Positions 1 to 64,000 of a stretch of DNA of 64,000 bases are shown one piece after another. The stretch lies in assembly GCF_000469325.1 (NCBI RefSeq), contig NZ_KI271585.1:58531-122530 (forward strand). Reading direction: 5' to 3'. Origin of the DNA: Schleiferilactobacillus shenzhenensis LY-73 (GTDB lineage Bacteria > Bacillota > Bacilli > Lactobacillales > Lactobacillaceae). A model generated the notes under the pieces. The model saw only the letters and a program-made list of their open reading frames with translations, ran no database searches and was not told where the DNA came from. Both the position numbers and the translations under genes were made by a program. Within the stretch, counting starts at the first letter, position 1. Each line of letters opens with the position of its first letter.

Positions 1-189
1 ACCCGGGCCATCACCCAGACAGTAGCCTGCCGCCACATCGCCTTTTCACAAGCCTGCCCCCGCCAGACCCGCCATAACAATTTTCTCCACGCTTGTGAGC
101 ATATTTTACCCCGCGCCCAGAAACCGGCCCTATACTTATCACGAACAAAAAGTAAGTATGTATGAGAGGTTAGATTGGGGGTCATAATT

Positions 190-1662
190 ATGGGAGCGAT
201 TCTCGCCACCATTCCGTTAGGGGTGACGACCCTGTCCCGTCTGCAGTTTGCCCTGACCGCCATCGTCCACTTTGCTTTCGTGGCGACGACGACTGGGATG
301 CTGCTGACGACGATCATCTTCGAATTTATTTATGCTTACGGCCGCGGCAACAAGGACCAGTATGGCCGCTTGGCGCTGTTCTTCAGCCGCATCTTCATCT
401 TCAGCTTCGCGACCGGGGTCGTCACCGGGCTGATCATGGAATTCCAATTTGGGTTGAACTGGTCGGCCTTCGCCCGCTTGATGGGCGATATCGTCGGCGT
501 CCCGCTGGCCATCGAGAGTATGCTTGCTTTCTTCCTGGAATCCACCATCATCGGCGCCTGGCGCTTCACGTGGGGGATGCTGAATAAGAAAGCCCACGCT
601 TGGCTGGGGCTGGCGATGCTGCTGTCCTCGCTGACCAGTGTCATCTGGATCATTGCCATCAATGCCTTCATGCAGAATCCTTACGGGTTCCACATGGAGG
701 GGAAGCACGCCCGGTTGAATAGTTTCATTACCCTGCTGCAAAACCCGCAATACCTGCCGGAAGTGCTGCACGTACTGTTCGCTATCCTGATCGTCGGCGG
801 CTTTCTGACTGCCGGCATCTCCGCTTGGCAGATCTTGCATCAGCGGGACGTGCAGGCGTTCAAGGTGGCTGTCCAAATCGGCTTGCTGATTGCGCTGCCG
901 GCGGCGTTCATTCAACCGCTGCAAGGCGACAACCAGGCGGCGGCAACGGTCATGCTGCAGCCGATGAAGTTCACGGCGATCGAGGGCCGCTACGACAACG
1001 AAGGCAGCAAGACTACCGGGGCGCCGTGGGCCCTGGCCGCCACCATCGATGAAAAGAACCACAAGGTCAACGCCATCACGGTGCCGGCCATGGGCACTTA
1101 CTTCGGGACGGGCAAGTTCACCGGCATGATGCCTGGGATGAACATGGTCGCCAAGATCTACCACGCAAAGTTCGATAAGACTGTGGCCAAGTCGTACGAC
1201 GGGCAGATGGACTACTATCCGCCGGTCACTCTGCTGTTCTGGGCGATGCACTGGATGGTCTACGCCGGCTACTTCTTTACTATGTTCGCGCTGGCGGCGA
1301 CGATTCTGCTGCACCGGCGGCATAAGCTGATTGAAGAGCACCGCAAGACGCTGCGCACACTGGGCTGGGTCCTCTGGCTGCCGTATATCACCATCACGGC
1401 TGGTTGGATCGTCGCCGAAGTGGGTCGTTATCCGTTCGTCGTTTATGGCTTGCTGACACAGTATGATGCCGTGTCGCCGAACTTGACGATGCCGGTTGTC
1501 GCCGTGTCGCTGGGCCTCTTCTTCATCGTCGATGCCTTCCTGATCACCACGATGATCACCCTCAGCCACCGCGCGCTGAAGCGGGGATTACCGGCGCTGA
1601 GCGGTTTGGAGCACGATGAAGACGACGATACGTCGTTTACAGGAGGTGTCAGTCATGCTTAG
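190..1662 (+). CDS. cydA: Cytochrome bd ubiquinol oxidase subunit I
   Basis: Membrane-bound terminal oxidase subunit that binds quinol and the haems and reduces oxygen to water. About 490 residues with many hydrophobic segments. An early TAIVHFAF stretch carries a probable haem-ligand His, and a late AEVGRYPFVVYG stretch occupies the position of the family's conserved GRQPW motif, so Q and W are replaced by Y and F. The ATG at 190 is preferred because a G-rich Shine-Dalgarno lies about 8 bases upstream; an in-frame TTG at 175 is possible. The 3' end overlaps cydB by 8 bases, indicating translational coupling. Needs haem (exogenous in many lactobacilli) to work; no cydCD is seen here. Confidence 0.95.
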   Translation: MGAILATIPLGVTTLSRLQFALTAIVHFAFVATTTGMLLTTIIFEFIYAYGRGNKDQYGRLALFFSRIFIFSFATGVVTGLIMEFQFGLNWSAFARLMGDIVGVPLAIESMLAFFLESTIIGAWRFTWGMLNKKAHAWLGLAMLLSSLTSVIWIIAINAFMQNPYGFHMEGKHARLNSFITLLQNPQYLPEVLHVLFAILIVGGFLTAGISAWQILHQRDVQAFKVAVQIGLLIALPAAFIQPLQGDNQAAATVMLQPMKFTAIEGRYDNEGSKTTGAPWALAATIDEKNHKVNAITVPAMGTYFGTGKFTGMMPGMNMVAKIYHAKFDKTVAKSYDGQMDYYPPVTLLFWAMHWMVYAGYFFTMFALAATILLHRRHKLIEEHRKTLRTLGWVLWLPYITITAGWIVAEVGRYPFVVYGLLTQYDAVSPNLTMPVVAVSLGLFFIVDAFLITTMITLSHRALKRGLPALSGLEHDEDDDTSFTGGVSHA

Positions 1663-2668
1663 TCTGTCGCATTTGCAGGTTTTCTTCCTGGGGCTGATCG
1701 CCACCGAATTGATGCTGTTCTTCGTCCTTGATGGCGCGGACTTCGGGGCCGGGATGGCCACGTTCTTCGTCGGCGACAACGACCGGGAACGGAACCAGAT
1801 CATGCGGGTGACCGGACCGGTTTGGGGCGGCAACGAGACCTGGGCGGTGACCGCCTTCGCCGTGATGTTCGCCACCTATCCGGGCTGGTACACCGCGTTC
1901 ACCGGCTACTATCTGGCGGTCTTCTTGATTCTGCTGTTCCTGATGTTCCGGGGCACCGCCTTCGACTACCGGGCCCAGTGGCACACGCGCCACTATAACC
2001 GCTTCTGGGATTGGGCGCTGATGATCGGCAGCTTAGTCCCGCCGTTCCTGTTCGGCTTGATCTTCGCGTCGACAGTCAGCGGGGTGACCGTGCGCAGCAA
2101 CGTGGTCTACGCCTCTTGGGGCGACGTGATGACCGTCTTCAATATTCTCGGCGGTCTGCTGGCCGTCGTCTTGAGCCTGAATATCGGGCTGGCCCGGATC
2201 ATGAAGAAAGTACCCGCGCCGCTCACCGAGAAGCTGACCGGCAAGCTGCGCTGGACGCTCATCGTCCTCTACCCGCTGGCCGTCCTGTTCGTGATTCTGC
2301 TGCCGTTCAATACCCGCTTCTTCAGCACCCACCCGGCCCTGGTCACCACCCTGCTGGTGATCTTCGCCGCGACGGCGCTGACGGAGTATTGGACCCTGAC
2401 TAAAGGTTACCGCCGGGCAAGTTTCTGGCTGGCCGTCGTCAGTATGGCGAGTTTCGTCTATACCATCTTTCTCGGCAACTTCCCGACCTTGGTCGTCGCC
2501 AAGCACGGACCGGATATCACCGCCTTGACGGCGACTAGCGGGCCGACGTCGTTGGTCTGGACCGCTTGGCTGGTCGGCTTCATGATCATCACCATGATTG
2601 CCTTCCAAGCCTTCGCTTACCACATGGCCAACAAGTACTACGACGCACCGATGTCGCCGATGATCTAG
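1655..2668 (+). CDS. cydB: Cytochrome bd ubiquinol oxidase subunit II
   Basis: Second integral-membrane subunit of the bd oxidase, partner of CydA in aerobic quinol oxidation. 337 residues, multi-spanning, with the typical early GNETW stretch and DGADFG. The start at 1655 follows a perfect AGGAGG (1641-1646), preferred over an in-frame upstream ATG at 1616 that lies inside cydA. Overlaps the end of cydA and is followed 13 bases later by a small membrane gene, so all three are probably one transcript. Confidence 0.95.
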   Translation: MLSLSHLQVFFLGLIATELMLFFVLDGADFGAGMATFFVGDNDRERNQIMRVTGPVWGGNETWAVTAFAVMFATYPGWYTAFTGYYLAVFLILLFLMFRGTAFDYRAQWHTRHYNRFWDWALMIGSLVPPFLFGLIFASTVSGVTVRSNVVYASWGDVMTVFNILGGLLAVVLSLNIGLARIMKKVPAPLTEKLTGKLRWTLIVLYPLAVLFVILLPFNTRFFSTHPALVTTLLVIFAATALTEYWTLTKGYRRASFWLAVVSMASFVYTIFLGNFPTLVVAKHGPDITALTATSGPTSLVWTAWLVGFMIITMIAFQAFAYHMANKYYDAPMSPMI

Positions 2669-2681
2669 GAAGGTGAATGGC

Positions 2682-2891
2682 ATGAAGAAAGTACTGATTG
2701 ATATTGCCTGGGGTGTCGCTGTCGTCGTGTTCTGGCTCTACCAAGTCTTCTGGGGACTGCTCTGGACCCCGCTGATTGGCAAGGCTAACGGCGAGAAAGT
2801 GCTCTACCTCATTGACGCCATCGTACTGGCCATTGCCATCGTGGTGACCGTCAAGGGGTATGGCCGGCGTACTGTCAAGCAAGACAGCTGA
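2682..2891 (+). CDS. Small two-helix membrane protein of the cyd operon
   Basis: 69 residues with two hydrophobic segments (about residues 6-25 and 40-57) joined by a short loop. It starts 13 bases after cydB with a strong Shine-Dalgarno (AGGAAGGTG), so it is co-expressed with the bd oxidase. Small third subunits (CydX, CydS) of bd oxidases are known, but those are usually single-helix and 30-40 residues; this protein is longer and I do not recognise it as either. An accessory or assembly role with CydAB is inferred from position only. A strong hairpin terminator follows. Confidence 0.75.
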   Translation: MKKVLIDIAWGVAVVVFWLYQVFWGLLWTPLIGKANGEKVLYLIDAIVLAIAIVVTVKGYGRRTVKQDS

Positions 2892-2898
2892 CACGGAC

Positions 2899-2964
2899 CA
2901 AAAAGACGCCCGATCGGCAGTTTGTCCACGTGGATGAACAGACCGCCGACCGGGCGTCTTTTTT
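2899..2964. terminator. Terminator between the cyd operon and the convergent gene
   Basis: The arms AAAAGACGCCCGATCGGC and GCCGACCGGGCGTC pair with one bulge and are followed by a run of T on the plus strand; the A run at the left arm gives T on the minus strand. It can serve both the cyd operon and the convergent gene at 2978-3550. Confidence 0.85.
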
Positions 2965-2977
2965 ATTTGACTAGAAA

Positions 2978-3550
2978 TTATTCGCTGATCTTGCGAATCT
3001 TACCCACCGCGATGGGCAGCGTCGTGTTGGCCGTGTGTCCGGCAATGGCCCCCTGGACCGTCGCTGGCAGCTTGAAGTCCTCCGGCACGCCGTGAACGTA
3101 GAGCACCCGCTTCTCCAGGTGCAGTTCACGGTCGTTGAAGGCTTTCTCAAAACTGTTGCGCAGCGTCCCCAGCGGAATGATCTTTTCGTAAGTAAAATTG
3201 CCTTGGGCATCGGCCACCGGATACGTATCTTCCGGGATCCGCATGTGCTCAGGACTGGCGTTGAACGGCACCATGGTGGTGCCGGAAACAGGCTCCGTCT
3301 CTGGCAGATCGACGTAACCGTCGTGGTTGGCGTCTTGCGCAATCGTCGCCGGCTGGGCGTCTTGACCGTCCGGGAACCCATGGAAGTGCATCCAGTGCTG
3401 ACTATTGGCCGGGGTGCCGGTCATCGTGATCGTCACGACCAATTCGTCGCCCTGAATCTCGAAGCGGGCATGGCCTTTCGCAGCCGTGCCAATCTTGTCC
3501 GCATTCAACGGTGTGATATCTGCCTCATAAACTATCTTCTCTTCCGCCAT
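2978..3550 (-). CDS. Hypothetical protein with HWMHFHG and an EF-hand-like loop
   Basis: 190 residues, no signal peptide, acidic and probably beta-rich. A His cluster HWMHFHG (about residues 52-58) could bind metal and recalls the His-rich strands of CHRD or Cu/Zn-superoxide-dismutase-like folds. It is followed by DANHDGYVDL, which fits the DxNxDGxxD pattern of a calcium-binding loop. No family is assigned with certainty. It has its own ATG behind a purine-rich site and converges on the cyd operon. Metal binding is inferred from motif only. Confidence 0.7.
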   Translation of the reverse strand: MAEEKIVYEADITPLNADKIGTAAKGHARFEIQGDELVVTITMTGTPANSQHWMHFHGFPDGQDAQPATIAQDANHDGYVDLPETEPVSGTTMVPFNASPEHMRIPEDTYPVADAQGNFTYEKIIPLGTLRNSFEKAFNDRELHLEKRVLYVHGVPEDFKLPATVQGAIAGHTANTTLPIAVGKIRKISE

Positions 3551-3640
3551 TACATTTGGCCCCTTTCATTCGTGACAAAGTAACGCTTACCCTTAGAATA
3601 GACCAGCGGCTGGGGCGAATGCAACAAAAAGAATCACCGC

Positions 3641-4333
3641 TTATTGGAGCCAGGCGGCGGCATCGAAATGACTGAAGTCCACGGGGCCCGCAGCCCGGTT
3701 GGCAGGCCGCAGTGCCGACTGCCCGGTCAAGGGGAAGGTCTGCTTGGCGGCCACCGCCAGCGCCGCCGTAGCGGCCACGTCCACCCCCGCACCCACGCCG
3801 GCCCCAATGACCGGAACGATTTGGGAAAAGTGCAGCAGCCCGTGTTCCCCGGCGACAGAAAAGAGTTTGGCGCCCACTCGCTGGTTGATACGGGCCAGCG
3901 TCGCCGCCGACACCCGTTGACTCAAGCGGCCGGTCCAGGCAATACCGGCTTTCTTCAGGAAGTCTTCCGCCGCGTTGCCGGTCAGGGTGATCAAACTCAT
4001 GGTCTTCACCCGGTCGTCCGCCAGGTCGTACCCCCGCAGGGCGGCGATCACCGTCACCATGCGCAGCTGGACGTACAGCGTATTCGCCACTTCGGCCGGG
4101 ATGGTGACGGGCAGGGTCGCCAGGCCGCCGAGCCCGGTGATGAAGCTGACCGTTCCGACCCGCCGGCGGGCGTAGCGCAGGTAATCACGGATGGCCTGTT
4201 CGGCATCACCGCCCGCCTGGGCCAAATACGTCTCGGCCAAGGTGGCCGCTGACTGCCCCTTGCCGCCGCCTTTCACGGCCCGGTGATAACTCCAATTCAA
4301 GACCTGCTGTGCTGCGGTTTGCGTAAACGTCAT
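3641..4333 (-). CDS. EcsC-family protein
   Basis: 230 residues starting at MTFTQTAAQQ; the ATG at 4333 follows an AAAGAGGG site, whereas the open frame runs further upstream without a plausible start. The protein has the EcsC-like layout: a helical N-terminus, a hydrophobic stretch (FITGLGGLATLPVTIP, about residues 60-75), LITLTGNAAEDFLKKAG, and a Gly-rich hydrophobic C-terminal segment (VIGAGVGAGVDVAAT). EcsC proteins are poorly understood and are often linked to membranes or the Ecs transporter; no ecsAB genes are adjacent. Precedes no obvious operon partner. Confidence 0.8.
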   Translation of the reverse strand: MTFTQTAAQQVLNWSYHRAVKGGGKGQSAATLAETYLAQAGGDAEQAIRDYLRYARRRVGTVSFITGLGGLATLPVTIPAEVANTLYVQLRMVTVIAALRGYDLADDRVKTMSLITLTGNAAEDFLKKAGIAWTGRLSQRVSAATLARINQRVGAKLFSVAGEHGLLHFSQIVPVIGAGVGAGVDVAATAALAVAAKQTFPLTGQSALRPANRAAGPVDFSHFDAAAWLQ

Positions 4334-4431
4334 CGCCGCGGACCCTCTTTCTCGTTTTCTTCCATTGTCGGAGAAAACCGGCGCCGCCGCCAGGGTCAGC
4401 GGACGGAGAGCGGGTCGGGCGGGAGACGGAA

Positions 4432-4962
4432 TTAATGGGCCGCCGTCCGTCGGTAGCGGATATATTGCGGGACGTACAGGGCGACGGAGACCACTGCCGT
4501 GACCGCCGAGGCGATGAACAGCGCAGTCACCAGCACCGCCGGCAGCGCCGGGAAGAGCAGGACGAGCACGGCGGTCAGGTAGAATAGCGCCGTGGCCACC
4601 TTGCCCCACATCGCCGCTCCGGGGAGCTTCACCCCTTGGTGCAGGAGGATGGCCGCGCCGATCAGCATGACGGTCTCCTTGCCCAGCAGCACCCAGAATA
4701 TCCAGCGGTACTGGGGCAGGTGGAGGAAGAACACGATGATCACGCTGATCTGGGTCAGCTTGTCGGCCAGCGGGTCCAGGACCTTGCCCAGCTGGGAGAC
4801 CCAGTGGTTGCGCCGGGCCAGGTACCCGTCCAGCAGGTCGGTCAGGCTGATCACGGTGATCAAGACGCCCGCCGTGACGAACTGGCCCTGACTGGCGAAG
4901 TACAGGAACACCGGCAGCAGCACGAGCCGCAGGGCCGAGAGAATGTTTGGAATATGGCGCAT
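4432..4962 (-). CDS. CDP-alcohol phosphatidyltransferase (PgsA-like)
   Basis: 176 residues, about five or six hydrophobic segments. It contains the complete family signature D-G-x2-A-R-x8-G-x3-D-x3-D, seen as DGYLAR, then LGKVLDPLADK (residues about 44-68), which binds the divalent metal and CDP-diacylglycerol. Members transfer a phosphatidyl group to glycerol-3-phosphate or another alcohol during phospholipid synthesis. Length fits PgsA-like enzymes, but whether this is the housekeeping phosphatidylglycerophosphate synthase or a paralogue cannot be told from one window. Confidence 0.85.
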   Translation of the reverse strand: MRHIPNILSALRLVLLPVFLYFASQGQFVTAGVLITVISLTDLLDGYLARRNHWVSQLGKVLDPLADKLTQISVIIVFFLHLPQYRWIFWVLLGKETVMLIGAAILLHQGVKLPGAAMWGKVATALFYLTAVLVLLFPALPAVLVTALFIASAVTAVVSVALYVPQYIRYRRTAAH

Positions 4963-5045
4963 CGCCGCGCCCCCTTTCTATCTTCTATTATGCCAGAACG
5001 ACCCGCCAGCGTGTTACGATGAAGACAGAAAGGAAGCGTGACGTC

Positions 5046-5687
5046 ATGACAAATGTATTGATTCTGGGTGCGCACGGCCAGATCGCCCAGCTGGCAGAAA
5101 AGCAGCTGCTGCAGGAGACAACGCACCACCTGACCCTGTTCCTGCGGCGGGCCAGCCGCTTGACCGTCACCGACCCCGCTCGGGAAACCGTGATCGAGGG
5201 CGATGCCACTGACCCGGCGGCGCTAGTCAAAGCGCTGGCCGGCATTGACGTGGTCTACGCCAACCTCGGCGGTAAGACAATCGAGAAGCAGGCGCAAGCA
5301 GTCGTCCAGGCGATGGACCAGACCGGGGTGCACCGGCTGATTTGGATCTCCACGCTGGGTATCTACGATGAAGTGCCTGGGGCGTTCGGCCGCTGGAACC
5401 ACCAGATGCTGGACGGCGGTTACCTGGAGCCTTATACCGCTGCCGCTAAAGTCATCGAAGGGTCAGACTTAGCCTATACCATCATCCGGCCGGCCTGGCT
5501 GTCGAATAAGGACATCGTCAGTTACGAGACCACCGAAAAAGGCGAGCCGTTCAAAGGGACTGAAGTTTCCCGGAAGAGTATCGCGGACTTGGTCGTGCAA
5601 TTGATCAACGATCCCGACCGCGCCGTGGGTCATTCCCTGGGCGTGGATCAGCCCCACACCGAGGGGGACAAACCGTCCTTCTATTGA
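5046..5687 (+). CDS. NAD(P)-binding SDR/NmrA-like oxidoreductase
   Basis: 213 residues starting with a Rossmann nucleotide-binding motif (NVLILGAHGQIAQ, residues 3-15; GxxGxxA type). Later strands ANLGG and WISTLGIYDE fit the atypical SDR (SDR_a5) or NAD(P)H-binding families. The start at 5046 is chosen because AAAGGAAG lies 12 bases upstream and the Rossmann fold begins immediately; longer upstream starts add an implausible tail. Substrate unknown. Stands alone between divergent pgsA-like and pepF. Confidence 0.8.
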   Translation: MTNVLILGAHGQIAQLAEKQLLQETTHHLTLFLRRASRLTVTDPARETVIEGDATDPAALVKALAGIDVVYANLGGKTIEKQAQAVVQAMDQTGVHRLIWISTLGIYDEVPGAFGRWNHQMLDGGYLEPYTAAAKVIEGSDLAYTIIRPAWLSNKDIVSYETTEKGEPFKGTEVSRKSIADLVVQLINDPDRAVGHSLGVDQPHTEGDKPSFY

Positions 5688-5763
5688 TTTTTCGTTTTCT
5701 CACCAACATCCCCCGCTTTCTGTGATACGATGAGGCTATTCACAGGAAACGAGGGATGTTTTG

Positions 5764-7572
5764 ATGGCAACGAAACAATTGCGGCAGCGGGCGGATGTGC
5801 CCGAAGAACAGAAGTGGCGCTTAGCGGATATTTTCCCCGATACGGCGGCCTTCAATAAGGCTTGCGCGGATCTCATCGCCCAGGGCGAGGCCATTGCCCA
5901 GCACCGGAATGATTTGCTTGACGATGCCGGGGTCTTGTACGACACCTTGACCGCCTATTTTCAGGCGCGGACCTTGGCCGACCAAGTCTTCAATTACGGC
6001 GAACACCTCTATAACAGCGATATGACCGCTGCTGCCGGGCAAAAGGCCGTGGCCCAAGCGGACCAGACCGTCACCACGTTTGCGACAGCCACCGCCTTCG
6101 TGGAAGCGACCCTGCCCCAAGTGACCGACGCTCAATTGGCCGCTTTGACCCAGGCAGAGCCCCAGCTCAAACAGTACGCCTTCATTTTTGCCCAAGCCCA
6201 AAAACGCCAGCCCCACATTTTGGGTGCCGGTGAAGAAACCCTGTTATCCGCGCTCGGTCAGACCTTCACGGCCCCCGAGTCGATCTATAACAAGCTGAAC
6301 GATGCGGACATCGCCTTCGGCACAATGAAAGATGCCCACGGCAACGAGATCCCTTTGAGTAAGGAAAAGCTCTACCAGCTGTACCAGTCCCCGGATCGGG
6401 CCGTGCGCAAAACGGCGGCGGAGAAGTTCTCCCAAGGCTACGCCCGCTCTCAATACACATTCGCCGAAGCACTGCAGCAGCATGTCCACACCCAAAACAC
6501 CTTGGCCCATCTGCGTCATTACGATTCTGCCCGGGCGATGGACTTGAGTGCCCAGTTTATCCCGGAAGCGGTCTTCACTAACCTGGTGGACACCGTCCAT
6601 GAATTTCTGCCCAGTGCCCATAAATACTATGCGCTGCGCAAACGCGTCTTGGGGCTAGACCCCTTGTACAGTTACGACTTGTCCGTCCCGCTGGTGGGCG
6701 AAGCGCCGCTGAAGCCCACCTTCGAGCAAGCGAAGGCATGGGCCTTGAAGGCCCTCGCCGTGTTGGGCGACGACTACTTGGCCCACTTGCAAGAAGAGTT
6801 CGGCAACCGCTGGATCGACCGGGCGGAGAATGCCGGCAAGCTCTCCGGCGGTTATGAGAGCGACGTCTTCGGTGTCCACCCTTACGTCCTGCTCAACTGG
6901 AGCAATACGTACCGGGCAGCCAGCACCTTGGCCCATGAATCCGGCCACGCAATGCAAAGTGTCTACGCTGACGCGAACCAGCCCTACTGGTATTCACAGT
7001 ATTCCATGTTCATCGCGGAGATCGCGTCCACCTGCAATGAGTCGCTGCTGAACCACTATATGCGCGCCACCCACCAGGATGACGACCGGATCAAGGCGTA
7101 TCTGCTCACCGAATCCGTTGAGGACCTGCTGAACACGATTTTCAACCAGACCAAGTACGCCGAATTCGAGCACTTCATGTACACCAGCGACGCTGCGGGG
7201 GAATCCTTGACGCCCGAGAAGCTCAACGACAAGACCGCCGCCCTCGATGCCGCCTACACCGGCGACGCCGTCACCCCCAACCCCTGGCCCAACGTCAGCT
7301 GGGCGCGCATCCCTCATTACTACATGAACTACTACCTTTACCAGTACGCGACCTCCAAGGCGGTCGCCAACACCTTGGCCCAGCGCATCCTGGCTGATCC
7401 GGCCGACCAAGTACCGCAGTACAAGGCCTTCCTGTCTGCCGGTGCCAGTGATTTCCCGCTGGCCATCGTGAAGAAAGCCGGCATCGATATGACCAAACCG
7501 GACTATATTCGGGAAACCTTGACCGTATTTGACCGTCAAGTCGATGAATTAGCCGATCTGCTGCAAAAATAA
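5764..7572 (+). CDS. pepF: Oligoendopeptidase F (M3 family)
   Basis: 602-residue cytoplasmic zinc metallopeptidase that cleaves short peptides taken up by oligopeptide transporters. The zinc-binding HESGH (HExxH type) is at residues 391-395, with a downstream FIAEIASTCNE segment providing the third ligand Glu. Length and the conserved YMNYYLYQYATSKA region agree with PepF. The ATG at 5764 has GAGGG upstream; a TTG directly before it is less likely. Confidence 0.95.
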   Translation: MATKQLRQRADVPEEQKWRLADIFPDTAAFNKACADLIAQGEAIAQHRNDLLDDAGVLYDTLTAYFQARTLADQVFNYGEHLYNSDMTAAAGQKAVAQADQTVTTFATATAFVEATLPQVTDAQLAALTQAEPQLKQYAFIFAQAQKRQPHILGAGEETLLSALGQTFTAPESIYNKLNDADIAFGTMKDAHGNEIPLSKEKLYQLYQSPDRAVRKTAAEKFSQGYARSQYTFAEALQQHVHTQNTLAHLRHYDSARAMDLSAQFIPEAVFTNLVDTVHEFLPSAHKYYALRKRVLGLDPLYSYDLSVPLVGEAPLKPTFEQAKAWALKALAVLGDDYLAHLQEEFGNRWIDRAENAGKLSGGYESDVFGVHPYVLLNWSNTYRAASTLAHESGHAMQSVYADANQPYWYSQYSMFIAEIASTCNESLLNHYMRATHQDDDRIKAYLLTESVEDLLNTIFNQTKYAEFEHFMYTSDAAGESLTPEKLNDKTAALDAAYTGDAVTPNPWPNVSWARIPHYYMNYYLYQYATSKAVANTLAQRILADPADQVPQYKAFLSAGASDFPLAIVKKAGIDMTKPDYIRETLTVFDRQVDELADLLQK

Positions 7573-7583
7573 TTGGAACGCCA

Positions 7584-7629
7584 AAGATGGCGGTGCGCCG
7601 GGGTTTCCTCGCTCACGCACCGCCATCTT
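7584..7629 (+). terminator. Hairpin after pepF
   Basis: AAGATGGCGGTGCG (7584-7597) pairs perfectly with CGCACCGCCATCTT (7616-7629). There is no T tract after it (ATCTTCCC), so it may be a weak terminator or a stabilising 3' stem. Confidence 0.6.
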
Positions 7630-7704
7630 CATCTTCCCACCGCAAACTGTTACCATTTCCGTCTTTTCCCCGTCACAAAATGTTCACAACTGCCCCGTAA
7701 TATA

Positions 7705-7840
7705 CAAGATGTCAACAGGAACACAACATCCTCCCCAGAAGTTACTTCCTGATAAATATTGACAACCAACTTTTTCTTCATGATTTTTCTTCTCCCCATT
7801 GTTCACCACCGCGGCCTCCCCCCGCCGGTGGTGATTTTTT
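7705..7840 (+). ncRNA. Candidate small RNA A, CCUCCCC-loop type
   Basis: Intergenic element sharing with a second copy at 8964-9105 a near-identical upstream/5' block (7685-7720), an internal CCTCCCC (7730-7736), a CAACCAACTTTTT block and a Rho-independent terminator. The terminator stem CACCACCG/CGGTGGTG (7804-7833, inner CGG/CCG) displays a loop of exactly CCTCCCC and ends in T6. CCUCCCC is complementary to Shine-Dalgarno GGGGAGG, the hallmark of C-rich regulatory RNAs of Firmicutes. A TAATAT box lies at 7698-7703, but no convincing -35 is seen, so the 5' end is approximate. Confidence 0.6.
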
Positions 7841-7870
7841 ATCTGGTGATGCAAGGGGCGCATCACCAGT

Positions 7871-8090
7871 GGGTCAGGGGCAGGGGGGTGTGGGCGTTGG
7901 TTGGCGGATTTGGGGTGACTTGCAGCTGCTGGGGCCTGGGGGGAAGATGTGAAACGGACAGATGGTGGTTGATTGAGGGATTGGGGCGGATGACATCGTC
8001 TGTTTTGGACAAGAGATAAGGGGCAAGTGCGGGCGGATCTTGCTGCTTGGGGGGTTGGTGAGTTGGCGGGGGCTTGGGTTGGTGGCAGGA
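7871..8090 (+). other. G-rich intergenic tract with a G-quadruplex motif
   Basis: About 220 bases with strong G over C skew on the plus strand and no credible gene. Positions 7871-7894 read GGG-N3-GGGG-N2-GGGGGG-N3-GGG, which fits the four-tract quadruplex pattern; further G4-G6 runs follow. It is preceded by a perfect 10-bp hairpin (7843-7869) with an AAGGGGC loop. It lies downstream of the minus-strand methyltransferase gene, so its transcript would be C-rich. Confidence 0.6.
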
Positions 8091-8094
8091 AGCG

Positions 8095-8862
8095 TTAGTG
8101 CGTTGGTTTTCTGGCCATTACTAGGAAGCGGTCTTCTTTGGCGATGATTTGGCGGTGTGTGGTGATGAGGGATTGGAGGACGAAGAGTTGGTCTTGGGCT
8201 TTGGCGACGGTGAAGCCTGGGAATTCCCAGGGGATGATGCTGGCGTAGTAAACGACGGCGCCGACGTCGAAGAAGGTCATGGCGGGGTGGGCGGATTCGG
8301 CGCGGATGACGGTCAGGCCGGCGTGGTCGAAGGCGGCGACGGTGTTGAGCATCGTGTTGTCCGGGAATGCGGGCTGGTAATCGGGCACCAGGAAGCGGGA
8401 CAGGGCAAAGTTGTTGGTCGCGCCGACTTGCTCGGTGATGAAGAGACCGCCCGGCTTGAGTTTGCTGAAGATGAGGTCCGCGTCAAAGGCCGCGTGGCTG
8501 TTCAAAATGATGTCTTGGGAAGCGTCAGGGACCGGTAAGGCGGCTTCGTGGTCCTGGGGTACGGCGTAGACTGTCACGCCCCGGGGCGCCAGCGTGCCCT
8601 GGAGCAGCTTAACGTTGGGTTCCCAGGCTTCGGTCACGGCCGTCAGGTGCGGATCATGGTGGAAGCTGCGCAGCAATTCGCCGCCGCCCGTCCCCATATC
8701 CAGCAATTGGTCGTTCCGGCGCAGGTGGTCGCGCACGATTTTCTTATAATGCCACGGCAGCGGATCGTTGGTCCAGCGGCCGGCGAGTTTGGAGAAATCC
8801 CACCCGGTGATGCCGGCCTTTTCTTCTTTCTGCCACTGAGCGAGCAATGCGTCTTTGTCCAT
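8095..8862 (-). CDS. Class I SAM-dependent methyltransferase
   Basis: 255 residues. The SAM-binding motif I appears as QLLDMGTGGGELL (about residues 52-64), followed by an acidic residue at the end of strand 2 (TEAWEPN) and a KPGGLFITEQVG post-motif strand. Similar lactobacillus proteins are annotated only as class I methyltransferases; substrate unknown. It is flanked on both sides by the paired small-RNA-like elements and faces away from the second. Confidence 0.8.
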   Translation of the reverse strand: MDKDALLAQWQKEEKAGITGWDFSKLAGRWTNDPLPWHYKKIVRDHLRRNDQLLDMGTGGGELLRSFHHDPHLTAVTEAWEPNVKLLQGTLAPRGVTVYAVPQDHEAALPVPDASQDIILNSHAAFDADLIFSKLKPGGLFITEQVGATNNFALSRFLVPDYQPAFPDNTMLNTVAAFDHAGLTVIRAESAHPAMTFFDVGAVVYYASIIPWEFPGFTVAKAQDQLFVLQSLITTHRQIIAKEDRFLVMARKPTH

Positions 8863-8963
8863 GACAAACGCCCCTTTCTTACTGACTTCTATTGTACGTC
8901 ACGAAGAGATTACGAAACGGGCAAATTCTGGGCATAGATTGGGCACAACTGCCCGGTAATATA

Positions 8964-9105
8964 CAAGATGTCAACAGGAACCACCGCCCTCCCCGGTGTG
9001 CTGCTGACGCTGCCAACACCAACCAACTTTTTTTCTTCATGATGAACTACTCCTCAATACCAACCTCAGCTCCGCGCCTCCCTCCCCAGGCGCGGGGCTT
9101 TTCTT
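8964..9105 (+). ncRNA. Candidate small RNA B, paralogue of RNA A
   Basis: Second copy of the element at 7705-7840. The 5' block 8944-8980 matches it over about 37 bases with one mismatch, CCAACTTTTT...CTTCATGAT is shared, and CCTCCCC recurs at 8988-8994 inside a CACCG/CGGTG hairpin. The terminator (9072-9095, stem CCGCGCCT/AGGCGCGG) again shows a CCCTCCCC loop, then CTTTTCTTT. Stem sequences differ from copy A while the loops are kept, as expected if loops are functional. The remaining sequence to 9314 shows nothing beyond the degV leader. Confidence 0.6.
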
Positions 9106-9314
9106 TGCCCTCACGAGGGGGCGCACCGCTGAAACGAAATTGCCCCTGGTCCGCGCGGCATGCCGGCCGGCCGCGTCACTTTTCTCACCCTCTGCGCTGG
9201 CCGATACCGATTCTTACCTGCACTGCGCTAGACAATCCTGGCGGGCTGTCCATGTCCATTTCTTCACGGCTCTGTTAAACTGAAGGGGTAATCATTCAAG
9301 GGGGAAAATACACA

Positions 9315-10196
9315 ATGTCATACATTCTCAGTTGTGAATCCACCGCGGATCTGACCCAGGCCCACTTCGATGAGCGCCAGATCCACTATGTCCCGTTCCA
9401 CTTCGCCATTAACGGGAAGCAATACCTCGACGACTTGGGGGCTTCAATCCCCTTCGACGAGTTCTATGCAGAAATGGCCAACGGCGCCAAGACCGAAACT
9501 TCCCAGGTCAACGTCGAGGAGTTCATTCAATACTTCACACCCTTCTTGGAGGCGGGCCATGACATTCTGCACGTCTCCCTCTCCAGCGGCTTGTCCGGCG
9601 TCTCCAACTCGGCCATGGTGGCCAAGGAGCAGCTGGACGCCAAGTACCCCGACCGGACCATTGAGATCGTCGACTCCCTGGCGGCCTCTTCCGGCTATGG
9701 CCTGCTCATGGACAAGCTGGCCGACCTGCGCGATGCCGGTCAATCCATCGACCAGGTGAAGGCCTGGGCGGAGCAGAACAAGCTGCGTATGCACCACTGG
9801 TTCATCTCGACCGATCTGAGCTACTACGTCCGGCTGGGCCGCCTGTCCAAGGTCTCAGGCTGGTTCGGCACTCAGTTCCACATCGTGCCTCTGCTGGACA
9901 TGGACAACACCGGCCACCTGACCCCTCGGCGCAAGCTGCGGGGGAAGAAGATGGCCGAGAAGGCGCTGGTGGACGAGATGGCCGCCCACGCCGAGGACGG
10001 CAGCAACTATGCCGGGAAGTGCTACATTTCTCAATCCGCCTTCTACGACGACGCCAAGAGCGTGGCGGATATGATTGAAGAAAAGTTCCCGCACCTCAAC
10101 GGTCCCGTGGAAATCAACCACATCGGGACGACCATTGGGTCCCACACGGGCCCGGGCACGATTGCCCTATTCTTCTGGGGGGACAAGCGGGAATAA
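9315..10196 (+). CDS. DegV-family fatty-acid-binding protein
   Basis: 293 residues. DegV/FakB proteins bind a fatty acid and present it to the kinase FakA so that exogenous fatty acids enter phospholipid synthesis. The hallmark N-terminal CESTADL, VSLSSGLSGVSNSA (about residues 94-107) and the C-terminal HIGTTIGSHTGPGTIALFF are all present. The start follows AAGGGGGA. A lipoprotein gene follows after 30 bases and may be co-transcribed. No fakA is adjacent, which is common for additional fakB copies. Confidence 0.93.
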   Translation: MSYILSCESTADLTQAHFDERQIHYVPFHFAINGKQYLDDLGASIPFDEFYAEMANGAKTETSQVNVEEFIQYFTPFLEAGHDILHVSLSSGLSGVSNSAMVAKEQLDAKYPDRTIEIVDSLAASSGYGLLMDKLADLRDAGQSIDQVKAWAEQNKLRMHHWFISTDLSYYVRLGRLSKVSGWFGTQFHIVPLLDMDNTGHLTPRRKLRGKKMAEKALVDEMAAHAEDGSNYAGKCYISQSAFYDDAKSVADMIEEKFPHLNGPVEINHIGTTIGSHTGPGTIALFFWGDKRE

Positions 10197-10226
10197 CACG
10201 CGACACAGAAAGGGGAAACGACTGCG

Positions 10227-10958
10227 ATGACAAGAATCGGTCGGATACTGCTCATTGGGTTGAGTCTAGCGGGCCTGGTCGGCAGCTTGAGTGCCTGCCA
10301 GCCCGCTGCCGAGAAGAAACCCTCGGCGGCCCAGGTGAGCAAGCAGAAAGCCGCAGCGGCCAGCAGCCGGCGCACCAAGGCGGTGAAGGCCAAGATCGCG
10401 GCGGGGACGTATACCTTTGTCCAACAGCCAGCAAAGGAGTATACCGTGCCCACCCATTTTACGACCGCACTCGGGGAATTCACCACCGGTGAGGTCTATC
10501 TGTCGGGGAACGCTAAAAGCCAAGATGATGCCACCGCTTGGTCCGGGTTCAAAATTGACTATACGTACAAAAACACGACCAAACAGCCCCAGGACGCCGT
10601 GAAAGCCTTCGAGGCCGTGTTCCGCCCGGACAGCATGCGCATCTGGAACAATACACCCATTAAAGGCATCAAGGCGGTCACCGCCATTCCCGTTTATCGC
10701 GGCATGGACCCGCCCCGCACTGAGCAAGATACCCGGCGCTTGGCGAACCGGGGGAAGACCGTGGCGCCGGGGGCGAGCATCGACACGATGAGTGCTTTCG
10801 GGGTTTCTCAGAAAACTGCGGAAACCACCCGGAAGAAGGGTAAAGCGGTTAAAGGCCATCCGCCCTTGCAGTTTACGGCCACAATTCTGGCCGACCCCCA
10901 GACTCCGCACGTAACGCTGAAGCAATACCAAGGAAAAATTTCCTGGCGCTTCGATTAA
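10227..10958 (+). CDS. Lipoprotein, DUF5067-like
   Basis: 243 residues with a signal peptide and lipobox LSAC (Cys at about residue 24), so it is predicted to be anchored on the outer face of the membrane. A Lys/Ala/Ser-rich linker (residues 28-55) leads to a beta-rich domain (KIDYTYKNTT, FEAVFRPDSMRIWN) resembling DUF5067 or other immunoglobulin-like domains common in lactobacilli. Function unknown. Close behind degV. Confidence 0.75.
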   Translation: MTRIGRILLIGLSLAGLVGSLSACQPAAEKKPSAAQVSKQKAAAASSRRTKAVKAKIAAGTYTFVQQPAKEYTVPTHFTTALGEFTTGEVYLSGNAKSQDDATAWSGFKIDYTYKNTTKQPQDAVKAFEAVFRPDSMRIWNNTPIKGIKAVTAIPVYRGMDPPRTEQDTRRLANRGKTVAPGASIDTMSAFGVSQKTAETTRKKGKAVKGHPPLQFTATILADPQTPHVTLKQYQGKISWRFD

Positions 10959-10979
10959 AGCGCATGCCTTAACCCAAAC

Positions 10980-11004
10980 AGGACCGCCGCGGCGGTCCTA
11001 TTTG
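10980..11004 (+). terminator. Terminator after the degV-lipoprotein pair
   Basis: AGGACCGCCGCGGCGGTCCT is a perfect palindromic stem followed by ATTTGTG. A second hairpin, CCTACCGC/GCGGTAGG (11020-11040), lies between it and the next gene. Confidence 0.7.
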
Positions 11005-11077
11005 TGTAAAAAAAGGCGGCCTACCGCTGATTGCGGTAGGATAGAAGATATTCCGCAACCAGAAAGGACCACCCGCC

Positions 11078-11647
11078 ATGAAAAATGTTGGTACCCAGCC
11101 GATCACCACGGACCGCTTAACCTTACGCCGCTTCACCGCCGCCGATGCACCAGCGGCTTACGCCCATTGGCAAAGCGACCCGGAAGTGACCAAATACCTC
11201 ACCTGGCCGGCCTATACTGACCCGGCAGCCGCGGCGGCGCGGATGCAGTGGACCGCCAGCCAGTATACCGACCCGGCATTCTATCAATGGGCGATTCAGC
11301 TGAACGACGCCGAAGCGACCCTCGTGGGCAATATATCGGTCGTGGAAGCCAATGACGCCGCCCGCTGGCAGGCCATCGGTTATGTCCTCGGCCGCGCCTG
11401 GTGGGGCCGCGGCTACATGCCGGAGGCCCTGCGCGCGGTGATCGACTACCTCTTCACCAATACCGACGTGAACCGCATCGAAGCCACCCATGATGTCCAG
11501 AATCCCAATTCCGGCAAAGTGATGGCCAAGGCGGGGATGCACAAGGAAGGCATACTGCGCGCCCGGGGCAAGAACAACACCGGCATCGTTGACGAAGCCT
11601 TCTACGCCCTGCTGCGGGACGAATGGACAAAAAAAGCCGGTCGTTGA
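11078..11647 (+). CDS. GNAT acetyltransferase, RimJ/RimL type
   Basis: 189 residues. Typical order of a RimJ/RimL-like N-acetyltransferase: TDRLTLRRF at the start (residues 10-19), an IGYVLGRAWWGRGYMPEA acetyl-CoA-binding segment (about residues 99-116), and NxNSGKVMAKAGM (about residues 142-153). It transfers acetyl to an amino group of a protein or small molecule; the substrate is unknown. AGAAAGG precedes the start. Confidence 0.88.
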   Translation: MKNVGTQPITTDRLTLRRFTAADAPAAYAHWQSDPEVTKYLTWPAYTDPAAAAARMQWTASQYTDPAFYQWAIQLNDAEATLVGNISVVEANDAARWQAIGYVLGRAWWGRGYMPEALRAVIDYLFTNTDVNRIEATHDVQNPNSGKVMAKAGMHKEGILRARGKNNTGIVDEAFYALLRDEWTKKAGR

Positions 11648-11675
11648 GCCCAGACCGGCTGTGAATCAATACACG

Positions 11676-12149
11676 TTATTTGGCAGCGACTGCGGCGGCC
11701 ACATCGTCCGTGAACTTCTCCGGGGTCGTCGTGGGGGCATACCGATGGATCAGCTGACCATCCCGGCCAATGAGGAACTTGGTGTAGTTCCACTTGATGC
11801 GGCCATGACCGGAAGCGTCCTTCAGATAGGTGAATAACGGATCTTCACCGTCGCCGTTGACAGCCACCCGCTTGGTCATGGGGAAGGTCACGCCGTAGTG
11901 CATCTGGCAATATTCGCTGGCCTCCTCGTCCGTCGCCAGTTCCTGTTTGAACTGATTCGACGGCAGGCCGAGGACGGTGAAGCCCTGGTCGTGATACGTT
12001 TTGTAGAGCTTTTCTAAACCCTCCAGCTGCGGCGCCAAACCGCACTTGCTGGCGGTGTTCACAATGAGCAGCACCTGGCCCTGATAGCGCTTCAAGGGCA
12101 GGGTCTGCCCGTTCATTTCTGTCTCCTGGAAGTCATACACACTGGCCAT
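11676..12149 (-). CDS. Glutathione peroxidase-family thiol peroxidase
   Basis: 157 residues, the usual length for bacterial Gpx. It reduces hydroperoxides; in lactobacilli the reductant is usually thioredoxin or an unknown thiol. The active-site segment NTASKCGLAPQ carries the peroxidatic Cys (residue 36), with the conserved LPSNQF Gln and IKWNYTKF Trp/Asn completing the tetrad. Converges with the GNAT gene with only 28 bases between stops. Confidence 0.92.
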   Translation of the reverse strand: MASVYDFQETEMNGQTLPLKRYQGQVLLIVNTASKCGLAPQLEGLEKLYKTYHDQGFTVLGLPSNQFKQELATDEEASEYCQMHYGVTFPMTKRVAVNGDGEDPLFTYLKDASGHGRIKWNYTKFLIGRDGQLIHRYAPTTTPEKFTDDVAAAVAAK

Positions 12150-12279
12150 TACCGATCACTCCTCTCGTTGGCTTCACTATACCACCGGCCCATTCGATTG
12201 TACACTATCGAATCGTGACAGCGGCCGCCGCTTGCGGTATGCTGGCGGTGTACCATGATTAGAGTAAGGAGAGATGTTG

Positions 12280-13362
12280 ATGGCCCGTGTTGAACGCTTC
12301 ATTAAGAAATTGAACGAGAAGCACATTGAGCAGTTCGTCATGCTCAACCCGAAGAATATTACTTACGTGACCGGCTTCACGGGGGATGAGTCCCTGCTGC
12401 TGGCGACGCCGAACAAGCTGACGCTGGTCACCGACGGCCGCTTCGTCGAACAGGCCAAGCGCGAGCTGCCGGACAACGTGACGATCTACCGCTGGCAGAA
12501 GGGCTTGCTGGCCGACACCATCAAGCTGATTAATGAGAGCGGTATTGACTCCGTCGTCTTCGAAGCCGACCAGCTCACCTACGCCAAGGGCCGCAAGTTC
12601 GTCGACGCCATTTCTCCCGACGTCATCCCCATGACCGGCGTCGTGGAAGAAATGCGCTGGACGAAGGACCCCGAGGAATTGGCCAACATTAAGAAAGCCG
12701 TCCAAGTCGTCGACGCCACCTTCCTGTACATCTTGGGTGAGATCCATCCTGGGATGACCGAAATGGAAGTCGCCGCCAAAATGGAATACTATATGAAAAC
12801 ACACGGCGGCGAGGGCACGTCCTTCGACACCATCGTCGCCTCCGGCATCCGCTCGACCTTTGCCCACGGTGAGGCCAGCCACAAGGTGATCGAGGCCGGC
12901 GACATTCTCACTATGGACTTCGGCGCCCTGGTCAACGGGTACGCGTCCGACATGACTCGCACGATTGCCATCGGCGACGTCGACCCCAAGCTGGAGAAGA
13001 CCTATTACCAGGTCTTGGAAGCGGAGCAAGCCGGCATTGATGCCATCACTGCCGGCATGACCAGCCGCGAGCTGGATGGTATCATTCGCGGCGTCTTCAA
13101 GAAACATGGCGTGGAACAATACTTCATCCACGGCGCCGGCCACAACGTCGGCCTGGATATTCACGAAGGCCCGTACATTACGTCCCGGCCGGGCGAAGGC
13201 GACATCAAGTTCCAGCCGAACATGCTGGAGACGATTGAACCAGGGCTGTATTATCCCGGCCTGGGCGGTATCCGGATTGAGGATGATGTGGTTGTCACAG
13301 AAGGCAAGAGTGCGGTGCTGACGACAGCACCGCGACGGGACTTGATTAAGATTCCGGTATAA
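12280..13362 (+). CDS. Xaa-Pro peptidase, M24 family
   Basis: 360 residues: an N-terminal creatinase-like domain (about 1-125) and a C-terminal pita-bread metallopeptidase domain. Metal ligands are recognisable as DFGALVNGYASDMTR (two Asp), GAGHNVGLDIHE (His), and two late Glu (TIEPGLYYPG and GIRIEDD). It removes residues before or after proline from peptides; PepP versus PepQ cannot be decided. The ATG at 12280 is spaced properly from AAGGAGAG; a near start at 12274 adds two residues. Confidence 0.92.
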   Translation: MARVERFIKKLNEKHIEQFVMLNPKNITYVTGFTGDESLLLATPNKLTLVTDGRFVEQAKRELPDNVTIYRWQKGLLADTIKLINESGIDSVVFEADQLTYAKGRKFVDAISPDVIPMTGVVEEMRWTKDPEELANIKKAVQVVDATFLYILGEIHPGMTEMEVAAKMEYYMKTHGGEGTSFDTIVASGIRSTFAHGEASHKVIEAGDILTMDFGALVNGYASDMTRTIAIGDVDPKLEKTYYQVLEAEQAGIDAITAGMTSRELDGIIRGVFKKHGVEQYFIHGAGHNVGLDIHEGPYITSRPGEGDIKFQPNMLETIEPGLYYPGLGGIRIEDDVVVTEGKSAVLTTAPRRDLIKIPV

Positions 13363-13377
13363 GATGATTGAACGAAG

Positions 13378-13414
13378 GCGCATCTGGGCAGAAATGTCTG
13401 GGTGTGCTTTTTTA
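13378..13414 (+). terminator. Terminator after the M24 peptidase
   Basis: GCGCATCTGGGCA pairs with TGTCTGGGTGTGC through a GAAA loop (several G-U pairs) and is followed by T7. Confidence 0.75.
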
Positions 13415-13612
13415 TATAATGTATCAATCCTATTGTGCCAGCTGGGGATGCCTCGGGCGGCGCGTTTTCATGGTGACTCTGACTGAATTATGTGACAACC
13501 CTATTGTGACAGACAGGCTAAAACTTGACACTTACCGCTGGCCGCCCGCACTAGACCGATAGAAAGCCATCCTGTATACTCGGTTGGGAATGTTTTTCAC
13601 AAGAGGTGTACG

Positions 13613-16369
13613 ATGACAGAAGACTACGAAGCCAACGGCCGCCATTATGAGCTGATCATGCAGGCGCACTACTATGATGACAAGACGGACGCCGTGACTG
13701 GCGAATTGGCGATTTTTCGGGTGACCGGTAATACCCACGTTTTTGCCATGCCCTTAGCGGCCTTCAAAAAGAAGATGGACCGCAAGCTGGACAATACGAC
13801 TCTGTATTTAAGCCGGTTCAATGTTCGCCGTGACGTTTACGCCGTGCGTTTCGACAACAAAAAGACGGGAAAAAAGGGCTATACCCCCAAAACGGATTAC
13901 ACCACCCGCCAGCGTTTGCCTTTGACCCAACAAGTTATCCAGCAGCACCTAGATGGGACGATTGCGATCGGTCTCTACCCCCTGCTTGCTGATGATACGA
14001 CCAATTTGTTAGCCCTGGATATCGACCAGCACAACTGGGCGGATATTGCCCAGTCCCTCCGACAAGTGTGTGCTCAATATCACGTGCCCTGCTTGGTGGA
14101 AAAATCCCAATCTGGCAACGGCTGCCACTTATGGATTTTCTTCACCAGTCCCATCAGCGCCCAGAAAGCCCGGCAGCTCGGCCGAAACTTACTCACAACG
14201 GCGATGACGACGACCCCGGAGATTTCATTCGCGGCATTCGACCGCATGTTTCCTAGTCAGGATTTGGCGATTAAACATGGCCCGGGCAATCTGATTGCTG
14301 CACCACTGCAAGGAAAGTTTCGCGAAGAGGGACGTACCGTCTTTCTGGATGATGACCTGCAGCCGTTGGCGGACCAATGGGCGGCGCTAAAGAATGTACA
14401 TACCCTCACCGAAGCCGCCACCGATGCCGCCATCAGCCAATTGAGCTCTGCCAACGGCTATTTGACCTATCCAGAAACCGCTGATACCCAGTTACAAAAG
14501 AATGATCTGCTTTCTCTGCCGACTAACCTACAAATCACCGAAGACAGTGTCTTGCACATTGCAAAAGCCGGCCTGAACAACCGCCAAATTGGGGCCTTGC
14601 GCTGGCTGGCTACCTTCGATAATCCACAATTTTATAAAATGCAAAAAGCCCGGTTGTCTACATATCAGACACCGCGATATATCAGCTTGACCGAAGAAAC
14701 AGCGACTGAATTGCGCTTACCCCGGGGACTCAAAGATTACCTGAACGGCATTTTGCCCCACATTCGCTGGAAAGAAAAGCTGGTCACTGGCCACCCATTA
14801 CAAGTGACATTCAAAGGTACGCTGCGTCCTGATCAGGAAAAGGCCAAGCGCGCGATGCTGCAGAACGATACCGGCATTCTTTCTGCCCGGACAGGTTTTG
14901 GGAAGACGGTTGTGGCCGCCGCTATGATTGCGGAACGGAAGGTCAGCACGCTCGTATTAGTGAACAACAAGGGGTTAGCCGACCAGTGGCGGGCGCAACT
15001 AACGAAGTTCCTGCAAATTAGGACCAAGCCAATCATTGAAGAGAAAACAGCCACCGGTCGGCCGCGCAAAAAAGACGCGATTGGCCGATATTACGGAGCG
15101 GTCAAAAATCGAAGTGGAATCGTAGATATCGCCACACTTCAAACTTTAGCCCGAATGTCGCCGGCTAATCTGCGAAACTTTCTCTCTGCGTATGGCCAAA
15201 TAATCATGGATGAAGTCCATCATATTCCCGCCTTCACGTACGAAGGGGTATTGAAAGAGGCCGCGGCGCGTTATCTTTGCGGATTGTCAGCCACCCCTTA
15301 CCGAGAAGATGGCCTGGACCCAATCATCACGATGCGGGTCGGTGCTATTCGGTATCAGACGGGCACACTGGACCCGGCATATGTGCACACGGTGGCGCGG
15401 ACCGTCTACCCACGGTTCACGTCATTCGGTGCACTCATGCCGGATGCTCAAGGTATGGGGCTGCCAGAAGCCTTGACTGCGATGGGTCAGGATGTGCAGC
15501 GTAACGAGCTCATCGTGGCCGACGTCCGCCGCTGTGCCGGGGAGGGTCGGCACATTCTGGTACTGACACAGCGGGTGAACCATGCGGAAGAGCTCAGCCG
15601 GCTGCTGCAAAAAGCAGTGACGATTCCGGTGCACACTCTTTACGGTCAGCAGGACAAGCAGAATCAGGCTGCGCAGCGAGAAGCTGTCACCGATACTCGG
15701 AAGCCGTATTGTCTAGTTGCCACAGGGTCCTATATTGGGGAGGGCTTTGATGTTTCTTCCATCGACACGCTCGTTCTAGCGCTGCCCGTTGCGGGCAAAT
15801 CGATCCTGACGCAATATCTTGGTCGCATGCAGCGCAGTTTGGCGAAGAAGCCAGAATTGCGGGTCTACGACTATGTGGACGGCCTCTTGCCAGTTTACGC
15901 GCGCATGTATAAAAAGCGCCTGCGGACCTATCATGGACAAGGGTATATCATTGCCGAGGACGCCAGCACCAATCGCCTGCAATCCCGGTTCTTTGACGGT
16001 AACTACTGGACGGCTTTGAGTGAAGACATTGCCGCCAGCACTAAACAGGTCGTCTTAACGGGCAACCGTCTCCAGCCTGAAGATGTTCGGGCCTGCCTGA
16101 CCAGTCTTCCTGCAGGTCGGGTACTCACGATTTTTGGTAATAAGCTGACCGACTTGAAGGCCTCCTTTACACCGGACGACCCCATTTTGTGGCAGGATGC
16201 CCATCGAGGCGTACCCACCGGCATCATTCTCGACCAAGAACTGCTCTGGTTCTTTGCTGATCAGGGTTTCGGGAAGAATACAGGTATTGCCTTCCGGGTG
16301 GCGAACCCGCAACTGACGACGGCCGTATTAAAATTGTTGGGCAATGGCAATATCTCACTCGATCTGTAA
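13613..16369 (+). CDS. TOTE-type primase-SF2 helicase fusion (putative defence protein)
   Basis: 918 residues. Region 1 (about 95-260) resembles the archaeo-eukaryotic primase domain of TOTE conflict systems: LLALDID with D136/D138, SQSGNGCHLWIFF with H172, and a GNLIAAPLQGKF stretch. Region 2 is an SF2 helicase: Walker A TGFGKT (K431), DEVHH (533-537), SAT (GLSATPYRED) and a helicase C-terminal domain with QYLGRMQR. The last ~100 residues look like a degraded phospholipase-D nuclease fold (GIILDQELLWF), in which the HxK of HKD is missing. GC is lower than in neighbours, suggesting acquisition. TOTE systems are predicted to act against invading DNA; action here is inferred. Partner genes are not adjacent. 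Confidence 0.75.
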   Translation: MTEDYEANGRHYELIMQAHYYDDKTDAVTGELAIFRVTGNTHVFAMPLAAFKKKMDRKLDNTTLYLSRFNVRRDVYAVRFDNKKTGKKGYTPKTDYTTRQRLPLTQQVIQQHLDGTIAIGLYPLLADDTTNLLALDIDQHNWADIAQSLRQVCAQYHVPCLVEKSQSGNGCHLWIFFTSPISAQKARQLGRNLLTTAMTTTPEISFAAFDRMFPSQDLAIKHGPGNLIAAPLQGKFREEGRTVFLDDDLQPLADQWAALKNVHTLTEAATDAAISQLSSANGYLTYPETADTQLQKNDLLSLPTNLQITEDSVLHIAKAGLNNRQIGALRWLATFDNPQFYKMQKARLSTYQTPRYISLTEETATELRLPRGLKDYLNGILPHIRWKEKLVTGHPLQVTFKGTLRPDQEKAKRAMLQNDTGILSARTGFGKTVVAAAMIAERKVSTLVLVNNKGLADQWRAQLTKFLQIRTKPIIEEKTATGRPRKKDAIGRYYGAVKNRSGIVDIATLQTLARMSPANLRNFLSAYGQIIMDEVHHIPAFTYEGVLKEAAARYLCGLSATPYREDGLDPIITMRVGAIRYQTGTLDPAYVHTVARTVYPRFTSFGALMPDAQGMGLPEALTAMGQDVQRNELIVADVRRCAGEGRHILVLTQRVNHAEELSRLLQKAVTIPVHTLYGQQDKQNQAAQREAVTDTRKPYCLVATGSYIGEGFDVSSIDTLVLALPVAGKSILTQYLGRMQRSLAKKPELRVYDYVDGLLPVYARMYKKRLRTYHGQGYIIAEDASTNRLQSRFFDGNYWTALSEDIAASTKQVVLTGNRLQPEDVRACLTSLPAGRVLTIFGNKLTDLKASFTPDDPILWQDAHRGVPTGIILDQELLWFFADQGFGKNTGIAFRVANPQLTTAVLKLLGNGNISLDL

Positions 16370-16438
16370 GAATGCGCTAGGCGGGCTGGTTACCAGGGAG
16401 TAAAATATCAGTAATTCGTTCCTGGGGAGATAACCGCC

Positions 16439-16501
16439 ATGCATTGGAGCAACGACCCACCCTCCGCAATCAATTCACTGTCCGGTATAGCATTTGATTG
16501 A
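16439..16501 (+). CDS. Candidate 20-codon leader ORF before the permease
   Basis: Short reading frame beginning MHWSNDPPS with a GGGGAG site 9 bases upstream. Its TGA overlaps the GAGGAGG Shine-Dalgarno of the amino-acid permease at 16517. The arrangement would allow translational coupling or attenuation. It is only 20 codons, so chance is possible. Confidence 0.3.
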   Translation: MHWSNDPPSAINSLSGIAFD

Positions 16502-16516
16502 GGAGGATTTCTGCTA

Positions 16517-17974
16517 ATGGATCATGATTTGGCACCAAAAACGCATTATATCAAGTGGCCGACACTGGCCTTGCTGACTTTCGTCACGGTCATCGGCTTC
16601 GAGGACCTGGTTTACCCTTTCCAGAACCAAGGCCTCTCCGTGGTCTTCTCGTGGATTTTTATGGTCGTCGCCTACGTTCTGCCCTACGAGTTGATCTCGG
16701 CTCAGATGGGGTCGACCTTCAGCGAGGCCGGCGGCGGCCTGGCCACCTGGTCCCGCCACGCTATCGGCGACGCCGCCGGGTACTGGACCGGCTGGATGTT
16801 CTGGGCGTCGCTTCTGCCCTATCTGGTCGACGTGGCCAACTCCGTAATCGTGTCGCTATCGTGGCTGGTGTTGGGCAACAACACCTTGGATAAGTACATG
16901 ACCAATGAGATGTTCGGTTTTTTCACTTTCGCCGTTATCTTGATTTTTTTGTTGACGCAAAACCTCGTCCAGCATTCTTTGGAGTTCATGAGTATGATCG
17001 GCGGTGCGGCGATGTTTATCATGACCATTCTCTTCGTCCTGATGACCGGCGCCGGGGTGGCCGCTGGCGGTTTTCACATTGCCACCCAGCCGTTCACCTG
17101 GTCTGCCTTCATCCCCAATTTCGATACCCATTACTTTGCCACCACCGGTCTGCTGATCTTCGCCGTGTCTGGCGCCGAGCTGGGGGCGGCCTACATCACC
17201 AAGATGCGCGACCCGAAGCACGAGTTCCCCAAGTCCATGGTGATGCTGGCGGGGATGAGCGCCTTTCTCACCGTCTTCGGCTCCTTGGCCATGGGCGTCT
17301 TCTTCAACGCCCACCATCTGCCGGACGACCTGAAGATGAACGGGGCATTCTACGCCTTCGAACGGCTGAGCGCCGCGTGGGGCTGGGGGAAGGTGCTGCT
17401 GTACGTGTACTCGGCGGTCTCGCTGACTTACATGCTGGCCCAGCTGGCCGTGCTCATCGACGCCTCCAGCCGAGTACTGGCGGTGGACACGTCGGCCCGC
17501 TTCATGCCCCGCTGGCTCCTGCGGAAGAACAAGTTTGGCCGGCCGATCCACTCCTACGTCCTGACGGCGGGCATCTGCCTGTTCCTCCTGCTCCTATCTG
17601 GCACGCTGCCCAGCATCAATTCAATTTTCAACTGGCTCCTGAACCTCAACGGCATCGTTACACCGTACAAGAGCTGCTGGGTCTTCGCCGGCTTCATTGC
17701 GTTGCGGCGGCATGAAGAAAAGTTCAATTCACCGTTCGTTTTCATTAAACACCGCTGGCTGGCCATTCTCATCGGTGTGTGGGGCTTCAGCTTTGCCTTT
17801 GCCTGCGCCACGCTGGGCGTGCTGCCCCAGGAGGGTGCGGTGTTCTCCGGGATTTGGTTCCACCAGCTGCTGCTGAATATCGTGTCGGTGGGCGTGCTGT
17901 TTGGCCTGGGCGGACTGATGCCGCTGCTGGCAAGAGTGAGCAACCGGCGGGCGGCAGAGGATACGGCGGACTGA
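16517..17974 (+). CDS. APC-superfamily amino acid permease
   Basis: 485 residues with about 12-13 hydrophobic segments, the size and layout of the amino acid-polyamine-organocation family. The first helix region (ALLTFVTVIGFEDLVYPFQNQG) matches the substrate-binding discontinuous helix, and AYVLPYELISAQMGSTFSEAGGG is the conserved second-helix region. It is related to glutamate/GABA-antiporter-like and other Lactobacillus permeases; substrate not determinable. Strong Shine-Dalgarno GAGGAGG. Confidence 0.9.
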   Translation: MDHDLAPKTHYIKWPTLALLTFVTVIGFEDLVYPFQNQGLSVVFSWIFMVVAYVLPYELISAQMGSTFSEAGGGLATWSRHAIGDAAGYWTGWMFWASLLPYLVDVANSVIVSLSWLVLGNNTLDKYMTNEMFGFFTFAVILIFLLTQNLVQHSLEFMSMIGGAAMFIMTILFVLMTGAGVAAGGFHIATQPFTWSAFIPNFDTHYFATTGLLIFAVSGAELGAAYITKMRDPKHEFPKSMVMLAGMSAFLTVFGSLAMGVFFNAHHLPDDLKMNGAFYAFERLSAAWGWGKVLLYVYSAVSLTYMLAQLAVLIDASSRVLAVDTSARFMPRWLLRKNKFGRPIHSYVLTAGICLFLLLLSGTLPSINSIFNWLLNLNGIVTPYKSCWVFAGFIALRRHEEKFNSPFVFIKHRWLAILIGVWGFSFAFACATLGVLPQEGAVFSGIWFHQLLLNIVSVGVLFGLGGLMPLLARVSNRRAAEDTAD

Positions 17975-18108
17975 GGATGGTAGGCCGGTCCGTTAAGACG
18001 CAGGGGCGGTCCGCCGTTTTTTACATTGCCTGAGGCGGGCGCTGGCGCCAGCCCTTGACGCCGCCCCGGCTGGGTGCCTAAGCTGGACCCAAAGGATGTG
18101 TTGCTTTA

Positions 18109-19233
18109 ATGGATGAAGACACAGCATTTTTGAGCAAGCTGGTCCAAACGGACTCGGCCAATGACTACGAAGCGGCAATTGCCAAGCTGATTCAAGAGAA
18201 GCTGGCGACCGCTGGTATTGAGAGCAAGCTGATCGATTACGCCCCAGGCCGCACGAACCTGGTCGCCGAAATCGGCAGCGGCGACGATATTCTCGTCTTC
18301 GAAGGGCACGAGGACACGGTCGCGCTGGGTAATCCGCAAGAATGGACTTATCCCGCTCTCGGCGCCGAGATTCATGACGGCGAGATGTACGGCCGCGGAT
18401 CTGCCGATATGAAGAGTGGCCTGGCCGCCATGGTACTAGCCATGATGCGGTTGAAGAAGAGCGGCTTCACTGGCCATTTGCGCTTGATGGCCACTGTGGG
18501 TGAAGAATACGGCGCCATGGGGGCAGCCCAATTGCTGAAAGCAGGTTACGCTGACGATATCAGCGGCCTGGTCGTGGGCGAACCGACATCGCTGAAAGTA
18601 CTGTTCGGCCATGCCGGTTCCTTGAATTATAAGATTATCAGCCACGGCAAGTCGGCCCATAGTTCGGAACCCCAGCGCGGTGTCAACGCCGTGGAGAAGC
18701 TGGTGGACTTCATCGTGGCGGAACGCCATGCCTTCGACGATGTTCCCGCGGATCCGGTCATCGGGCCCTTGGCGCACAGTGTCACCGTCCTTAAGGCGGG
18801 CGACCAGGTGAACACCATTCCCGACCTGGCGGTGGCTGCCGGCAACATTCGGCCGACGCCCAGTTTCAAGAATGACGCCGTGATTGAACGGTTGGAGAAT
18901 CTCGTGAAGAAACTGAATGCCACTGGTTCTGGACAATTGGAATTCAGCCTGACGCACAGCTTTCTGCCTGTGATTTCGAAGAAAGACGGGCGCCTAGTAA
19001 CGGCCGCCCAAGCGGCAATCCAGGAAACGTTGGGCCGGCCCGCCGAACTCACGATTATCCACGCCGCGACGGATGCCTCGGTGTACACAAAATCGAAGAA
19101 TCCGTTCGAGACGATCATCTATGGCCCCGGCAGCATGAGTATCGCTCATCAGATTGATGAACACGTTAACGTCGCTGATTTTCAACACGCGGTGGGGACC
19201 TACGAAGCCATTGCAAAGACATATTTCGAGTAA
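18109..19233 (+). CDS. M20 ArgE/DapE-family deacylase
   Basis: 374-residue zinc amidohydrolase. Metal and catalytic residues are visible: GHEDTV (His, Asp), GRGSADMKSG (bridging Asp), GEEYGAMGA (catalytic and metal Glu), GEPT and a late AHQIDEHV (His). A lid domain lies between about residues 180 and 290. Candidates are succinyl-diaminopimelate desuccinylase or an acetylornithine-type deacylase; the context does not decide. It is the last gene before the CRISPR locus. Apart from the tracrRNA and cas promoters, the 359 bases after it hold nothing else visible. Confidence 0.87.
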   Translation: MDEDTAFLSKLVQTDSANDYEAAIAKLIQEKLATAGIESKLIDYAPGRTNLVAEIGSGDDILVFEGHEDTVALGNPQEWTYPALGAEIHDGEMYGRGSADMKSGLAAMVLAMMRLKKSGFTGHLRLMATVGEEYGAMGAAQLLKAGYADDISGLVVGEPTSLKVLFGHAGSLNYKIISHGKSAHSSEPQRGVNAVEKLVDFIVAERHAFDDVPADPVIGPLAHSVTVLKAGDQVNTIPDLAVAAGNIRPTPSFKNDAVIERLENLVKKLNATGSGQLEFSLTHSFLPVISKKDGRLVTAAQAAIQETLGRPAELTIIHAATDASVYTKSKNPFETIIYGPGSMSIAHQIDEHVNVADFQHAVGTYEAIAKTYFE

Positions 19234-19334
19234 TTACCAATGGTAGCAAAAGCCTGTGTGCATTAACTAATGCCGGTATATCAACGATTATTGATAACAA
19301 CACGTTTTTGAGTGAGCAATTTTGTAAAAAATGC

Positions 19335-19363
19335 TTGCCAATTTCCTGCCAGTCTGCTATTCT
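19335..19363 (+). promoter_or_regulatory. Promoter of the tracrRNA
   Basis: TTGCCA (19335-19340), 17-base spacer, TATTCT (19358-19363) preceded by TG one base upstream (extended -10). It predicts a start near 19370, exactly at the first stem of the tracrRNA. Confidence 0.7.
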
Positions 19364-19369
19364 AAAGAA

Positions 19370-19499
19370 GGTTCAGAGACGTCTGAGCCAACCCTCCTTT
19401 TCTAGCCGATTGCGGAGGGATCCAATAGCAAAGGGATTGTCTTAGGACAATCACCTGTCAAGCTCTGACCCCCATCCTCGTGATGGGGGTCATCTTTTT
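19370..19499 (+). ncRNA. tracrRNA of the type II-C system
   Basis: It contains a 27-base segment (19403-19429) identical to the CRISPR repeat except for one A to G change, in the same orientation on the plus strand; a crRNA read from the minus strand would pair with it over 27 bases with a single G-U wobble. It is preceded by a stem (GGTTCAGA/TCTGAGCC, 19370-19389). After it come a nexus-like hairpin GATTGTC-TTAG-GACAATC (19435-19452) and an 11-bp terminator stem (19466-19492) with T5. Its position upstream of cas9 is typical of type II-C. Confidence 0.9.
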
Positions 19500-19513
19500 C
19501 GTATCCAATTATA

Positions 19514-19542
19514 TTGTGAATCCCTGGGCGTTGGCGTATGAT
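19514..19542 (+). promoter_or_regulatory. Promoter of the cas operon
   Basis: TTGTGA (19514-19519), 17-base spacer, TATGAT (19537-19542), directly after the tracrRNA terminator and about 50 bases upstream of cas9. The Shine-Dalgarno AGGGGAG (19577-19583) follows. Confidence 0.6.
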
Positions 19543-19592
19543 GTGAGTATCAAGCACCATTCACTGAAAGTACATGAGGGGAGTTATGTAGC

Positions 19593-22500
19593 ATGGGCTA
19601 TATATTAGGACTCGATATCGGAATAGCATCGTGTGGCTACGCCATCTTAGAAACGGACGCTTTGGGGATTCCATTCAAGATTAAGATGCTGAATTCAGTG
19701 ATTTTCACCCGGGCTGAGAATCCCAAAAATGGCGCATCCTTGGCTGAACCGCGCCGGCGTTATCGAGGCGCCCGGCGGCGCAAACGGCGGACGTCCTTCC
19801 GCAAGCACCGAACGCGCCAGCTATTCATCCGTGAGGGATTATTGACCCAGCAAGATATCACGGCCTATCTCAACCAAGAAATTAGCCATGATGACATCTG
19901 GCAGCTGCGCGTGGCTGCCCTCGACCAGCGGATCACCAGCCGCCAGCTTTTCCAGGTGCTCTACTACTTCGTCACTCACCGCGGGTTCAAGTCCAATCGC
20001 AAAGCCGAATTAACGGACAAGGACAATGGACCAGTGTTGAAATCCATTAGTGCGTTCGAGACGGAAATGACGGAGAACGGCTATCGGACCATCGGCGAAT
20101 TGTATGCCCATGACCGCCGTTTCCAAGACCGGAAGCATAACAAGGGCTACACCGACGGGTTCATTGGGACAGTAAAGCGGGCCTGGCTGGTGGATGAAAT
20201 CAAACGGATTCTTGCCGCTCAGCAGTCCTTGGGGAACGATAAAATCACTGACAAATTCGTTCACCAATACCTCGACATCTTTGAGAGCCAGCGTAACTAC
20301 GATGTCGGCCCTGCCAACGGCCCCTACGCCGGTGACCTGATTGCCAAGATGGTCGGCCCTGACACCTTCGATCGTTCGCGCAAACGGTCCCCCCGCGCGA
20401 CATACACGTTCCAATACTTCAACTTCCTGACCAAGTTGAACTCTCTTCGTGTGGCTGACAGTATTGGCGGTACCTATGCCCCTCTGACCGATGATCAACG
20501 CCAGACAGTTACTGAGCGGTTATGGGCCAAGGGGGTCAAATCGGCCGATTTAACCTTCAAGCAAATTCGGGCACTGCTTTCTCTCCCCGATGGCGCTCGT
20601 TTTAACTTGGTGACATACAGTGGGGATGCCAAGAAAGCACTCGAAATCGAAGGTAAGACCAAGTTTGTTTCAGTCAAACCGTTGCGTGATATTCAGAAAG
20701 CCTTAGACGACGAGCAACTGGCCAACGATCATGAACTGCTTGATGCCATTGCCCTGGTCCTAACGCTGTATAAGAGCGACGACAAGCGTCGGACAAAGTT
20801 CCACGAGCAGACCACTCTCCCGGATGACAAAATTGAACAGCTGTTACCGCTCAACTTTGCCAAGTTTGGGCACCTTTCTACCCATACAATGCAGGCGATC
20901 ATTCCTTACCTGGAACAAGGGATGGTCTATAGTGATGCCGCCACGGCAGCCGGTTACGACTTCCGGGATAACCAAATCGATATGGAGTACATTCGCGAGA
21001 ACGTTACGAATCCCGTCGTTCGCCGCGCTGTTAGCGTGGCCAACAAGCTGGTGAAGGCTGTGGTTCGCCGCTTCGGCAAGCCGGACAGTATCCACATTGA
21101 GCTCGCCCGTGACTTGAGTAAAAACTTCCAGGAACGCAAACAGGAAGAACAGTACCAGAAGAAGAACGCCGCCGCCAACGAGAAAATTGCGCAACAGTTG
21201 AAAGAGCTCGGCATTCCCGTCAATGGTATGAACATCACGAAGATGCGCCTCTTCAACGAGCAGAACGGGATCGATATTTACGATTTGACCCCTAATGCGT
21301 CAATGGCAGTAACCGACATCTTCTCCGACGACCTGTACGAAATTGACCACATCATTCCTTACAGCATCAGTTTTGACGACAGTTATAGCAACAAGGTCCT
21401 GGTCAGTGCCAAAGCCAACCGGGAGAAGCGCGATCGTATCCCGATGGAGTTCTTCGGTAATGATCCGAAGACTCGGGCCCAGTTTGTTAATCGGGTAAAC
21501 ACCAACATTCACAACGCTAAGAAGAAACGCAATCTACTCAAGGAGACCCTGACCGACGAAGACAAGAGCCAATGGAAGTCGCGGAATATCAACGATACCC
21601 GGTATTTGAACCGTATTCTGATGAACTACTTGTCTCAAAATGTTGAATTCACGGACGTTCTGAGCAAGGCCAAGCATGTCATCGCGTTGAACGGTGCGGT
21701 CACCGCGAAGATTCGGTCCCGCTGGGGTATCACAAAGGTCCGCGTAGCCGGCGACTTGCACCATGCGGTGGACGCCGTAGTCATTGCCTGCGTCACCGAC
21801 GGCCTCATTCAAGCAGTCACCAGGTATGCCAAGTACCAAGAAAGAAAGGGCAACAAGCTCGCTTCTCTGGATGATCTTCAAGATGACAACCCAGACGGTT
21901 TAGATGCCAAACGGTTCCGCAAGCTGTTTAATGACTATCCCCTGCCCTGGCCAGAATTCCGCGAAGAATTACATGGGCGTGTTTCCGATGCGCCGGATAA
22001 GTTGATGGCTGGTCATCCGTGGGCACATTATACCCCTGAAGAAATTGCTGGGTTGCAGAAACCATTTGTGGTCCGCGTTCCGAATCATCGCATTGTAGGG
22101 CCGGCAACTCTAGATACGGTTTATGGTCAACCGGACCCTGACAGCAATATTATCACCCAACGTGTTCGAATCACTGACCTGAAACTCAAGAAGAGCAAAA
22201 ATGGTGATGACACAATCGCTGCAGGTACCAACGCGTATGCTTTGGCGGAAGATGGTGGAAACAAAGTGGTCTACGAAACCATTCTACGGGCTTTACAGGC
22301 GGCTAATGGCGATGGGAAGAAAGCTTTCCCTGAGGGGCGAGTGATGGTGAAGATGCCGAATGAAACGATTCCGGTGGAGCGCGTCCGTGTTACCGGCAAG
22401 GCAACATCCACTGTACCGGTCGGCCCGAAGAGTGTAGCAGCAAACGGTTCGATGGTGCGTATTGATGTTTACAAGACGCCGAAGAAGTATGTGTTCGTTC

Positions 22501-22907
22501 CTGTTTACGTGAAGGACACAGTAAACGAGAACCTACCGAAAAAAGCTGCCACACAGAGAAAGTCACTGGCGGACTGGTACGAGATTCAACCACAAGATCA
22601 ATTCGAGTTTTCATTATTTGCGAATGACCTCATTCACATTGTCAACAAGAAAGGGATAAAGACAACCGAAATCAACGCTGACGGCATGTCAACGAATGGG
22701 ATTCGGGAAGAAATAGTTGGATACTTCACAGGAGCGGATATTGCTACAGCTTCGATTGCTTTCGACGGTCCTGATCGTTCTTTCTCCGCACGAAGCGTCG
22801 GATTCGCAACCCTAGACAAAGTTGAGAAAGTATCAACAAACTATTTCGGTGAATTGGCGGTAGTTCATGAGACACAGCCGTTGGGATTCACCAACAAAGG
22901 AGATTAA
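19593..22907 (+). CDS. cas9: Compact Cas9 nuclease, type II-C
   Basis: 1104-residue RNA-guided DNA endonuclease. Catalytic residues are all visible: RuvC-I LGLDIG with D8; Arg-rich bridge helix about residues 53-80; RuvC-II IHIELARD with E503; HNH EIDHIIPYS with H586, plus N600 and N609 at the spacing seen in SpCas9; RuvC-III LHHAVDA with H724 and D727. The C-terminal ~330 residues are the wedge/PAM-interacting part. Length, absence of csn2 and cas4, and the cas9-cas1-cas2 order indicate II-C, a subtype less usual for lactobacilli, where II-A dominates. The PAM cannot be read from the sequence. It appears intact and active. Confidence 0.97.
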   Translation: MGYILGLDIGIASCGYAILETDALGIPFKIKMLNSVIFTRAENPKNGASLAEPRRRYRGARRRKRRTSFRKHRTRQLFIREGLLTQQDITAYLNQEISHDDIWQLRVAALDQRITSRQLFQVLYYFVTHRGFKSNRKAELTDKDNGPVLKSISAFETEMTENGYRTIGELYAHDRRFQDRKHNKGYTDGFIGTVKRAWLVDEIKRILAAQQSLGNDKITDKFVHQYLDIFESQRNYDVGPANGPYAGDLIAKMVGPDTFDRSRKRSPRATYTFQYFNFLTKLNSLRVADSIGGTYAPLTDDQRQTVTERLWAKGVKSADLTFKQIRALLSLPDGARFNLVTYSGDAKKALEIEGKTKFVSVKPLRDIQKALDDEQLANDHELLDAIALVLTLYKSDDKRRTKFHEQTTLPDDKIEQLLPLNFAKFGHLSTHTMQAIIPYLEQGMVYSDAATAAGYDFRDNQIDMEYIRENVTNPVVRRAVSVANKLVKAVVRRFGKPDSIHIELARDLSKNFQERKQEEQYQKKNAAANEKIAQQLKELGIPVNGMNITKMRLFNEQNGIDIYDLTPNASMAVTDIFSDDLYEIDHIIPYSISFDDSYSNKVLVSAKANREKRDRIPMEFFGNDPKTRAQFVNRVNTNIHNAKKKRNLLKETLTDEDKSQWKSRNINDTRYLNRILMNYLSQNVEFTDVLSKAKHVIALNGAVTAKIRSRWGITKVRVAGDLHHAVDAVVIACVTDGLIQAVTRYAKYQERKGNKLASLDDLQDDNPDGLDAKRFRKLFNDYPLPWPEFREELHGRVSDAPDKLMAGHPWAHYTPEEIAGLQKPFVVRVPNHRIVGPATLDTVYGQPDPDSNIITQRVRITDLKLKKSKNGDDTIAAGTNAYALAEDGGNKVVYETILRALQAANGDGKKAFPEGRVMVKMPNETIPVERVRVTGKATSTVPVGPKSVAANGSMVRIDVYKTPKKYVFVPVYVKDTVNENLPKKAATQRKSLADWYEIQPQDQFEFSLFANDLIHIVNKKGIKTTEINADGMSTNGIREEIVGYFTGADIATASIAFDGPDRSFSARSVGFATLDKVEKVSTNYFGELAVVHETQPLGFTNKGD

Positions 22908-22910
22908 GGT

Positions 22911-23813
22911 ATGGGTTATCGAAATATCTTTATTGAAAGCCCGGCTACCCTGTCAATTCATAGATCCCAGTTGCGAGTGAGAACGGACACCGACCACACC
23001 TTTCCATTGGATGACATTCAGAGCATCCTTCTCGACAATCTAGCAACAAGTATTACAGCAAACGTTCTATCTCAGTTGAGTAAGAACAACATTGCCGTGA
23101 TTGTCTCTGATGTACAGCATCTCCCAACAACAACGCTGTTGCCCATTCAAGGGTATTATCACAAGCTGACTGCGCTACGCCAACAGTTAACCGTACCCAA
23201 GCGTTTTAAAGATCGTCTTTGGCAAAAAATCATCCGTCGAAAGATTCTTAACCAAAGCGCAGTGTTGAACATCTTGAACGTGACTGGTGGGATAAGTATG
23301 TCCCGTTTTGCATCTGCAGTGAAGGAGGGCGATTCAACCCATCAAGAGGGTTACGCCGCGGCGTTTTATTTCCAGTCTGCCTTTGGCGAGGTGTTTTCAC
23401 GACGCACTGAAGATGTTCAAAATGCTGCACTGAATTATGGCTACGCCATAATCCGTAGCTGCGTGGCACGTGAAATCTGCGCATTTGGATTGGAACCGTC
23501 TTGGGGCATATTCCACCGTAACCAGATGAACCCGTTCAATCTTGCCGACGATTTCATGGAGACATTTCGACCGATTGTCGATTTGGTCGTATTACAGATG
23601 CACTTCGATGAATCCGACGCCCTGACCAGCCAAGCCAAGAAAGAATTACTGAATATTCAAAGTCTGGATGTACAAATAAATGAATCCATTCAAACGGTCC
23701 GCAACGCTATCCACATGACTGTCGAAAGCATATCTGCCGCATACGCAACAGGAAAAATGTCAGGAATCAGCCTCCCTCAGCTCATTCCATTGCATCCTCA
23801 TGAGTTCGCCTAA
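22911..23813 (+). CDS. cas1: Cas1 integrase
   Basis: 300 residues. It integrates new spacers together with Cas2. The metal-binding triad is recognisable as E146 (HQEGYAAAFYF), H202 (GIFHRNQMNPFN) and E217 (ADDFMETFRP). It starts 3 bases after the cas9 stop with AAAGGAG upstream, so it is co-translated with cas9. Length is typical of type II Cas1. Confidence 0.96.
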   Translation: MGYRNIFIESPATLSIHRSQLRVRTDTDHTFPLDDIQSILLDNLATSITANVLSQLSKNNIAVIVSDVQHLPTTTLLPIQGYYHKLTALRQQLTVPKRFKDRLWQKIIRRKILNQSAVLNILNVTGGISMSRFASAVKEGDSTHQEGYAAAFYFQSAFGEVFSRRTEDVQNAALNYGYAIIRSCVAREICAFGLEPSWGIFHRNQMNPFNLADDFMETFRPIVDLVVLQMHFDESDALTSQAKKELLNIQSLDVQINESIQTVRNAIHMTVESISAAYATGKMSGISLPQLIPLHPHEFA

Positions 23814-24126
23814 GTTCATGCGAGTAATCGTAATGTTCGACTTGCCCGTTGTAGAAGCTGAAGACCGCAAGGCTGCAAATCGTTTCCGACATGATTTAAT
23901 CTCTGAGGGGTTCGTAATGATGCAGTATTCAGTCTATTACCGCATCGTCAATGGGCTGGATATGGCAAAGAAATATGAAAATAGGATCGAAGGCTTCCTT
24001 CCTGAAAAGGGACAGGTGCGATTGCTTCTGCTCACAGAGAAGCAGTTTGCCAACATGAAGGTCCTAATTGGGGACATCAGCCCGCAAGAAAGGGATATTT
24101 CAGGAAACTCACTGACAAGTTTATAG
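23800..24126 (+). CDS. cas2: Cas2
   Basis: 108 residues (102 if the start at 23818 is used; the conserved MRVIVMFDLPV begins there). Ferredoxin-like structural partner of Cas1 in spacer integration, with the strand-1 Asp (MFDLPV). The open frame overlaps cas1 by 14 bases at the ATG 23800; neither start has a strong Shine-Dalgarno, so translational coupling with cas1 is likely. Confidence 0.95.
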   Translation: MSSPKFMRVIVMFDLPVVEAEDRKAANRFRHDLISEGFVMMQYSVYYRIVNGLDMAKKYENRIEGFLPEKGQVRLLLLTEKQFANMKVLIGDISPQERDISGNSLTSL

Positions 24127-24132
24127 CCAAGA

Positions 24133-24167
24133 AAAGACGGCTCAAATCGCATGGTTGAGCCGTCTTT
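24133..24167. terminator. Bidirectional terminator between cas2 and the array
   Basis: AAAGACGGCTCAA pairs perfectly with TTGAGCCGTCTTT, with T3 on the plus side and T4 on the minus side. It can end the cas operon and also stop leftward array transcripts before they run antisense into cas2. Confidence 0.85.
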
Positions 24168-24177
24168 ACATTTATCT

Positions 24178-27100
24178 GTCCCATTTTAGCCGATTGCGGA
24201 AGGATCCAATAGCATCCGTCAAAATTTGGCAAGAAGTTTGAATGTCCCATTTTAGCCGATTGCGGAAGGATCCAATAGCTGCCATGGGCGCCTATTTTAA
24301 TACGCTGACGTCCCATTTTAGCCGATTGCGGAAGGATCCAATAGCGACGGGCATTGCCAAACTGTACGCCGGAGAGTCCCATTTTAGCCGATTGCGGAAG
24401 GATCCAATAGCCGCCAGTACAATCAGGCCCGGACTCGCGAAGTCCCATTTTAGCCGATTGCGGAAGGATCCAATAGCTATCTATCGTGGCGCTATCCAGG
24501 CCATGAAGTCCCATTTTAGCCGATTGCGGAAGGATCCAATAGCCTGGGTCACCTGATTGTTCAGGAATGATCTGTCCCATTTTAGCCGATTGCGGAAGGA
24601 TCCAATAGCTCGAGACATCAAAATAATCGGCTACTTTCTGTCCCATTTTAGCCGATTGCGGAAGGATCCAATAGCCGTCGCCGCCGGGTAGCGGCAACTG
24701 AAATAGTCCCATTTTAGCCGATTGCGGAAGGATCCAATAGCAAGTTATTCCACGTGTTAAGACAAGCAAATGTCCCATTTTAGCCGATTGCGGAAGGATC
24801 CAATAGCACAACTCGGGGGGTAAATTAAAATGAATAGGTCCCATTTTAGCCGATTGCGGAAGGATCCAATAGCTCCACTTGGTCTCAGAGACAGAGGCTT
24901 GCCGTCCCATTTTAGCCGATTGCGGAAGGATCCAATAGCTTGCAGGGCGGCCAAGGCGTGGCTGTGGTAGTCCCATTTTAGCCGATTGCGGAAGGATCCA
25001 ATAGCGGTCAAGGAAGGGACGACAGGAAGCGAGAAGTCCCATTTTAGCCGATTGCGGAAGGATCCAATAGCGGGGGGGTACGATCATCAGCTATTTACTT
25101 GTCCCATTTTAGCCGATTGCGGAAGGATCCAATAGCACTGGCTGTTCTCGCATTGACGTAACCTGCGTCCCATTTTAGCCGATTGCGGAAGGATCCAATA
25201 GCCGGTTGGCCTTAACGTTGACCAAGTAGTCGGTCCCATTTTAGCCGATTGCGGAAGGATCCAATAGCTTCATGTCGGTCATTTCTTGACCCCCAATAGT
25301 CCCATTTTAGCCGATTGCGGAAGGATCCAATAGCCCAGCCACCGGAACTTCGCCATTTCTTTATGTCCCATTTTAGCCGATTGCGGAAGGATCCAATAGC
25401 AAGAGCCTTAGCGTAGTCGTGCGAAATGCCGTCCCATTTTAGCCGATTGCGGAAGGATCCAATAGCCAAGGTTGTGTGTGGTGATGGACTGCATTTGTCC
25501 CATTTTAGCCGATTGCGGAAGGATCCAATAGCTCCCCTCCTCATCTAGTGGATGAAGAAGCAGTCCCATTTTAGCCGATTGCGGAAGGATCCAATAGCTT
25601 GGCCGGTACGCCCACTTTTTTCGCCAAAGTCCCATTTTAGCCGATTGCGGAAGGATCCAATAGCACCCGCGCCGGTGCTGATGACAACGCCCGTGTCCCA
25701 TTTTAGCCGATTGCGGAAGGATCCAATAGCGGCAGCCGTGCACCAGCAGACGTTAACGACGTCCCATTTTAGCCGATTGCGGAAGGATCCAATAGCCGCG
25801 TTGACGTGCTGGACTTGCAAGAGGACGTCCCATTTTAGCCGATTGCGGAAGGATCCAATAGCTACACCGAAGTTCGTCCCATTGTAACCGATGTCCCATT
25901 TTAGCCGATTGCGGAAGGATCCAATAGCAGCCCGCGAGTTCGGGAGGGTGCGCAAAGAGTCCCATTTTAGCCGATTGCGGAAGGATCCAATAGCCCACCT
26001 TATCCAAAGTAAACTCGACGCCAGGTCCCATTTTAGCCGATTGCGGAAGGATCCAATAGCGGGCACGGGAAAAACATTACCGACACTGATGTCCCATTTT
26101 AGCCGATTGCGGAAGGATCCAATAGCGAGCAAGGTGAACTGTACACCGCTGAGGAAGTCCCATTTTAGCCGATTGCGGAAGGATCCAATAGCAAAACACC
26201 TATACCACTGCTAAAATAAAACGTCCCATTTTAGCCGATTGCGGAAGGATCCAATAGCTTGGGCACGTCTTTCATGATGGCCGCAAAGGTCCCATTTTAG
26301 CCGATTGCGGAAGGATCCAATAGCCTGAAGCTTTGCCATGCCCGTGTTGATCTTGTCCCATTTTAGCCGATTGCGGAAGGATCCAATAGCCGGATCAGGT
26401 TTCTTTCCAGCGGGAAAGAAGTCCCATTTTAGCCGATTGCGGAAGGATCCAATAGCCGTGCAACTCTGAGTGAACCTTACCATCACGTCCCATTTTAGCC
26501 GATTGCGGAAGGATCCAATATCTGTATCAGCTCGTTAGAGCGTGTCTGGCGGGTCCCATTTTAGCCGATTGCGGAAGGATCCAATAGCGGCTGCTGTGGT
26601 CAGCTCATCGGCATGGCTGTCCCATTTTAGCCGATTGCGGAAGGATCCAATAGCATAGGGGGTATTGTGTTATGTGTGGAAGGGGTCCCATTTTAGCCGA
26701 TTGCGGAAGGATCCAATAGCTCGCCTTGCTCTAGGTGAGCGCCCGTCAGCGTCCCATTTTAGCCGATTGCGGAAGGATCCAATAGCTTTCTGGATCAACA
26801 GCAGCAGCCGAATCTTGTCCCATTTTAGCCGATTGCGGAAGGATCCAATAGCCACGAAAGGCGGAAATTATCATGACTAAGGTCCCATTTTAGCCGATTG
26901 CGGAAGGATCCAATAGCTGGTTAGAAGAAAAGGGATATATAGTCCCCGTCCCATTTTAGCCGATTGCGGAAGGATCCAATAGCGGCGCCCGACCGTGTAA
27001 ACACCTTTTTATGGTCCCATTTTAGCCGATTGCGGAAGGATCCAATAGCCTGAGCCCGCTGCGGAACTTCCGGAAAGACGTCCCATTTTAGCCGATTGCG

Positions 27101-27709
27101 GAAGGATCCAATAGCCGGCAAGATTGACTGGATGACCATTGATCAGTCCCATTTTAGCCGATTGCGGAAGGATCCAATAGCGACGTGGGGCCGGGGGTCC
27201 CCTTCGTACAGGTCCCATTTTAGCCGATTGCGGAAGGATCCAATAGCCAACCGGTCTTTGCTCCTGCCCTTGGCGTAGTCCCATTTTAGCCGATTGCGGA
27301 AGGATCCAATAGCCGTCCAAATAGCCCATGCCGGGCTTGATGAGTCCCATTTTAGCCGATTGCGGAAGGATCCAATAGCGGACGGTGATGCCAATGCGCA
27401 CTAACCGCAGTCCCATTTTAGCCGATTGCGGAAGGATCCAATAGCTCAGGCCTAGATAATGATGTGAAGCCATATGTCCCATTTTAGCCGATTGCGGAAG
27501 GATCCAATAGCGCCCTGCTTGTGCATCAGCTCTTCTTCGCGGTCCCATTTTAGCCGATTGCGGAAGGATCCAATAGCATGGTGGTCGTTGTTGTGTCCCC
27601 CCGAGCAGTCCCATTTTAGCCGATTGCGGAAGGATCCAATAGCACGGCAAACTAAAATAGCAGTTGAAAGGTCGTCCTATTTTAGCCGATTGCGGAAGGA
27701 TCCAATAGC
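24178..27709 (-). CRISPR. CRISPR array, 54 repeats of 36 bp and 53 spacers
   Basis: Perfectly regular 66-bp period. Plus-strand repeats begin GTCCCATTTT and end GGATCCAATAGC; the first starts at 24178 and the last at 27674. 51 spacers are 30 nt; two (25072-25100 and 26853-26881) are 29 nt. Repeat variants: number 36 (26487-26522) ends ATATC instead of ATAGC, and number 54 has a C to T change at base 5. No spacer is duplicated. The tracrRNA orientation shows that crRNAs are read from the minus strand, so the working repeat begins GCTATTGG. No long AT-rich leader exists on either side. Confidence 0.99.
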
Positions 27710-27729
27710 TTCTGGAGGGATTCAATAGC
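27710..27729 (-). repeat. Truncated degenerate CRISPR repeat
   Basis: 20 bases abutting the last repeat with no spacer. They match the last 20 bases of the repeat at 16 positions and the tracrRNA anti-repeat at 17, sharing the anti-repeat's GGAGGGAT variant. Confidence 0.75.
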
Positions 27730-27736
27730 AATTGCT

Positions 27737-27765
27737 AATATAATTGCATCATCCCTATAATTTAA
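27737..27765 (-). promoter_or_regulatory. Candidate array promoter on the minus strand
   Basis: Read on the minus strand: TTAAAT, 17-base spacer, TATATT, in the only AT-rich stretch beside the array. It predicts a leftward start near 27730, at the edge of the degenerate repeat. The -35 is weak. Confidence 0.4.
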
Positions 27766-27767
27766 TT

Positions 27768-28463
27768 TTACCAAAACTGTCCATCAAATACATCCACATC
27801 CCCCGCCTCCACCTCAAACGGCACCATTACCGCCATCCCCGTCAACAAATCCTCCACCACCAAATAACAAATCTCCCCACTCTCAAAATCCCAATCATCA
27901 ATCTTGGCAGTGACGTGCACCACCGTACTGGCCAAATTACTCAGAACGGTAATTTTGTCCGAAATCAAATTGTTATTTCCATCCACGAAATACACTTGGT
28001 GGTCAGCCCGCACAGCGCCGTGCGCCGCATCCACCAAGAAATCCAAATGCACCCGTGGACCATCAATTACCTGCTTGTTCCCCATCAGTTGCAATGGCAC
28101 CACGTCTGCCTCCCGCAACCGATGACCCGCCACCCGAAATAACGGCGCTGCCTCACTGGTCACCAACTCCAGGGAATAATACAAGCAATCCGTCACGAAG
28201 TTCTCCGTGGGTAACGGTTTCGGATAAGGGCAGTAAATCAGTGCTGAATCGCGCGCCTGTTCAAACGAGTTAACAGCCACCTTCGTTTTAAATAATACCG
28301 CAGCAGCAGAAATGAACACCGAAAAGTCAGTCGTCTCTTGCCACCGGGCAACTTTTTCAGCAAACTCTCCCTCCGGGTCGTACCAAAATACGTTCCCTGC
28401 ATTCGCCGTCAATGCCCGGACCAACAACGCTTCGACCTGATCCCACTCATTCAGTTTGACCAT
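27768..28463 (-). CDS. PglZ N-terminal-like protein beside the CRISPR array
   Basis: 231 residues. Residues about 20-100 resemble, from memory of the family, the N-terminal domain of BREX PglZ: VFWYDPEGEF, then LFKTKVAV, then ALIYCPYPKPLPTENFVTD, matching the FWYDxxxEF / FxxKxxL / LLYxPxPxPxxxNWLLD pattern. The alkaline-phosphatase core of PglZ is absent; instead there is a ~110-residue beta-rich, acidic C-terminal region that I do not recognise. GGGGAG precedes the ATG by 8 bases. It is co-directional with crRNA transcription, with only 38 bases and no terminator before the array remnant. It could be a stand-alone accessory protein or a remnant of a BREX gene; the reading frame is intact. 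Confidence 0.6.
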   Translation of the reverse strand: MVKLNEWDQVEALLVRALTANAGNVFWYDPEGEFAEKVARWQETTDFSVFISAAAVLFKTKVAVNSFEQARDSALIYCPYPKPLPTENFVTDCLYYSLELVTSEAAPLFRVAGHRLREADVVPLQLMGNKQVIDGPRVHLDFLVDAAHGAVRADHQVYFVDGNNNLISDKITVLSNLASTVVHVTAKIDDWDFESGEICYLVVEDLLTGMAVMVPFEVEAGDVDVFDGQFW

Positions 28464-28496
28464 TTCTTTATCTCCCCATGGGTCTTTTCAACGACC

Positions 28497-29378
28497 CTAT
28501 TGATACGTGTCAAAAAACGCCACCAACCGCGCAAACACCCGCTCACGCCCAGTCTCTCGCAGCACCTCATGCTTCATCCCCGGCACCTGCTCGCTGGTCA
28601 CATTCCGGTATCCAATCTTTCGCAGCGTCGCCACCGTATCCGCCAGCCCTTTCTCCCCGCCGCTGAACTTGTCGTCGACACCGACCACGCTCAGAATGGC
28701 GAGGTTGGGGTTCTTGAACTGGAACCGATCAATCTGGTGCAGCTGATAATCGGCCTGCCAAAGGGTCTCTAAGCTGCGGACTGGGTATTCCGCCATCATC
28801 AGGGCATCCTCACTGGCGCGGCGGATATTCTCTTGATTGTAACTGAGCCACGAGTGATCGCTGGGGGTCAGACCGGAAATCTTCGACAGCAGCGGGGACT
28901 TGGCCGTCTCGTCGTGGAAGCGGAGAAAGGCTTTACCCAGAAAGAGACCAACCGGCACGATGGGGTTGTAATTGGCTGTCCCGGTCAGGGCCACCGAGAC
29001 AATCTCATCATCGTGGGCCTGCAAATATAATCGGGCTAAAATCGACCCAAAGGAATGGCCAAACAAGCTCACGGGCAGGTCCGGGTAACGAGCCTTGGCA
29101 AAACGAGTCACCCGCACCTGATCAGCGATGATCTGAGGCAGGCTGCGCATGACGCCGCGGGGGTCGGCCGGGGAAATGGACCGGCCGTGGCCGCGGTTAT
29201 CGGACAATACGGCGATGTAGCCGTGCTCGCTCAGGTAATCCGCAAATTCGTAATAGCGTTCCTTGTGCTCCAGGGCACCATGAATGATCTGGACGATTCC
29301 CCGGGCGTTCGGTGCCGGAAACACAGCGACTGCCAACTGGGTCTGGTTCTCCGTCGGCAACTGAAAATGAAGCGGCAT
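28497..29378 (-). CDS. Alpha/beta hydrolase, lysophospholipase/monoacylglycerol-lipase-like
   Basis: 293 residues, soluble. The nucleophile elbow is GHSFGS (about residues 107-112), the oxyanion-hole segment IIHGALEHKERY is N-terminal, and a late GVDDKF Asp and GMKHEVL His complete the triad. This is the layout of the serine aminopeptidase S33/monoacylglycerol lipase group. The ATG at 29378 is properly spaced from GGAGGG; an ATG two codons earlier is too close. It lies 34 bases upstream of the PglZ-like gene in the same direction, with a small GGGTC/GACCC hairpin between. Confidence 0.87.
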   Translation of the reverse strand: MPLHFQLPTENQTQLAVAVFPAPNARGIVQIIHGALEHKERYYEFADYLSEHGYIAVLSDNRGHGRSISPADPRGVMRSLPQIIADQVRVTRFAKARYPDLPVSLFGHSFGSILARLYLQAHDDEIVSVALTGTANYNPIVPVGLFLGKAFLRFHDETAKSPLLSKISGLTPSDHSWLSYNQENIRRASEDALMMAEYPVRSLETLWQADYQLHQIDRFQFKNPNLAILSVVGVDDKFSGGEKGLADTVATLRKIGYRNVTSEQVPGMKHEVLRETGRERVFARLVAFFDTYQ

Positions 29379-29411
29379 GATCATCCCTCCAAATTCTTGA
29401 CATCCAACTGG

Positions 29412-30086
29412 TTAATCCGCAATGACCCGGGCAAAGCCTGCCGCCAGTGCACTATTCGCTGTCGGCTTGAAGTGCAGCCGGCCGTCTGGCATCCCTTGAT
29501 TCTGCATGGTGATGAGCACCACTGGCTGGCCGGTCGCATCCAAGGCAAAAAGATAGAGATGTTGGGCCGCATAACGGGCTGTGGCAGCGTCGGAATACAT
29601 GGCAACAATCTTGTATTGCGCCGCTCCCGTCCCGTCTTTGGACCAGGCGACAGTGACCGGCTGGTCATTCACGGCGATTTTGTTCTTCTGAATAGCGTCA
29701 GCGTAAATGGGCATCCCATAGAATTTTAAGTCATTCGTTGGTCCATATTCCTGATATTGCTGGCCCATCGACTTCTCCCAGGTCATGACGAAATCATGCA
29801 GGGCCTGGGCTTTAGCTGCCGTCCACACAGCAGCCTCAGCCTTTTGACTTGATGACGACGCACTGCTAGACGATGATGTGGACGTCGTGTCTTCGCCGTC
29901 ACTGCTCGCGGCAGCATCGCTATTCTCCGATGTACTGCTCGTCGCCGAGGCCCGTTCTGCTTTCTCATCCTTGCTCAAAGCATACTTGATCTTGTGGGCA
30001 TCCGCATTCTCCGCCGGCTTCTGGCAGCCGGTCATCAACCCAGCAATCCCCATCATGATGATCAATAGCGTTGGCCACTTCCGCAC
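29412..30086 (-). CDS. DUF4767-type lipoprotein
   Basis: 224 residues with a GTG start. Signal peptide and lipobox LMTGC (Cys about residue 21) predict a lipid-anchored extracellular protein. A long Ser/Thr/Ala-rich linker (about residues 45-85) leads to the DUF4767-like domain, recognisable by WTAAKAQALHDFVMTWEKSM and YGMPIYADA. This domain is common in lactobacillus surface lipoproteins; function unknown. It ends 33 bases before the hydrolase gene and may be co-transcribed with it. Confidence 0.78.
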   Translation of the reverse strand: MRKWPTLLIIMMGIAGLMTGCQKPAENADAHKIKYALSKDEKAERASATSSTSENSDAAASSDGEDTTSTSSSSSASSSSQKAEAAVWTAAKAQALHDFVMTWEKSMGQQYQEYGPTNDLKFYGMPIYADAIQKNKIAVNDQPVTVAWSKDGTGAAQYKIVAMYSDAATARYAAQHLYLFALDATGQPVVLITMQNQGMPDGRLHFKPTANSALAAGFARVIAD

Positions 30087-30161
30087 GTGCGCTCGTCCCC
30101 TTCCCGACTTCTTCCTTCATTATATCAGGACGGCGGCGGTCCTCGCTTGCCGGCCGCCCAA

Positions 30162-30177
30162 GTGACAATCTTGTCAC
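30162..30177. promoter_or_regulatory. Palindrome GTGACAA-N2-TTGTCAC
   Basis: Perfect 7-2-7 dyad between the divergent lipoprotein and ABC-transporter genes, about 95 bases before the GTG start of the latter. It is probably an operator; the regulator is unknown. Confidence 0.5.
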
Positions 30178-30272
30178 ATCGCCGGTTTTCAGCCGACTTT
30201 TCTACCATGAGTACCGGCAAGTATGCTACCCTGTTACCAATTGATGACACCACGCGAAAGGGGTCTATACCA

Positions 30273-31013
30273 GTGAAACAACTCCAAATCGACCAGCTTG
30301 ATAAGTCCTTCGACAAGCAGATCATCTTCCAGGACGCCAACTACACCTTCGACCAGGGCAAGGTGTACGGGCTGCTGGGGCGCAATGGTTCGGGGAAATC
30401 GACGCTGTTCAACATGATCGCCCGGAATATTCCCACTGACGGCGGGCAAATTCTCATTGATGCGGACGATGGCCGAGGGCCGCAGGCGGACTACGAGGAC
30501 ATCACCGTCAGCATGGTCTACACTCAACCGCACCTGCCCGTCTTCATGACCGGCGCGGAATTCGTTAAGTTCTTCATTGAGATCAACAGCCGCCGACTCA
30601 CAGCGGTCCACACTTCTCAGAACGCCCAGGACTTCCTGGATATGGCTGGACTGAGCGAGGCCGACAGTAATAAGCTGCTGCGGGACTTCTCCGAAGGGAT
30701 GCGCAACAAGCTGCAGATGGTGGTCTCGCTGATGCTGAAGCCGCCGGTGCTGCTGCTGGACGAGCCGTTGACCACAGTGGACGTTGTCGCCGCCCACGAG
30801 ATGCAGCAGATGATCGTGGACATGAAGGCCGACTCGGTCGTCGTTTTCTCCACCCACATCATGCAGCTGGCCCAAGACATCTGTGATGCGGTGGTGCTGC
30901 TGCACAACCATCAGCTGGAGGAGCTGACGGGGCTGGACATTCATTCCCAGGCCTTCGAGGATGCGGTCATCGCCCGGCTGACCGACGAGGTGACCGCCGA
31001 TGACCAACAATAG
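30273..31013 (+). CDS. ABC transporter ATP-binding protein
   Basis: 246 residues from the GTG at 30273, which follows GAAAGGGG; the open frame extends upstream but without similarity. Walker A GRNGSGKST (about residues 37-45), signature FSEGMRNKLQ in place of LSGGQ, Walker B VLLLDEP, H-loop FSTHIMQ. The degenerate signature and the size fit exporter-type ABC-2 ATPases. The permease gene overlaps its end by 14 bases. Confidence 0.92.
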   Translation: MKQLQIDQLDKSFDKQIIFQDANYTFDQGKVYGLLGRNGSGKSTLFNMIARNIPTDGGQILIDADDGRGPQADYEDITVSMVYTQPHLPVFMTGAEFVKFFIEINSRRLTAVHTSQNAQDFLDMAGLSEADSNKLLRDFSEGMRNKLQMVVSLMLKPPVLLLDEPLTTVDVVAAHEMQQMIVDMKADSVVVFSTHIMQLAQDICDAVVLLHNHQLEELTGLDIHSQAFEDAVIARLTDEVTADDQQ

Positions 31014-32658
31014 CAAGCGCACGCTGCCCCTGACCTGGTTCTTCTACCGGGTGAAGATTACCACCAGTACCAATGGGTTTCTCTACTTCTTACGGCATCT
31101 GCCCCTGGTGGGGGCGGCGATCCCGCCGACAGTCTACCATTTATTAGGCGTGAAGAAATTCCTGGCAGTCATCATGGCCATCTGGCGTCTGTTTTGGCGT
31201 GCGTTGCTGGGATTCGGCCTGTTCCTGCTGGGTTTCCTCGCCAGTGACAATTACTTCCTGCACATCGCCGGGATCAAGCCTGCCACCGTCGGCCTGACCA
31301 CCAGTACGCTGCTGGCCGCGACCGCCTGGCTCACGGCCTTCGCGTTCATCCGCGGGTTCGTCTTGACGGATCTATCCGTGGACGTGCCGACCCTCAAAGT
31401 CGCCGATCAATTCAGCCTGAGCCGCCAAGAAACGGTCCAAGCCACGAATCTGAGCAATTTGATCGCGCGTTCCTTCTTCCAGGGACTGCTGCCATTGGCT
31501 TATTACGCCGCGCTGACCAGCAACCCATGGCTGCTGGTCAACGGCGTGGGCCTTTTCCTCCTGCCCCAGCTCTGGCGGGAAGTCCTGCCCCGCCTCGCTT
31601 GGCAGCATAAACATCGGGCGTGGCCGGCCGCTATTGTGTTCTGGCTGATCATGGTGGCCGCGCCTCTGGGTCTGGCGTTGGCGGGCCGCTGGCTGTTGCT
31701 GCTGACGATCCTCTTCAGTCCTGCCGTCGCAGTGGTTGTATGGGTCTTGGCCGGATTGGCTTTCTTCTATTGGCTGACGTTCAAGCAGGAACCCGGGTTG
31801 CTGACGAAGACGCTGATGGAACAGAAGACCCTCGGGACCGCCGATGAGGTCACCCAGGCCCAGAAGCAGAGCGCTCAGTATCTGAGCACCGGGCAGGCGA
31901 TGCAGAAGAAAATGACCCTGGACGCGCCCGAAACACGGCGGGCGGGCCGGCTCTCCGGCAGTCATTATCTGAATGCCCTGCTCTTTGCCCGCTACCGCCG
32001 CCAGCTGCGGCGCAGTCTGCTGATTCGAGTGGGAATCATCGCGCTGATTGGGGTGGCCGCTCTCCTGGCAATGATGCTGATTCCAGGGAAGATTCGGGGC
32101 CAAGCCAACGACCTGACGCCCATCTACGGCGCACTGTTCTTCGTCATGTACCTGGCCTCCTTCGGCCGGCCCATCGTCCAGATGCTGTTCGTCAACTGCG
32201 ACGCGGCGATGCTCTACTACCCGTTCTACCGCCAGCGGCGGACGATTCTCTCAGGCTTCTTCTACCGTTTCTGGCGCACTTTTCTCCTCAATGCCGGTAT
32301 CGGCTTGCTGATCTTCGTCATCTTCCTGGAACTGCTGGTGGTCATGCCGGCCGCCCAGATGACCACGTTCTACCTGGTGCTGGCCCTGGAATTGCTGGGC
32401 CTGGTACTGCTCTTCTCGTTCCACGAACTATTCGTCTATTACCTGCTGCAGCCCTTCACCGCCGATATGACGGTGGTTTCACCGCTCTATAAGATTGTCT
32501 ACGGCGGAATGTACTGGGTCGCCTGGTCCTTCACCCAGTTCCATCTGGCCGGGTACGGCTACGCCATCGCCATTGGCCTGATTGCCTTGGCTTACGTCGG
32601 CATCGGCACCATCGTCATCTACTTCCGGGCGCCGCAGACGTTCCGCGTGAGAAATTGA
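31000..32658 (+). CDS. ABC-2-like transporter permease
   Basis: 552 residues with roughly 10-12 hydrophobic segments grouped in two halves separated by a polar region (about residues 265-320), fitting a large exporter permease. It is translationally coupled (14-base overlap) to the ATP-binding protein. Substrate unknown. A CPBP-type protease gene follows in the same direction after 84 bases. Confidence 0.8.
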   Translation: MTNNSKRTLPLTWFFYRVKITTSTNGFLYFLRHLPLVGAAIPPTVYHLLGVKKFLAVIMAIWRLFWRALLGFGLFLLGFLASDNYFLHIAGIKPATVGLTTSTLLAATAWLTAFAFIRGFVLTDLSVDVPTLKVADQFSLSRQETVQATNLSNLIARSFFQGLLPLAYYAALTSNPWLLVNGVGLFLLPQLWREVLPRLAWQHKHRAWPAAIVFWLIMVAAPLGLALAGRWLLLLTILFSPAVAVVVWVLAGLAFFYWLTFKQEPGLLTKTLMEQKTLGTADEVTQAQKQSAQYLSTGQAMQKKMTLDAPETRRAGRLSGSHYLNALLFARYRRQLRRSLLIRVGIIALIGVAALLAMMLIPGKIRGQANDLTPIYGALFFVMYLASFGRPIVQMLFVNCDAAMLYYPFYRQRRTILSGFFYRFWRTFLLNAGIGLLIFVIFLELLVVMPAAQMTTFYLVLALELLGLVLLFSFHELFVYYLLQPFTADMTVVSPLYKIVYGGMYWVAWSFTQFHLAGYGYAIAIGLIALAYVGIGTIVIYFRAPQTFRVRN

Positions 32659-32742
32659 CCCCGTGAGCACGCCCATGGGCGCTCGGACGTCAGTATGGGA
32701 TAATGGAAGAAAGTCAGCACGTGAGAAAGGAGGCCGTCCGTC

Positions 32743-34005
32743 ATGAAATCTGCCGTCACCCAGCCAGCCATCAAACCCGTCATATGGCGCTGGTGGTTCG
32801 TCATTCAGGGGGTGCTGCTCGTCTTCTATTGCGCTCCGCCCAAGCTGGCGGATACCATGGTCTTCAGCATATTAGCGGTAATCGAGGGATTCTTGGCCCT
32901 CACCGCCTCTGTCCGGGTCCCCCGCAACCCCGTCGCCCGCTTCTTTTACGCCCTCAATTTTTTGCTCCAAATCACCGCCTATCCCTTGCTCATCGGCTAC
33001 GCCGCCAACCAGCTGCTGGTGCGCCTGCACCTCGCCCAGCCCGGCTTGGCCGCCGCCGCCATGGTGCTGGTCATGGTCGTGGTACTAGTCATGCATCTGC
33101 CTTACGCCATGATTCTCTTTGCCCCGCTGCAGGGCGGCTGGTCCCAAGCCATCGCCGCCGTCTACAGCTTCGCGTGGATCCTGGGCGGGCCGACACTGAT
33201 CCCCGAGGGCCTGAGCAAGACGGTCTATCCCGCCATCGGCCGCAACCTCTTCAATACCACGCTGTACGGTGCCTTTCTCTTCCTTATCATCGGCGCCATC
33301 GCCATGCGCCAGTGGGGCTACCGCCTGCCCAGCTGGCGGCTGAATCCCCAAGCAGAGCGGCTGGTCCTGCTCATCCTGCTCATCAGCTGCCTGCTGTTCC
33401 TGGCCTGGAACACCTTCAGCAACCTGGATTCCTTCCGGAGCCTGTTCGTCTTCCAGTTCCGGCTTAAAACGGTGAGCTTCTACTGGTTCGCCCAGGGGCT
33501 GGAACCGGGCCTGGCGGAGGAATGGCTCTTCCGCTACATCGTCCTGGCCCTGCTCTTGACGGGCCTGCGCCGCAGCCGCTGGCAGATTCCCGCCAGTGTC
33601 CTGCTCACCGGTCTGCTGTTCGGTGTCTGGCACAGCACGAACGTCTTCGCCGGCCAATCCTTCTGGGCGACGGCCAGCCAAGTCCAGTTCGCCATCATCG
33701 CCGGCTGGTTCCTGGCCGCGCTCTACCTGTACACCGGCAGCTTCATCGTCCCGATGCTCTTCCACGCCGCCATCGACATCCTGGGCATGATGGCCAGCGC
33801 CTCGATGATCTCCACGACCCCCACCATCAACGAATATCTGTGGAGTTCGGTCATGGAACTCATCTACGTGCTCCTCACCCTCTGGCTGCTCACCGGCCGC
33901 CGCCGCGCCAGCATGCAGTGGACAGTGGACCGCATCGTCCCGCCGTTGCCGCCCACCCCGCCAGCCGCACCGCTGCCGCCGATTCCATCCAGCGTTTTAC
34001 AGTGA
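32743..34005 (+). CDS. CPBP-family intramembrane metalloprotease
   Basis: 420 residues, strongly hydrophobic. The CPBP (CAAX/bacteriocin-processing) motifs are EEWLFRY (Glu-Glu-x3-Arg, about residue 257), GVWHSTN and FHAAIDILG with the metal-binding His residues. In lactic acid bacteria this family includes bacteriocin immunity and processing proteins. A Pro-rich cytoplasmic tail (last ~25 residues) is unusual. Good AAAGGAGG start. It follows an ABC exporter pair, so a role in export of a modified product is possible but unproven. Confidence 0.88.
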   Translation: MKSAVTQPAIKPVIWRWWFVIQGVLLVFYCAPPKLADTMVFSILAVIEGFLALTASVRVPRNPVARFFYALNFLLQITAYPLLIGYAANQLLVRLHLAQPGLAAAAMVLVMVVVLVMHLPYAMILFAPLQGGWSQAIAAVYSFAWILGGPTLIPEGLSKTVYPAIGRNLFNTTLYGAFLFLIIGAIAMRQWGYRLPSWRLNPQAERLVLLILLISCLLFLAWNTFSNLDSFRSLFVFQFRLKTVSFYWFAQGLEPGLAEEWLFRYIVLALLLTGLRRSRWQIPASVLLTGLLFGVWHSTNVFAGQSFWATASQVQFAIIAGWFLAALYLYTGSFIVPMLFHAAIDILGMMASASMISTTPTINEYLWSSVMELIYVLLTLWLLTGRRRASMQWTVDRIVPPLPPTPPAAPLPPIPSSVLQ

Positions 34006-34007
34006 GA

Positions 34008-34050
34008 AAGAAGACCAGCCCCGCAATGTCCGGGACTGGTCTTCTTTTTT
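34008..34050. terminator. Terminator between convergent CPBP and merR genes
   Basis: AAGAAGACCAG pairs with CTGGTCTTCTT and is followed by T6; the left arm provides a partial A tract for the opposite strand. Confidence 0.85.
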
Positions 34051-34052
34051 CC

Positions 34053-34469
34053 TCATGCATAATGGCGGTGGGCATAGTCTGCCCAATTCGGCTGCGGTAC
34101 CCCCGCCGCCTGAGCCGCCTGAATCGCCAGGAAGAAATGCTTCTTGCGCTGGATCTGCTGATAATTCGCCTGCAGCTCGGCGATCTGGCTCTGAATCCGG
34201 TCATCGACGGTATCGAGGATGGCCAATGTCTTGGCTGGATCAGCGTGACTCTCCGTGGAGCGGAAAAATTCCTGCAGTTCCTCCAGGGACATCCCGGCGT
34301 TCTTATAACAGCAGATCGTACTCAGCCGGGCCAGGTGCTGCGCGGTGTAGACTCGCCGGCCGCCCTGGCGGGGGACGTCGTACAATAACCCCAGTTCCTC
34401 GTAATACCGCAGCGTGGACGGCCGCATGTGGTAGCGTGTGGCCACTTCCCCGATCGTATACGTCAGCAT
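34053..34469 (-). CDS. MerR-family regulator, AdhR/NmlR-like
   Basis: 138 residues. The N-terminal winged helix is typical (YTIGEVATRYHMRPSTLRYYEELGL), followed by the GGRRVY wing and a long coiled-coil dimerisation helix. No Cys-rich metal site is evident. It is divergent from an aldo/keto reductase gene whose promoter has the MerR hallmark 19-base spacer and a 7-4-7 dyad, the same architecture as known AdhR boxes, so it probably activates that gene in response to reactive carbonyls. The start at 34469 is preferred over an upstream start. Confidence 0.88.
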   Translation of the reverse strand: MLTYTIGEVATRYHMRPSTLRYYEELGLLYDVPRQGGRRVYTAQHLARLSTICCYKNAGMSLEELQEFFRSTESHADPAKTLAILDTVDDRIQSQIAELQANYQQIQRKKHFFLAIQAAQAAGVPQPNWADYAHRHYA

Positions 34470-34495
34470 GGCCCTCACCTGCTTTCTAAAATCTC

Positions 34496-34526
34496 TTGAC
34501 TTCAAGTCAGCTTGAAGCGGTATGCT
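34496..34526 (+). promoter_or_regulatory. MerR-type promoter with 19-base spacer and CTTCAAG-N4-CTTGAAG operator
   Basis: TTGACT (34496-34501), 19 bases, TATGCT (34521-34526). The spacer holds a perfect inverted repeat (34500-34506 and 34511-34517). It is a textbook MerR activator target. Confidence 0.88.
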
Positions 34527-34556
34527 GAGTATATCAATAGGCAGGAGGCAAAATCA

Positions 34557-35558
34557 ATGGTGTACTTAGCAAACGACAAGCGTTACGACAAAATGGTGTA
34601 CAACCGGGTGGGCGCCAGCGGCCTGAAGGTTTCGGCCATCGCCCTGGGGCTGTGGAATAACTTCGGCAGCGTCGATCCGCTGGAGACCCAGAAGGCGATC
34701 ATCCACCAGGCCTTCGATCTGGGCATTACGTATTTCGACCTGGCCAATAATTACGGTCCGATCCCCGGCAGTGCGGAAGAAAACTTCGGCCGGATCATGG
34801 CCGGCGACATGAAACCGTACCGGGACGAAATGGTCATCGCCAGCAAGGCCGGTTACGTGATGTGGCCGGGGCCTTACGGCAACTGGGGCTCGCGTAAGAG
34901 CATCATCGCCAGTGCGGACCAGAGTCTGCGCCGGACGGGATTGGACTACTTTGACATCTTCTACAGCCACCGGGCCGACCCGGAGACCCCGGCAGAAGAA
35001 ACAGCGCTGGCCTTGGACCAGCTGGTGCGGTCCGGCAAGGCGCTTTATGTAGGGATTTCTAACTACAACGGCGCTCAGACCAAGGCCATTGCCGCAATCT
35101 TCACGGACTTGAAGACGCCCTTCATCATCCACCAGCCCCGCTACAACATGTTCGACCGGGGCATCGAAACGGACCTGTTCCCCGTGCTGCGCGCCGAGCA
35201 TAAGGCCGCGGTCAGCTACAGTTCCCTGGCTCAGGGGCTGTTGACGGACCGTTATCTCCACGGTATTCCGCAGGATTCCCGGGCAGCCAAGAGTACGATC
35301 CCGTTCCTGCACGAGGACCAAGTCGAGAAGACGCTGAGTACGGTCAAGCGGCTGAACGACGTGGCCGCGGACCGCGGGCAAAGCCTGGCCGAAATGGCCC
35401 TCGCCTGGAACCTGCGGGAACCGGAAATCGCCAGCGTCTTGATCGGGGCCAGCCGGCCTCAGCAAGTGGTGGACAACGTCAAAGCCTTAGATCATCTCGA
35501 CTTTTCTGACGCTGAACTGAAACAGATCGACGCCATCTTGGCGGGCCAAAACAAGTAA
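34557..35558 (+). CDS. Aldo/keto reductase, YghZ-like
   Basis: 333 residues. NADPH-dependent reductase of the AKR14/YghZ group, which reduces methylglyoxal or glyceraldehyde-3-phosphate. Motifs: YFDLANNYGP with the catalytic Asp/Tyr, SKAGYVMWPGPYG with the catalytic Lys, IFYSHR with the His (the common catalytic quartet), and a C-terminal IGASRPQQ cofactor site. AGGAGG at 34542-34547 fixes the start. Controlled by the divergent MerR. Confidence 0.92.
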   Translation: MVYLANDKRYDKMVYNRVGASGLKVSAIALGLWNNFGSVDPLETQKAIIHQAFDLGITYFDLANNYGPIPGSAEENFGRIMAGDMKPYRDEMVIASKAGYVMWPGPYGNWGSRKSIIASADQSLRRTGLDYFDIFYSHRADPETPAEETALALDQLVRSGKALYVGISNYNGAQTKAIAAIFTDLKTPFIIHQPRYNMFDRGIETDLFPVLRAEHKAAVSYSSLAQGLLTDRYLHGIPQDSRAAKSTIPFLHEDQVEKTLSTVKRLNDVAADRGQSLAEMALAWNLREPEIASVLIGASRPQQVVDNVKALDHLDFSDAELKQIDAILAGQNK

Positions 35559-35577
35559 CCCCCAAGCAATAGCATAT

Positions 35578-35634
35578 AAAAAATCGGCATTGCGGCGGCA
35601 CTCCGAAGAGTGTCTCAGCAATGTCGATTTTTTT
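35578..35634. terminator. Terminator after the aldo/keto reductase
   Basis: AAAAAATCGGCATTGC pairs with GCAATGTCGATTTTTTT around a second hairpin CACTC/GAGTG. Bidirectional. The 180 bases between it and the hsp20 stop hold nothing I recognise. Confidence 0.85.
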
Positions 35635-35815
35635 GATGTTCCATGAACTGTCCTTTTCTATTCCGTTGCCGGTCGCACACGCAATCGTCAGGCGGATGGC
35701 CTCGGATGATTCATGATTACCGCGGGTTCCGCCCGTCACAGCACATAGCCGTCAGTCGCAGGCACGCCCAGCGATCCACCGGGCGACCATGGTCAACGGA
35801 ACGCAGAGACTCAGA

Positions 35816-36274
35816 TTACTGGATCTCAATGTTGTGACCAGACTCCTTTGTGTCAGTCAGCTTCGGCAGAGTGACCGTGAGGACACCCTTGTCGTAGTCG
35901 GCCTTAATGCCCTTCACGTCAACGTTGGGCAGTTGATAGCTGCGGCTCAGGGTACCAGTCGAACGTTCAGACATCAAGACGTTGCCGTTCTTGTCGGCGT
36001 GGTCTTCAATGTCATTCTTCGTGACGTTGATATTCAAGACATTATCGTGGTAATTGAGCTTGATATCATTCTTATCAACACCAGGGATGTCGACCCGAGT
36101 GATATAAGCGTCCTTCGTTTCCTTCACATCAGTCAGCAGTCCGTTCACGGCTGTTGAGCTGATGATAGGCTCTTCCCAGTCATCGACTGGTGCGAAGAAC
36201 CGACGCGCTAAGTTGTCGAAGAACGTATCGTTCATCAACGCATTGTTGCGACGAGTCATCATATCAGTAGCCAT
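35816..36274 (-). CDS. Small heat shock protein, Hsp20 family
   Basis: 152 residues. An ATP-independent holdase chaperone. An N-terminal arm (MTRRNNALMNDTFFDNLARRFF) precedes an alpha-crystallin domain from about residue 45, with the conserved DIPGVDKNDIKL, LSRSYQLPNVD and DKGVLTVTLPK segments. The C-terminal I-x-I motif is present as IEIQ. The start at 36274 follows AAGGAAG. Confidence 0.93.
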   Translation of the reverse strand: MATDMMTRRNNALMNDTFFDNLARRFFAPVDDWEEPIISSTAVNGLLTDVKETKDAYITRVDIPGVDKNDIKLNYHDNVLNINVTKNDIEDHADKNGNVLMSERSTGTLSRSYQLPNVDVKGIKADYDKGVLTVTLPKLTDTKESGHNIEIQ

Positions 36275-36359
36275 AACAGAAAACTTCCTTTTGTTTTGGA
36301 TTTCAGAACGCCGGTGAAGGCACTCTCTCAAGCTCCTTCTCCCTCGCTCCATCTATAAT

Positions 36360-36405
36360 GTACCACATTTTGGCAGAGATGTTAAGTGATTGCCAAAAAT
36401 GGTAC
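36360..36405 (-). promoter_or_regulatory. Inverted repeat spanning the hsp20 promoter
   Basis: Arms GTACCACATTTTGGCA (36360-36375) and TGCCAAAAATGGTAC (36391-36405) around 15 bases. On the minus strand a promoter TTAACA-N17-TACATT lies across it. The dyad is neither CIRCE nor a CtsR box. Confidence 0.55.
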
Positions 36406-36494
36406 TGCTTAATTTCTAGATGCCTTTAAGCGCTTGGTCAATCGTTGGTGCCGGCTTGCTCACAATCTTTTACCTCATCACCAAAACGCTGTTC

Positions 36495-37508
36495 CTAGGC
36501 CATCGTAACGACGATTTTTCCCCGTGCATGGCCCGTTTCTGAGTAATCTAACGCGCGCTGAATATCCGTGAAGGAGACCACCCTATCGATCACCGGATGT
36601 AATTGACCGCTGTCAACAAGCTCCCCAATGGTCTGCAGCTGTCTGCCGCTGGGCTGCATGAATAGAAAGGTATAGCGGACGTGGTATTGTCTCTCTAACC
36701 GGCTCAGCGGCCAGCCGGTCAGTGTGAACAAGGTTCGCTGCCACAGGGGCCGGCCGGTTGCTTGGGCGAACCGCCGGTTAGGCAGTCCGGCAACGGAAAC
36801 GATGCGGCCGCCTGGTTTGAGGATCGTGAACCCGCGGCGAAGATTGTCCCCGCCCAGGGTATCGAGCACGGCATCATAATCATGCAGCACCACGTCAAAC
36901 CGGTCCTGGTGATAATCAATGACCTGGTCGGCGCCAAGCTGCTGGACCAGCGGGCGATGCGCGGCGCTCGTCGTGGTGGCAACATAGGCGCCCAGCGTCT
37001 TCGCCAGCTGAATCGCCACTGTGCCGATTCCGCCAGCCCCAGCTTGAATCAATACTTTCTGCCCAGGACCGACCCGAAGAATATCGTGCAGGGCTTGATA
37101 AGCCGTGAGACTGACCAGCGGCAGCGCGGCTGCCGCCGCATAGGTGACGGTCTGCGGCATCGGGGCCAAGGCCGCCGCGGCAATCGTGATGTATTCGGCG
37201 AACGTGCCAATATGGTCCTTCATCACTCGGCCGTATACGGGATCACCCACATGAAAGTCAGTCACCCCTTCTCCCACCGCCGCGACGTCTCCTGCCAGGT
37301 CGCTGCCCAGCGTCAACGGCAGCCGGTAATGCAGCAGGGGCCGCATCTTACCATCCCGCGTTTTCAGGTCGATCGGGTTGATACTTGCCGCCTGAATCTT
37401 CACTAGGACTTCTCCCGGGGCAGGCTGAGGAATGGGCAGCAGCACACGGTCCACGTCATGCTGTCCATAATGCCCGATCTGAGTGGCCGTCATTGTTTTT
37501 GGTCCCAT
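36495..37508 (-). CDS. NADPH:quinone oxidoreductase-like MDR dehydrogenase
   Basis: 337 residues. Medium-chain dehydrogenase/reductase without the zinc Cys cluster: GroES-like N-domain (KIQAASINPIDLKTRDG), nucleotide-binding motif AGAGGIGTVAIQLAK (about residues 158-172), then the catalytic-domain continuation. The ATG at 37508 has AAAGGAG about 10 bases upstream. Divergent from an ArsR gene, with two matching operators in the gap, so it is probably repressed by that ArsR. Confidence 0.88.
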   Translation of the reverse strand: MGPKTMTATQIGHYGQHDVDRVLLPIPQPAPGEVLVKIQAASINPIDLKTRDGKMRPLLHYRLPLTLGSDLAGDVAAVGEGVTDFHVGDPVYGRVMKDHIGTFAEYITIAAAALAPMPQTVTYAAAAALPLVSLTAYQALHDILRVGPGQKVLIQAGAGGIGTVAIQLAKTLGAYVATTTSAAHRPLVQQLGADQVIDYHQDRFDVVLHDYDAVLDTLGGDNLRRGFTILKPGGRIVSVAGLPNRRFAQATGRPLWQRTLFTLTGWPLSRLERQYHVRYTFLFMQPSGRQLQTIGELVDSGQLHPVIDRVVSFTDIQRALDYSETGHARGKIVVTMA

Positions 37509-37524
37509 GGTTATCATTCTCCTT

Positions 37525-37593
37525 TGGTTTAACCGTTTAAACCATTCTACGGTTGACAATCACCCAAGTCAATGGTTTAATATGTTGAACCAT
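37525..37593. promoter_or_regulatory. Twin ArsR-type operators and arsR promoter
   Basis: TGGTTTAA-N4-TTAAACCA (37525-37544) and ATGGTTTAA-N4-TTGAACCAT (37572-37593), centres 48 bases apart. Between and overlapping them is TTGACA (37553-37558), 17 bases, TTTAAT (37576-37581), so the second dyad covers the arsR -10. Confidence 0.85.
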
Positions 37594-37610
37594 GACAGGA
37601 GGCGGCGTTC

Positions 37611-37955
37611 ATGACCACACCCGCATTGCATCAGATCAAAACTGAATTTGATTCTGTCCAACCCTTTTTACTCGCCGTCGGTGACGAAAAACGGCAAGCC
37701 ATCATCATTGCCCTGCTGCACGACACTAGCGGTCACGGGCTGCGCGTTGGCGACCTGACGGCGACTACTAGGCTTTCTCGCCCCGCTGTTTCTCATCACC
37801 TGAAACTGCTGAAGGAAGCGGGGATCGTCGCCATTCGGGCGGAGGGCACTAAAAATTATTATGTGTTGGCCAATATTCAGCCGGCATTACAGAATTTACG
37901 GTCGCTCGCCGATGACATGCTGACTTTTCTCTCAACCAAGGAGAATGCACAATGA
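37611..37955 (+). CDS. ArsR-family transcriptional repressor
   Basis: 114 residues with a winged helix centred on the recognition segment TTRLSRPAVSHHLKLLKEAG (about residues 54-73). No ELCVCDL metal site is seen, so it probably senses something other than arsenite or cadmium, such as an electrophile. It sits between twin operators and a DJ-1/PfpI gene with which it overlaps by 4 bases (ATGA). Confidence 0.9.
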   Translation: MTTPALHQIKTEFDSVQPFLLAVGDEKRQAIIIALLHDTSGHGLRVGDLTATTRLSRPAVSHHLKLLKEAGIVAIRAEGTKNYYVLANIQPALQNLRSLADDMLTFLSTKENAQ

Positions 37956-38632
37956 AGAAAATTCTCGTCGTCTTAACTAATACCACCCAATTCACCAAAA
38001 AAGCAGAAGCCACCGGGCTCTGGCTAAGCGAGGCAACAGAATTTGTCCAGGACATGACCGCTGCCGGTTACCTGATTGACTACGTCAGTCCCCAAGGCGG
38101 GTATGTGCCCCTGGATCCGCGGGGGATGAAATACGCCGACGCTGAGGCGCTGGCACTCTACCGCACCCCAGACTTTCAACACCGGGCACTGACCGCATCA
38201 CTGGCCCCCAGTGAAGTCCGCGCCGAAGAATACGCCGCCATCTACTACACCGGCGGCCATGGCGTGATGTTCGACTTCCCGGACAGCCGGGGCCTCCAAG
38301 CCATCGCCGAGACCATCTACGCTCAAGGCGGGTATGTAACTTCTGTTTGCCACGGTATCGCCGGCTTGTTGAACTTGAAGACCGCCTCCGGCCAGTACCT
38401 CATTGCTGGCAAACAAATCACGGGCTTCACCGCCGCCGAAGAGGTGTTGAGCAGCAAGGAGCGGCTGGTGCCGTTCTGGAACGAAAAAGCGGCCCAAAGC
38501 CGCGGCGCCATCTTCCAAAAAGTACGCCCGTTCAAGTCTTACGCCGTTCAAGATGGGCAGCTCATCACTGGTCAAAATCCGTGGTCGCCCCACGCCGTGG
38601 CTGCCAAATTGCTGTCTGCCTTCGCTGCCTAG
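37952..38632 (+). CDS. DJ-1/PfpI-family protein, Hsp31-like
   Basis: 226 residues. The nucleophile-elbow Cys is in VTSVCHGIAG (about residue 133), preceded by the YYTGGHGVMFDFPDS oxyanion/His region. Members act as glyoxalase III, deglycase or stress chaperones. Translationally coupled to the ArsR gene. Confidence 0.9.
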   Translation: MKKILVVLTNTTQFTKKAEATGLWLSEATEFVQDMTAAGYLIDYVSPQGGYVPLDPRGMKYADAEALALYRTPDFQHRALTASLAPSEVRAEEYAAIYYTGGHGVMFDFPDSRGLQAIAETIYAQGGYVTSVCHGIAGLLNLKTASGQYLIAGKQITGFTAAEEVLSSKERLVPFWNEKAAQSRGAIFQKVRPFKSYAVQDGQLITGQNPWSPHAVAAKLLSAFAA

Positions 38633-38636
38633 CATA

Positions 38637-38686
38637 CAAATAGTGCCGGAACGCTCATTGCTAAATGAACGTTCCGGCACTATTTG
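38637..38686. terminator. Bidirectional terminator, PfpI gene and nrdG
   Basis: CAAATAGTGCCGGAACG (38637-38653) pairs perfectly with CGTTCCGGCACTATTTG (38670-38686), with a further CATT/AATG pair in the loop. Confidence 0.85.
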
Positions 38687-38687
38687 T

Positions 38688-39311
38688 CTATTTCACCAGC
38701 CGCGACCAAATCACGACCTTATTCTCTTTTAACGACGCGGGCACATCAATGATCCGCTGGTTGCTGGACCCCCGGAACTGCAGGGTCAAGTCCTTCTGCG
38801 CCTCCAGGAACCGGCCGTCCACGAGAATGTCCAAGTAAGACAGCAATTCTAACTTATCGGCAGATTCTTTCTGCAGCTCGTCCCAGGTGTAACCGGTCCA
38901 GGACCAGATATCCTTCGTGTGCCCGAACCGTTCCCGAATCGCCCGGCATAATTTCAAGCAGACTTGGGTGTTGAGAAAAGGTTCGCCGCCTAAGAGCGTC
39001 AATCCCTGGACATAGGAATGGTCCAAATCGGCCAGAATCTGCTCCTGCACCGCATCCGTATAGGGCTGGCCGTAATGGAAGTTCTGGGCGACCGCATTAT
39101 AACAGCCGGGGCAGGCAAACTTGCAGCCAGAGACATACAGACTGCACCGCACCCCTTCACCGTCCACCATCACGAAGGGCTTGTAACTGGCGTAATAGCC
39201 CAGCGAAAGGTCCTTCGCCAGCCATTCCTGCGGCTGCGGGTTCTTGGGCAGCCGGGCCACCCGCCGACGGCTTTCTCGGGCCATGTGCGTTTGAATTTCT
39301 GCTCTATCCAA
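38688..39311 (-). CDS. nrdG: Anaerobic ribonucleotide reductase activating protein
   Basis: 207-residue radical-SAM enzyme that makes the glycyl radical on NrdD. The 4Fe-4S motif Cx3Cx2C is visible in SGCKFACPGCYN (about residues 61-72), followed by LTLLGGEPFLN. The TTG at 39311 is the probable start because AAGGGAG lies 8 bases upstream; an ATG at 39284 has no such site. It begins 13 bases after nrdD, overlapping its Shine-Dalgarno with the nrdD stop. Confidence 0.94.
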   Translation of the reverse strand: MDRAEIQTHMARESRRRVARLPKNPQPQEWLAKDLSLGYYASYKPFVMVDGEGVRCSLYVSGCKFACPGCYNAVAQNFHYGQPYTDAVQEQILADLDHSYVQGLTLLGGEPFLNTQVCLKLCRAIRERFGHTKDIWSWTGYTWDELQKESADKLELLSYLDILVDGRFLEAQKDLTLQFRGSSNQRIIDVPASLKENKVVIWSRLVK

Positions 39312-39324
39312 TCAGCACACTCCC

Positions 39325-41514
39325 TTAATATCGCTGGTTTGCAATCTGATCATTACTGAAGCTCATGTGCTTCACCCGGTGAATGATCTCCTCCTGGCGG
39401 CCATGGACCATCGGCCGTTTGTTCGGGTTGCCCAGGTAGCCGCACAGCCGCTTCACGACATCGCAAGTCTCAGGATCATGGTTGCCGCACTGCGGGCATT
39501 CGTAACCCTTCGCGGTGGCCTTGAACTCCCCCTTGAAGCCGCACTTGAAGCACTGGTCGATGGGCGTATTCGTGCCCAGGTAACCAATCTTGTCGTAAGC
39601 ATAATCCCACACAGCTTCCAGTGCCTTGGGGTTCTGCTTCAGGTTGGGGTACTCGCAATAATGAATGAAGCCGCCAGCACTGTACTGGGGGTAATCCTTC
39701 TCGAAGTCCAGCTTCTCGAAGGGGGTCACTTTTTTCCGCACATCATAGTGGAAGGAATTGGTGTAGTATTCCTTGTCGGTAATATCCTTGACGATGCCGA
39801 ACTTCTTCCGGTCCGCCCGGCAGAATGTATCGGTCAGGGATTCGCTAGGGGTGCCGTAGACAGAAAAGTGGTAGCCGTATTCCTTCTCCCACGCCTTGCA
39901 GTGGTCCGCCAGCGACTTGACGATACTGACAGTGAAAGCCTTAGCCTCAGGATTATGCTCCCAATTCGGACCGAAGAAGACGGTGCCGACTTCGTAGAGG
40001 CCGATATACCCCAGAGAGACCGTCGCCCGGCTGTTGCGGAACAGCGAATCGACCGTGTCGGTGGCCGCTAAGCGGTGGCCGAAGGCGCCGTACTTGTATA
40101 GAATCGGCGCACTCTCCGGCGTCGCTTCCTTGGTCCGCTGCACCTTGTAGACCAGCCCCTGTTTGCAGATATCCATCCGTTCCTCGAAGATCTGCCAGAA
40201 CTTGTCCATGTCGCCTTTGGATTCCATGGCGATCCGGGGCAGGTTCACAGTAATGACGCCCAGGTTCATCCGGCCGGCGTTGACTTCCTCACCGGTGGCC
40301 GGGTCCGTCCAGCCTTGCAGGAAGCTGCGGCAGCCCATCGGCGCCTTGAAGGAACCGGTCAGTTTCTTGATCATGTCGTAAGAAAGGACATCGGGGTACA
40401 TCCGCTTCGTAGCACATTCAATTGCCAGCTGTTTAATGTCGTAGTTGGGGTCGTCGGGGTGCAGGTTCAAGCCCTTCTTCAGCGTGAAGACCAGCTTAGG
40501 GAAGATTGCCGTGCGCTTTTCTTTCCCCAACCCCAGGATCCGGATCTTCAAAATATCCTTCTGGATCTCCCGTTCGATCCAGCTGGTGCCCAGGCCGAAG
40601 CCCACGGTGACAAACGGCGTCTGGCCCTGGGTCGAATACAGCGTATTAACTTGGTACTCCAGAGTCTGAAGGGCGTCATAAATATCCTTCTTGGTGCGTT
40701 CCTTGGCGAAGGCCTCGCCCTTGGCCGGGTCGTCCGTCAGCTCCTTGGCTTCCCTCAAGTGCTTCTGGTAGTTCTTCTCCGCGAAGGGGGCCAGGACCTC
40801 GTCTGTCCGGTCGCTGGAACAGCCGCCGTACTGAGACGAGGCAACGTTGGCGATGATCTGGGTCATCTGGGTGACCGCCACACCGATACTGTGCGCCGGT
40901 TCCACTTCGGCGTTGCCGATGGCGAAGCCGTGGTTCAGCATGTACTTGAAGTCGATCAAGCAGCAGTTGGTCTCGGCCATGTACGGGGTGTAGTCCAAGT
41001 CGTGCCAGTGAATGTCGCCGCGGACGTGGGCGTTGGCCACCGCCTTGGGCATCATCTTCAAGCCGATGGCCTTGGCGACAGCGCCGGCGGTCAAGTCCCG
41101 CTGGGTAGAAAAGACCCGGCTGTCCTTGTTGGCGTTCTCGTTGACCACCGTCTTATCCTTATTCAACAGACGGTCGATCTGGAAGTTCACGTCCCGCCGC
41201 TGCTTGCGCTTCAAATCTTGCTGCAGGCGGTACTGGGTGTAACTCTCCGCCCATTCGTACTTCCCCGCGTTGATCAAGGACTGCTCCACGATGTTTTGGA
41301 TCTCCGCAATCTCTACATCTGTCGTGTAGCGGTCTTGAATCTTCGCCACCACATCGTTGGTAATGTCGTCGATGGCGTTGGTATCCGCCGGGGACAAGGG
41401 GCCAACACTCTGAGCCGCTTTGGTAATGGCCGTTTGAATCTTGTTCTCGTCAAAATTGACGATGCGCCCGTCCCGCTTCTTGATTTTGATCGTTACTGTG
41501 TGTACCTCTAACAT
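39325..41514 (-). CDS. nrdD: Anaerobic ribonucleoside-triphosphate reductase
   Basis: 729 residues. It reduces ribonucleoside triphosphates to deoxy forms without oxygen. An N-terminal ATP-cone (KIKKRDGRIVNFDENKIQ, about residues 9-26) gives allosteric control. The C-terminus carries the zinc site (CFKCG and CPQCG) and the glycyl-radical segment RLCGYLGNP. Complete and in an operon with nrdG. Probably controlled by NrdR through a box in the upstream region. Confidence 0.96.
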   Translation of the reverse strand: MLEVHTVTIKIKKRDGRIVNFDENKIQTAITKAAQSVGPLSPADTNAIDDITNDVVAKIQDRYTTDVEIAEIQNIVEQSLINAGKYEWAESYTQYRLQQDLKRKQRRDVNFQIDRLLNKDKTVVNENANKDSRVFSTQRDLTAGAVAKAIGLKMMPKAVANAHVRGDIHWHDLDYTPYMAETNCCLIDFKYMLNHGFAIGNAEVEPAHSIGVAVTQMTQIIANVASSQYGGCSSDRTDEVLAPFAEKNYQKHLREAKELTDDPAKGEAFAKERTKKDIYDALQTLEYQVNTLYSTQGQTPFVTVGFGLGTSWIEREIQKDILKIRILGLGKEKRTAIFPKLVFTLKKGLNLHPDDPNYDIKQLAIECATKRMYPDVLSYDMIKKLTGSFKAPMGCRSFLQGWTDPATGEEVNAGRMNLGVITVNLPRIAMESKGDMDKFWQIFEERMDICKQGLVYKVQRTKEATPESAPILYKYGAFGHRLAATDTVDSLFRNSRATVSLGYIGLYEVGTVFFGPNWEHNPEAKAFTVSIVKSLADHCKAWEKEYGYHFSVYGTPSESLTDTFCRADRKKFGIVKDITDKEYYTNSFHYDVRKKVTPFEKLDFEKDYPQYSAGGFIHYCEYPNLKQNPKALEAVWDYAYDKIGYLGTNTPIDQCFKCGFKGEFKATAKGYECPQCGNHDPETCDVVKRLCGYLGNPNKRPMVHGRQEEIIHRVKHMSFSNDQIANQRY

Positions 41515-41601
41515 CGTGGATCCACTCCTTCTCTGCTATACCGCAGGGGTGGTCGACCGTACCAGCGATCCGTTTCCAACCACACCATGTAGTAGCTACG
41601 A

Positions 41602-41630
41602 ATAATAATAGCACAATATATGGGGCCCTT
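41602..41630 (-). promoter_or_regulatory. nrdDG promoter region with an NrdR-box-like site
   Basis: AGCACAATATATGGGG (41610-41625) matches the NrdR consensus core (CACwATATAT). On the minus strand it lies in the spacer of a weak promoter TTCAAG-N17-TATTAT. A second box, usual for NrdR, is not clear. Confidence 0.5.
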
Positions 41631-41694
41631 GAAGTCTAAAAACACTAATTGGCGAAAAAATGAACAGGTTTGGAGAAGACCCGCTCATTAGCAA

Positions 41695-41718
41695 ATAATG
41701 CTTGTACACAAGCATTAT
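41695..41718. repeat. Perfect inverted repeat in the nrdD-oxidoreductase gap
   Basis: ATAATGCTTG-TACA-CAAGCATTAT, followed 11 bases later by T7. It could be a terminator-like stem or an operator for the gene at 41888. The rest of the 41515-41887 gap shows only the nrd promoter region. Confidence 0.5.
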
Positions 41719-41887
41719 CCAGGGTATCTTTTTTTCACTAAGTTCGATGGATAATGGCCATATTGTGCACTATTGAATAGGGCAAAGTATTACGTCAGCA
41801 TCCGGTCACACAGATGAGATGAAACAGAACGCTTGGCGGTTGTCCTATTTCCGTCTAAAATAACGAGGAAAAGGAGTGACTGAAACG

Positions 41888-42796
41888 ATGAAAGCCTATG
41901 GATTTACCCGCGGCGGTGGGCCGTCAGCATTGCAAGAATTCGATGTGCCGGCACCGCAGCCTGGTCCCAATGAAGTCGTCGTGACCGTCCAAGCGGTGGG
42001 ATTAAACAACCGCGAACGGATTGCCCGGGAACAGGGCAGCAGCCGGCCCACGATTCCCGGCCGGGACGCGGCCGGTATCGTCAGTGCGGTGGGCGCGGGG
42101 GTGACGACCTTCGCGGTGGGCGACCGCGTCGTGGCCCACGTGCAAAACAGTTACGCCGAGCAGACCGTGGCCCGAGTCAGCAGTACCGCCAAGCTGCCGG
42201 ACAGCGTTGACTTCCCCACCGCGGCGGCCTTGGTGACATCCGGTGTGACCGCCTACCGCATCGTCCACACCTTCGGCCGGATCCAGCCCGGCGAAGTCGT
42301 TATCGTCAAGGGGGCCTCCGGCGGAGTGGGCGGTCTCGTGGTCCAGCTGGCCAAGCAAGCCGGCGCTTACGTTATCGGCGTCGCCAGTGCCCGCAACCGG
42401 ATCCTGGTCGATGACCTGGGTGTGGACCGTTTCGTTGCTTACGACCGAGAGAAAATCACCCAGGTCCTGGCGGAAACCGGCGACGTGGTCGTGAACGCCG
42501 CGATGAACGGTGCCGGCAGTGACCAAGACGTGGTCATGGCCAAGCCCACCGGCCGGATCATTTCTGTCAGCCACAGCGAACCGCCGCTACGCGGGCAGAT
42601 CACCTTCCAGCACACCTATCCCGGGGATGACACTGATGCGGTCGCTTTACCCTTGATCGTTGCGGGGGTCGCGGACGATACCCTGATCGTCGACATCGAC
42701 CAAGTCCTGCCCTTCACACTGGCGGGCTTCATCGCCGGCCACGAAGCCCTCGATAGCCGCCATGCCGGTCGGATTGTCGTCGCTCGTCAGGCCTAA
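41888..42796 (+). CDS. NADP-dependent MDR oxidoreductase, quinone-oxidoreductase type
   Basis: 302 residues. GroES-like start (MKAYGFTRGGGPSALQEF), a VQAVGLNNRERIAREQG segment in place of the usual NPxD, and the dinucleotide-binding VKGASGGVGGLVVQLAK (about residues 139-155). Non-zinc. The ATG at 41888 is used although AAGGAG is 11 bases away; a GTG at 41876 is too close. Second such enzyme within 5 kb. Confidence 0.87.
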   Translation: MKAYGFTRGGGPSALQEFDVPAPQPGPNEVVVTVQAVGLNNRERIAREQGSSRPTIPGRDAAGIVSAVGAGVTTFAVGDRVVAHVQNSYAEQTVARVSSTAKLPDSVDFPTAAALVTSGVTAYRIVHTFGRIQPGEVVIVKGASGGVGGLVVQLAKQAGAYVIGVASARNRILVDDLGVDRFVAYDREKITQVLAETGDVVVNAAMNGAGSDQDVVMAKPTGRIISVSHSEPPLRGQITFQHTYPGDDTDAVALPLIVAGVADDTLIVDIDQVLPFTLAGFIAGHEALDSRHAGRIVVARQA

Positions 42797-42827
42797 GGTC
42801 CCTTAATAATAGGAAGAAGGCCCCAGT

Positions 42828-44789
42828 ATGGCGCAAGTTTTCATGTTTGTTTTAATGCTGGCCGCCGTCGTCCTGGCCAACGTTTTAGAAAAGCACCTGG
42901 CCATCATTCCCTTGCCGTTCTGGCTCATTGGGCTGGGCATGGCCTTGGCGATTATCCCGTCCCTCCGAACTTTCACACTGGATCCCTCGGTCTTCGCCTT
43001 TGCAGTGATCGCGCCGTTACTATTTAATGAAGGGCAAAATGCCTCGCGGCTGTGGATTGGGCGAACGTTAGGGAATATTCTGTCGCTAGCCGTGGGCCTG
43101 GTCTTGGTCACCGTCCTCGTCTTAGGTGCCGGTTTGAGCGCTGTCACGTTCATTCCCTTAGCCCTGGCCTTCGGTTTGATTGCCATCGTCACCCCCACCG
43201 ACGCCTCGGCCGTTACCGCCATCAGCCAGACGAACCCGCTGAGCCCGGGGCAGCTGCTGATTCTCGAGAACGAGTCGTTGTTCAATGATGCGGCGGGCAT
43301 TGTGGCCTTTGACCTGGCATTGTCCGCGTATATTTCGGGCCAGTTTTCTGCCTGGGAAGCCACCGGTCAATTCCTCTACGTGGCCATCGGCGGCGTCCTC
43401 TTCGGGGCCGTCGTCGGCACCCTCATCGTCAGCCTGCGCACGCAGCTGATCAAGTGGGGCGACGACGAGCCAATCATCATGACCACGCTGCAGCTGTTGA
43501 CGCCGCTGCTGGTCTACTTCTGCGCTGAAGAGCTGGGCTTCTCCGGCATTCTGGCCGTGGTCGCGGCCGGCATCGCCCACGGGGTGGAGCGGGACCGGCT
43601 GCGTCTGACCAGTGCCCGCATGCAGATCGTTTCCACGAATGTGTGGGAGATGGTGAGCGGTATCCTGTCCGGCCTGGTCTTCGTCCTCTTAGGGGTCACG
43701 CTGCCCCGGGTCGTGACGGTGGCTTGGCACGACAATACCTTCATCCTGCTCATCGGTATCGGCGTGGTCGTCTACGTCAGCAAACTGCTCCTGCGCATTC
43801 TGTGGAGCCGGTACCTCGTCCACGTGCCCCGCAGCCTCCATCGCTGGCGGGACGCGCTGATTATCGGCTTCGGCGGAGCCAACGGGACGATTACCCTGTC
43901 CTTGGCTTTTTCCATTCCCCACAGTGTGCCGCTGCGCAACGAACTGATCTTCATGGCCGCGGTGGTGATCATGATTAGCCTGATCGTGCCGCCAATCGTC
44001 TTCCCCTTTCTGATTCACCGCGCGCCCGCCGTCAACAAGCAGCACATCTGGGTGCGCCGCATGCTGGCGGCGGGGATCAAGGCCATGCGGGAAGAAACGG
44101 GCCACCCGGCCGAGGCTCAGATCGTCCTAGACAGTCTGGCCCAGGAGCGAATTATGGACGATGCCCCCGACCGGCGCCGCCAACAGGCCCTGTTCCAGCA
44201 GGCAATTGCGGCGGAGAAGACTGCCGTGGCCCAACTGCACACGGCTGGCACCATCACCGATGACGAGGCCCATTATTACAATCAGTTCATCGACCTGAAC
44301 AACTTCACCGCGGACCAACGGGTGTGGAAGAATCTCTTCCTGCGGGCCCGGTTTACGCTGCACATGGGTCAGCTGTACCGCGATGTCCGCAGTGTTCAAG
44401 ACGCCTTTTTGACCAGTCCCATCAACCTGGAGCCCATCTTCTGGAAGCGTCAGTTCACGGCCCACGGCGAAGACATCCTGCCGATTGAGAAAGCCGGCTA
44501 TGACGCCGTGATGAAGCGGTTGGCCGAGCTGGAAGATAAGGATAACCGGGCCGAGATCAACACCATCCGCCGGTTCTACCGGGACCGTCACCGCCGCATC
44601 CAGGTCGACGCTGTGGACGGCGACGTCATCTACCAAATGTTTCTCAAGGCGTTCCACGCAGAGTATGAACTGGTGCAAGCCGCCCTGGGCAAGGGGGAGA
44701 TTACCGCCGACCTGGCCGAACGGCTCCAACAACGAATCACCTTCGACGAGATTACCTATTTGCAAAACCGCAAAGCCTTTCAGGTTTAA
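42828..44789 (+). CDS. CPA1-type Na+/H+ antiporter
   Basis: 653 residues: about 12-13 membrane segments in the first ~400 residues and a long soluble C-terminal domain rich in helices. The transport core is recognisable from LLFNEGQNAS, IVTPTDASAVTAI and ENESLFNDAAGIVAFD, with the ion-binding Asp pair. It exchanges Na+ (or K+) for protons in pH and salt homeostasis. The hydrophilic tail is typical of the larger bacterial NhaP/NhaK-like members. Confidence 0.92.
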   Translation: MAQVFMFVLMLAAVVLANVLEKHLAIIPLPFWLIGLGMALAIIPSLRTFTLDPSVFAFAVIAPLLFNEGQNASRLWIGRTLGNILSLAVGLVLVTVLVLGAGLSAVTFIPLALAFGLIAIVTPTDASAVTAISQTNPLSPGQLLILENESLFNDAAGIVAFDLALSAYISGQFSAWEATGQFLYVAIGGVLFGAVVGTLIVSLRTQLIKWGDDEPIIMTTLQLLTPLLVYFCAEELGFSGILAVVAAGIAHGVERDRLRLTSARMQIVSTNVWEMVSGILSGLVFVLLGVTLPRVVTVAWHDNTFILLIGIGVVVYVSKLLLRILWSRYLVHVPRSLHRWRDALIIGFGGANGTITLSLAFSIPHSVPLRNELIFMAAVVIMISLIVPPIVFPFLIHRAPAVNKQHIWVRRMLAAGIKAMREETGHPAEAQIVLDSLAQERIMDDAPDRRRQQALFQQAIAAEKTAVAQLHTAGTITDDEAHYYNQFIDLNNFTADQRVWKNLFLRARFTLHMGQLYRDVRSVQDAFLTSPINLEPIFWKRQFTAHGEDILPIEKAGYDAVMKRLAELEDKDNRAEINTIRRFYRDRHRRIQVDAVDGDVIYQMFLKAFHAEYELVQAALGKGEITADLAERLQQRITFDEITYLQNRKAFQV

Positions 44790-44797
44790 GGCATTGT

Positions 44798-44834
44798 GCG
44801 GCGACCTTCCGGCTCTGTGAAGGCCGCTTTTTTG
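44798..44834 (+). terminator. Terminator after the antiporter
   Basis: GCGGC..CCTTC pairs with GAAGG.CCGC, followed by T6. Confidence 0.75.
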
Positions 44835-44947
44835 TTACACATTTGTGATACTTTGCGCTACCTTTTCCGTAACTGTTGCGGTATGCTTTGCCTAAAGAAT
44901 ACCCGCACCAATAAATTCAATACACAGGTATGGAAAACGAGGCAATA

Positions 44948-45670
44948 ATGATGATTGATTCAAACAAAACGCACCTCACTTGGCGTCAACGGTTGTCCTT
45001 CCGCCGCGACCTGGGCAATCGGCTTAACGTCCTGCGGGCGGCCGTGATGGGGGCCAACGACGGCATCATTTCCACCGCCGGCATCGTGATGGGCGTGGCC
45101 GGCGCCAACATGTCCGCCACAGCCCTGATGCTGGCCGGCGTCTCCGCAATGATCTCCGGCGCGCTTTCCATGGGCGGCGGAGAATACATGTCGGTGTCGG
45201 CCCAGCGCGACTTGCAAAACGCGATCGTGCAAAAGGAAGAAGCAGCGCTGCGGGACGACAAGACGGGCAGCTTCCAGGCCATGTACCGGCACTATTTAGA
45301 TAAAGGCTACGCGGCCGAGAATGCGGCCGCCATGGCCCACACCATTGTCGACAACAATGATATTGCAACGATTCTGGCCGAGAAGTTTCAAATTAAATTA
45401 GACAAGCTGCTCAATCCTTGGCTGGCCGCTGGCGCTGATTTCTTTGCCTTCATTCTGGGGGCGCTGCTGCCGCTGCTGTGCATCACCCTGATTCCAAATC
45501 CCTACAAAGTCGGGGTAACCATGGCCGCCGTAGTTGTCTGCCTTTTCGGCACTGGCTACACGAGCGCCAAGCTGAGCCAGGTCCCCGCACGCAAGGGTGC
45601 TCTGCGGAATATGGTCGTGGGGATGTTGACGATGGTTGTGGGATTTATCATCGGCTCACTGATTGGCTAG
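44948..45670 (+). CDS. VIT1/CCC1-family transporter
   Basis: 240 residues, five predicted membrane segments. Relatives move Fe2+ or Mn2+ across membranes. Signature elements are NVLRAAVMGANDGIISTAGIVMGVAGA (segment 1) and SAMISGALSMGGGEYMSVSAQRD (segment 2), with Glu/Met residues that line the metal path. The start near 44948 follows ACGAGG; an ATG at 44930 has no ribosome site. Confidence 0.9.
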   Translation: MMIDSNKTHLTWRQRLSFRRDLGNRLNVLRAAVMGANDGIISTAGIVMGVAGANMSATALMLAGVSAMISGALSMGGGEYMSVSAQRDLQNAIVQKEEAALRDDKTGSFQAMYRHYLDKGYAAENAAAMAHTIVDNNDIATILAEKFQIKLDKLLNPWLAAGADFFAFILGALLPLLCITLIPNPYKVGVTMAAVVVCLFGTGYTSAKLSQVPARKGALRNMVVGMLTMVVGFIIGSLIG

Positions 45671-45680
45671 GACGCGGAGC

Positions 45681-45702
45681 GCGAAAAATTGGTCAATTTC
45701 GC
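45681..45702 (+). terminator. Weak hairpin after the VIT gene
   Basis: GCGAAAAATTG pairs with CAATTTCGC (one bulged A), followed by TTGTTTGT. Confidence 0.5.
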
Positions 45703-45732
45703 TTGTTTGTAATAAAAACCGAAATTTCCTCA

Positions 45733-45761
45733 TTGACTTTATGATGGTGTAGCCCTAATCT
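45733..45761 (+). promoter_or_regulatory. Promoter of the lanthipeptide cluster
   Basis: TTGACT (45733-45738), 17 bases, TAATCT (45756-45761). The predicted start is near 45768, ten bases before the Shine-Dalgarno AAAGGAGG (45778-45785). Confidence 0.75.
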
Positions 45762-45793
45762 ATGGGTAATCTTTAAGAAAGGAGGAAACCGTC

Positions 45794-45940
45794 ATGCAGC
45801 TCAATCGACTGAACGACCTGAAAGGGATTGCGAAGTTTTCTGTCGCTAACGAGGAAGAGCCTACATTCTGCGGTTACACTTGCAGGAACACTTGCGGCAA
45901 TAGCGTCGGCATCAGGAACACGGAAACATTGCAGGCTTAA
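45794..45940 (+). CDS. Lanthipeptide precursor peptide (48 aa)
   Basis: 48 codons with an excellent AAAGGAGG 8 bases before the ATG and its own promoter. The leader part (residues 1-23) is amphipathic and acidic towards its end (LNRLNDLKGIAKF, then NEEEP), similar in style to class III/IV leaders. The core-like part (24-48) carries Cys26, Cys30 and Cys34 with Thr24, Thr29, Thr33, Ser37, Thr43 and Thr45, seen as TFCGYTCRNTCGNSVG. The next gene is a lanthionine synthetase, so Thr/Ser dehydration and ring closure with the Cys are expected. Too short for routine gene callers. Ring topology and cleavage site are unknown; cleavage after the NEEEP region is a guess. Confidence 0.85.
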   Translation: MQLNRLNDLKGIAKFSVANEEEPTFCGYTCRNTCGNSVGIRNTETLQA

Positions 45941-45952
45941 TCGCCTGCAATG
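45927..45952 (+). terminator. Hairpin over the precursor stop codon
   Basis: CATTGCAGGC-TTAATC-GCCTGCAATG, a perfect 10-bp stem whose loop holds the TAA of the precursor gene. There is no T tract, so it more likely stabilises or separates the peptide message than terminates. Confidence 0.7.
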
Positions 45953-45957
45953 GGATT

Positions 45958-46006
45958 ATTGGCGCTCTTCATTTTCGCCTACCCGACAATGAGGAACGCC
46001 AATTTT
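45958..46006 (+). terminator. Attenuator-like terminator before the synthetase
   Basis: ATTGGCG pairs with CGCCAAT, extended inside by TTCATT with AATGAG, and followed by TTTT. It probably lets the precursor be made in excess over the enzymes downstream. Confidence 0.6.
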
Positions 46007-46034
46007 GTCTAATTAAGCCATTGAGGGTGAACAC

Positions 46035-48617
46035 ATGTCTAACCTAAACAATGAGGGTAAAAGCTTCGAAACAGATTTCCTCACGAAATTTCTGCAACAT
46101 TATGACGCCCGAAATTACACTCGCTATCAGGACGCCCACTGGTTTTACTTTGTTCCAAAAGATGTCACTGGACAAGTCTTACCCGATGGCGGCTTTAAAG
46201 GACACATCTCGGCACAGTTCCAAGATATCCTATCTGTCCTTGAAGTGGCGCTACCAATCATCATCAACAGCAAGTGCTCGTTTAAAGTTGCGGTTTCATC
46301 CCGTCAAGTAACTAACTTGATAGACCTGCATTCTTCTATCACGGAAGCCAACAAATTTCTAACCTTCTATCCTGCCACCATCACAGAATTTAGGTCGCTG
46401 ATGTTCACGTTATTCAATGCGCTACGGCCCTTCAAAGCTCCGAGTATCTATACCGATCAGCAGTGCGGTGTGGGACACCCCTTGCACTTTAGATTTGGCG
46501 CATTCGTCAGTCATTCTCGTTGGAATGCACAGCACAGCGCCTTGGAATACTTCTTCCATTATAATGGCCAGGAATATGTTGACGATCGTTCCCAAGGCTT
46601 TCACCTGCCGACAGATGTTCCTTCGCCGTTCTCTGAGGTTGAAGAAGAGAAACTGGGTTTCTTTGACGATTCCTTGCCAGCAGATAGCCCGCTGTCCGAG
46701 TATACGTTTGAGCGTGACTTGCAGGACCGCAATATGGGGTCTGTCTTCACCGCACGTAATAGTCTAAATCAGAAGGTCATCATTAAAACGGCGAATCCCT
46801 ATGTTCACGGTCCTGCAGAGCATCCAACCGCACAAGACACCCTAAAAAACGAATATACTCTGTTGTGCCGTCTTGCCAGCACTGAGTGCACGCCTAAGCC
46901 GCTGGCTTACTTTTCCGTGTTGGGAACTGATTTCTTGGTGGAAGAATACATTACTGGGAAAACCATCAATCGTGATCTCAGCGTGGACTATCCTCCTTTA
47001 CAAGTGGCCAAAGCAGTTGTCCAAACAGTCCGACGAGTGCATCAAGAACGAGTAACCATCGGTGATCTGTCAAACAACAATTTTATTTACGATGGCAAGC
47101 GGGCTTACCTTATTGATTTGGGTGACAGCGCGCTGACCGCCGCTCACCACGCCGCCCCCCTGCGTTACTACACACCGCGGTATGCCCTGCCGCCGACCCG
47201 CCAGGCCAGACAAAGCTTGGCAAACGATGCTTTTGCCCTTTTTGCCACTTGCGCTGTTGTCTTTTTGGGTAACCCCCTATCCTATCCGGATACTGCCAAT
47301 GAGGCTTTCTTTGACCTGCGAGCACAATTACACACTGCCGAATCGCTTGGCATTTTGAGCACCAACAATACCCACTTTTTACTGGGCTTGCTGCAAAATG
47401 CCTTCCCCGCCATAGCCAGCAAGTCCGTCAGTGGTTCTGCGGCATTCTCCACGGGTGTGTTGACGGATACCTTTGACCGCGTTTTGCCTGTCACAGTGGC
47501 CGGTTATGCCCACCTGGTCCACCAGAAGCCAACCATATCCGGTCGTTACTGGACAAGTAATGCCTTCGCCGAGACCGTCTCTCCCTTGGGTATCCAGCAT
47601 GGCATTGCGGGCATGCTGGGCGTGATCGACGCGTTATCGCCCGATCAATTAAGCACAGGCAGGATCTTACAGATTAATCAGGACTTTGCGCCGTTCATTG
47701 AACGTGAAACTGACAATAGCTATCTGTTTGGCTTAAGCGGCTACGCCTGGGCTCTCCATAGTATTAATAGGGAGCGTGCTGATTCGCATTTAGCGTCAGT
47801 CGTCGCAGCCTTGCTAAACAAAGCCGTTCTACTGCCTACGACCAAGGATGACTATGCCTTAGGCGCAGCCGGGGTCGTTGCCACTTTGGTGTATTGTGCC
47901 GATTCTGACGACACAACAGTCCAGTTAGTCAAGCTCGCTGACAAGCTGGCAAGCACTGTTCATAGTTTTACAGCGATGATTAACCATCAATTGATGCCAT
48001 CATGGCAGGACTTAGGGTTTGCCCATGGCCTGGGCGGCATGGTGTTTGCTCTATTGTCTGCCAGTATACGACTGCATCGCCCGGACCAGCAGCGTATGGC
48101 TCAAGACGGTTTGCTGGTATTGAGAAAGAAACTCGATCTATTATTAGTCATTCAGCATCACCAACGCTATATGGACCTTTCCTGGTGCCAGGGACTCGCG
48201 GGCATTGCGGAGGCCTTGCTGTTGGTCGACGCCTTGATTGATGATGCAACACCCGATGAGGCCCGTCTGAGCAAAATCGAGGACCGCTTAATCGGCGGCT
48301 ATTATTCACTCAATGATGCCGTCTGTCACGGTAAAGCGAGTGTCATGAATGCCTTGCTGGATCATCAGATGCTAGCTCCTGGCACATGGCATCATGAAAA
48401 AGCACTGACGAGATTGATGCAAGCTCAGTTGTTAAATGGCGGCGTTGTTGATCACGGTTATCAATTTACTGATGAGAGCGGTATCGGACATTTACTAGAC
48501 TACGGCGTCGGTCAAAGCGGCACCTTATACACCGTCGCTCGCTACTTTTCTGGGCAGCCCCATCTATTCACGCCCACCCAGGCGGAGATGGCCAGGCTGG
48601 CTCGACAGGGGGATTGA
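46035..48617 (+). CDS. Lanthionine synthetase, class III/IV (lyase-kinase-cyclase)
   Basis: 860 residues. It phosphorylates Ser/Thr of the precursor, eliminates phosphate and closes (methyl)lanthionine rings. N-terminal lyase-like region about 1-200 (KFLTFYPAT, LHFRFGAF); Ser/Thr-kinase region about 230-480 with VIIKTAN, TIGDLSNNNF (catalytic D344) and YLIDLGDS; LanC-like cyclase from about 520. In the cyclase the zinc ligands are kept: C718 (SWCQG) and C764-H765 (CHG). These are normally lost in class III LanKC and present in class IV LanL. It follows the precursor directly. Lower GC than the flanking chromosome suggests transfer. Confidence 0.9.
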   Translation: MSNLNNEGKSFETDFLTKFLQHYDARNYTRYQDAHWFYFVPKDVTGQVLPDGGFKGHISAQFQDILSVLEVALPIIINSKCSFKVAVSSRQVTNLIDLHSSITEANKFLTFYPATITEFRSLMFTLFNALRPFKAPSIYTDQQCGVGHPLHFRFGAFVSHSRWNAQHSALEYFFHYNGQEYVDDRSQGFHLPTDVPSPFSEVEEEKLGFFDDSLPADSPLSEYTFERDLQDRNMGSVFTARNSLNQKVIIKTANPYVHGPAEHPTAQDTLKNEYTLLCRLASTECTPKPLAYFSVLGTDFLVEEYITGKTINRDLSVDYPPLQVAKAVVQTVRRVHQERVTIGDLSNNNFIYDGKRAYLIDLGDSALTAAHHAAPLRYYTPRYALPPTRQARQSLANDAFALFATCAVVFLGNPLSYPDTANEAFFDLRAQLHTAESLGILSTNNTHFLLGLLQNAFPAIASKSVSGSAAFSTGVLTDTFDRVLPVTVAGYAHLVHQKPTISGRYWTSNAFAETVSPLGIQHGIAGMLGVIDALSPDQLSTGRILQINQDFAPFIERETDNSYLFGLSGYAWALHSINRERADSHLASVVAALLNKAVLLPTTKDDYALGAAGVVATLVYCADSDDTTVQLVKLADKLASTVHSFTAMINHQLMPSWQDLGFAHGLGGMVFALLSASIRLHRPDQQRMAQDGLLVLRKKLDLLLVIQHHQRYMDLSWCQGLAGIAEALLLVDALIDDATPDEARLSKIEDRLIGGYYSLNDAVCHGKASVMNALLDHQMLAPGTWHHEKALTRLMQAQLLNGGVVDHGYQFTDESGIGHLLDYGVGQSGTLYTVARYFSGQPHLFTPTQAEMARLARQGD

Positions 48618-48619
48618 CT

Positions 48620-50224
48620 ATGCTTCATTACTTTCGCCTCAATCCGGGACGCACATTCATTGTGTCCCTCATGACCGTGCTCTGTTCAGTCGTGCGCGTG
48701 AGCCATGGGGTCCTCTTGGCCTATATATTGAACGCCATCGTGGCCAAGAATATGCAGCAGTTCGTGCTTTGGACCGTCGCTGATTTTGCCGTCTTCACAT
48801 TACTGGGTATCCTGCTCTTCAGTACCAGTTGGTTAAGAAGTATCCTTATTCAAAAGATGAGCACACAATTACGGTTGGACATTGCCCAAAATGTGACGAG
48901 CGGTGACTATGCTTTTTTTCACCGACACGATACGGGGACTTATGGCTCTTGGTTGACGAATGATATCACGATGATTGAAAGCCAGGGTTTCGCTTGTTTC
49001 TTTCTAATCATCCAACTGATCTGCGACACCGGGTTCACCATTGTGGCCTTTCTTCAATTTCATTGGTCGCTTATCGTCATCTCGTTTCTCCTCGCGTTGG
49101 CGACGTATGGCGTCCCGCAGCTGCTGCACAAACAAATGGCCGTGGCCAACCTGAATGTGACCCATGCTAACGAAAAGTTGCTTGCCAGAGCCCAATCCTT
49201 GTTTAAGGGGTTCGACACCCTCTTTTCTCTGGACTTGCAACGGCATATCCCGGCTGATCTGAAGGAACCTGCGGAGGCTCTGGCCCAAGCCCAGGTCAAA
49301 GAATCTGTCGTCCAGGCGGGCATGAATGGTATCGCCGGTTATTCCAGCATCATCAGCCAAATTACCCTCACGGCTTGGACTGGCCTGCTGGTGCTCTGGG
49401 GATTGACCTCAATTGGTACGATTGAATCTGTCGGTAATCTTTCATTCAATATTTTGAACAGTATGGCCCAACTGGGGCCGGTCATCGTGGCCATTCAAGC
49501 CGTGCAGCCTTTGTTCGCTAAATATGTACCCGCGCCAGCTAACCCTCAAGCGGCTGAGAAAAAGCAATTGCCGGCAGCTGCCGCCGGTCCCATCCAACTA
49601 ACCAATTTGAGTTATACTTATCCAGGAAGCCCAAAAGCAGCGTTGCGTTCAATTACAGTCACAATTGCGCCCACCCAAAAGGTGGCTGTTACGGGACCGT
49701 CCGGCGTGGGCAAGTCAACGCTGCTGAACATCCTGAATGGTAAACTTACGAACTACCAAGGAGCGGCTGAGATCGCCCATATTCCGCTGCAGCAAATTAA
49801 TAGCCATTCCTTGCGCCGCACACTGCTGTACATTGATCAGCAGCCTTATGTTTTTGCCGGCACGGTCCGGGATAACATGAATCTAGGCGAGCACTATTCG
49901 GACAAACAGATCATGGCGGCGTTGCAACAAGCTGACCTGGCAGCCTTTGTCCAAGACCTGCCGGCTGGGCTAGACACCCCCGTTGGCGAAGACGGCCGGC
50001 TTTTCTCTGGTGGTCAGCGCCAGCGCTTGGCCTTAGCACGGGGAATGCTGCGTCAGCGGCACATTATGCTCATTGACGAGGGGACGAGTGCCCTGGACCG
50101 GGCCAGTGCTTTGACCGTGGAAAACAGTTTTCTTAAGCAAGCGGATCTCACAGTGATTTTCGTCACGCACCAACTGCATGACGAGAACAAGGCGCTCTTT
50201 GACCAAGTGATCCAGTTGAGCTGA
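48620..50224 (+). CDS. ABC exporter for the lanthipeptide (membrane plus ATPase)
   Basis: 534 residues: about six membrane segments (1-300), then the ATPase with GPSGVGKST (Walker A), FSGGQRQRLALARG (signature), LIDEGTSALD (Walker B) and FVTHQ. No N-terminal C39 peptidase is present, so it exports but probably does not cleave the leader. The ATG at 48620 overlaps the end of the synthetase operon message by spacing (GGGGG 7 bases upstream), indicating co-transcription. Confidence 0.9.
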   Translation: MLHYFRLNPGRTFIVSLMTVLCSVVRVSHGVLLAYILNAIVAKNMQQFVLWTVADFAVFTLLGILLFSTSWLRSILIQKMSTQLRLDIAQNVTSGDYAFFHRHDTGTYGSWLTNDITMIESQGFACFFLIIQLICDTGFTIVAFLQFHWSLIVISFLLALATYGVPQLLHKQMAVANLNVTHANEKLLARAQSLFKGFDTLFSLDLQRHIPADLKEPAEALAQAQVKESVVQAGMNGIAGYSSIISQITLTAWTGLLVLWGLTSIGTIESVGNLSFNILNSMAQLGPVIVAIQAVQPLFAKYVPAPANPQAAEKKQLPAAAAGPIQLTNLSYTYPGSPKAALRSITVTIAPTQKVAVTGPSGVGKSTLLNILNGKLTNYQGAAEIAHIPLQQINSHSLRRTLLYIDQQPYVFAGTVRDNMNLGEHYSDKQIMAALQQADLAAFVQDLPAGLDTPVGEDGRLFSGGQRQRLALARGMLRQRHIMLIDEGTSALDRASALTVENSFLKQADLTVIFVTHQLHDENKALFDQVIQLS

Positions 50225-50285
50225 GTGACGCCCACTGCTGCGTTATGGTAAATTAGTCAATATACAACAGAAAGCAGGCGACCGC

Positions 50286-51158
50286 GTGGCCCATTCTTAT
50301 CGTCATCCCGATGCCCCCGCTCTTCAAAAATGGCTCGCTGAATTGGGCGGGCCCCAGCAACCGGCCCTCACCCTGTGTGCCCGGGCGCTAGACTGGTTCG
50401 ATACCAACGAGATTGCGTACAGCCGGTTGAATGCCCCTTTCACGCCCCTCCAGCGCAGCGACCTGGACGTGCTGCGGTGGCATAGCGGCACCTGCGGCGA
50501 CTTCAGCAATCTCCTCGTCAGCCTCCTGCAAGCCGCCGGTCTGCCCGCCGCCTATGCGGTCGTGACCCGGGATTGCTACGGTGACTTACAGGATCATATT
50601 TGCGCGGCCACCCAGGACGCCGTCGGCCGGTGGGTGCTGGTCGACGCCACCGATCCCTACCGCAAGTGGCACGGCCTGGCCTGTCCCCATCAGGATTATA
50701 CCCTGCTCACCCCGGCAGCGATGACCGCCCGGTTTCAGCAGGAAGAAAAGACCTGGCAGTCCGCCGCCGCCCAGTGGTCTGATCCCCGCACCGCGGGCTT
50801 ACTCTACGCCCCCTGGCTGCACAGCGAGATCGTGATGGAGACAGAGGACAGTTTAGGATCAGTGTTCATTCTGCTGACGCTGCCCGCACCGGGTCAATGG
50901 CAACTGACTGCCTATTACCAGTGTTACACCGCCGTTCGCGGTGTCGCGCTGGTGCGGCGTGTCCACACGGCTACCACGAGTTTTCTTCAATTCTCAGCTA
51001 ACAGTGCCGCGCATATTTGGGATGAAGGACAGTGGTCTGCTCCGGGAACGGTCCGGGATCTGCCGGCGAAGGTGGTCTTTGCCAGTGAACAAATCGATGC
51101 CGTTCTGGCCGCTCACGAAAAAGAATTGGCAAACGCTATCACCTGTGCCAGCCGCTGA
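50286..51158 (+). CDS. Transglutaminase-like (papain-fold) protein
   Basis: 290 residues, GTG start. Triad of the transglutaminase/protease-like superfamily: C70 in HSGTCGDFSNLL, H104 in LQDHICAA and D120 in WVLVDATDP. No signal peptide, so it is cytoplasmic. Family members are mostly proteases or amidases in bacteria. It begins 61 bases after the exporter, possibly with its own promoter, and would be a candidate for leader cleavage because the exporter has no peptidase; this is inference from position only. GC is higher than in the lanthipeptide genes, so it could also be unrelated chromosomal sequence. Confidence 0.75.
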   Translation: MAHSYRHPDAPALQKWLAELGGPQQPALTLCARALDWFDTNEIAYSRLNAPFTPLQRSDLDVLRWHSGTCGDFSNLLVSLLQAAGLPAAYAVVTRDCYGDLQDHICAATQDAVGRWVLVDATDPYRKWHGLACPHQDYTLLTPAAMTARFQQEEKTWQSAAAQWSDPRTAGLLYAPWLHSEIVMETEDSLGSVFILLTLPAPGQWQLTAYYQCYTAVRGVALVRRVHTATTSFLQFSANSAAHIWDEGQWSAPGTVRDLPAKVVFASEQIDAVLAAHEKELANAITCASR

Positions 51159-51248
51159 CGGGACCGGATTCATTGCGGGCAAGACGTCATGTGGACCCCG
51201 TCCCCCATGCGGTATACTCAAGGCGGAACCGGGATCGAGGTGAGTCCT

Positions 51249-51383
51249 GTGACGACGCGGAGACACGAGCAACAGCGGCAGTCGACTTCTACTGAAGCCA
51301 AGCCGTTGCCCGAACACGATAATGAAGTGCAAAAGATCATTACCGCGATGTTCATCAATGCGATTGACAGTGACTGGTTCTAA
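51249..51383 (+). CDS. Candidate small protein, 44 aa
   Basis: GTG start with GAGGTGAG about 6 bases upstream and a TATACT box at 51213-51218. Hydrophilic N-half rich in Gln/Thr/Ser, C-half HDNEVQKIITAMFINAID ending in DSDWF. No Cys, no membrane segment, no family recognised. Confidence 0.45.
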   Translation: MTTRRHEQQRQSTSTEAKPLPEHDNEVQKIITAMFINAIDSDWF

Positions 51384-51474
51384 ACGGAACGGCTAACCAT
51401 GATTGACTAATCAAACTGTATTGGTAGACGCCGAAAAGCGCCGAGCGTGATGCGTTAAGGGTGCGTTAGCCGGC

Positions 51475-51512
51475 AAAGAGACCCACAACTCCGCGGAGTT
51501 GCGGGTCTCTTT
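51475..51512. terminator. Strong bidirectional terminator
   Basis: AAAGAGACCC.CAACTCC pairs with GGAGTTG.GGGTCTCTTT. Confidence 0.85.
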
Positions 51513-51553
51513 GTATCTGCCGGTGAACCGGCGGATAGCGGCAGATAACTGAA

Positions 51554-51739
51554 TCACTGAGCCTTCTCCGTCAACCGATAGCGCGTCGCTGGCCCAGCAC
51601 CAACTTTCGTTAGAACCCCTTGTTCAGCCATTTGCCGCAAATATTTGGTGGCTTGGCTGGTTTTAATATCAAGCAAGGTTTCCACATCTAGCACTTGTCT
51701 ATGACTCGAAGTCCCCGCGATGGGCCGCAAAGAAGTCAT
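51554..51739 (-). pseudogene. 3' remnant of a winged-helix (RecG-like/AlbA-type) gene
   Basis: An open frame of at most 61 residues containing VLDVETLLDIKTSQATKYLRQ, then QGVLTKVGAGPATRYRL, the C-terminal winged helix usual at the end of RecG-like ATP-binding regulators. The rest of such a protein (over 300 residues) is missing; the frame overlaps the end of the ATPase gene, which suggests a deletion joined the two. Confidence 0.5.
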
Positions 51740-52559
51740 AATACGCCCGTACCTCCGGCAGTTCCGTCCACTTTCTCACCGCCACCGGGGTCGTGTCCAT
51801 ATCGTAGACCTTCGCTTCGGGCAAGGCCAGGAGGAACGGCGAGTGGGTGGCGATGATGAATTGGCAGCCGAAGAAGCGCGCTGAATCACCGATGAACTTG
51901 ACCAATTCCTGCTGCTTCTCGGGGGAGAGGGAGTTCTCCGGCTCGTCCAGAAGGTATAGCGCGTTCTCCTTGATGCGGTCAGTGAAGTAGGCCATCGCGC
52001 TCTCACCGTTGCTGCCCTCGGGCAGGTTGCGCATCATGTGGTCGCGGATGTAACGGGACTGGGTCTTGCTGCGGGTCTCCAAAATACGCTTGAGCTGGTC
52101 GTAATCTTCGGGTCCGCTGAACTGGAAGCGGGCGTGCTTGGTGGTGAGGTACGCGTCTTCTAACTTGGTGCGCTGGTTATCCAGCCCGGTATTGGCCTGC
52201 CGAATCGTGAGCATGTAATCGAACACGTCATCGCTGGTGATAATGGCGCTCTTCTTGGGCACCGTCCCCACGGTGGTGGCGTCTGTCCGGTCGAGATAAT
52301 CCTTGAAGAAATTCGACCGGTTGAACGGCGCTTCCCGCTGCAGTCCGAGCTTTTCAGCCATGATGTTCAATACAGTTGTTTTACCCGACCCATTGCCGCC
52401 GTTCAGGATGGTGATCGGCGCCAGATCCAACTGAGTCAATCCCTTATCCGGCAGGACTTGGAAGGGATAATACGACGTATACGTCCGTTTCTTGATGCTG
52501 ATGAAGAAATGCCACTCGACGTCCTCGTCGGGGAAGAAAAACTGAGTGAGATACTGCAT
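51699..52559 (-). CDS. AAA-family ATPase (SMC/RecF-like, AAA_21 type)
   Basis: 286 residues from MQYLTQFFFP; GAAAGGAG precedes. Walker A is NGGNGSGKTTVLN (about residues 53-65), the signature-like segment LSPEKQQ follows, then Walker B ALYLLDEPENSLSP and an IATHSPFLL H-loop. Such stand-alone ATPases occur both as housekeeping genes and in defence or toxin modules. The C-terminus may have been altered by the junction with the adjacent gene remnant. Confidence 0.85.
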   Translation of the reverse strand: MQYLTQFFFPDEDVEWHFFISIKKRTYTSYYPFQVLPDKGLTQLDLAPITILNGGNGSGKTTVLNIMAEKLGLQREAPFNRSNFFKDYLDRTDATTVGTVPKKSAIITSDDVFDYMLTIRQANTGLDNQRTKLEDAYLTTKHARFQFSGPEDYDQLKRILETRSKTQSRYIRDHMMRNLPEGSNGESAMAYFTDRIKENALYLLDEPENSLSPEKQQELVKFIGDSARFFGCQFIIATHSPFLLALPEAKVYDMDTTPVAVRKWTELPEVRAYYDFFAAHRGDFES

Positions 52560-52730
52560 CGCGGACCGGCTCCTTTCTGCTGTTGGGGCCATTGTATCAT
52601 GGTTGGCCGCCGGCGCAGAACATACGCCTGGGGGACATCAGCCCAGAACGGTATTCCCATGAGCAATTGAGTATGGTACAATCTTTTACGTGAAACGTAT
52701 CACACTCTAACAACAAGGAGCCTTTCTTCT

Positions 52731-54086
52731 ATGAAAATTATCGTTATCGGCGCTACCCATGCCGGCACCTTCGCGACCCAGCAGATCCTCACCGAGCACC
52801 CGGAGTATGATGTGACCGTCTACGAGCGCAACGACAATCTGTCCTTCCTCTCCTGCGGGATCGCCCTGTGGGTGGGTGACAACGTGTCCGACCCGAACAA
52901 GATGTTCTACTCCAGTCCGGATGCCTTAGCGGCGCTGGGGGCGACAATGCGGATGGAACACAACGTCACCGCCATCGATCCCGTCGCCCGTACCATCACG
53001 GCAACGAACCTGATCAGCGGCGAGACTCTCACTGATCACTACGACAAGCTGGTCTTCACCCCCGGCTCCGCACCCGTGATTCCGCCCCTGCCGGGCATTC
53101 AGAGCGACCGCGTCTTCCTCTGCAAGAATTGGGCCGACGCCAAGAAGCTCCACGACAACGCCGAGCACATCAATTCCGCCATCGTCATCGGCGCGGGGTA
53201 TATCGGTGCGGAGTTGGCCGAACAATACGCGTTGAGCGGGAAGAAAGTGACCCTCATCGACGCCTTCGACCGCGTCTTGGCGAAGAACTTTGACCAGGAC
53301 ATCACGGACCGTGTGGAACAGCTGTACACCGATAACGGCACCCATCTGGCCCTAGGGCAGAAAGTCACCGGCTTCACGACCACCGGTAAAGACATCACCG
53401 TGACTACCGATCAAGGGACCTATACCGCTGATATCGCGGTTCTGGCCGTCGGCTTCCGGCCGCGCACTGAACTATTACGGGGCCAAGTGGATATGCTGGC
53501 GAATGGTGCGGTAATCACCGACGCCTACATGCAATCCAGCCGCCCCGAAATTTTCGCCGCTGGCGACTCTGCTGCAGTCCACTACAATCCCACGGGTCAG
53601 GATGATTACATTCCCTTGGCCACCAATGCCGTCCGCCAAGGCATTCTGATCGGCAAAAACATTGCGGCCCCCACGGAGAAGTATCTGGGCACCCAGGCCT
53701 CCAGTGCCGTCGCCCTGTTTGACCGGACACTGGCGTCCTCGGGCTTGACCGCGGCGGGGGCAGCCGCCCGCAACATTCCCGTGGCGACCGTCACGATCGA
53801 ACAGAACTACCGGCCGGAGTTCATGCTGACGACCACGCCGGTGGTGGCGTCGCTGACCTGGGACCCGACCACCCACCAAGTTCTGGGCGGTGCTTTCTAC
53901 AGCGCCCACGACGTGTCCATGTCGGCCAATATGATCTCACTGGCGATCCAGACCAAGATGACGATCGAGACCCTGGCCATGGTGGATACGTTCTTCCAGC
54001 CGAATTTCGACCAGCCCATCAACTGGGTCAACGCGGTCGCCATGGCGGCGGTGGAAAAAGCCAAGGAGGCGGCCCCGGCGCTCTAA
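52731..54086 (+). CDS. NADH oxidase, water-forming, CoA-disulfide-reductase family
   Basis: 451-residue FAD enzyme that reoxidises NADH with O2 and so relieves redox load in aerated lactic acid bacteria. N-terminal FAD-binding motif IVIGATHAGTFA, redox-active Cys42 in SFLSCGIAL (the sulfenic-acid Cys of Nox), NADH-binding VIGAGYIGAELAEQ (about residues 150-163), FAD segment EIFAAGDSAAV. AAGGAG upstream. Followed by a terminator. Confidence 0.94.
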   Translation: MKIIVIGATHAGTFATQQILTEHPEYDVTVYERNDNLSFLSCGIALWVGDNVSDPNKMFYSSPDALAALGATMRMEHNVTAIDPVARTITATNLISGETLTDHYDKLVFTPGSAPVIPPLPGIQSDRVFLCKNWADAKKLHDNAEHINSAIVIGAGYIGAELAEQYALSGKKVTLIDAFDRVLAKNFDQDITDRVEQLYTDNGTHLALGQKVTGFTTTGKDITVTTDQGTYTADIAVLAVGFRPRTELLRGQVDMLANGAVITDAYMQSSRPEIFAAGDSAAVHYNPTGQDDYIPLATNAVRQGILIGKNIAAPTEKYLGTQASSAVALFDRTLASSGLTAAGAAARNIPVATVTIEQNYRPEFMLTTTPVVASLTWDPTTHQVLGGAFYSAHDVSMSANMISLAIQTKMTIETLAMVDTFFQPNFDQPINWVNAVAMAAVEKAKEAAPAL

Positions 54087-54102
54087 TCTTTTAAACCGTA
54101 CC

Positions 54103-54149
54103 AAGCAGTCCTTGCGGGCGTCCAAGCAACGCCGTGGGGCTGCTTTTTA
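54103..54149 (+). terminator. Terminator after the NADH oxidase
   Basis: AAGCAGTCC pairs with GGGCTGCTT around an inner GGGCGT/ACGCC hairpin, followed by T5. Confidence 0.75.
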
Positions 54150-54241
54150 GTTATCGCCGACTGCCGTGTGAGACGAAATTCTTGTCACCTGATGCCAAAC
54201 CGGCGACAATGAATGGGAAGTCAACGAAAGAAGCGATAAAG

Positions 54242-55636
54242 ATGACAACTTTTCCCGCATTTTCTCCAGATGATATCCTTCACGATTTGACCAGCCGCGT
54301 CAGCGCGGGGGCCGTGGTGACGGATCCGGCAGAATTGCAGAAGTTCTCGTACAGCACGAACATGACCGGTGAAGGGGCCGGCTTGGCCTTGGCCATTGTC
54401 GAAGCGGCGGATACCGCTGATATTCAAGGGACGCTGGCGACGGCGAGAAAGTACCACGTGCCCATCGTGCCCCAATCCGCCCACACCAGCACGGTCATTG
54501 GGGCCGATGGAATCCCCGGGAGCATTATCCTTTCTACCTTGAAAATGAATAAGATCATTGAAATCAGCAAGCCGGATGGTCTCGCGGTCGTCCAGCCTGG
54601 GGTCATCAACGGCGACCTGGACAAAGCGGCCCGGGCGCAGGGCATGTTCTACGCCCCTGACCCCGGGTCCAAGCCCATCTCCAGTATCGGCGGCAACGTC
54701 TCGACCAATGCCGGCGGGATGAGTACGGTACGTTACGGGGCCACCAAGGATAATGTTCTGGGACTGAAAGTCGTGCTGGCAGACGGCCGGGTGATCAAGG
54801 TCGGCGGCCGGACCATGAAACAGGCCTTCGGTTACGACTTGACCCAGCTGTTCATCGGTTCCGAGGGGACGCTGGGCATCGTCACGGAAATCACCGTGAA
54901 GCTGCTGCCGATTCCGCTGGGCACACCCGTGATGGGGATGGCTTTCTTCCCCAACATGACCCAGTTGGCCAAAGCCGTCGCCGCGATCCGCATCTCCGGG
55001 GTCGGCCCGACCATGCTGGAGGCGCTGGACGGCAATACCGTCGCGGCGCTGGATACCTATCGGCACACCCACTACGCCGACAATAATGAATCGATGCTGA
55101 TCTTCCGCATCGACAGCAGTACGCCGGCCACCGAGAACCTCATGGAGAAATTGCTCGGTGAGTACGATGGCACCCACATCAGTGTCACCACGGATCCCCA
55201 GCAGCAGGCCGACCTCCAGCAGATGCGCCAGGATATGCTGCCGGCAGTCTTTGCCGGGCAGAACCACATCATGGAAGACATGGCCCTGCCCTTGTCGCAG
55301 CTAGCACCGATGATGGATTACATCGCGGCTTTAGGCACCAAGCTGGGATTGAAGATCTACACGGCCGGCCACGCGGGGGACGGCAACGTGCACCCGACGC
55401 TGGTCTGGCCTGAGGATGAGAAAGAAGTCCCGACCGCCGTCGTCGAAGCCCTGCAGGACATGTTCCACAAGACGCTTGCTTTGGGCGGTACGATCTCCGG
55501 CGAACACGCTGTGGGCATGATCAAAAACCAGTGGAACAACGCCGAGCTGGGCCCCGATGTGGATTATCTGCAGCACCAAATCAAGGCTCTGTTTGACCCG
55601 ATGAATATCCTGAATCCGAAACGCAAAATTAATTAA
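54242..55636 (+). CDS. FAD-linked 2-hydroxyacid oxidase/dehydrogenase, GlcD-like
   Basis: 464 residues. Oxidises a 2-hydroxyacid such as D-lactate or glycolate. VAO-type FAD domain first half (PQSAHTSTVIGADGIPGSII, then DPGSKPISSIGGNVSTNAGG at about residues 140-160) and FAD-oxidase C-terminal domain (HAGDGNVHPT, SGEHAVGMIK). The ATG at 54242 begins the conserved region; longer starts cover non-conserved sequence. Sits behind nox, suggesting aerobic lactate/redox use. Confidence 0.9.
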   Translation: MTTFPAFSPDDILHDLTSRVSAGAVVTDPAELQKFSYSTNMTGEGAGLALAIVEAADTADIQGTLATARKYHVPIVPQSAHTSTVIGADGIPGSIILSTLKMNKIIEISKPDGLAVVQPGVINGDLDKAARAQGMFYAPDPGSKPISSIGGNVSTNAGGMSTVRYGATKDNVLGLKVVLADGRVIKVGGRTMKQAFGYDLTQLFIGSEGTLGIVTEITVKLLPIPLGTPVMGMAFFPNMTQLAKAVAAIRISGVGPTMLEALDGNTVAALDTYRHTHYADNNESMLIFRIDSSTPATENLMEKLLGEYDGTHISVTTDPQQQADLQQMRQDMLPAVFAGQNHIMEDMALPLSQLAPMMDYIAALGTKLGLKIYTAGHAGDGNVHPTLVWPEDEKEVPTAVVEALQDMFHKTLALGGTISGEHAVGMIKNQWNNAELGPDVDYLQHQIKALFDPMNILNPKRKIN

Positions 55637-55648
55637 TATGCGGCAAAA

Positions 55649-55682
55649 GGCCCGTTATGTTCCACGTGGAACATAACGGGCC
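55649..55682. terminator. Perfect 15-bp terminator stem, glcD-like and dps
   Basis: GGCCCGTTATGTTCC-ACGT-GGAACATAACGGGCC, ending TCTT; convergent genes share it. Confidence 0.85.
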
Positions 55683-55700
55683 TCTTGGTTACCCGCCAAG

Positions 55701-56177
55701 TTAGTCAGACAATGGGCCTTCACCCAGATACGCGCTCAGCATCCAGATGATCTTATCCATCGCGGCCTTGTACCCGTTCAGCATATCCTGCGTCGGGAAG
55801 TCCTTCTCAGAATCGGTGATCTCGATACCCTTCTGGAACTGATCACGCAGGTATTGGATCTGCTTGCGCAGACGGTCCATCAACTCAGACAAGCTGTATT
55901 GGTTCCAGTCCATCTTCTCATCCGGCAGTCCGGTGTGGTCGATGAACTCGTGGGTGGTCGCATAGGGCGCTCCGCCCAGCGCAATCAACCGCTCCGCCAC
56001 TTCATCCAGGATGTCGGCCATCTGGTCCTTGTACTCATCCATCAGGGGATGCAGCCGGAAGAAATTCCGGCCCCGCATGTACCAGTGGATCTGCTGAATA
56101 TTGGTTTGGATCTGGGACAGATCGGCGACCAGCTGATTCAGCTGGGCGACGGTCTTGGGATACTGAATCTTGCTCAT
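55701..56177 (-). CDS. dps: Dps-family ferritin-like protein
   Basis: 158 residues. Forms dodecamers that oxidise and store iron and protect DNA from peroxide. The intersubunit ferroxidase residues are seen in IHWYMRGRNFFRLHPLMDEYKDQ (His31, His43, Asp47) and ILDEVAERL (Glu about 62). Excellent AAAGGAG. Matches lactobacillus Dps in length. Confidence 0.94.
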   Translation of the reverse strand: MSKIQYPKTVAQLNQLVADLSQIQTNIQQIHWYMRGRNFFRLHPLMDEYKDQMADILDEVAERLIALGGAPYATTHEFIDHTGLPDEKMDWNQYSLSELMDRLRKQIQYLRDQFQKGIEITDSEKDFPTQDMLNGYKAAMDKIIWMLSAYLGEGPLSD

Positions 56178-56275
56178 TCAAAAACACTCCTTTGGTATGC
56201 TTAAGTACCCGGTACATCTTCAGTCTAGCAAACCAGCCAACCCCGAGGGTAGCGTTATGCTCACTGGAGGACACG

Positions 56276-56641
56276 TTATTTTTCTTTGGCCCGGGCATTG
56301 GCGACGACGATCAGCCATTCGCGCAATGCGGCGTAAAGAAAGTAGACATACAGCCACAGCGACCGGTGGGTGCTGGCCTGCCAGCGGGGTAATGCGGCCG
56401 CCTGTTGGTAAATGACCAGGAAAGCGGCCACCACCGCTAAGGCTGCACAGCCCAACCACAAATTGAGCCGGCCGTCGGGCCGCTGCCACAGCACCCAGCC
56501 CAGCCACAACACGCAGGTGCCGATGATGACACCCAACACATACTCAAACCACGCCCCCGGCTGGGGGACATACACTAGGAATAATGACACCAAGATCAGC
56601 ACGGCCGGGACGACATCCGTCCGCCACGTCTTCCTCAACAT
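56276..56641 (-). CDS. Small four-helix membrane protein
   Basis: 121 residues with four hydrophobic segments (about 10-25, 33-52, 62-82, 92-112). GAAAGGGGTGG precedes the ATG. No family recognised. Stands upstream of dps in the same direction but with a 98-base gap that holds the likely dps promoter. Confidence 0.65.
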   Translation of the reverse strand: MLRKTWRTDVVPAVLILVSLFLVYVPQPGAWFEYVLGVIIGTCVLWLGWVLWQRPDGRLNLWLGCAALAVVAAFLVIYQQAAALPRWQASTHRSLWLYVYFLYAALREWLIVVANARAKEK

Positions 56642-56798
56642 GCTGCACCACCCCTTTCTTCATTGACGATGCCTGCTATTAGCCTACCGGGAAATCACGG
56701 CGATGACAATCATGACGGCTCAAAATTCTATTTCCCGGGAAATACCGGCCCTGTCCCATTGAAAGCGGTCTACCCCATTCTCTCCCTCTGAATCGCCC

Positions 56799-56828
56799 TG
56801 GACCGTAACCGCCGCTTCTGCCTATAAT
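56799..56828 (+). promoter_or_regulatory. Promoter of the MFS transporter gene
   Basis: TGGACC (56799-56804), 18 bases, TATAAT (56823-56828); start expected about 30 bases before the GTG. Confidence 0.6.
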
Positions 56829-56864
56829 GGAAGTTATACATTCATCAGAAAGCGGGCACACAGC

Positions 56865-58106
56865 GTGGGGAAATTAAAGAATCTACGGACATTACAAGGC
56901 TGGCAGCGGAACCTGGCTGTTCTTTGGCTGGGCACCTTCATCGCCGGAATGGGCTTCAGCGAAATCTCTCCCTTCCTGTCCCTTTATGTCTCCGAAATGG
57001 GGAACTTCACCAAGAGCCAGCTCTCCATGTACTCTGGGGTCACCTTCGCCGCGACATTCATCGTCGTGGCCCTGGTCTCACCGCTGTGGGGTCGGCTGGC
57101 CGACCGCCGCGGGCGCAAATTGATGCTGCTGCGCTCAAGCTTGGGCATGGCCTTCATCATCGGCGCCTGCGGCTTTGTCCACAATATTTGGGCCCTGATC
57201 GGCCTGCGGGCGCTGCAGGGCCTGGTGTCTGGCTACATTCCCAATGCCAGCGCCCTGATTGCCACCGAAACACCCAAGGAACACAGCGGCGCTGCCATCG
57301 GCATCCTCACCACCGGTATGGTCTCCGGCAATCTCATCGGCCCGGTCTTGGGCGGCTTTCTCGCCCAAGTCTTTTCTATCCGCCTGACCTTCGTGATTAC
57401 CGGCGTGCTCCTGCTCATCGTCTTCCTGCTCAGCCTGACACTGGTGCACGAACACTATCAGCCCAGCCCGGACCTGTTGAATAAGAAGAAACGGCCGAGC
57501 CTGCTCACCCAGGTCAAGAATCCCCGGGCGATCATGGTCCTGCTTATCTCCACGATGATCATTCAGGTGGGCAATATGTCCGTCTATCCCATCGTCAGTC
57601 TATACGTTAAGGAACTGATGCATAACGTCGGCCCCATCGCCCTCGTCGCCGGCCTCGTCGCTGCCATGCCGGGGATCTCGAACCTCATCGCCGCCCCCCG
57701 TCTGGGCCGGCTGGGCGACCGCTACGGCAGCGGCAAGATCCTCATCTTCGGCTACGTCTTCGCCATCATCATGTACATCCCCCAAGGCATCGTCGGCAGT
57801 GTCTGGGCCCTGGCCTTCTTCCGCCTGATGATCGGTGTCTCCGACGGCGCCCTCTTTCCCACCGTGCAGACGCTGCTCTCCAAGGGCACGCCTCAGGATT
57901 ACACCGGCACCGTCTTCAGCTGGAACCAGTCCTTCCAAGCCCTGGGCAGCGTTATCGGCTCCTTGATGGGCGGCTTCGTCACCAGCCTGTTCGACTACAA
58001 CGGCTGCTTCCTCTTCACCGCCGGCTGCCTGGCCCTCAATTTCGTCCTCGTCCGGCTTTTTATTCCCGAATTGCGGCTGCACAACTTGCGCCGCGTCCGC
58101 CAATGA
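56865..58106 (+). CDS. MFS multidrug efflux transporter (DHA1-like)
   Basis: 413 residues, 12 membrane segments, GTG start. Motif A between segments 2 and 3 is SPLWGRLADRRGRKLML (about residues 67-83), and the drug/H+ antiporter motif C is seen as GNLIGPVLGGFLA. Probably exports hydrophobic drugs by proton antiport. It ends 42 bases before the next gene, which may be co-transcribed. Confidence 0.9.
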   Translation: MGKLKNLRTLQGWQRNLAVLWLGTFIAGMGFSEISPFLSLYVSEMGNFTKSQLSMYSGVTFAATFIVVALVSPLWGRLADRRGRKLMLLRSSLGMAFIIGACGFVHNIWALIGLRALQGLVSGYIPNASALIATETPKEHSGAAIGILTTGMVSGNLIGPVLGGFLAQVFSIRLTFVITGVLLLIVFLLSLTLVHEHYQPSPDLLNKKKRPSLLTQVKNPRAIMVLLISTMIIQVGNMSVYPIVSLYVKELMHNVGPIALVAGLVAAMPGISNLIAAPRLGRLGDRYGSGKILIFGYVFAIIMYIPQGIVGSVWALAFFRLMIGVSDGALFPTVQTLLSKGTPQDYTGTVFSWNQSFQALGSVIGSLMGGFVTSLFDYNGCFLFTAGCLALNFVLVRLFIPELRLHNLRRVRQ

Positions 58107-58148
58107 TTTATAGTCAAGCAATCATTGAGTGAGAAAGGGGTTTATCCC

Positions 58149-58844
58149 ATGGACCGTCCCATCAAAAATGTCCCGAACTTAACGTCTGAATTGCGTCAAG
58201 ATATCGTTGAATCGCCCACCGTCATCCGCAATGCCTCCGGCATCCGGCTCTTTGGCAAACGCATCAAGAGTATCATTTACTCCACCGACGTCGCTGTCCT
58301 CGCCAACTGTGACGCCGACGCGATTCTGGCGGTCTATCCCTGGACCCCCAACACGCGGATCCTCGACGCCGTCAGCCGGGTGGCCAACGTGCCCATCCTG
58401 GCCGGCATCGGCGGCGGGCTGACCAAGGGCCTGCGCTCTGCTACGGTCGGCCGGTTTGCGGAAGAAAACGGCGCCCAGGCCGTGGTCATGAACGCCCCCA
58501 CCAGCCTGACGACGATTGCCAGCGTGGAGCGAGTCGTGGACGTGCCCATCATCTACACCGTCGTGAACCAGAACATCGACCTGCTGGCGCGGATCAAGGC
58601 CGGCGTCGACGCCTTCAACGTCGCCGGCGGTGCCGGCACCGCTGACCTGGTACGCTGGGTGCGGGAACACCTGGGCAACGTCTACCCGAACTTTCCAATC
58701 ATTGCCTCCGGCGGCAAGACCACCGAGCAGATCAGTGCCACCATCGACGCCGGCGCCAATGCCATTACTTACACCGCCTACGGTATCTCCGAGCAGACGT
58801 TCCACGAGAAGATGGAACACTACCGGGCGGAGCAGCGAGGGTAA
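58149..58844 (+). CDS. TIM-barrel protein of unknown function (annotated 'hydrolase' in relatives)
   Basis: 231 residues from an ATG with GAAAGGGG 8 bases upstream. Alternating beta/alpha pattern with a C-terminal phosphate-binding-like IIASGGKT and GANAIT, typical of ribulose-phosphate-binding barrels; other strands are VPILAGIGGGLTKG and VDAFNVAGGAGTAD. Substrate unknown. Confidence 0.75.
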   Translation: MDRPIKNVPNLTSELRQDIVESPTVIRNASGIRLFGKRIKSIIYSTDVAVLANCDADAILAVYPWTPNTRILDAVSRVANVPILAGIGGGLTKGLRSATVGRFAEENGAQAVVMNAPTSLTTIASVERVVDVPIIYTVVNQNIDLLARIKAGVDAFNVAGGAGTADLVRWVREHLGNVYPNFPIIASGGKTTEQISATIDAGANAITYTAYGISEQTFHEKMEHYRAEQRG

Positions 58845-58895
58845 CCGCGGAGCCCGGAGTCACCCGGGCCATCGCCACACACTACCGTTCTACGC

Positions 58896-58943
58896 AAAAG
58901 CGCCAGCCCCACCGCCTCAAGGCGATGCCGGACTGGCGCTTTT
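58896..58943. terminator. Bidirectional terminator
   Basis: AAAAGCGCCAG pairs with CTGGCGCTTTT around an inner CCGCCT/AGGCG hairpin. Confidence 0.85.
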
Positions 58944-58960
58944 CTGTTATAGCGAATAAC

Positions 58961-60661
58961 TTAGGAGAACATCTTCTTGGACGCCCGCAGCAGCGTCGGA
59001 ATGTCCTTGTCGTACCGCGGCGTCTTCACCAGCTTTGCCATGGGAATGCCCGCGAAGTGGTAGGCCGCAATCTCGCCGGAACGCACGGCACTCTGCTCCG
59101 TGAAGACCATCTGGAACGGCTGCTCTGCGAACTCGCCGGTGAAGGCCAGGTTCGTTGAATGCGCCGGAATGACCAGCGGCCGGTCGCTCTTGGCCCGGTT
59201 ATTGAACAGCGCCGAAGCGTAAGGCATGTGGACGGGAATGTTGTTGATGATGCTGGCCAAGATCTCGTCTTCTTTGTCCTTGATATTGCCCGGTCCCGGA
59301 TCGACCTTCGACAGCTGGCCGATGAGTTCCTTGGCCATTTCTTCCCCCGTCATCTCGATGTACGGCTTGTCGATGAACTCGCCGTGGCGCCGGGGATAAA
59401 GGAAGTAGCCCCAGAGAACCGTCTCGTTCGGCTTCTGAGTGGTGAAGTGCGGCTGATGGTGGACGACGATGGACATGTTCACGTCCTTCTGGCCCAGCGG
59501 GGTGATGGGACTGGTGGACAGGAACGAATTCAGCGCGTTGCCTGGTTCTTGGGTGGTGATCCGGGCAATCTCGTCCAGCAGCAAGTGGTTCTTCGTGGTC
59601 AGCGTGAAGCTGGTCCACTCGCTGGCGTTGCGGTCGGCAAAGAACTTGTCCGGATTGCCAACGTTGTAGAACCGCTCAGCGACTTTCTTCCAGAGCGAGG
59701 CAGCCGCGCCGTAGTCCATGTTCTCACCCGCCGCATGAGTGTAATCGCCCATGGTGGTTGAATCGGTGATCGAGCCGTTGGTGAAGAAAACGGCCGTGTC
59801 CGCCGGAACGTCGACGTGCTCTTCCTCACCTGTCTCGACGTTGGTCATGTGCAGCCCGGTGACGGTGATCTCGTCCTGCATGGTCGTATCCTTGAAGTCG
59901 AAGTCGGTGACCCGCCGGTTCAACACGATATTCACCTGCTGGCCTTGCAGATACTTGATCAGCGGCAGCATGATGCTCTCATACTGGTTGTAGCGGGTGC
60001 GGTTGACCCCGACGAGGTGCTCGATCTGAGTGAATTCATAGATCATCATGTGCATGTACCGACGCAGCTCCTGAGCAGAACTCTGGGTGCGGAAGGCGAA
60101 GGTCGTCTCCCACATGTACCAGAAGTTGGTCTGGAACATGTGCGGATCATCCTTGAAGTAGTCGGCAATGGACACATTGTCCAGCTTTTCTTCCTCAGAA
60201 TCGGGCATCATCACCAGCTTCGTCAGCAGCATCCGGTCCGTATTGTCGAAGCCCAGATGGCCGCCGTTGAGGATGCCTTGGCCGCCCTCCAGCAGACGGG
60301 CCTTGTCGAAGGTGCGGTGCTTGGCGTCGAAGTCGCGGGTGTCTTCCGCCGCGGTCATCCCCGCCTCGGTCACGCTGGGAATGCGGTCGAGCAGGTCCAT
60401 CAGATCCACGTAAGTACGGTAGTTGAGCATCCGGCCGCCGCGGGCCACGTAGCCCTGGGTATTCTCCAACGGGTGGTTCTTGTTCCAGTATTCACCGGCC
60501 TGGATGCTGGCAGGCGAACCGTCGTTGCTGCCGTGGTCGTCGAGGGAATAGAACGTGATGTTCTCCCCCGGCCAGTGAGCCTCTTGAATCAGATAGACGG
60601 CGGCCGCCATGTTCGCCAAGCCGGCCCCAATCATAATCGCTTTACTTTTTTGGGCCATCAT
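58961..60661 (-). CDS. ohyA: Oleate hydratase (myosin-cross-reactive antigen family)
   Basis: 567-residue FAD enzyme that adds water to the cis-9 double bond of oleic or linoleic acid, giving 10-hydroxy acids and detoxifying unsaturated fatty acids. FAD-binding GAGLANMAAAVYL (about residues 11-23), YSLDDHGSNDGSPA, YVARGGRMLN and ETTFAFRTQSSA are characteristic of the family. GGAAAGGAAG precedes two adjacent ATGs (60661 and 60658). It lies 13 bases behind a 45-aa membrane-peptide gene and downstream of a TetR gene. Confidence 0.95.
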   Translation of the reverse strand: MMAQKSKAIMIGAGLANMAAAVYLIQEAHWPGENITFYSLDDHGSNDGSPASIQAGEYWNKNHPLENTQGYVARGGRMLNYRTYVDLMDLLDRIPSVTEAGMTAAEDTRDFDAKHRTFDKARLLEGGQGILNGGHLGFDNTDRMLLTKLVMMPDSEEEKLDNVSIADYFKDDPHMFQTNFWYMWETTFAFRTQSSAQELRRYMHMMIYEFTQIEHLVGVNRTRYNQYESIMLPLIKYLQGQQVNIVLNRRVTDFDFKDTTMQDEITVTGLHMTNVETGEEEHVDVPADTAVFFTNGSITDSTTMGDYTHAAGENMDYGAAASLWKKVAERFYNVGNPDKFFADRNASEWTSFTLTTKNHLLLDEIARITTQEPGNALNSFLSTSPITPLGQKDVNMSIVVHHQPHFTTQKPNETVLWGYFLYPRRHGEFIDKPYIEMTGEEMAKELIGQLSKVDPGPGNIKDKEDEILASIINNIPVHMPYASALFNNRAKSDRPLVIPAHSTNLAFTGEFAEQPFQMVFTEQSAVRSGEIAAYHFAGIPMAKLVKTPRYDKDIPTLLRASKKMFS

Positions 60662-60674
60662 ATAACTTCCTTTC

Positions 60675-60812
60675 CTAGTCTTCCTGCCGGGGTTCGAACG
60701 GCGCATACGCCGCCTTGTCGTCGCTGAACAGCTCTGATTTTTTGGCCAGGTACCCCGCCGCGGCCAAGATGAGGCCGATGCCGATCAATTTGCCAATCGT
60801 TTCCTTTTTCAT
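60675..60812 (-). CDS. 45-aa single-span membrane peptide, first gene of the ohyA operon
   Basis: Begins MKKETIGKLIGIGLILAA, a short positively charged N-terminus followed by one hydrophobic helix (about residues 7-23), then a polar, charged tail ending RQED. GAAAGGAG lies about 10 bases upstream. Ends 13 bases before ohyA, so co-translated. Not a known family; it may tether or assist the hydratase at the membrane, which is an inference. Confidence 0.7.
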   Translation of the reverse strand: MKKETIGKLIGIGLILAAAGYLAKKSELFSDDKAAYAPFEPRQED

Positions 60813-60838
60813 GGGAGAAAAGCTCCTTTCAAACGCCT

Positions 60839-60852
60839 TGTAATCGTTTCAA
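60839..60852 (-). promoter_or_regulatory. cre-like site before the ohyA operon
   Basis: TGTAATCGTTTCAA fits the CcpA consensus TGNAANCGNTNNCA with one mismatch; it lies between the operator and the first gene. Confidence 0.35.
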
Positions 60853-60890
60853 CAATCATATTCTAAGACACGAATACGGCATTAAAAATA

Positions 60891-60914
60891 GGCAACTTTG
60901 GGCAGTTGCCCAAA
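60891..60914. promoter_or_regulatory. Overlapping operator palindromes before the ohyA operon
   Basis: GGCAACT-N6-AGTTGCC (60891-60910) overlaps TTTGGGCA-GT-TGCCCAAA (60897-60914). Both are perfect and lie between tetR and the ohyA operon, so they are probably the TetR binding site. Confidence 0.7.
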
Positions 60915-60957
60915 ATTACCCTTTCTTAACGTTCTTATCCGCGGCTTAATCCCCTCG

Positions 60958-61512
60958 TCAATACCGCTTACTGTTGGCGATGGCGTTGGCGACACTGCCG
61001 TCCAGCATGATCTCGGCCCGCCGGATCACGTCTGCCGGCGGCTCGCGCAGATCGTCCCGCAACCACTGGATGACCTGCATCACCAGGGCCCAACCGTAAA
61101 AGTTGACGATGCTTTGTTTCAAATCAGCTGGTGCAGTGGGGGCCACGTCATCGACGACGCCTTTGACCATCTGGGATGCAGCAGAATAAAGAAAATTTTC
61201 CAGCAGATTGCGGCCGACGGAATGGAACGTCTGCAGGCAAAACTGCTGATTCCGCGCAATGTAGTCCAAAATCATCCGGTACGCCGTCTGCCAGCGGTCC
61301 ACCTTGAGATAGGTCGACAGCTGGGTGACCACTTCTTGTTCATAGATCCAGCCCAGCAGATCGTAGACGTCGGTGAAGTGGTAATAAAAGGTGTTCCGGC
61401 TCACCTTGGCCTGCTGCGTCAGCATACCGATGGTCACGTGATCAATGGGCATGGTTTCCATGTCCGCTTTCAGTGCTTCGGCCAGCCGCCACTGGGTCGT
61501 ATGTTTCGCCAT
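60958..61512 (-). CDS. TetR-family regulator
   Basis: 184 residues. N-terminal helix-turn-helix with VTIGMLTQQAKVSRNTFYYHF (about residues 26-46), followed by the ligand-binding helical domain (LLENFLYSAASQMVKG). It is upstream of and in the same direction as the ohyA operon, with overlapping palindromes between. It probably represses ohyA and responds to fatty acids; ligand unproven. Confidence 0.88.
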   Translation of the reverse strand: MAKHTTQWRLAEALKADMETMPIDHVTIGMLTQQAKVSRNTFYYHFTDVYDLLGWIYEQEVVTQLSTYLKVDRWQTAYRMILDYIARNQQFCLQTFHSVGRNLLENFLYSAASQMVKGVVDDVAPTAPADLKQSIVNFYGWALVMQVIQWLRDDLREPPADVIRRAEIMLDGSVANAIANSKRY

Positions 61513-61655
61513 GATCGTTCGCTCCTAACGCCCGCGGGCGTGTATTCAGTAACGTTTATTCGCCTTATTTTAGGGTATGGCGGGCGGTGCGGTCAAAGAA
61601 GTTGTCTCGCGGATGTGGGACTTTGCGGTGTGCTGCAAGATGGGGCGCTCCGGTT

Positions 61656-63824
61656 TTACCCCGCCGCATCCTTCTGGTGCAGCGCCCGGTACTGCCCCGG
61701 CGTCACCCCCAACAGTTTCTTGAACTTGCGGGTGAAATTGGCGACGTCGTAGTAGCCGTTCGCCGTGACGATCTCTTTGATGGGCTGGCTAGTTTCGGTC
61801 AGGGCGGTTTGAATGCGGGTGAGGCGAATCTCTTGGAGATACGCGGTAAAGGTCAGCCCCGTGACTTCCTTGATGTGCCGGCTCGCATACGGCACGGACC
61901 AACCGAATTGGTCGGCGGCGTCGACCAGAGAAAAGGTGGGATCGCTGGCGCGGGCGGTGATAAAGGTCTCAAGCGCTGGACCGTCAGCAGTGGCGGCGCT
62001 CGCAGCAACTTGCGGTACAGTGAGGCTTTCCACCGTCCCCAGCAGCAGCCGGTGCAGCGCGCTGTAAGACGGTGCGCTGAGCAGCCGCTGGACCAGCAGG
62101 TTGTTGACTTGCCGGTGCCGCTGGTAATCGGCTTTAAGCAGCTGGCTGATGAGGTTGGCCATGGGCAAGTCGAAGCGGGCGGTGGGCGACCAATTTTGAC
62201 TGGCCGCGTCGAACAAGGCCGTGAAGGCTTCCACAGCCATCTCGCGATTCCCCTGGGCCAGCGCGTTGGTCAGTTTGCCTTCATTGGCCGGGTCGAAGAG
62301 TTGCGGCGCACCCTGGTCCTGGTAGAAACTCACCGCCTCAGAAGGGCCTGGCTGGTTCGTCATCTGAGCGGTCACGGCCTCAATGTAGGCGTCGTGCAGC
62401 GCAGTCACACTGGTCACCGCCCGGCCGGCATACATCACGGCCGGCCCCAGCTGCTGCTGAATGGTAGTCAGAACCGCGGCAGCCGGGGCCGCACCGTCGT
62501 CATTGACCAGAACGATGAGCTGCGCCTGGTCGCTGTGATGGACGAAGTAGACGACCTGCGTCGCGGTCACCACGGGGTCGGCCAGCACTTTCTCCGCCAA
62601 GGCCGCTTCATCCGGTAAGATGCCGATGAGGAAGCGAGGATGGTAGAAATGCACTTGGGCCAGGTTCAGCAGGCGCTGCACCGTAGCGGCATCGGCCAGC
62701 CGGCCGTTGACCAGCATGCTCAGGACCTGGTTGCGCACGAAGGGCAGGCGGATCTGCTCTTGGGCCGCCCGGGCGCGCTGCGCGGTCATCACCGCCTGCA
62801 TGGCCGCCGCCAGCCGGGTCAGATCCACCGGCTGGGCACTGGTCCCGGGGACGATCGCGGCCAGCTTGCGGATACCGGCATACTGCCGCCGGCTCAAGTA
62901 CCAGCTGAGCAGGCCGCCCAATATCAGCAGGGTCACAAAGAGGCCGGCGTATTGGGCGAGCAGGGCCCGCAGCGGCGGCCAAAACGATAATGGCAGGGCC
63001 AAAGAGACGGTCTGAAACAAGTCCCCTTGGCCGGATTGACGGGTCACGGCGGCACCCTGCTGGCGGCCGAATGCTTGCCACGCCGGCCACTGACTCCCGG
63101 TGGGCAAAGCCCGGCCCGCCAGCGTCGGCCGGGCGGTGATTCGCCCGGACCCGACGACCACGGCCAGGACTTGGTCCGGGGTGGTCACCGCGTCTTGCAG
63201 CTGGTCCCGCACGGCGCCGGTATTCAACGAATACAATGCCATCCCCCGGGGCGCCGTGCCTGGCGTGGCCGTGATCGGTACCGCCAGGGTGAGCAGACCC
63301 CGCTCCGGGTTATCTTGAGCCGGGGCAAAGAACAGCTGGGCCACGGTGGCGTGACGCAAGAGCCGCTGCTGCTGGGCAGCCGGCAGACCCGGCAGCAGCT
63401 TGTACTTGGCCAGCGCCGGCCCCAGATCATAGGTGCCGTCCGCCGAGAACAGGACGGCAGGATCGCTGGGCAGGTAAATGAAGATCTTGTTGATCAAGGG
63501 GCTGCTCAGGTCGTAGCGCTGAATGGCACTGTGCATGTCCCGGATGGCCGTATAATCCCACGTCCGGGCCAGCAGTGCCCGGTCCAGCGCCATTTGGCTT
63601 GTCGCCACCAGAATGTGGGTGAGATCATCGTTCAAGCTGGCGGTGACCGTCTGCAGGGTCCTCTCTTGCCGCGCAGTCTGCGCCGCCTGTTGGGACTGCC
63701 ACTCCCGGACCAGCCAATTGGCTGTGACGATTCCTAACGGCAGGAGAAAAATAAGCAAAAACGACACCAGGTAGGTGCGCAGCAGCCGCTGGGACTGCCA
63801 CGCCTGGCGCAGCTTAAGCCGCAT
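61656..63824 (-). CDS. Membrane-anchored AraC-family regulator
   Basis: 722 residues. Membrane segment 1 about residues 17-38, an extracytoplasmic sensor region about 40-290, membrane segment 2 about 292-312, then a cytoplasmic part ending in an AraC DNA-binding domain (WSVPYASRHIKEVTGLTFTAYL and ANGYYDVANFTRKFKKLLGVTPGQYR). One-component sensors of this type occur beside carbohydrate-uptake genes. It overlaps the end of the DUF624 gene by 11 bases. Confidence 0.88.
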   Translation of the reverse strand: MRLKLRQAWQSQRLLRTYLVSFLLIFLLPLGIVTANWLVREWQSQQAAQTARQERTLQTVTASLNDDLTHILVATSQMALDRALLARTWDYTAIRDMHSAIQRYDLSSPLINKIFIYLPSDPAVLFSADGTYDLGPALAKYKLLPGLPAAQQQRLLRHATVAQLFFAPAQDNPERGLLTLAVPITATPGTAPRGMALYSLNTGAVRDQLQDAVTTPDQVLAVVVGSGRITARPTLAGRALPTGSQWPAWQAFGRQQGAAVTRQSGQGDLFQTVSLALPLSFWPPLRALLAQYAGLFVTLLILGGLLSWYLSRRQYAGIRKLAAIVPGTSAQPVDLTRLAAAMQAVMTAQRARAAQEQIRLPFVRNQVLSMLVNGRLADAATVQRLLNLAQVHFYHPRFLIGILPDEAALAEKVLADPVVTATQVVYFVHHSDQAQLIVLVNDDGAAPAAAVLTTIQQQLGPAVMYAGRAVTSVTALHDAYIEAVTAQMTNQPGPSEAVSFYQDQGAPQLFDPANEGKLTNALAQGNREMAVEAFTALFDAASQNWSPTARFDLPMANLISQLLKADYQRHRQVNNLLVQRLLSAPSYSALHRLLLGTVESLTVPQVAASAATADGPALETFITARASDPTFSLVDAADQFGWSVPYASRHIKEVTGLTFTAYLQEIRLTRIQTALTETSQPIKEIVTANGYYDVANFTRKFKKLLGVTPGQYRALHQKDAAG

Positions 63825-64000
63825 AGTGCATCACGGCTTCGACGCGCTGGCAGGACTGGTAGGAGAACCAGACCGTCGGCGTGAGGTACAGCGGCACCAA
63901 GGCCACCAGGCTCAAGGCGGGGAACAGCACCAGCAAGGCCGTCGCCGCCACCGAGCCGATGACGATGGCCAAGGTGTTCGTGAAGTGGGCCACCGAAATG
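63814..64000 (-). CDS. DUF624/YesL-like membrane protein, 3' part (runs off the window)
   Basis: Last ~61 residues only; the start lies beyond the window. A hydrophobic segment (IVIGSVAATALLVLFPALSL) and the ending QRVEAVMHYAA fit the C-terminus of YesL-family proteins, which accompany AraC-type sensors and polysaccharide transporters. Stop at 63814-63816 overlaps the next gene. Confidence 0.65.
   Translation of the reverse strand, partial: ISVAHFTNTLAIVIGSVAATALLVLFPALSLVALVPLYLTPTVWFSYQSCQRVEAVMHYAA

Follow-up and report, generated by a model that had tools for sequence, protein, structure and literature searches.

A candidate class IV-type lanthipeptide cluster in Schleiferilactobacillus and a related family of precursors built from tandem C-x-x-T/S units

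The DNA analysed here (hereafter, the window) is a 64-kb stretch of contig C4 in a 3.27-Mb Schleiferilactobacillus genome (G000). It contains three genes that we read, with a probability of roughly two in three, as a complete cluster, acquired horizontally, for making and exporting a small lanthipeptide of class IV type with reverse four-residue rings. Its features are the following:

45671-50285, no strand: extent of the insertion, flanked by VIT1 (44930-45670) and a transglutaminase-like gene (50286-51158); the site is empty in two congeners
45733-45761, + strand: possible promoter read from the sequence, with a -35 TTGACT (45733-45738), a spacer of 17 nt and a weak -10 TAATCT (45756-45761)
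45778-45785, + strand: ribosome-binding site AAAGGAGG, seen in the sequence 5' of the precursor ORF
45794-45940, + strand: lanthipeptide precursor of 48 aa, an ORF with homologues at 13 related loci
45869-45904, + strand: three tandem CxxT/S core units, CGYT CRNT CGNS (residues 26-37)
46035-48617, + strand: class IV-type (zinc) lanthipeptide synthetase of 860 aa
48620-50224, + strand: ABC half-transporter without a peptidase domain (Pfam ABC_membrane and ABC_tran)

The precursor ORF translates as MQLNRLNDLKGIAKFSVANEEEPTFCGYTCRNTCGNSVGIRNTETLQA, with a leader of about residues 1-22 and a core, TFCGYTCRNTCGNSVG, from about residue 23. The first-pass annotation had described a 48-codon gene preceded by AAAGGAGG, with three Cys and six Thr/Ser in its C-terminal half, followed in one direction by a synthetase and an ABC exporter. 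The ORF and sequence check confirmed the first point, the residue counts agree when taken from T24 onward, and all three genes lie on the + strand with matching Pfam domains. A small ORF combining tandem CxxT/S units with a ribosome site occurs only once in the window, as the precursor ORF, and homologous precursors occupy the equivalent place in related clusters, which argues against a chance ORF. The expectation that annotation would miss such a gene is supported by a relative, the plasmid locus L011 (NZ_CP029545), where RefSeq has no gene at the precursor (2952-3062) and names the synthetase (3137-5728) 'lipopolysaccharide core heptose(II) kinase RfaY'. A hydrophobic 20-aa ORF (MGLLALFIFAYPTMRNANFV, 45950-46012) lies between precursor and synthetase in the window, and a tiny hydrophobic ORF (MDTRKRNNIGASILLNTFVMLLAFLFLLWR, 3040-3132) does so in L011. 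Such ORFs are absent from some loci, and the 94-bp gap of L012 is too short for a counterpart, so the 20-aa ORF was rejected as a conserved part of the cluster. Rfam matched nothing near the lanthipeptide cluster.

The synthetase combines a RamC_N lyase (approximately residues 25-203), a kinase weakly matched by Pfam but with its catalytic residues present (approximately 223-400) and a LANC_like cyclase (522-843) in one chain. Full-length enzymes from the window, L. helsingborgensis, G170, S. harbinensis, a probably streptococcal genome and a Lachnospiraceae MAG were aligned. Invariant among them were the lyase KxH and K, the kinase residues K251, E273, D344, N349 and D361, and the zinc-site residues H664, C718, C764 and H765. 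The zinc motifs, which read LSWCQG, VCHGK and FAHG in the window cyclase, were found in 14/14 enzymes of the clade described below and in none of the class III comparison enzymes. Zinc ligands are present in class IV enzymes and missing from class III (PMC7268733). The initial assignment of the cluster to class III thus has to be revised, since the cyclase keeps H664, C718 and C764-H765 and the LanL model outscores LanKC (306 vs 238 bits). Both NCBIfam scores are under cut-off; LanL (NF038150) was the best of all models, and its curated cut-off of 650 bits serves annotation and is not a test of mechanism. Judged by these residues and by the tree, we call the synthetase class IV-type by mechanism and place it in a probably separate clade by descent. 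An AlphaFold model built from four sequences had a mean pLDDT of 52.5, not good enough to search for similar folds.

In a tree of 27 enzymes, 14 zinc-motif enzymes formed one branch with 100/100 support. Their hosts are Schleiferilactobacillus, Lactobacillus, Sporolactobacillus, a Lachnospiraceae MAG and a large genus that is probably Streptococcus. Two actinobacterial LanL enzymes and the class IV enzyme of G1287 fall outside this branch. The best tree places the clade apart from the two actinobacterial LanL; with all zinc enzymes in one clade, the AU test gives p=0.046, a weak rejection. G000 itself holds three further LanKC/LanL-like genes, on contigs C7 (L014, 9679-12051), C34 (L015) and C2 (L016). 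The first is of the zinc type, lacks the lyase and most of the kinase, and adjoins an Rgg gene; the other two are at contig ends, and the one on C2 has no zinc motifs. A tblastn search of the C7 locus in G000 returned no precursor remnant.

Each member of the clade is paired with a small precursor of its own, and all of these share tandem C-x-x-T/S units. In 12 of the 14 loci, the nearest upstream ORF that starts with ATG, has a ribosome site and contains two or more Cys encodes a 31-48-aa peptide; the precursors of L022 and L023, which were located using the CxxT motif itself, lie 2.4-3.8 kb upstream of the synthetase. Homologous clusters could have carried a different precursor elsewhere; instead, a related one is present, usually directly upstream. 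The window cluster has both marks of the clade, a tandem CxxT/S precursor and a clade synthetase. The cores, by locus, are:

L011: FTCLITCGYTEKK
L012: RLCGYTCSKTC (last Cys without a partner)
L013: QPCLSTCWGTMM
L022: SCTFTCGVSCSVTG
L023: FCSYTCSWTCSVTIG
L030: LCGSTIVICGVTGAG
L031 and L048, identical: LCDFTCSVTVG
L049: LCDFTCTHTVS
L050: LCDYTCSYTA
L051: YCSLTCLITGH
L052: YCSFTCLITGN
L053: VCKWTCSFTAL

Of the 30 Cys in the 13 distinct precursors, 29 are followed by a Ser/Thr exactly at +3. Shuffling the core residues gave a mean of 6.6 and a maximum of 15 Cys at +3, and none of 20000 shuffles reached 29 at any offset. The runner-up offset, -1 (18/30 Cys), is a by-product of the tandem units. The first four precursors had been chosen by their place before the pattern was noticed; in these, 9/10 Cys have the +3 partner, a count reached in 0/20000 shuffles. 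In L030, CGST-IVI-CGVT alters the spacing between units and not within them. An L..L..LP-like stretch is common to the leaders of the family. No family member matched the NCBIfam precursor models above chance, and neither the comparison class III cores nor the actinobacterial ALQxL class IV core follows the +3 rule. The core had originally been parsed as T-x-C/TC pairs and described as unlike the labionin pattern SxxSxxxC. The second description stands, as that pattern does not occur in the core; the conserved unit is, however, C-x-x-T/S, from which a different ring direction is predicted. Outside the clade, G1287 and its congeners have one CSWT or CSVT unit behind a similar precursor leader. 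In genus g102 (L085-L101), a strongly conserved class IV precursor, MENKEILSVQDLMALEVEEDNNMFEETSLCTVCSWTSSQTIVVES, is encoded ~250 bp 5' of the synthetase gene; it has a single CxxT unit and may be an intermediate form.

In usual lanthionines, a dehydrated Ser/Thr is joined to a Cys farther on, a direction that is standard in most lanthipeptides. If the window peptide followed this rule, Dhb24 or Dhb29 would be taken by a later Cys (for example T24-C30 and T29-C34), leaving one Cys free. The window core does offer such donors, with T24 and T29 both available to C30 or C34 and a Thr at -6 of C30 and at -5 of C34. Some homologues lack the donors for canonical rings: in L049, neither Cys is preceded by a Ser/Thr within 8 residues, and in L012 and L013 none stands before the first Cys. 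Moreover, the only spacing kept in all 13 precursors is +3, so we regard the canonical direction as unlikely. Since some cores have no N-terminal Ser/Thr, only the pairing of Cys with a later Thr fits all of them, which points to the reverse direction, Cys(N) to Dhb/Dha(C).

Reverse rings could still be longer or nested, with Cys joined to the residue at +7, or could be a mix of both sizes. In 12/13 precursors, the tandem units do bring a Ser/Thr to position +7 from the first Cys, but L030 drops this spacing while retaining +3 in both units, and the last Cys never has a Ser/Thr at +7. Rings of this kind therefore also seem improbable, and four-residue reverse rings are the reading that we prefer. 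Under that reading, the leader would bind the synthetase, the kinase would phosphorylate Thr29, Thr33 and Ser37, and the lyase would eliminate phosphate, leaving Dhb29, Dhb33 and Dha37. The zinc cyclase would then link each of Cys26, Cys30 and Cys34 to the dehydro-residue that follows it at +3. The predicted product has three four-residue thioether rings in a row without overlap (C26-T29, C30-T33 and C34-S37), each with its Cys N-terminal; the ABC transporter would carry it out of the cell, and trimming would fall to a protease whose gene lies elsewhere. We infer dehydration, ring direction, leader cleavage, secretion and any activity. For the family as a whole, we lean slightly towards a distinct Bacillota clade of zinc synthetases specialised in turning tandem Cys-x-x-Thr into arrays of reversed-polarity four-residue rings, an undescribed scaffold in which the number of rings would equal that of the repeats (two or three).

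The start of the exporter is best read as ATG 48620 behind GGGGGA, the ORF being open also from TTG 48614. Its identity is 61% to the exporter of L013, 49% to L014, 41% to L012 and 36% to both L011 and L022, against ~27% to the class III exporter of L071; others align only partially. The loci of genus g43 have an MFS gene in place of the ABC exporter. In S. harbinensis (G058) and in G021, VIT1 and the transglutaminase-like gene are neighbours, 376 and 363 bp apart, whereas 4.6 kb separate them in the window. As both flanking genes adjoin in congeners that have no cluster at this site, the cluster comprises the precursor, the synthetase and the exporter, and nothing more. For the same reason, the transglutaminase-like gene was rejected as a candidate leader protease. 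The G+C content of the cluster is 0.45-0.54, compared with 0.55-0.62 around it. Searches for copies gave no match in the single-protein scan of genome contigs or the viral contig scan, and no near copy of the cluster in the plasmid nucleotide search. The empty sites (L063 and L064) encode on the opposite strand a conserved 26-aa hydrophobic peptide, MRYVLIVCIVIAIAAGFIANKKRQKQ, which is lost where the window has the cluster. Elsewhere in the window (19593-27731) lies a type II CRISPR-Cas system, with a Cas9-like 1104-aa protein, Cas1 and a repeat array read as YWILPQSAKMGL-type ORFs.

The promoter had been called strong, a description not borne out: the -35 matches 5/6 positions and the -10 only 3/6, and the consensus promoter scan lists no site at 45733-45761. 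The window's cluster contains no regulator, protease or immunity gene, and no regulator is adjacent. In relatives, Rgg-type (lactobacilli) or XRE regulators adjoin the cluster, and the g43 loci encode a 45-aa exported peptide with a DPGPA motif; together, these suggest peptide-controlled expression in those relatives. Exported peptides of 45 aa, such as MKKFLKKLIVMSLLGGLILAIGNGGINKSRPMNEIDPGPANGIVE, sit between the XRE regulator and the precursor in L031 (8514-8377, - strand), L049 and L050, and they look like pheromones that may control the cluster. The weak promoter, the lack of an adjacent regulator and the damaged synthetases elsewhere (frameshifted in L022 and L030, split on C7 of G000) might suggest that the cluster is silent or in decay in this strain, like some of its relatives. 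This is quite unlikely, given that each of the three window genes is intact and has a good ribosome site, and that every catalytic residue is present.

Among known systems, the class IV LanL clusters (venezuelin, globisporin, streptocollin, SflA) share with the window a three-domain synthetase with zinc ligands, a neighbouring small precursor and an exporter; the window differs in that its precursor is not of the ALQxL type, its core is tandem CxxT and its host belongs to the Bacillota. Class III LanKC systems (SapB, the Staphylococcus simulans and S. salivarius peptides) share the lyase and kinase domains, but have no zinc ligands, and their LxLQ leaders and SxxSxxxC cores are unlike those of the window. 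Lanthionines with Cys N-terminal to Ser/Thr occur in cinnamycin (class II). The ring directions of SyncM products, also class II, give a further precedent (PMC12328550). However, the cinnamycin group and SyncM/prochlorosin depend on other enzymes, and their rings do not form tandem arrays of identical i,i+3 units. We know of no precedent for reverse rings in such an array made by a LanL. The literature searched contained nothing specific on reversed rings or CxxT cores, and no description of the CxxT precursor family was found in its open part, although supplementary tables may list some precursors. Class IV clusters predicted by antiSMASH are listed for L. helsingborgensis, including strain ESL0183 (PMC10673953), and for L. 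mulieris (PMC10449518). The ESL0183 plasmid locus is L011, a homologue of the window cluster; the available text of that report covers the enzymes and not the CxxT precursor rule (PMC10673953). The enzyme class in L. helsingborgensis had thus already been reported.

A survey of 815 class IV clusters found 86% of precursors unannotated and none from Firmicutes characterised (Walker 2020; PMC7268733). Class IV lanthipeptides of Bacillota were uncharacterised in the surveys consulted and their precursors are mostly unannotated, and one simple sequence rule now renders a precursor family findable. How LanC-type cyclases choose ring polarity is poorly understood; the question becomes directly testable, because two-unit homologues without other nearby Ser/Thr admit one answer only. 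If the prediction is true, short repeated four-residue rings would offer a convenient scaffold for peptide engineering.
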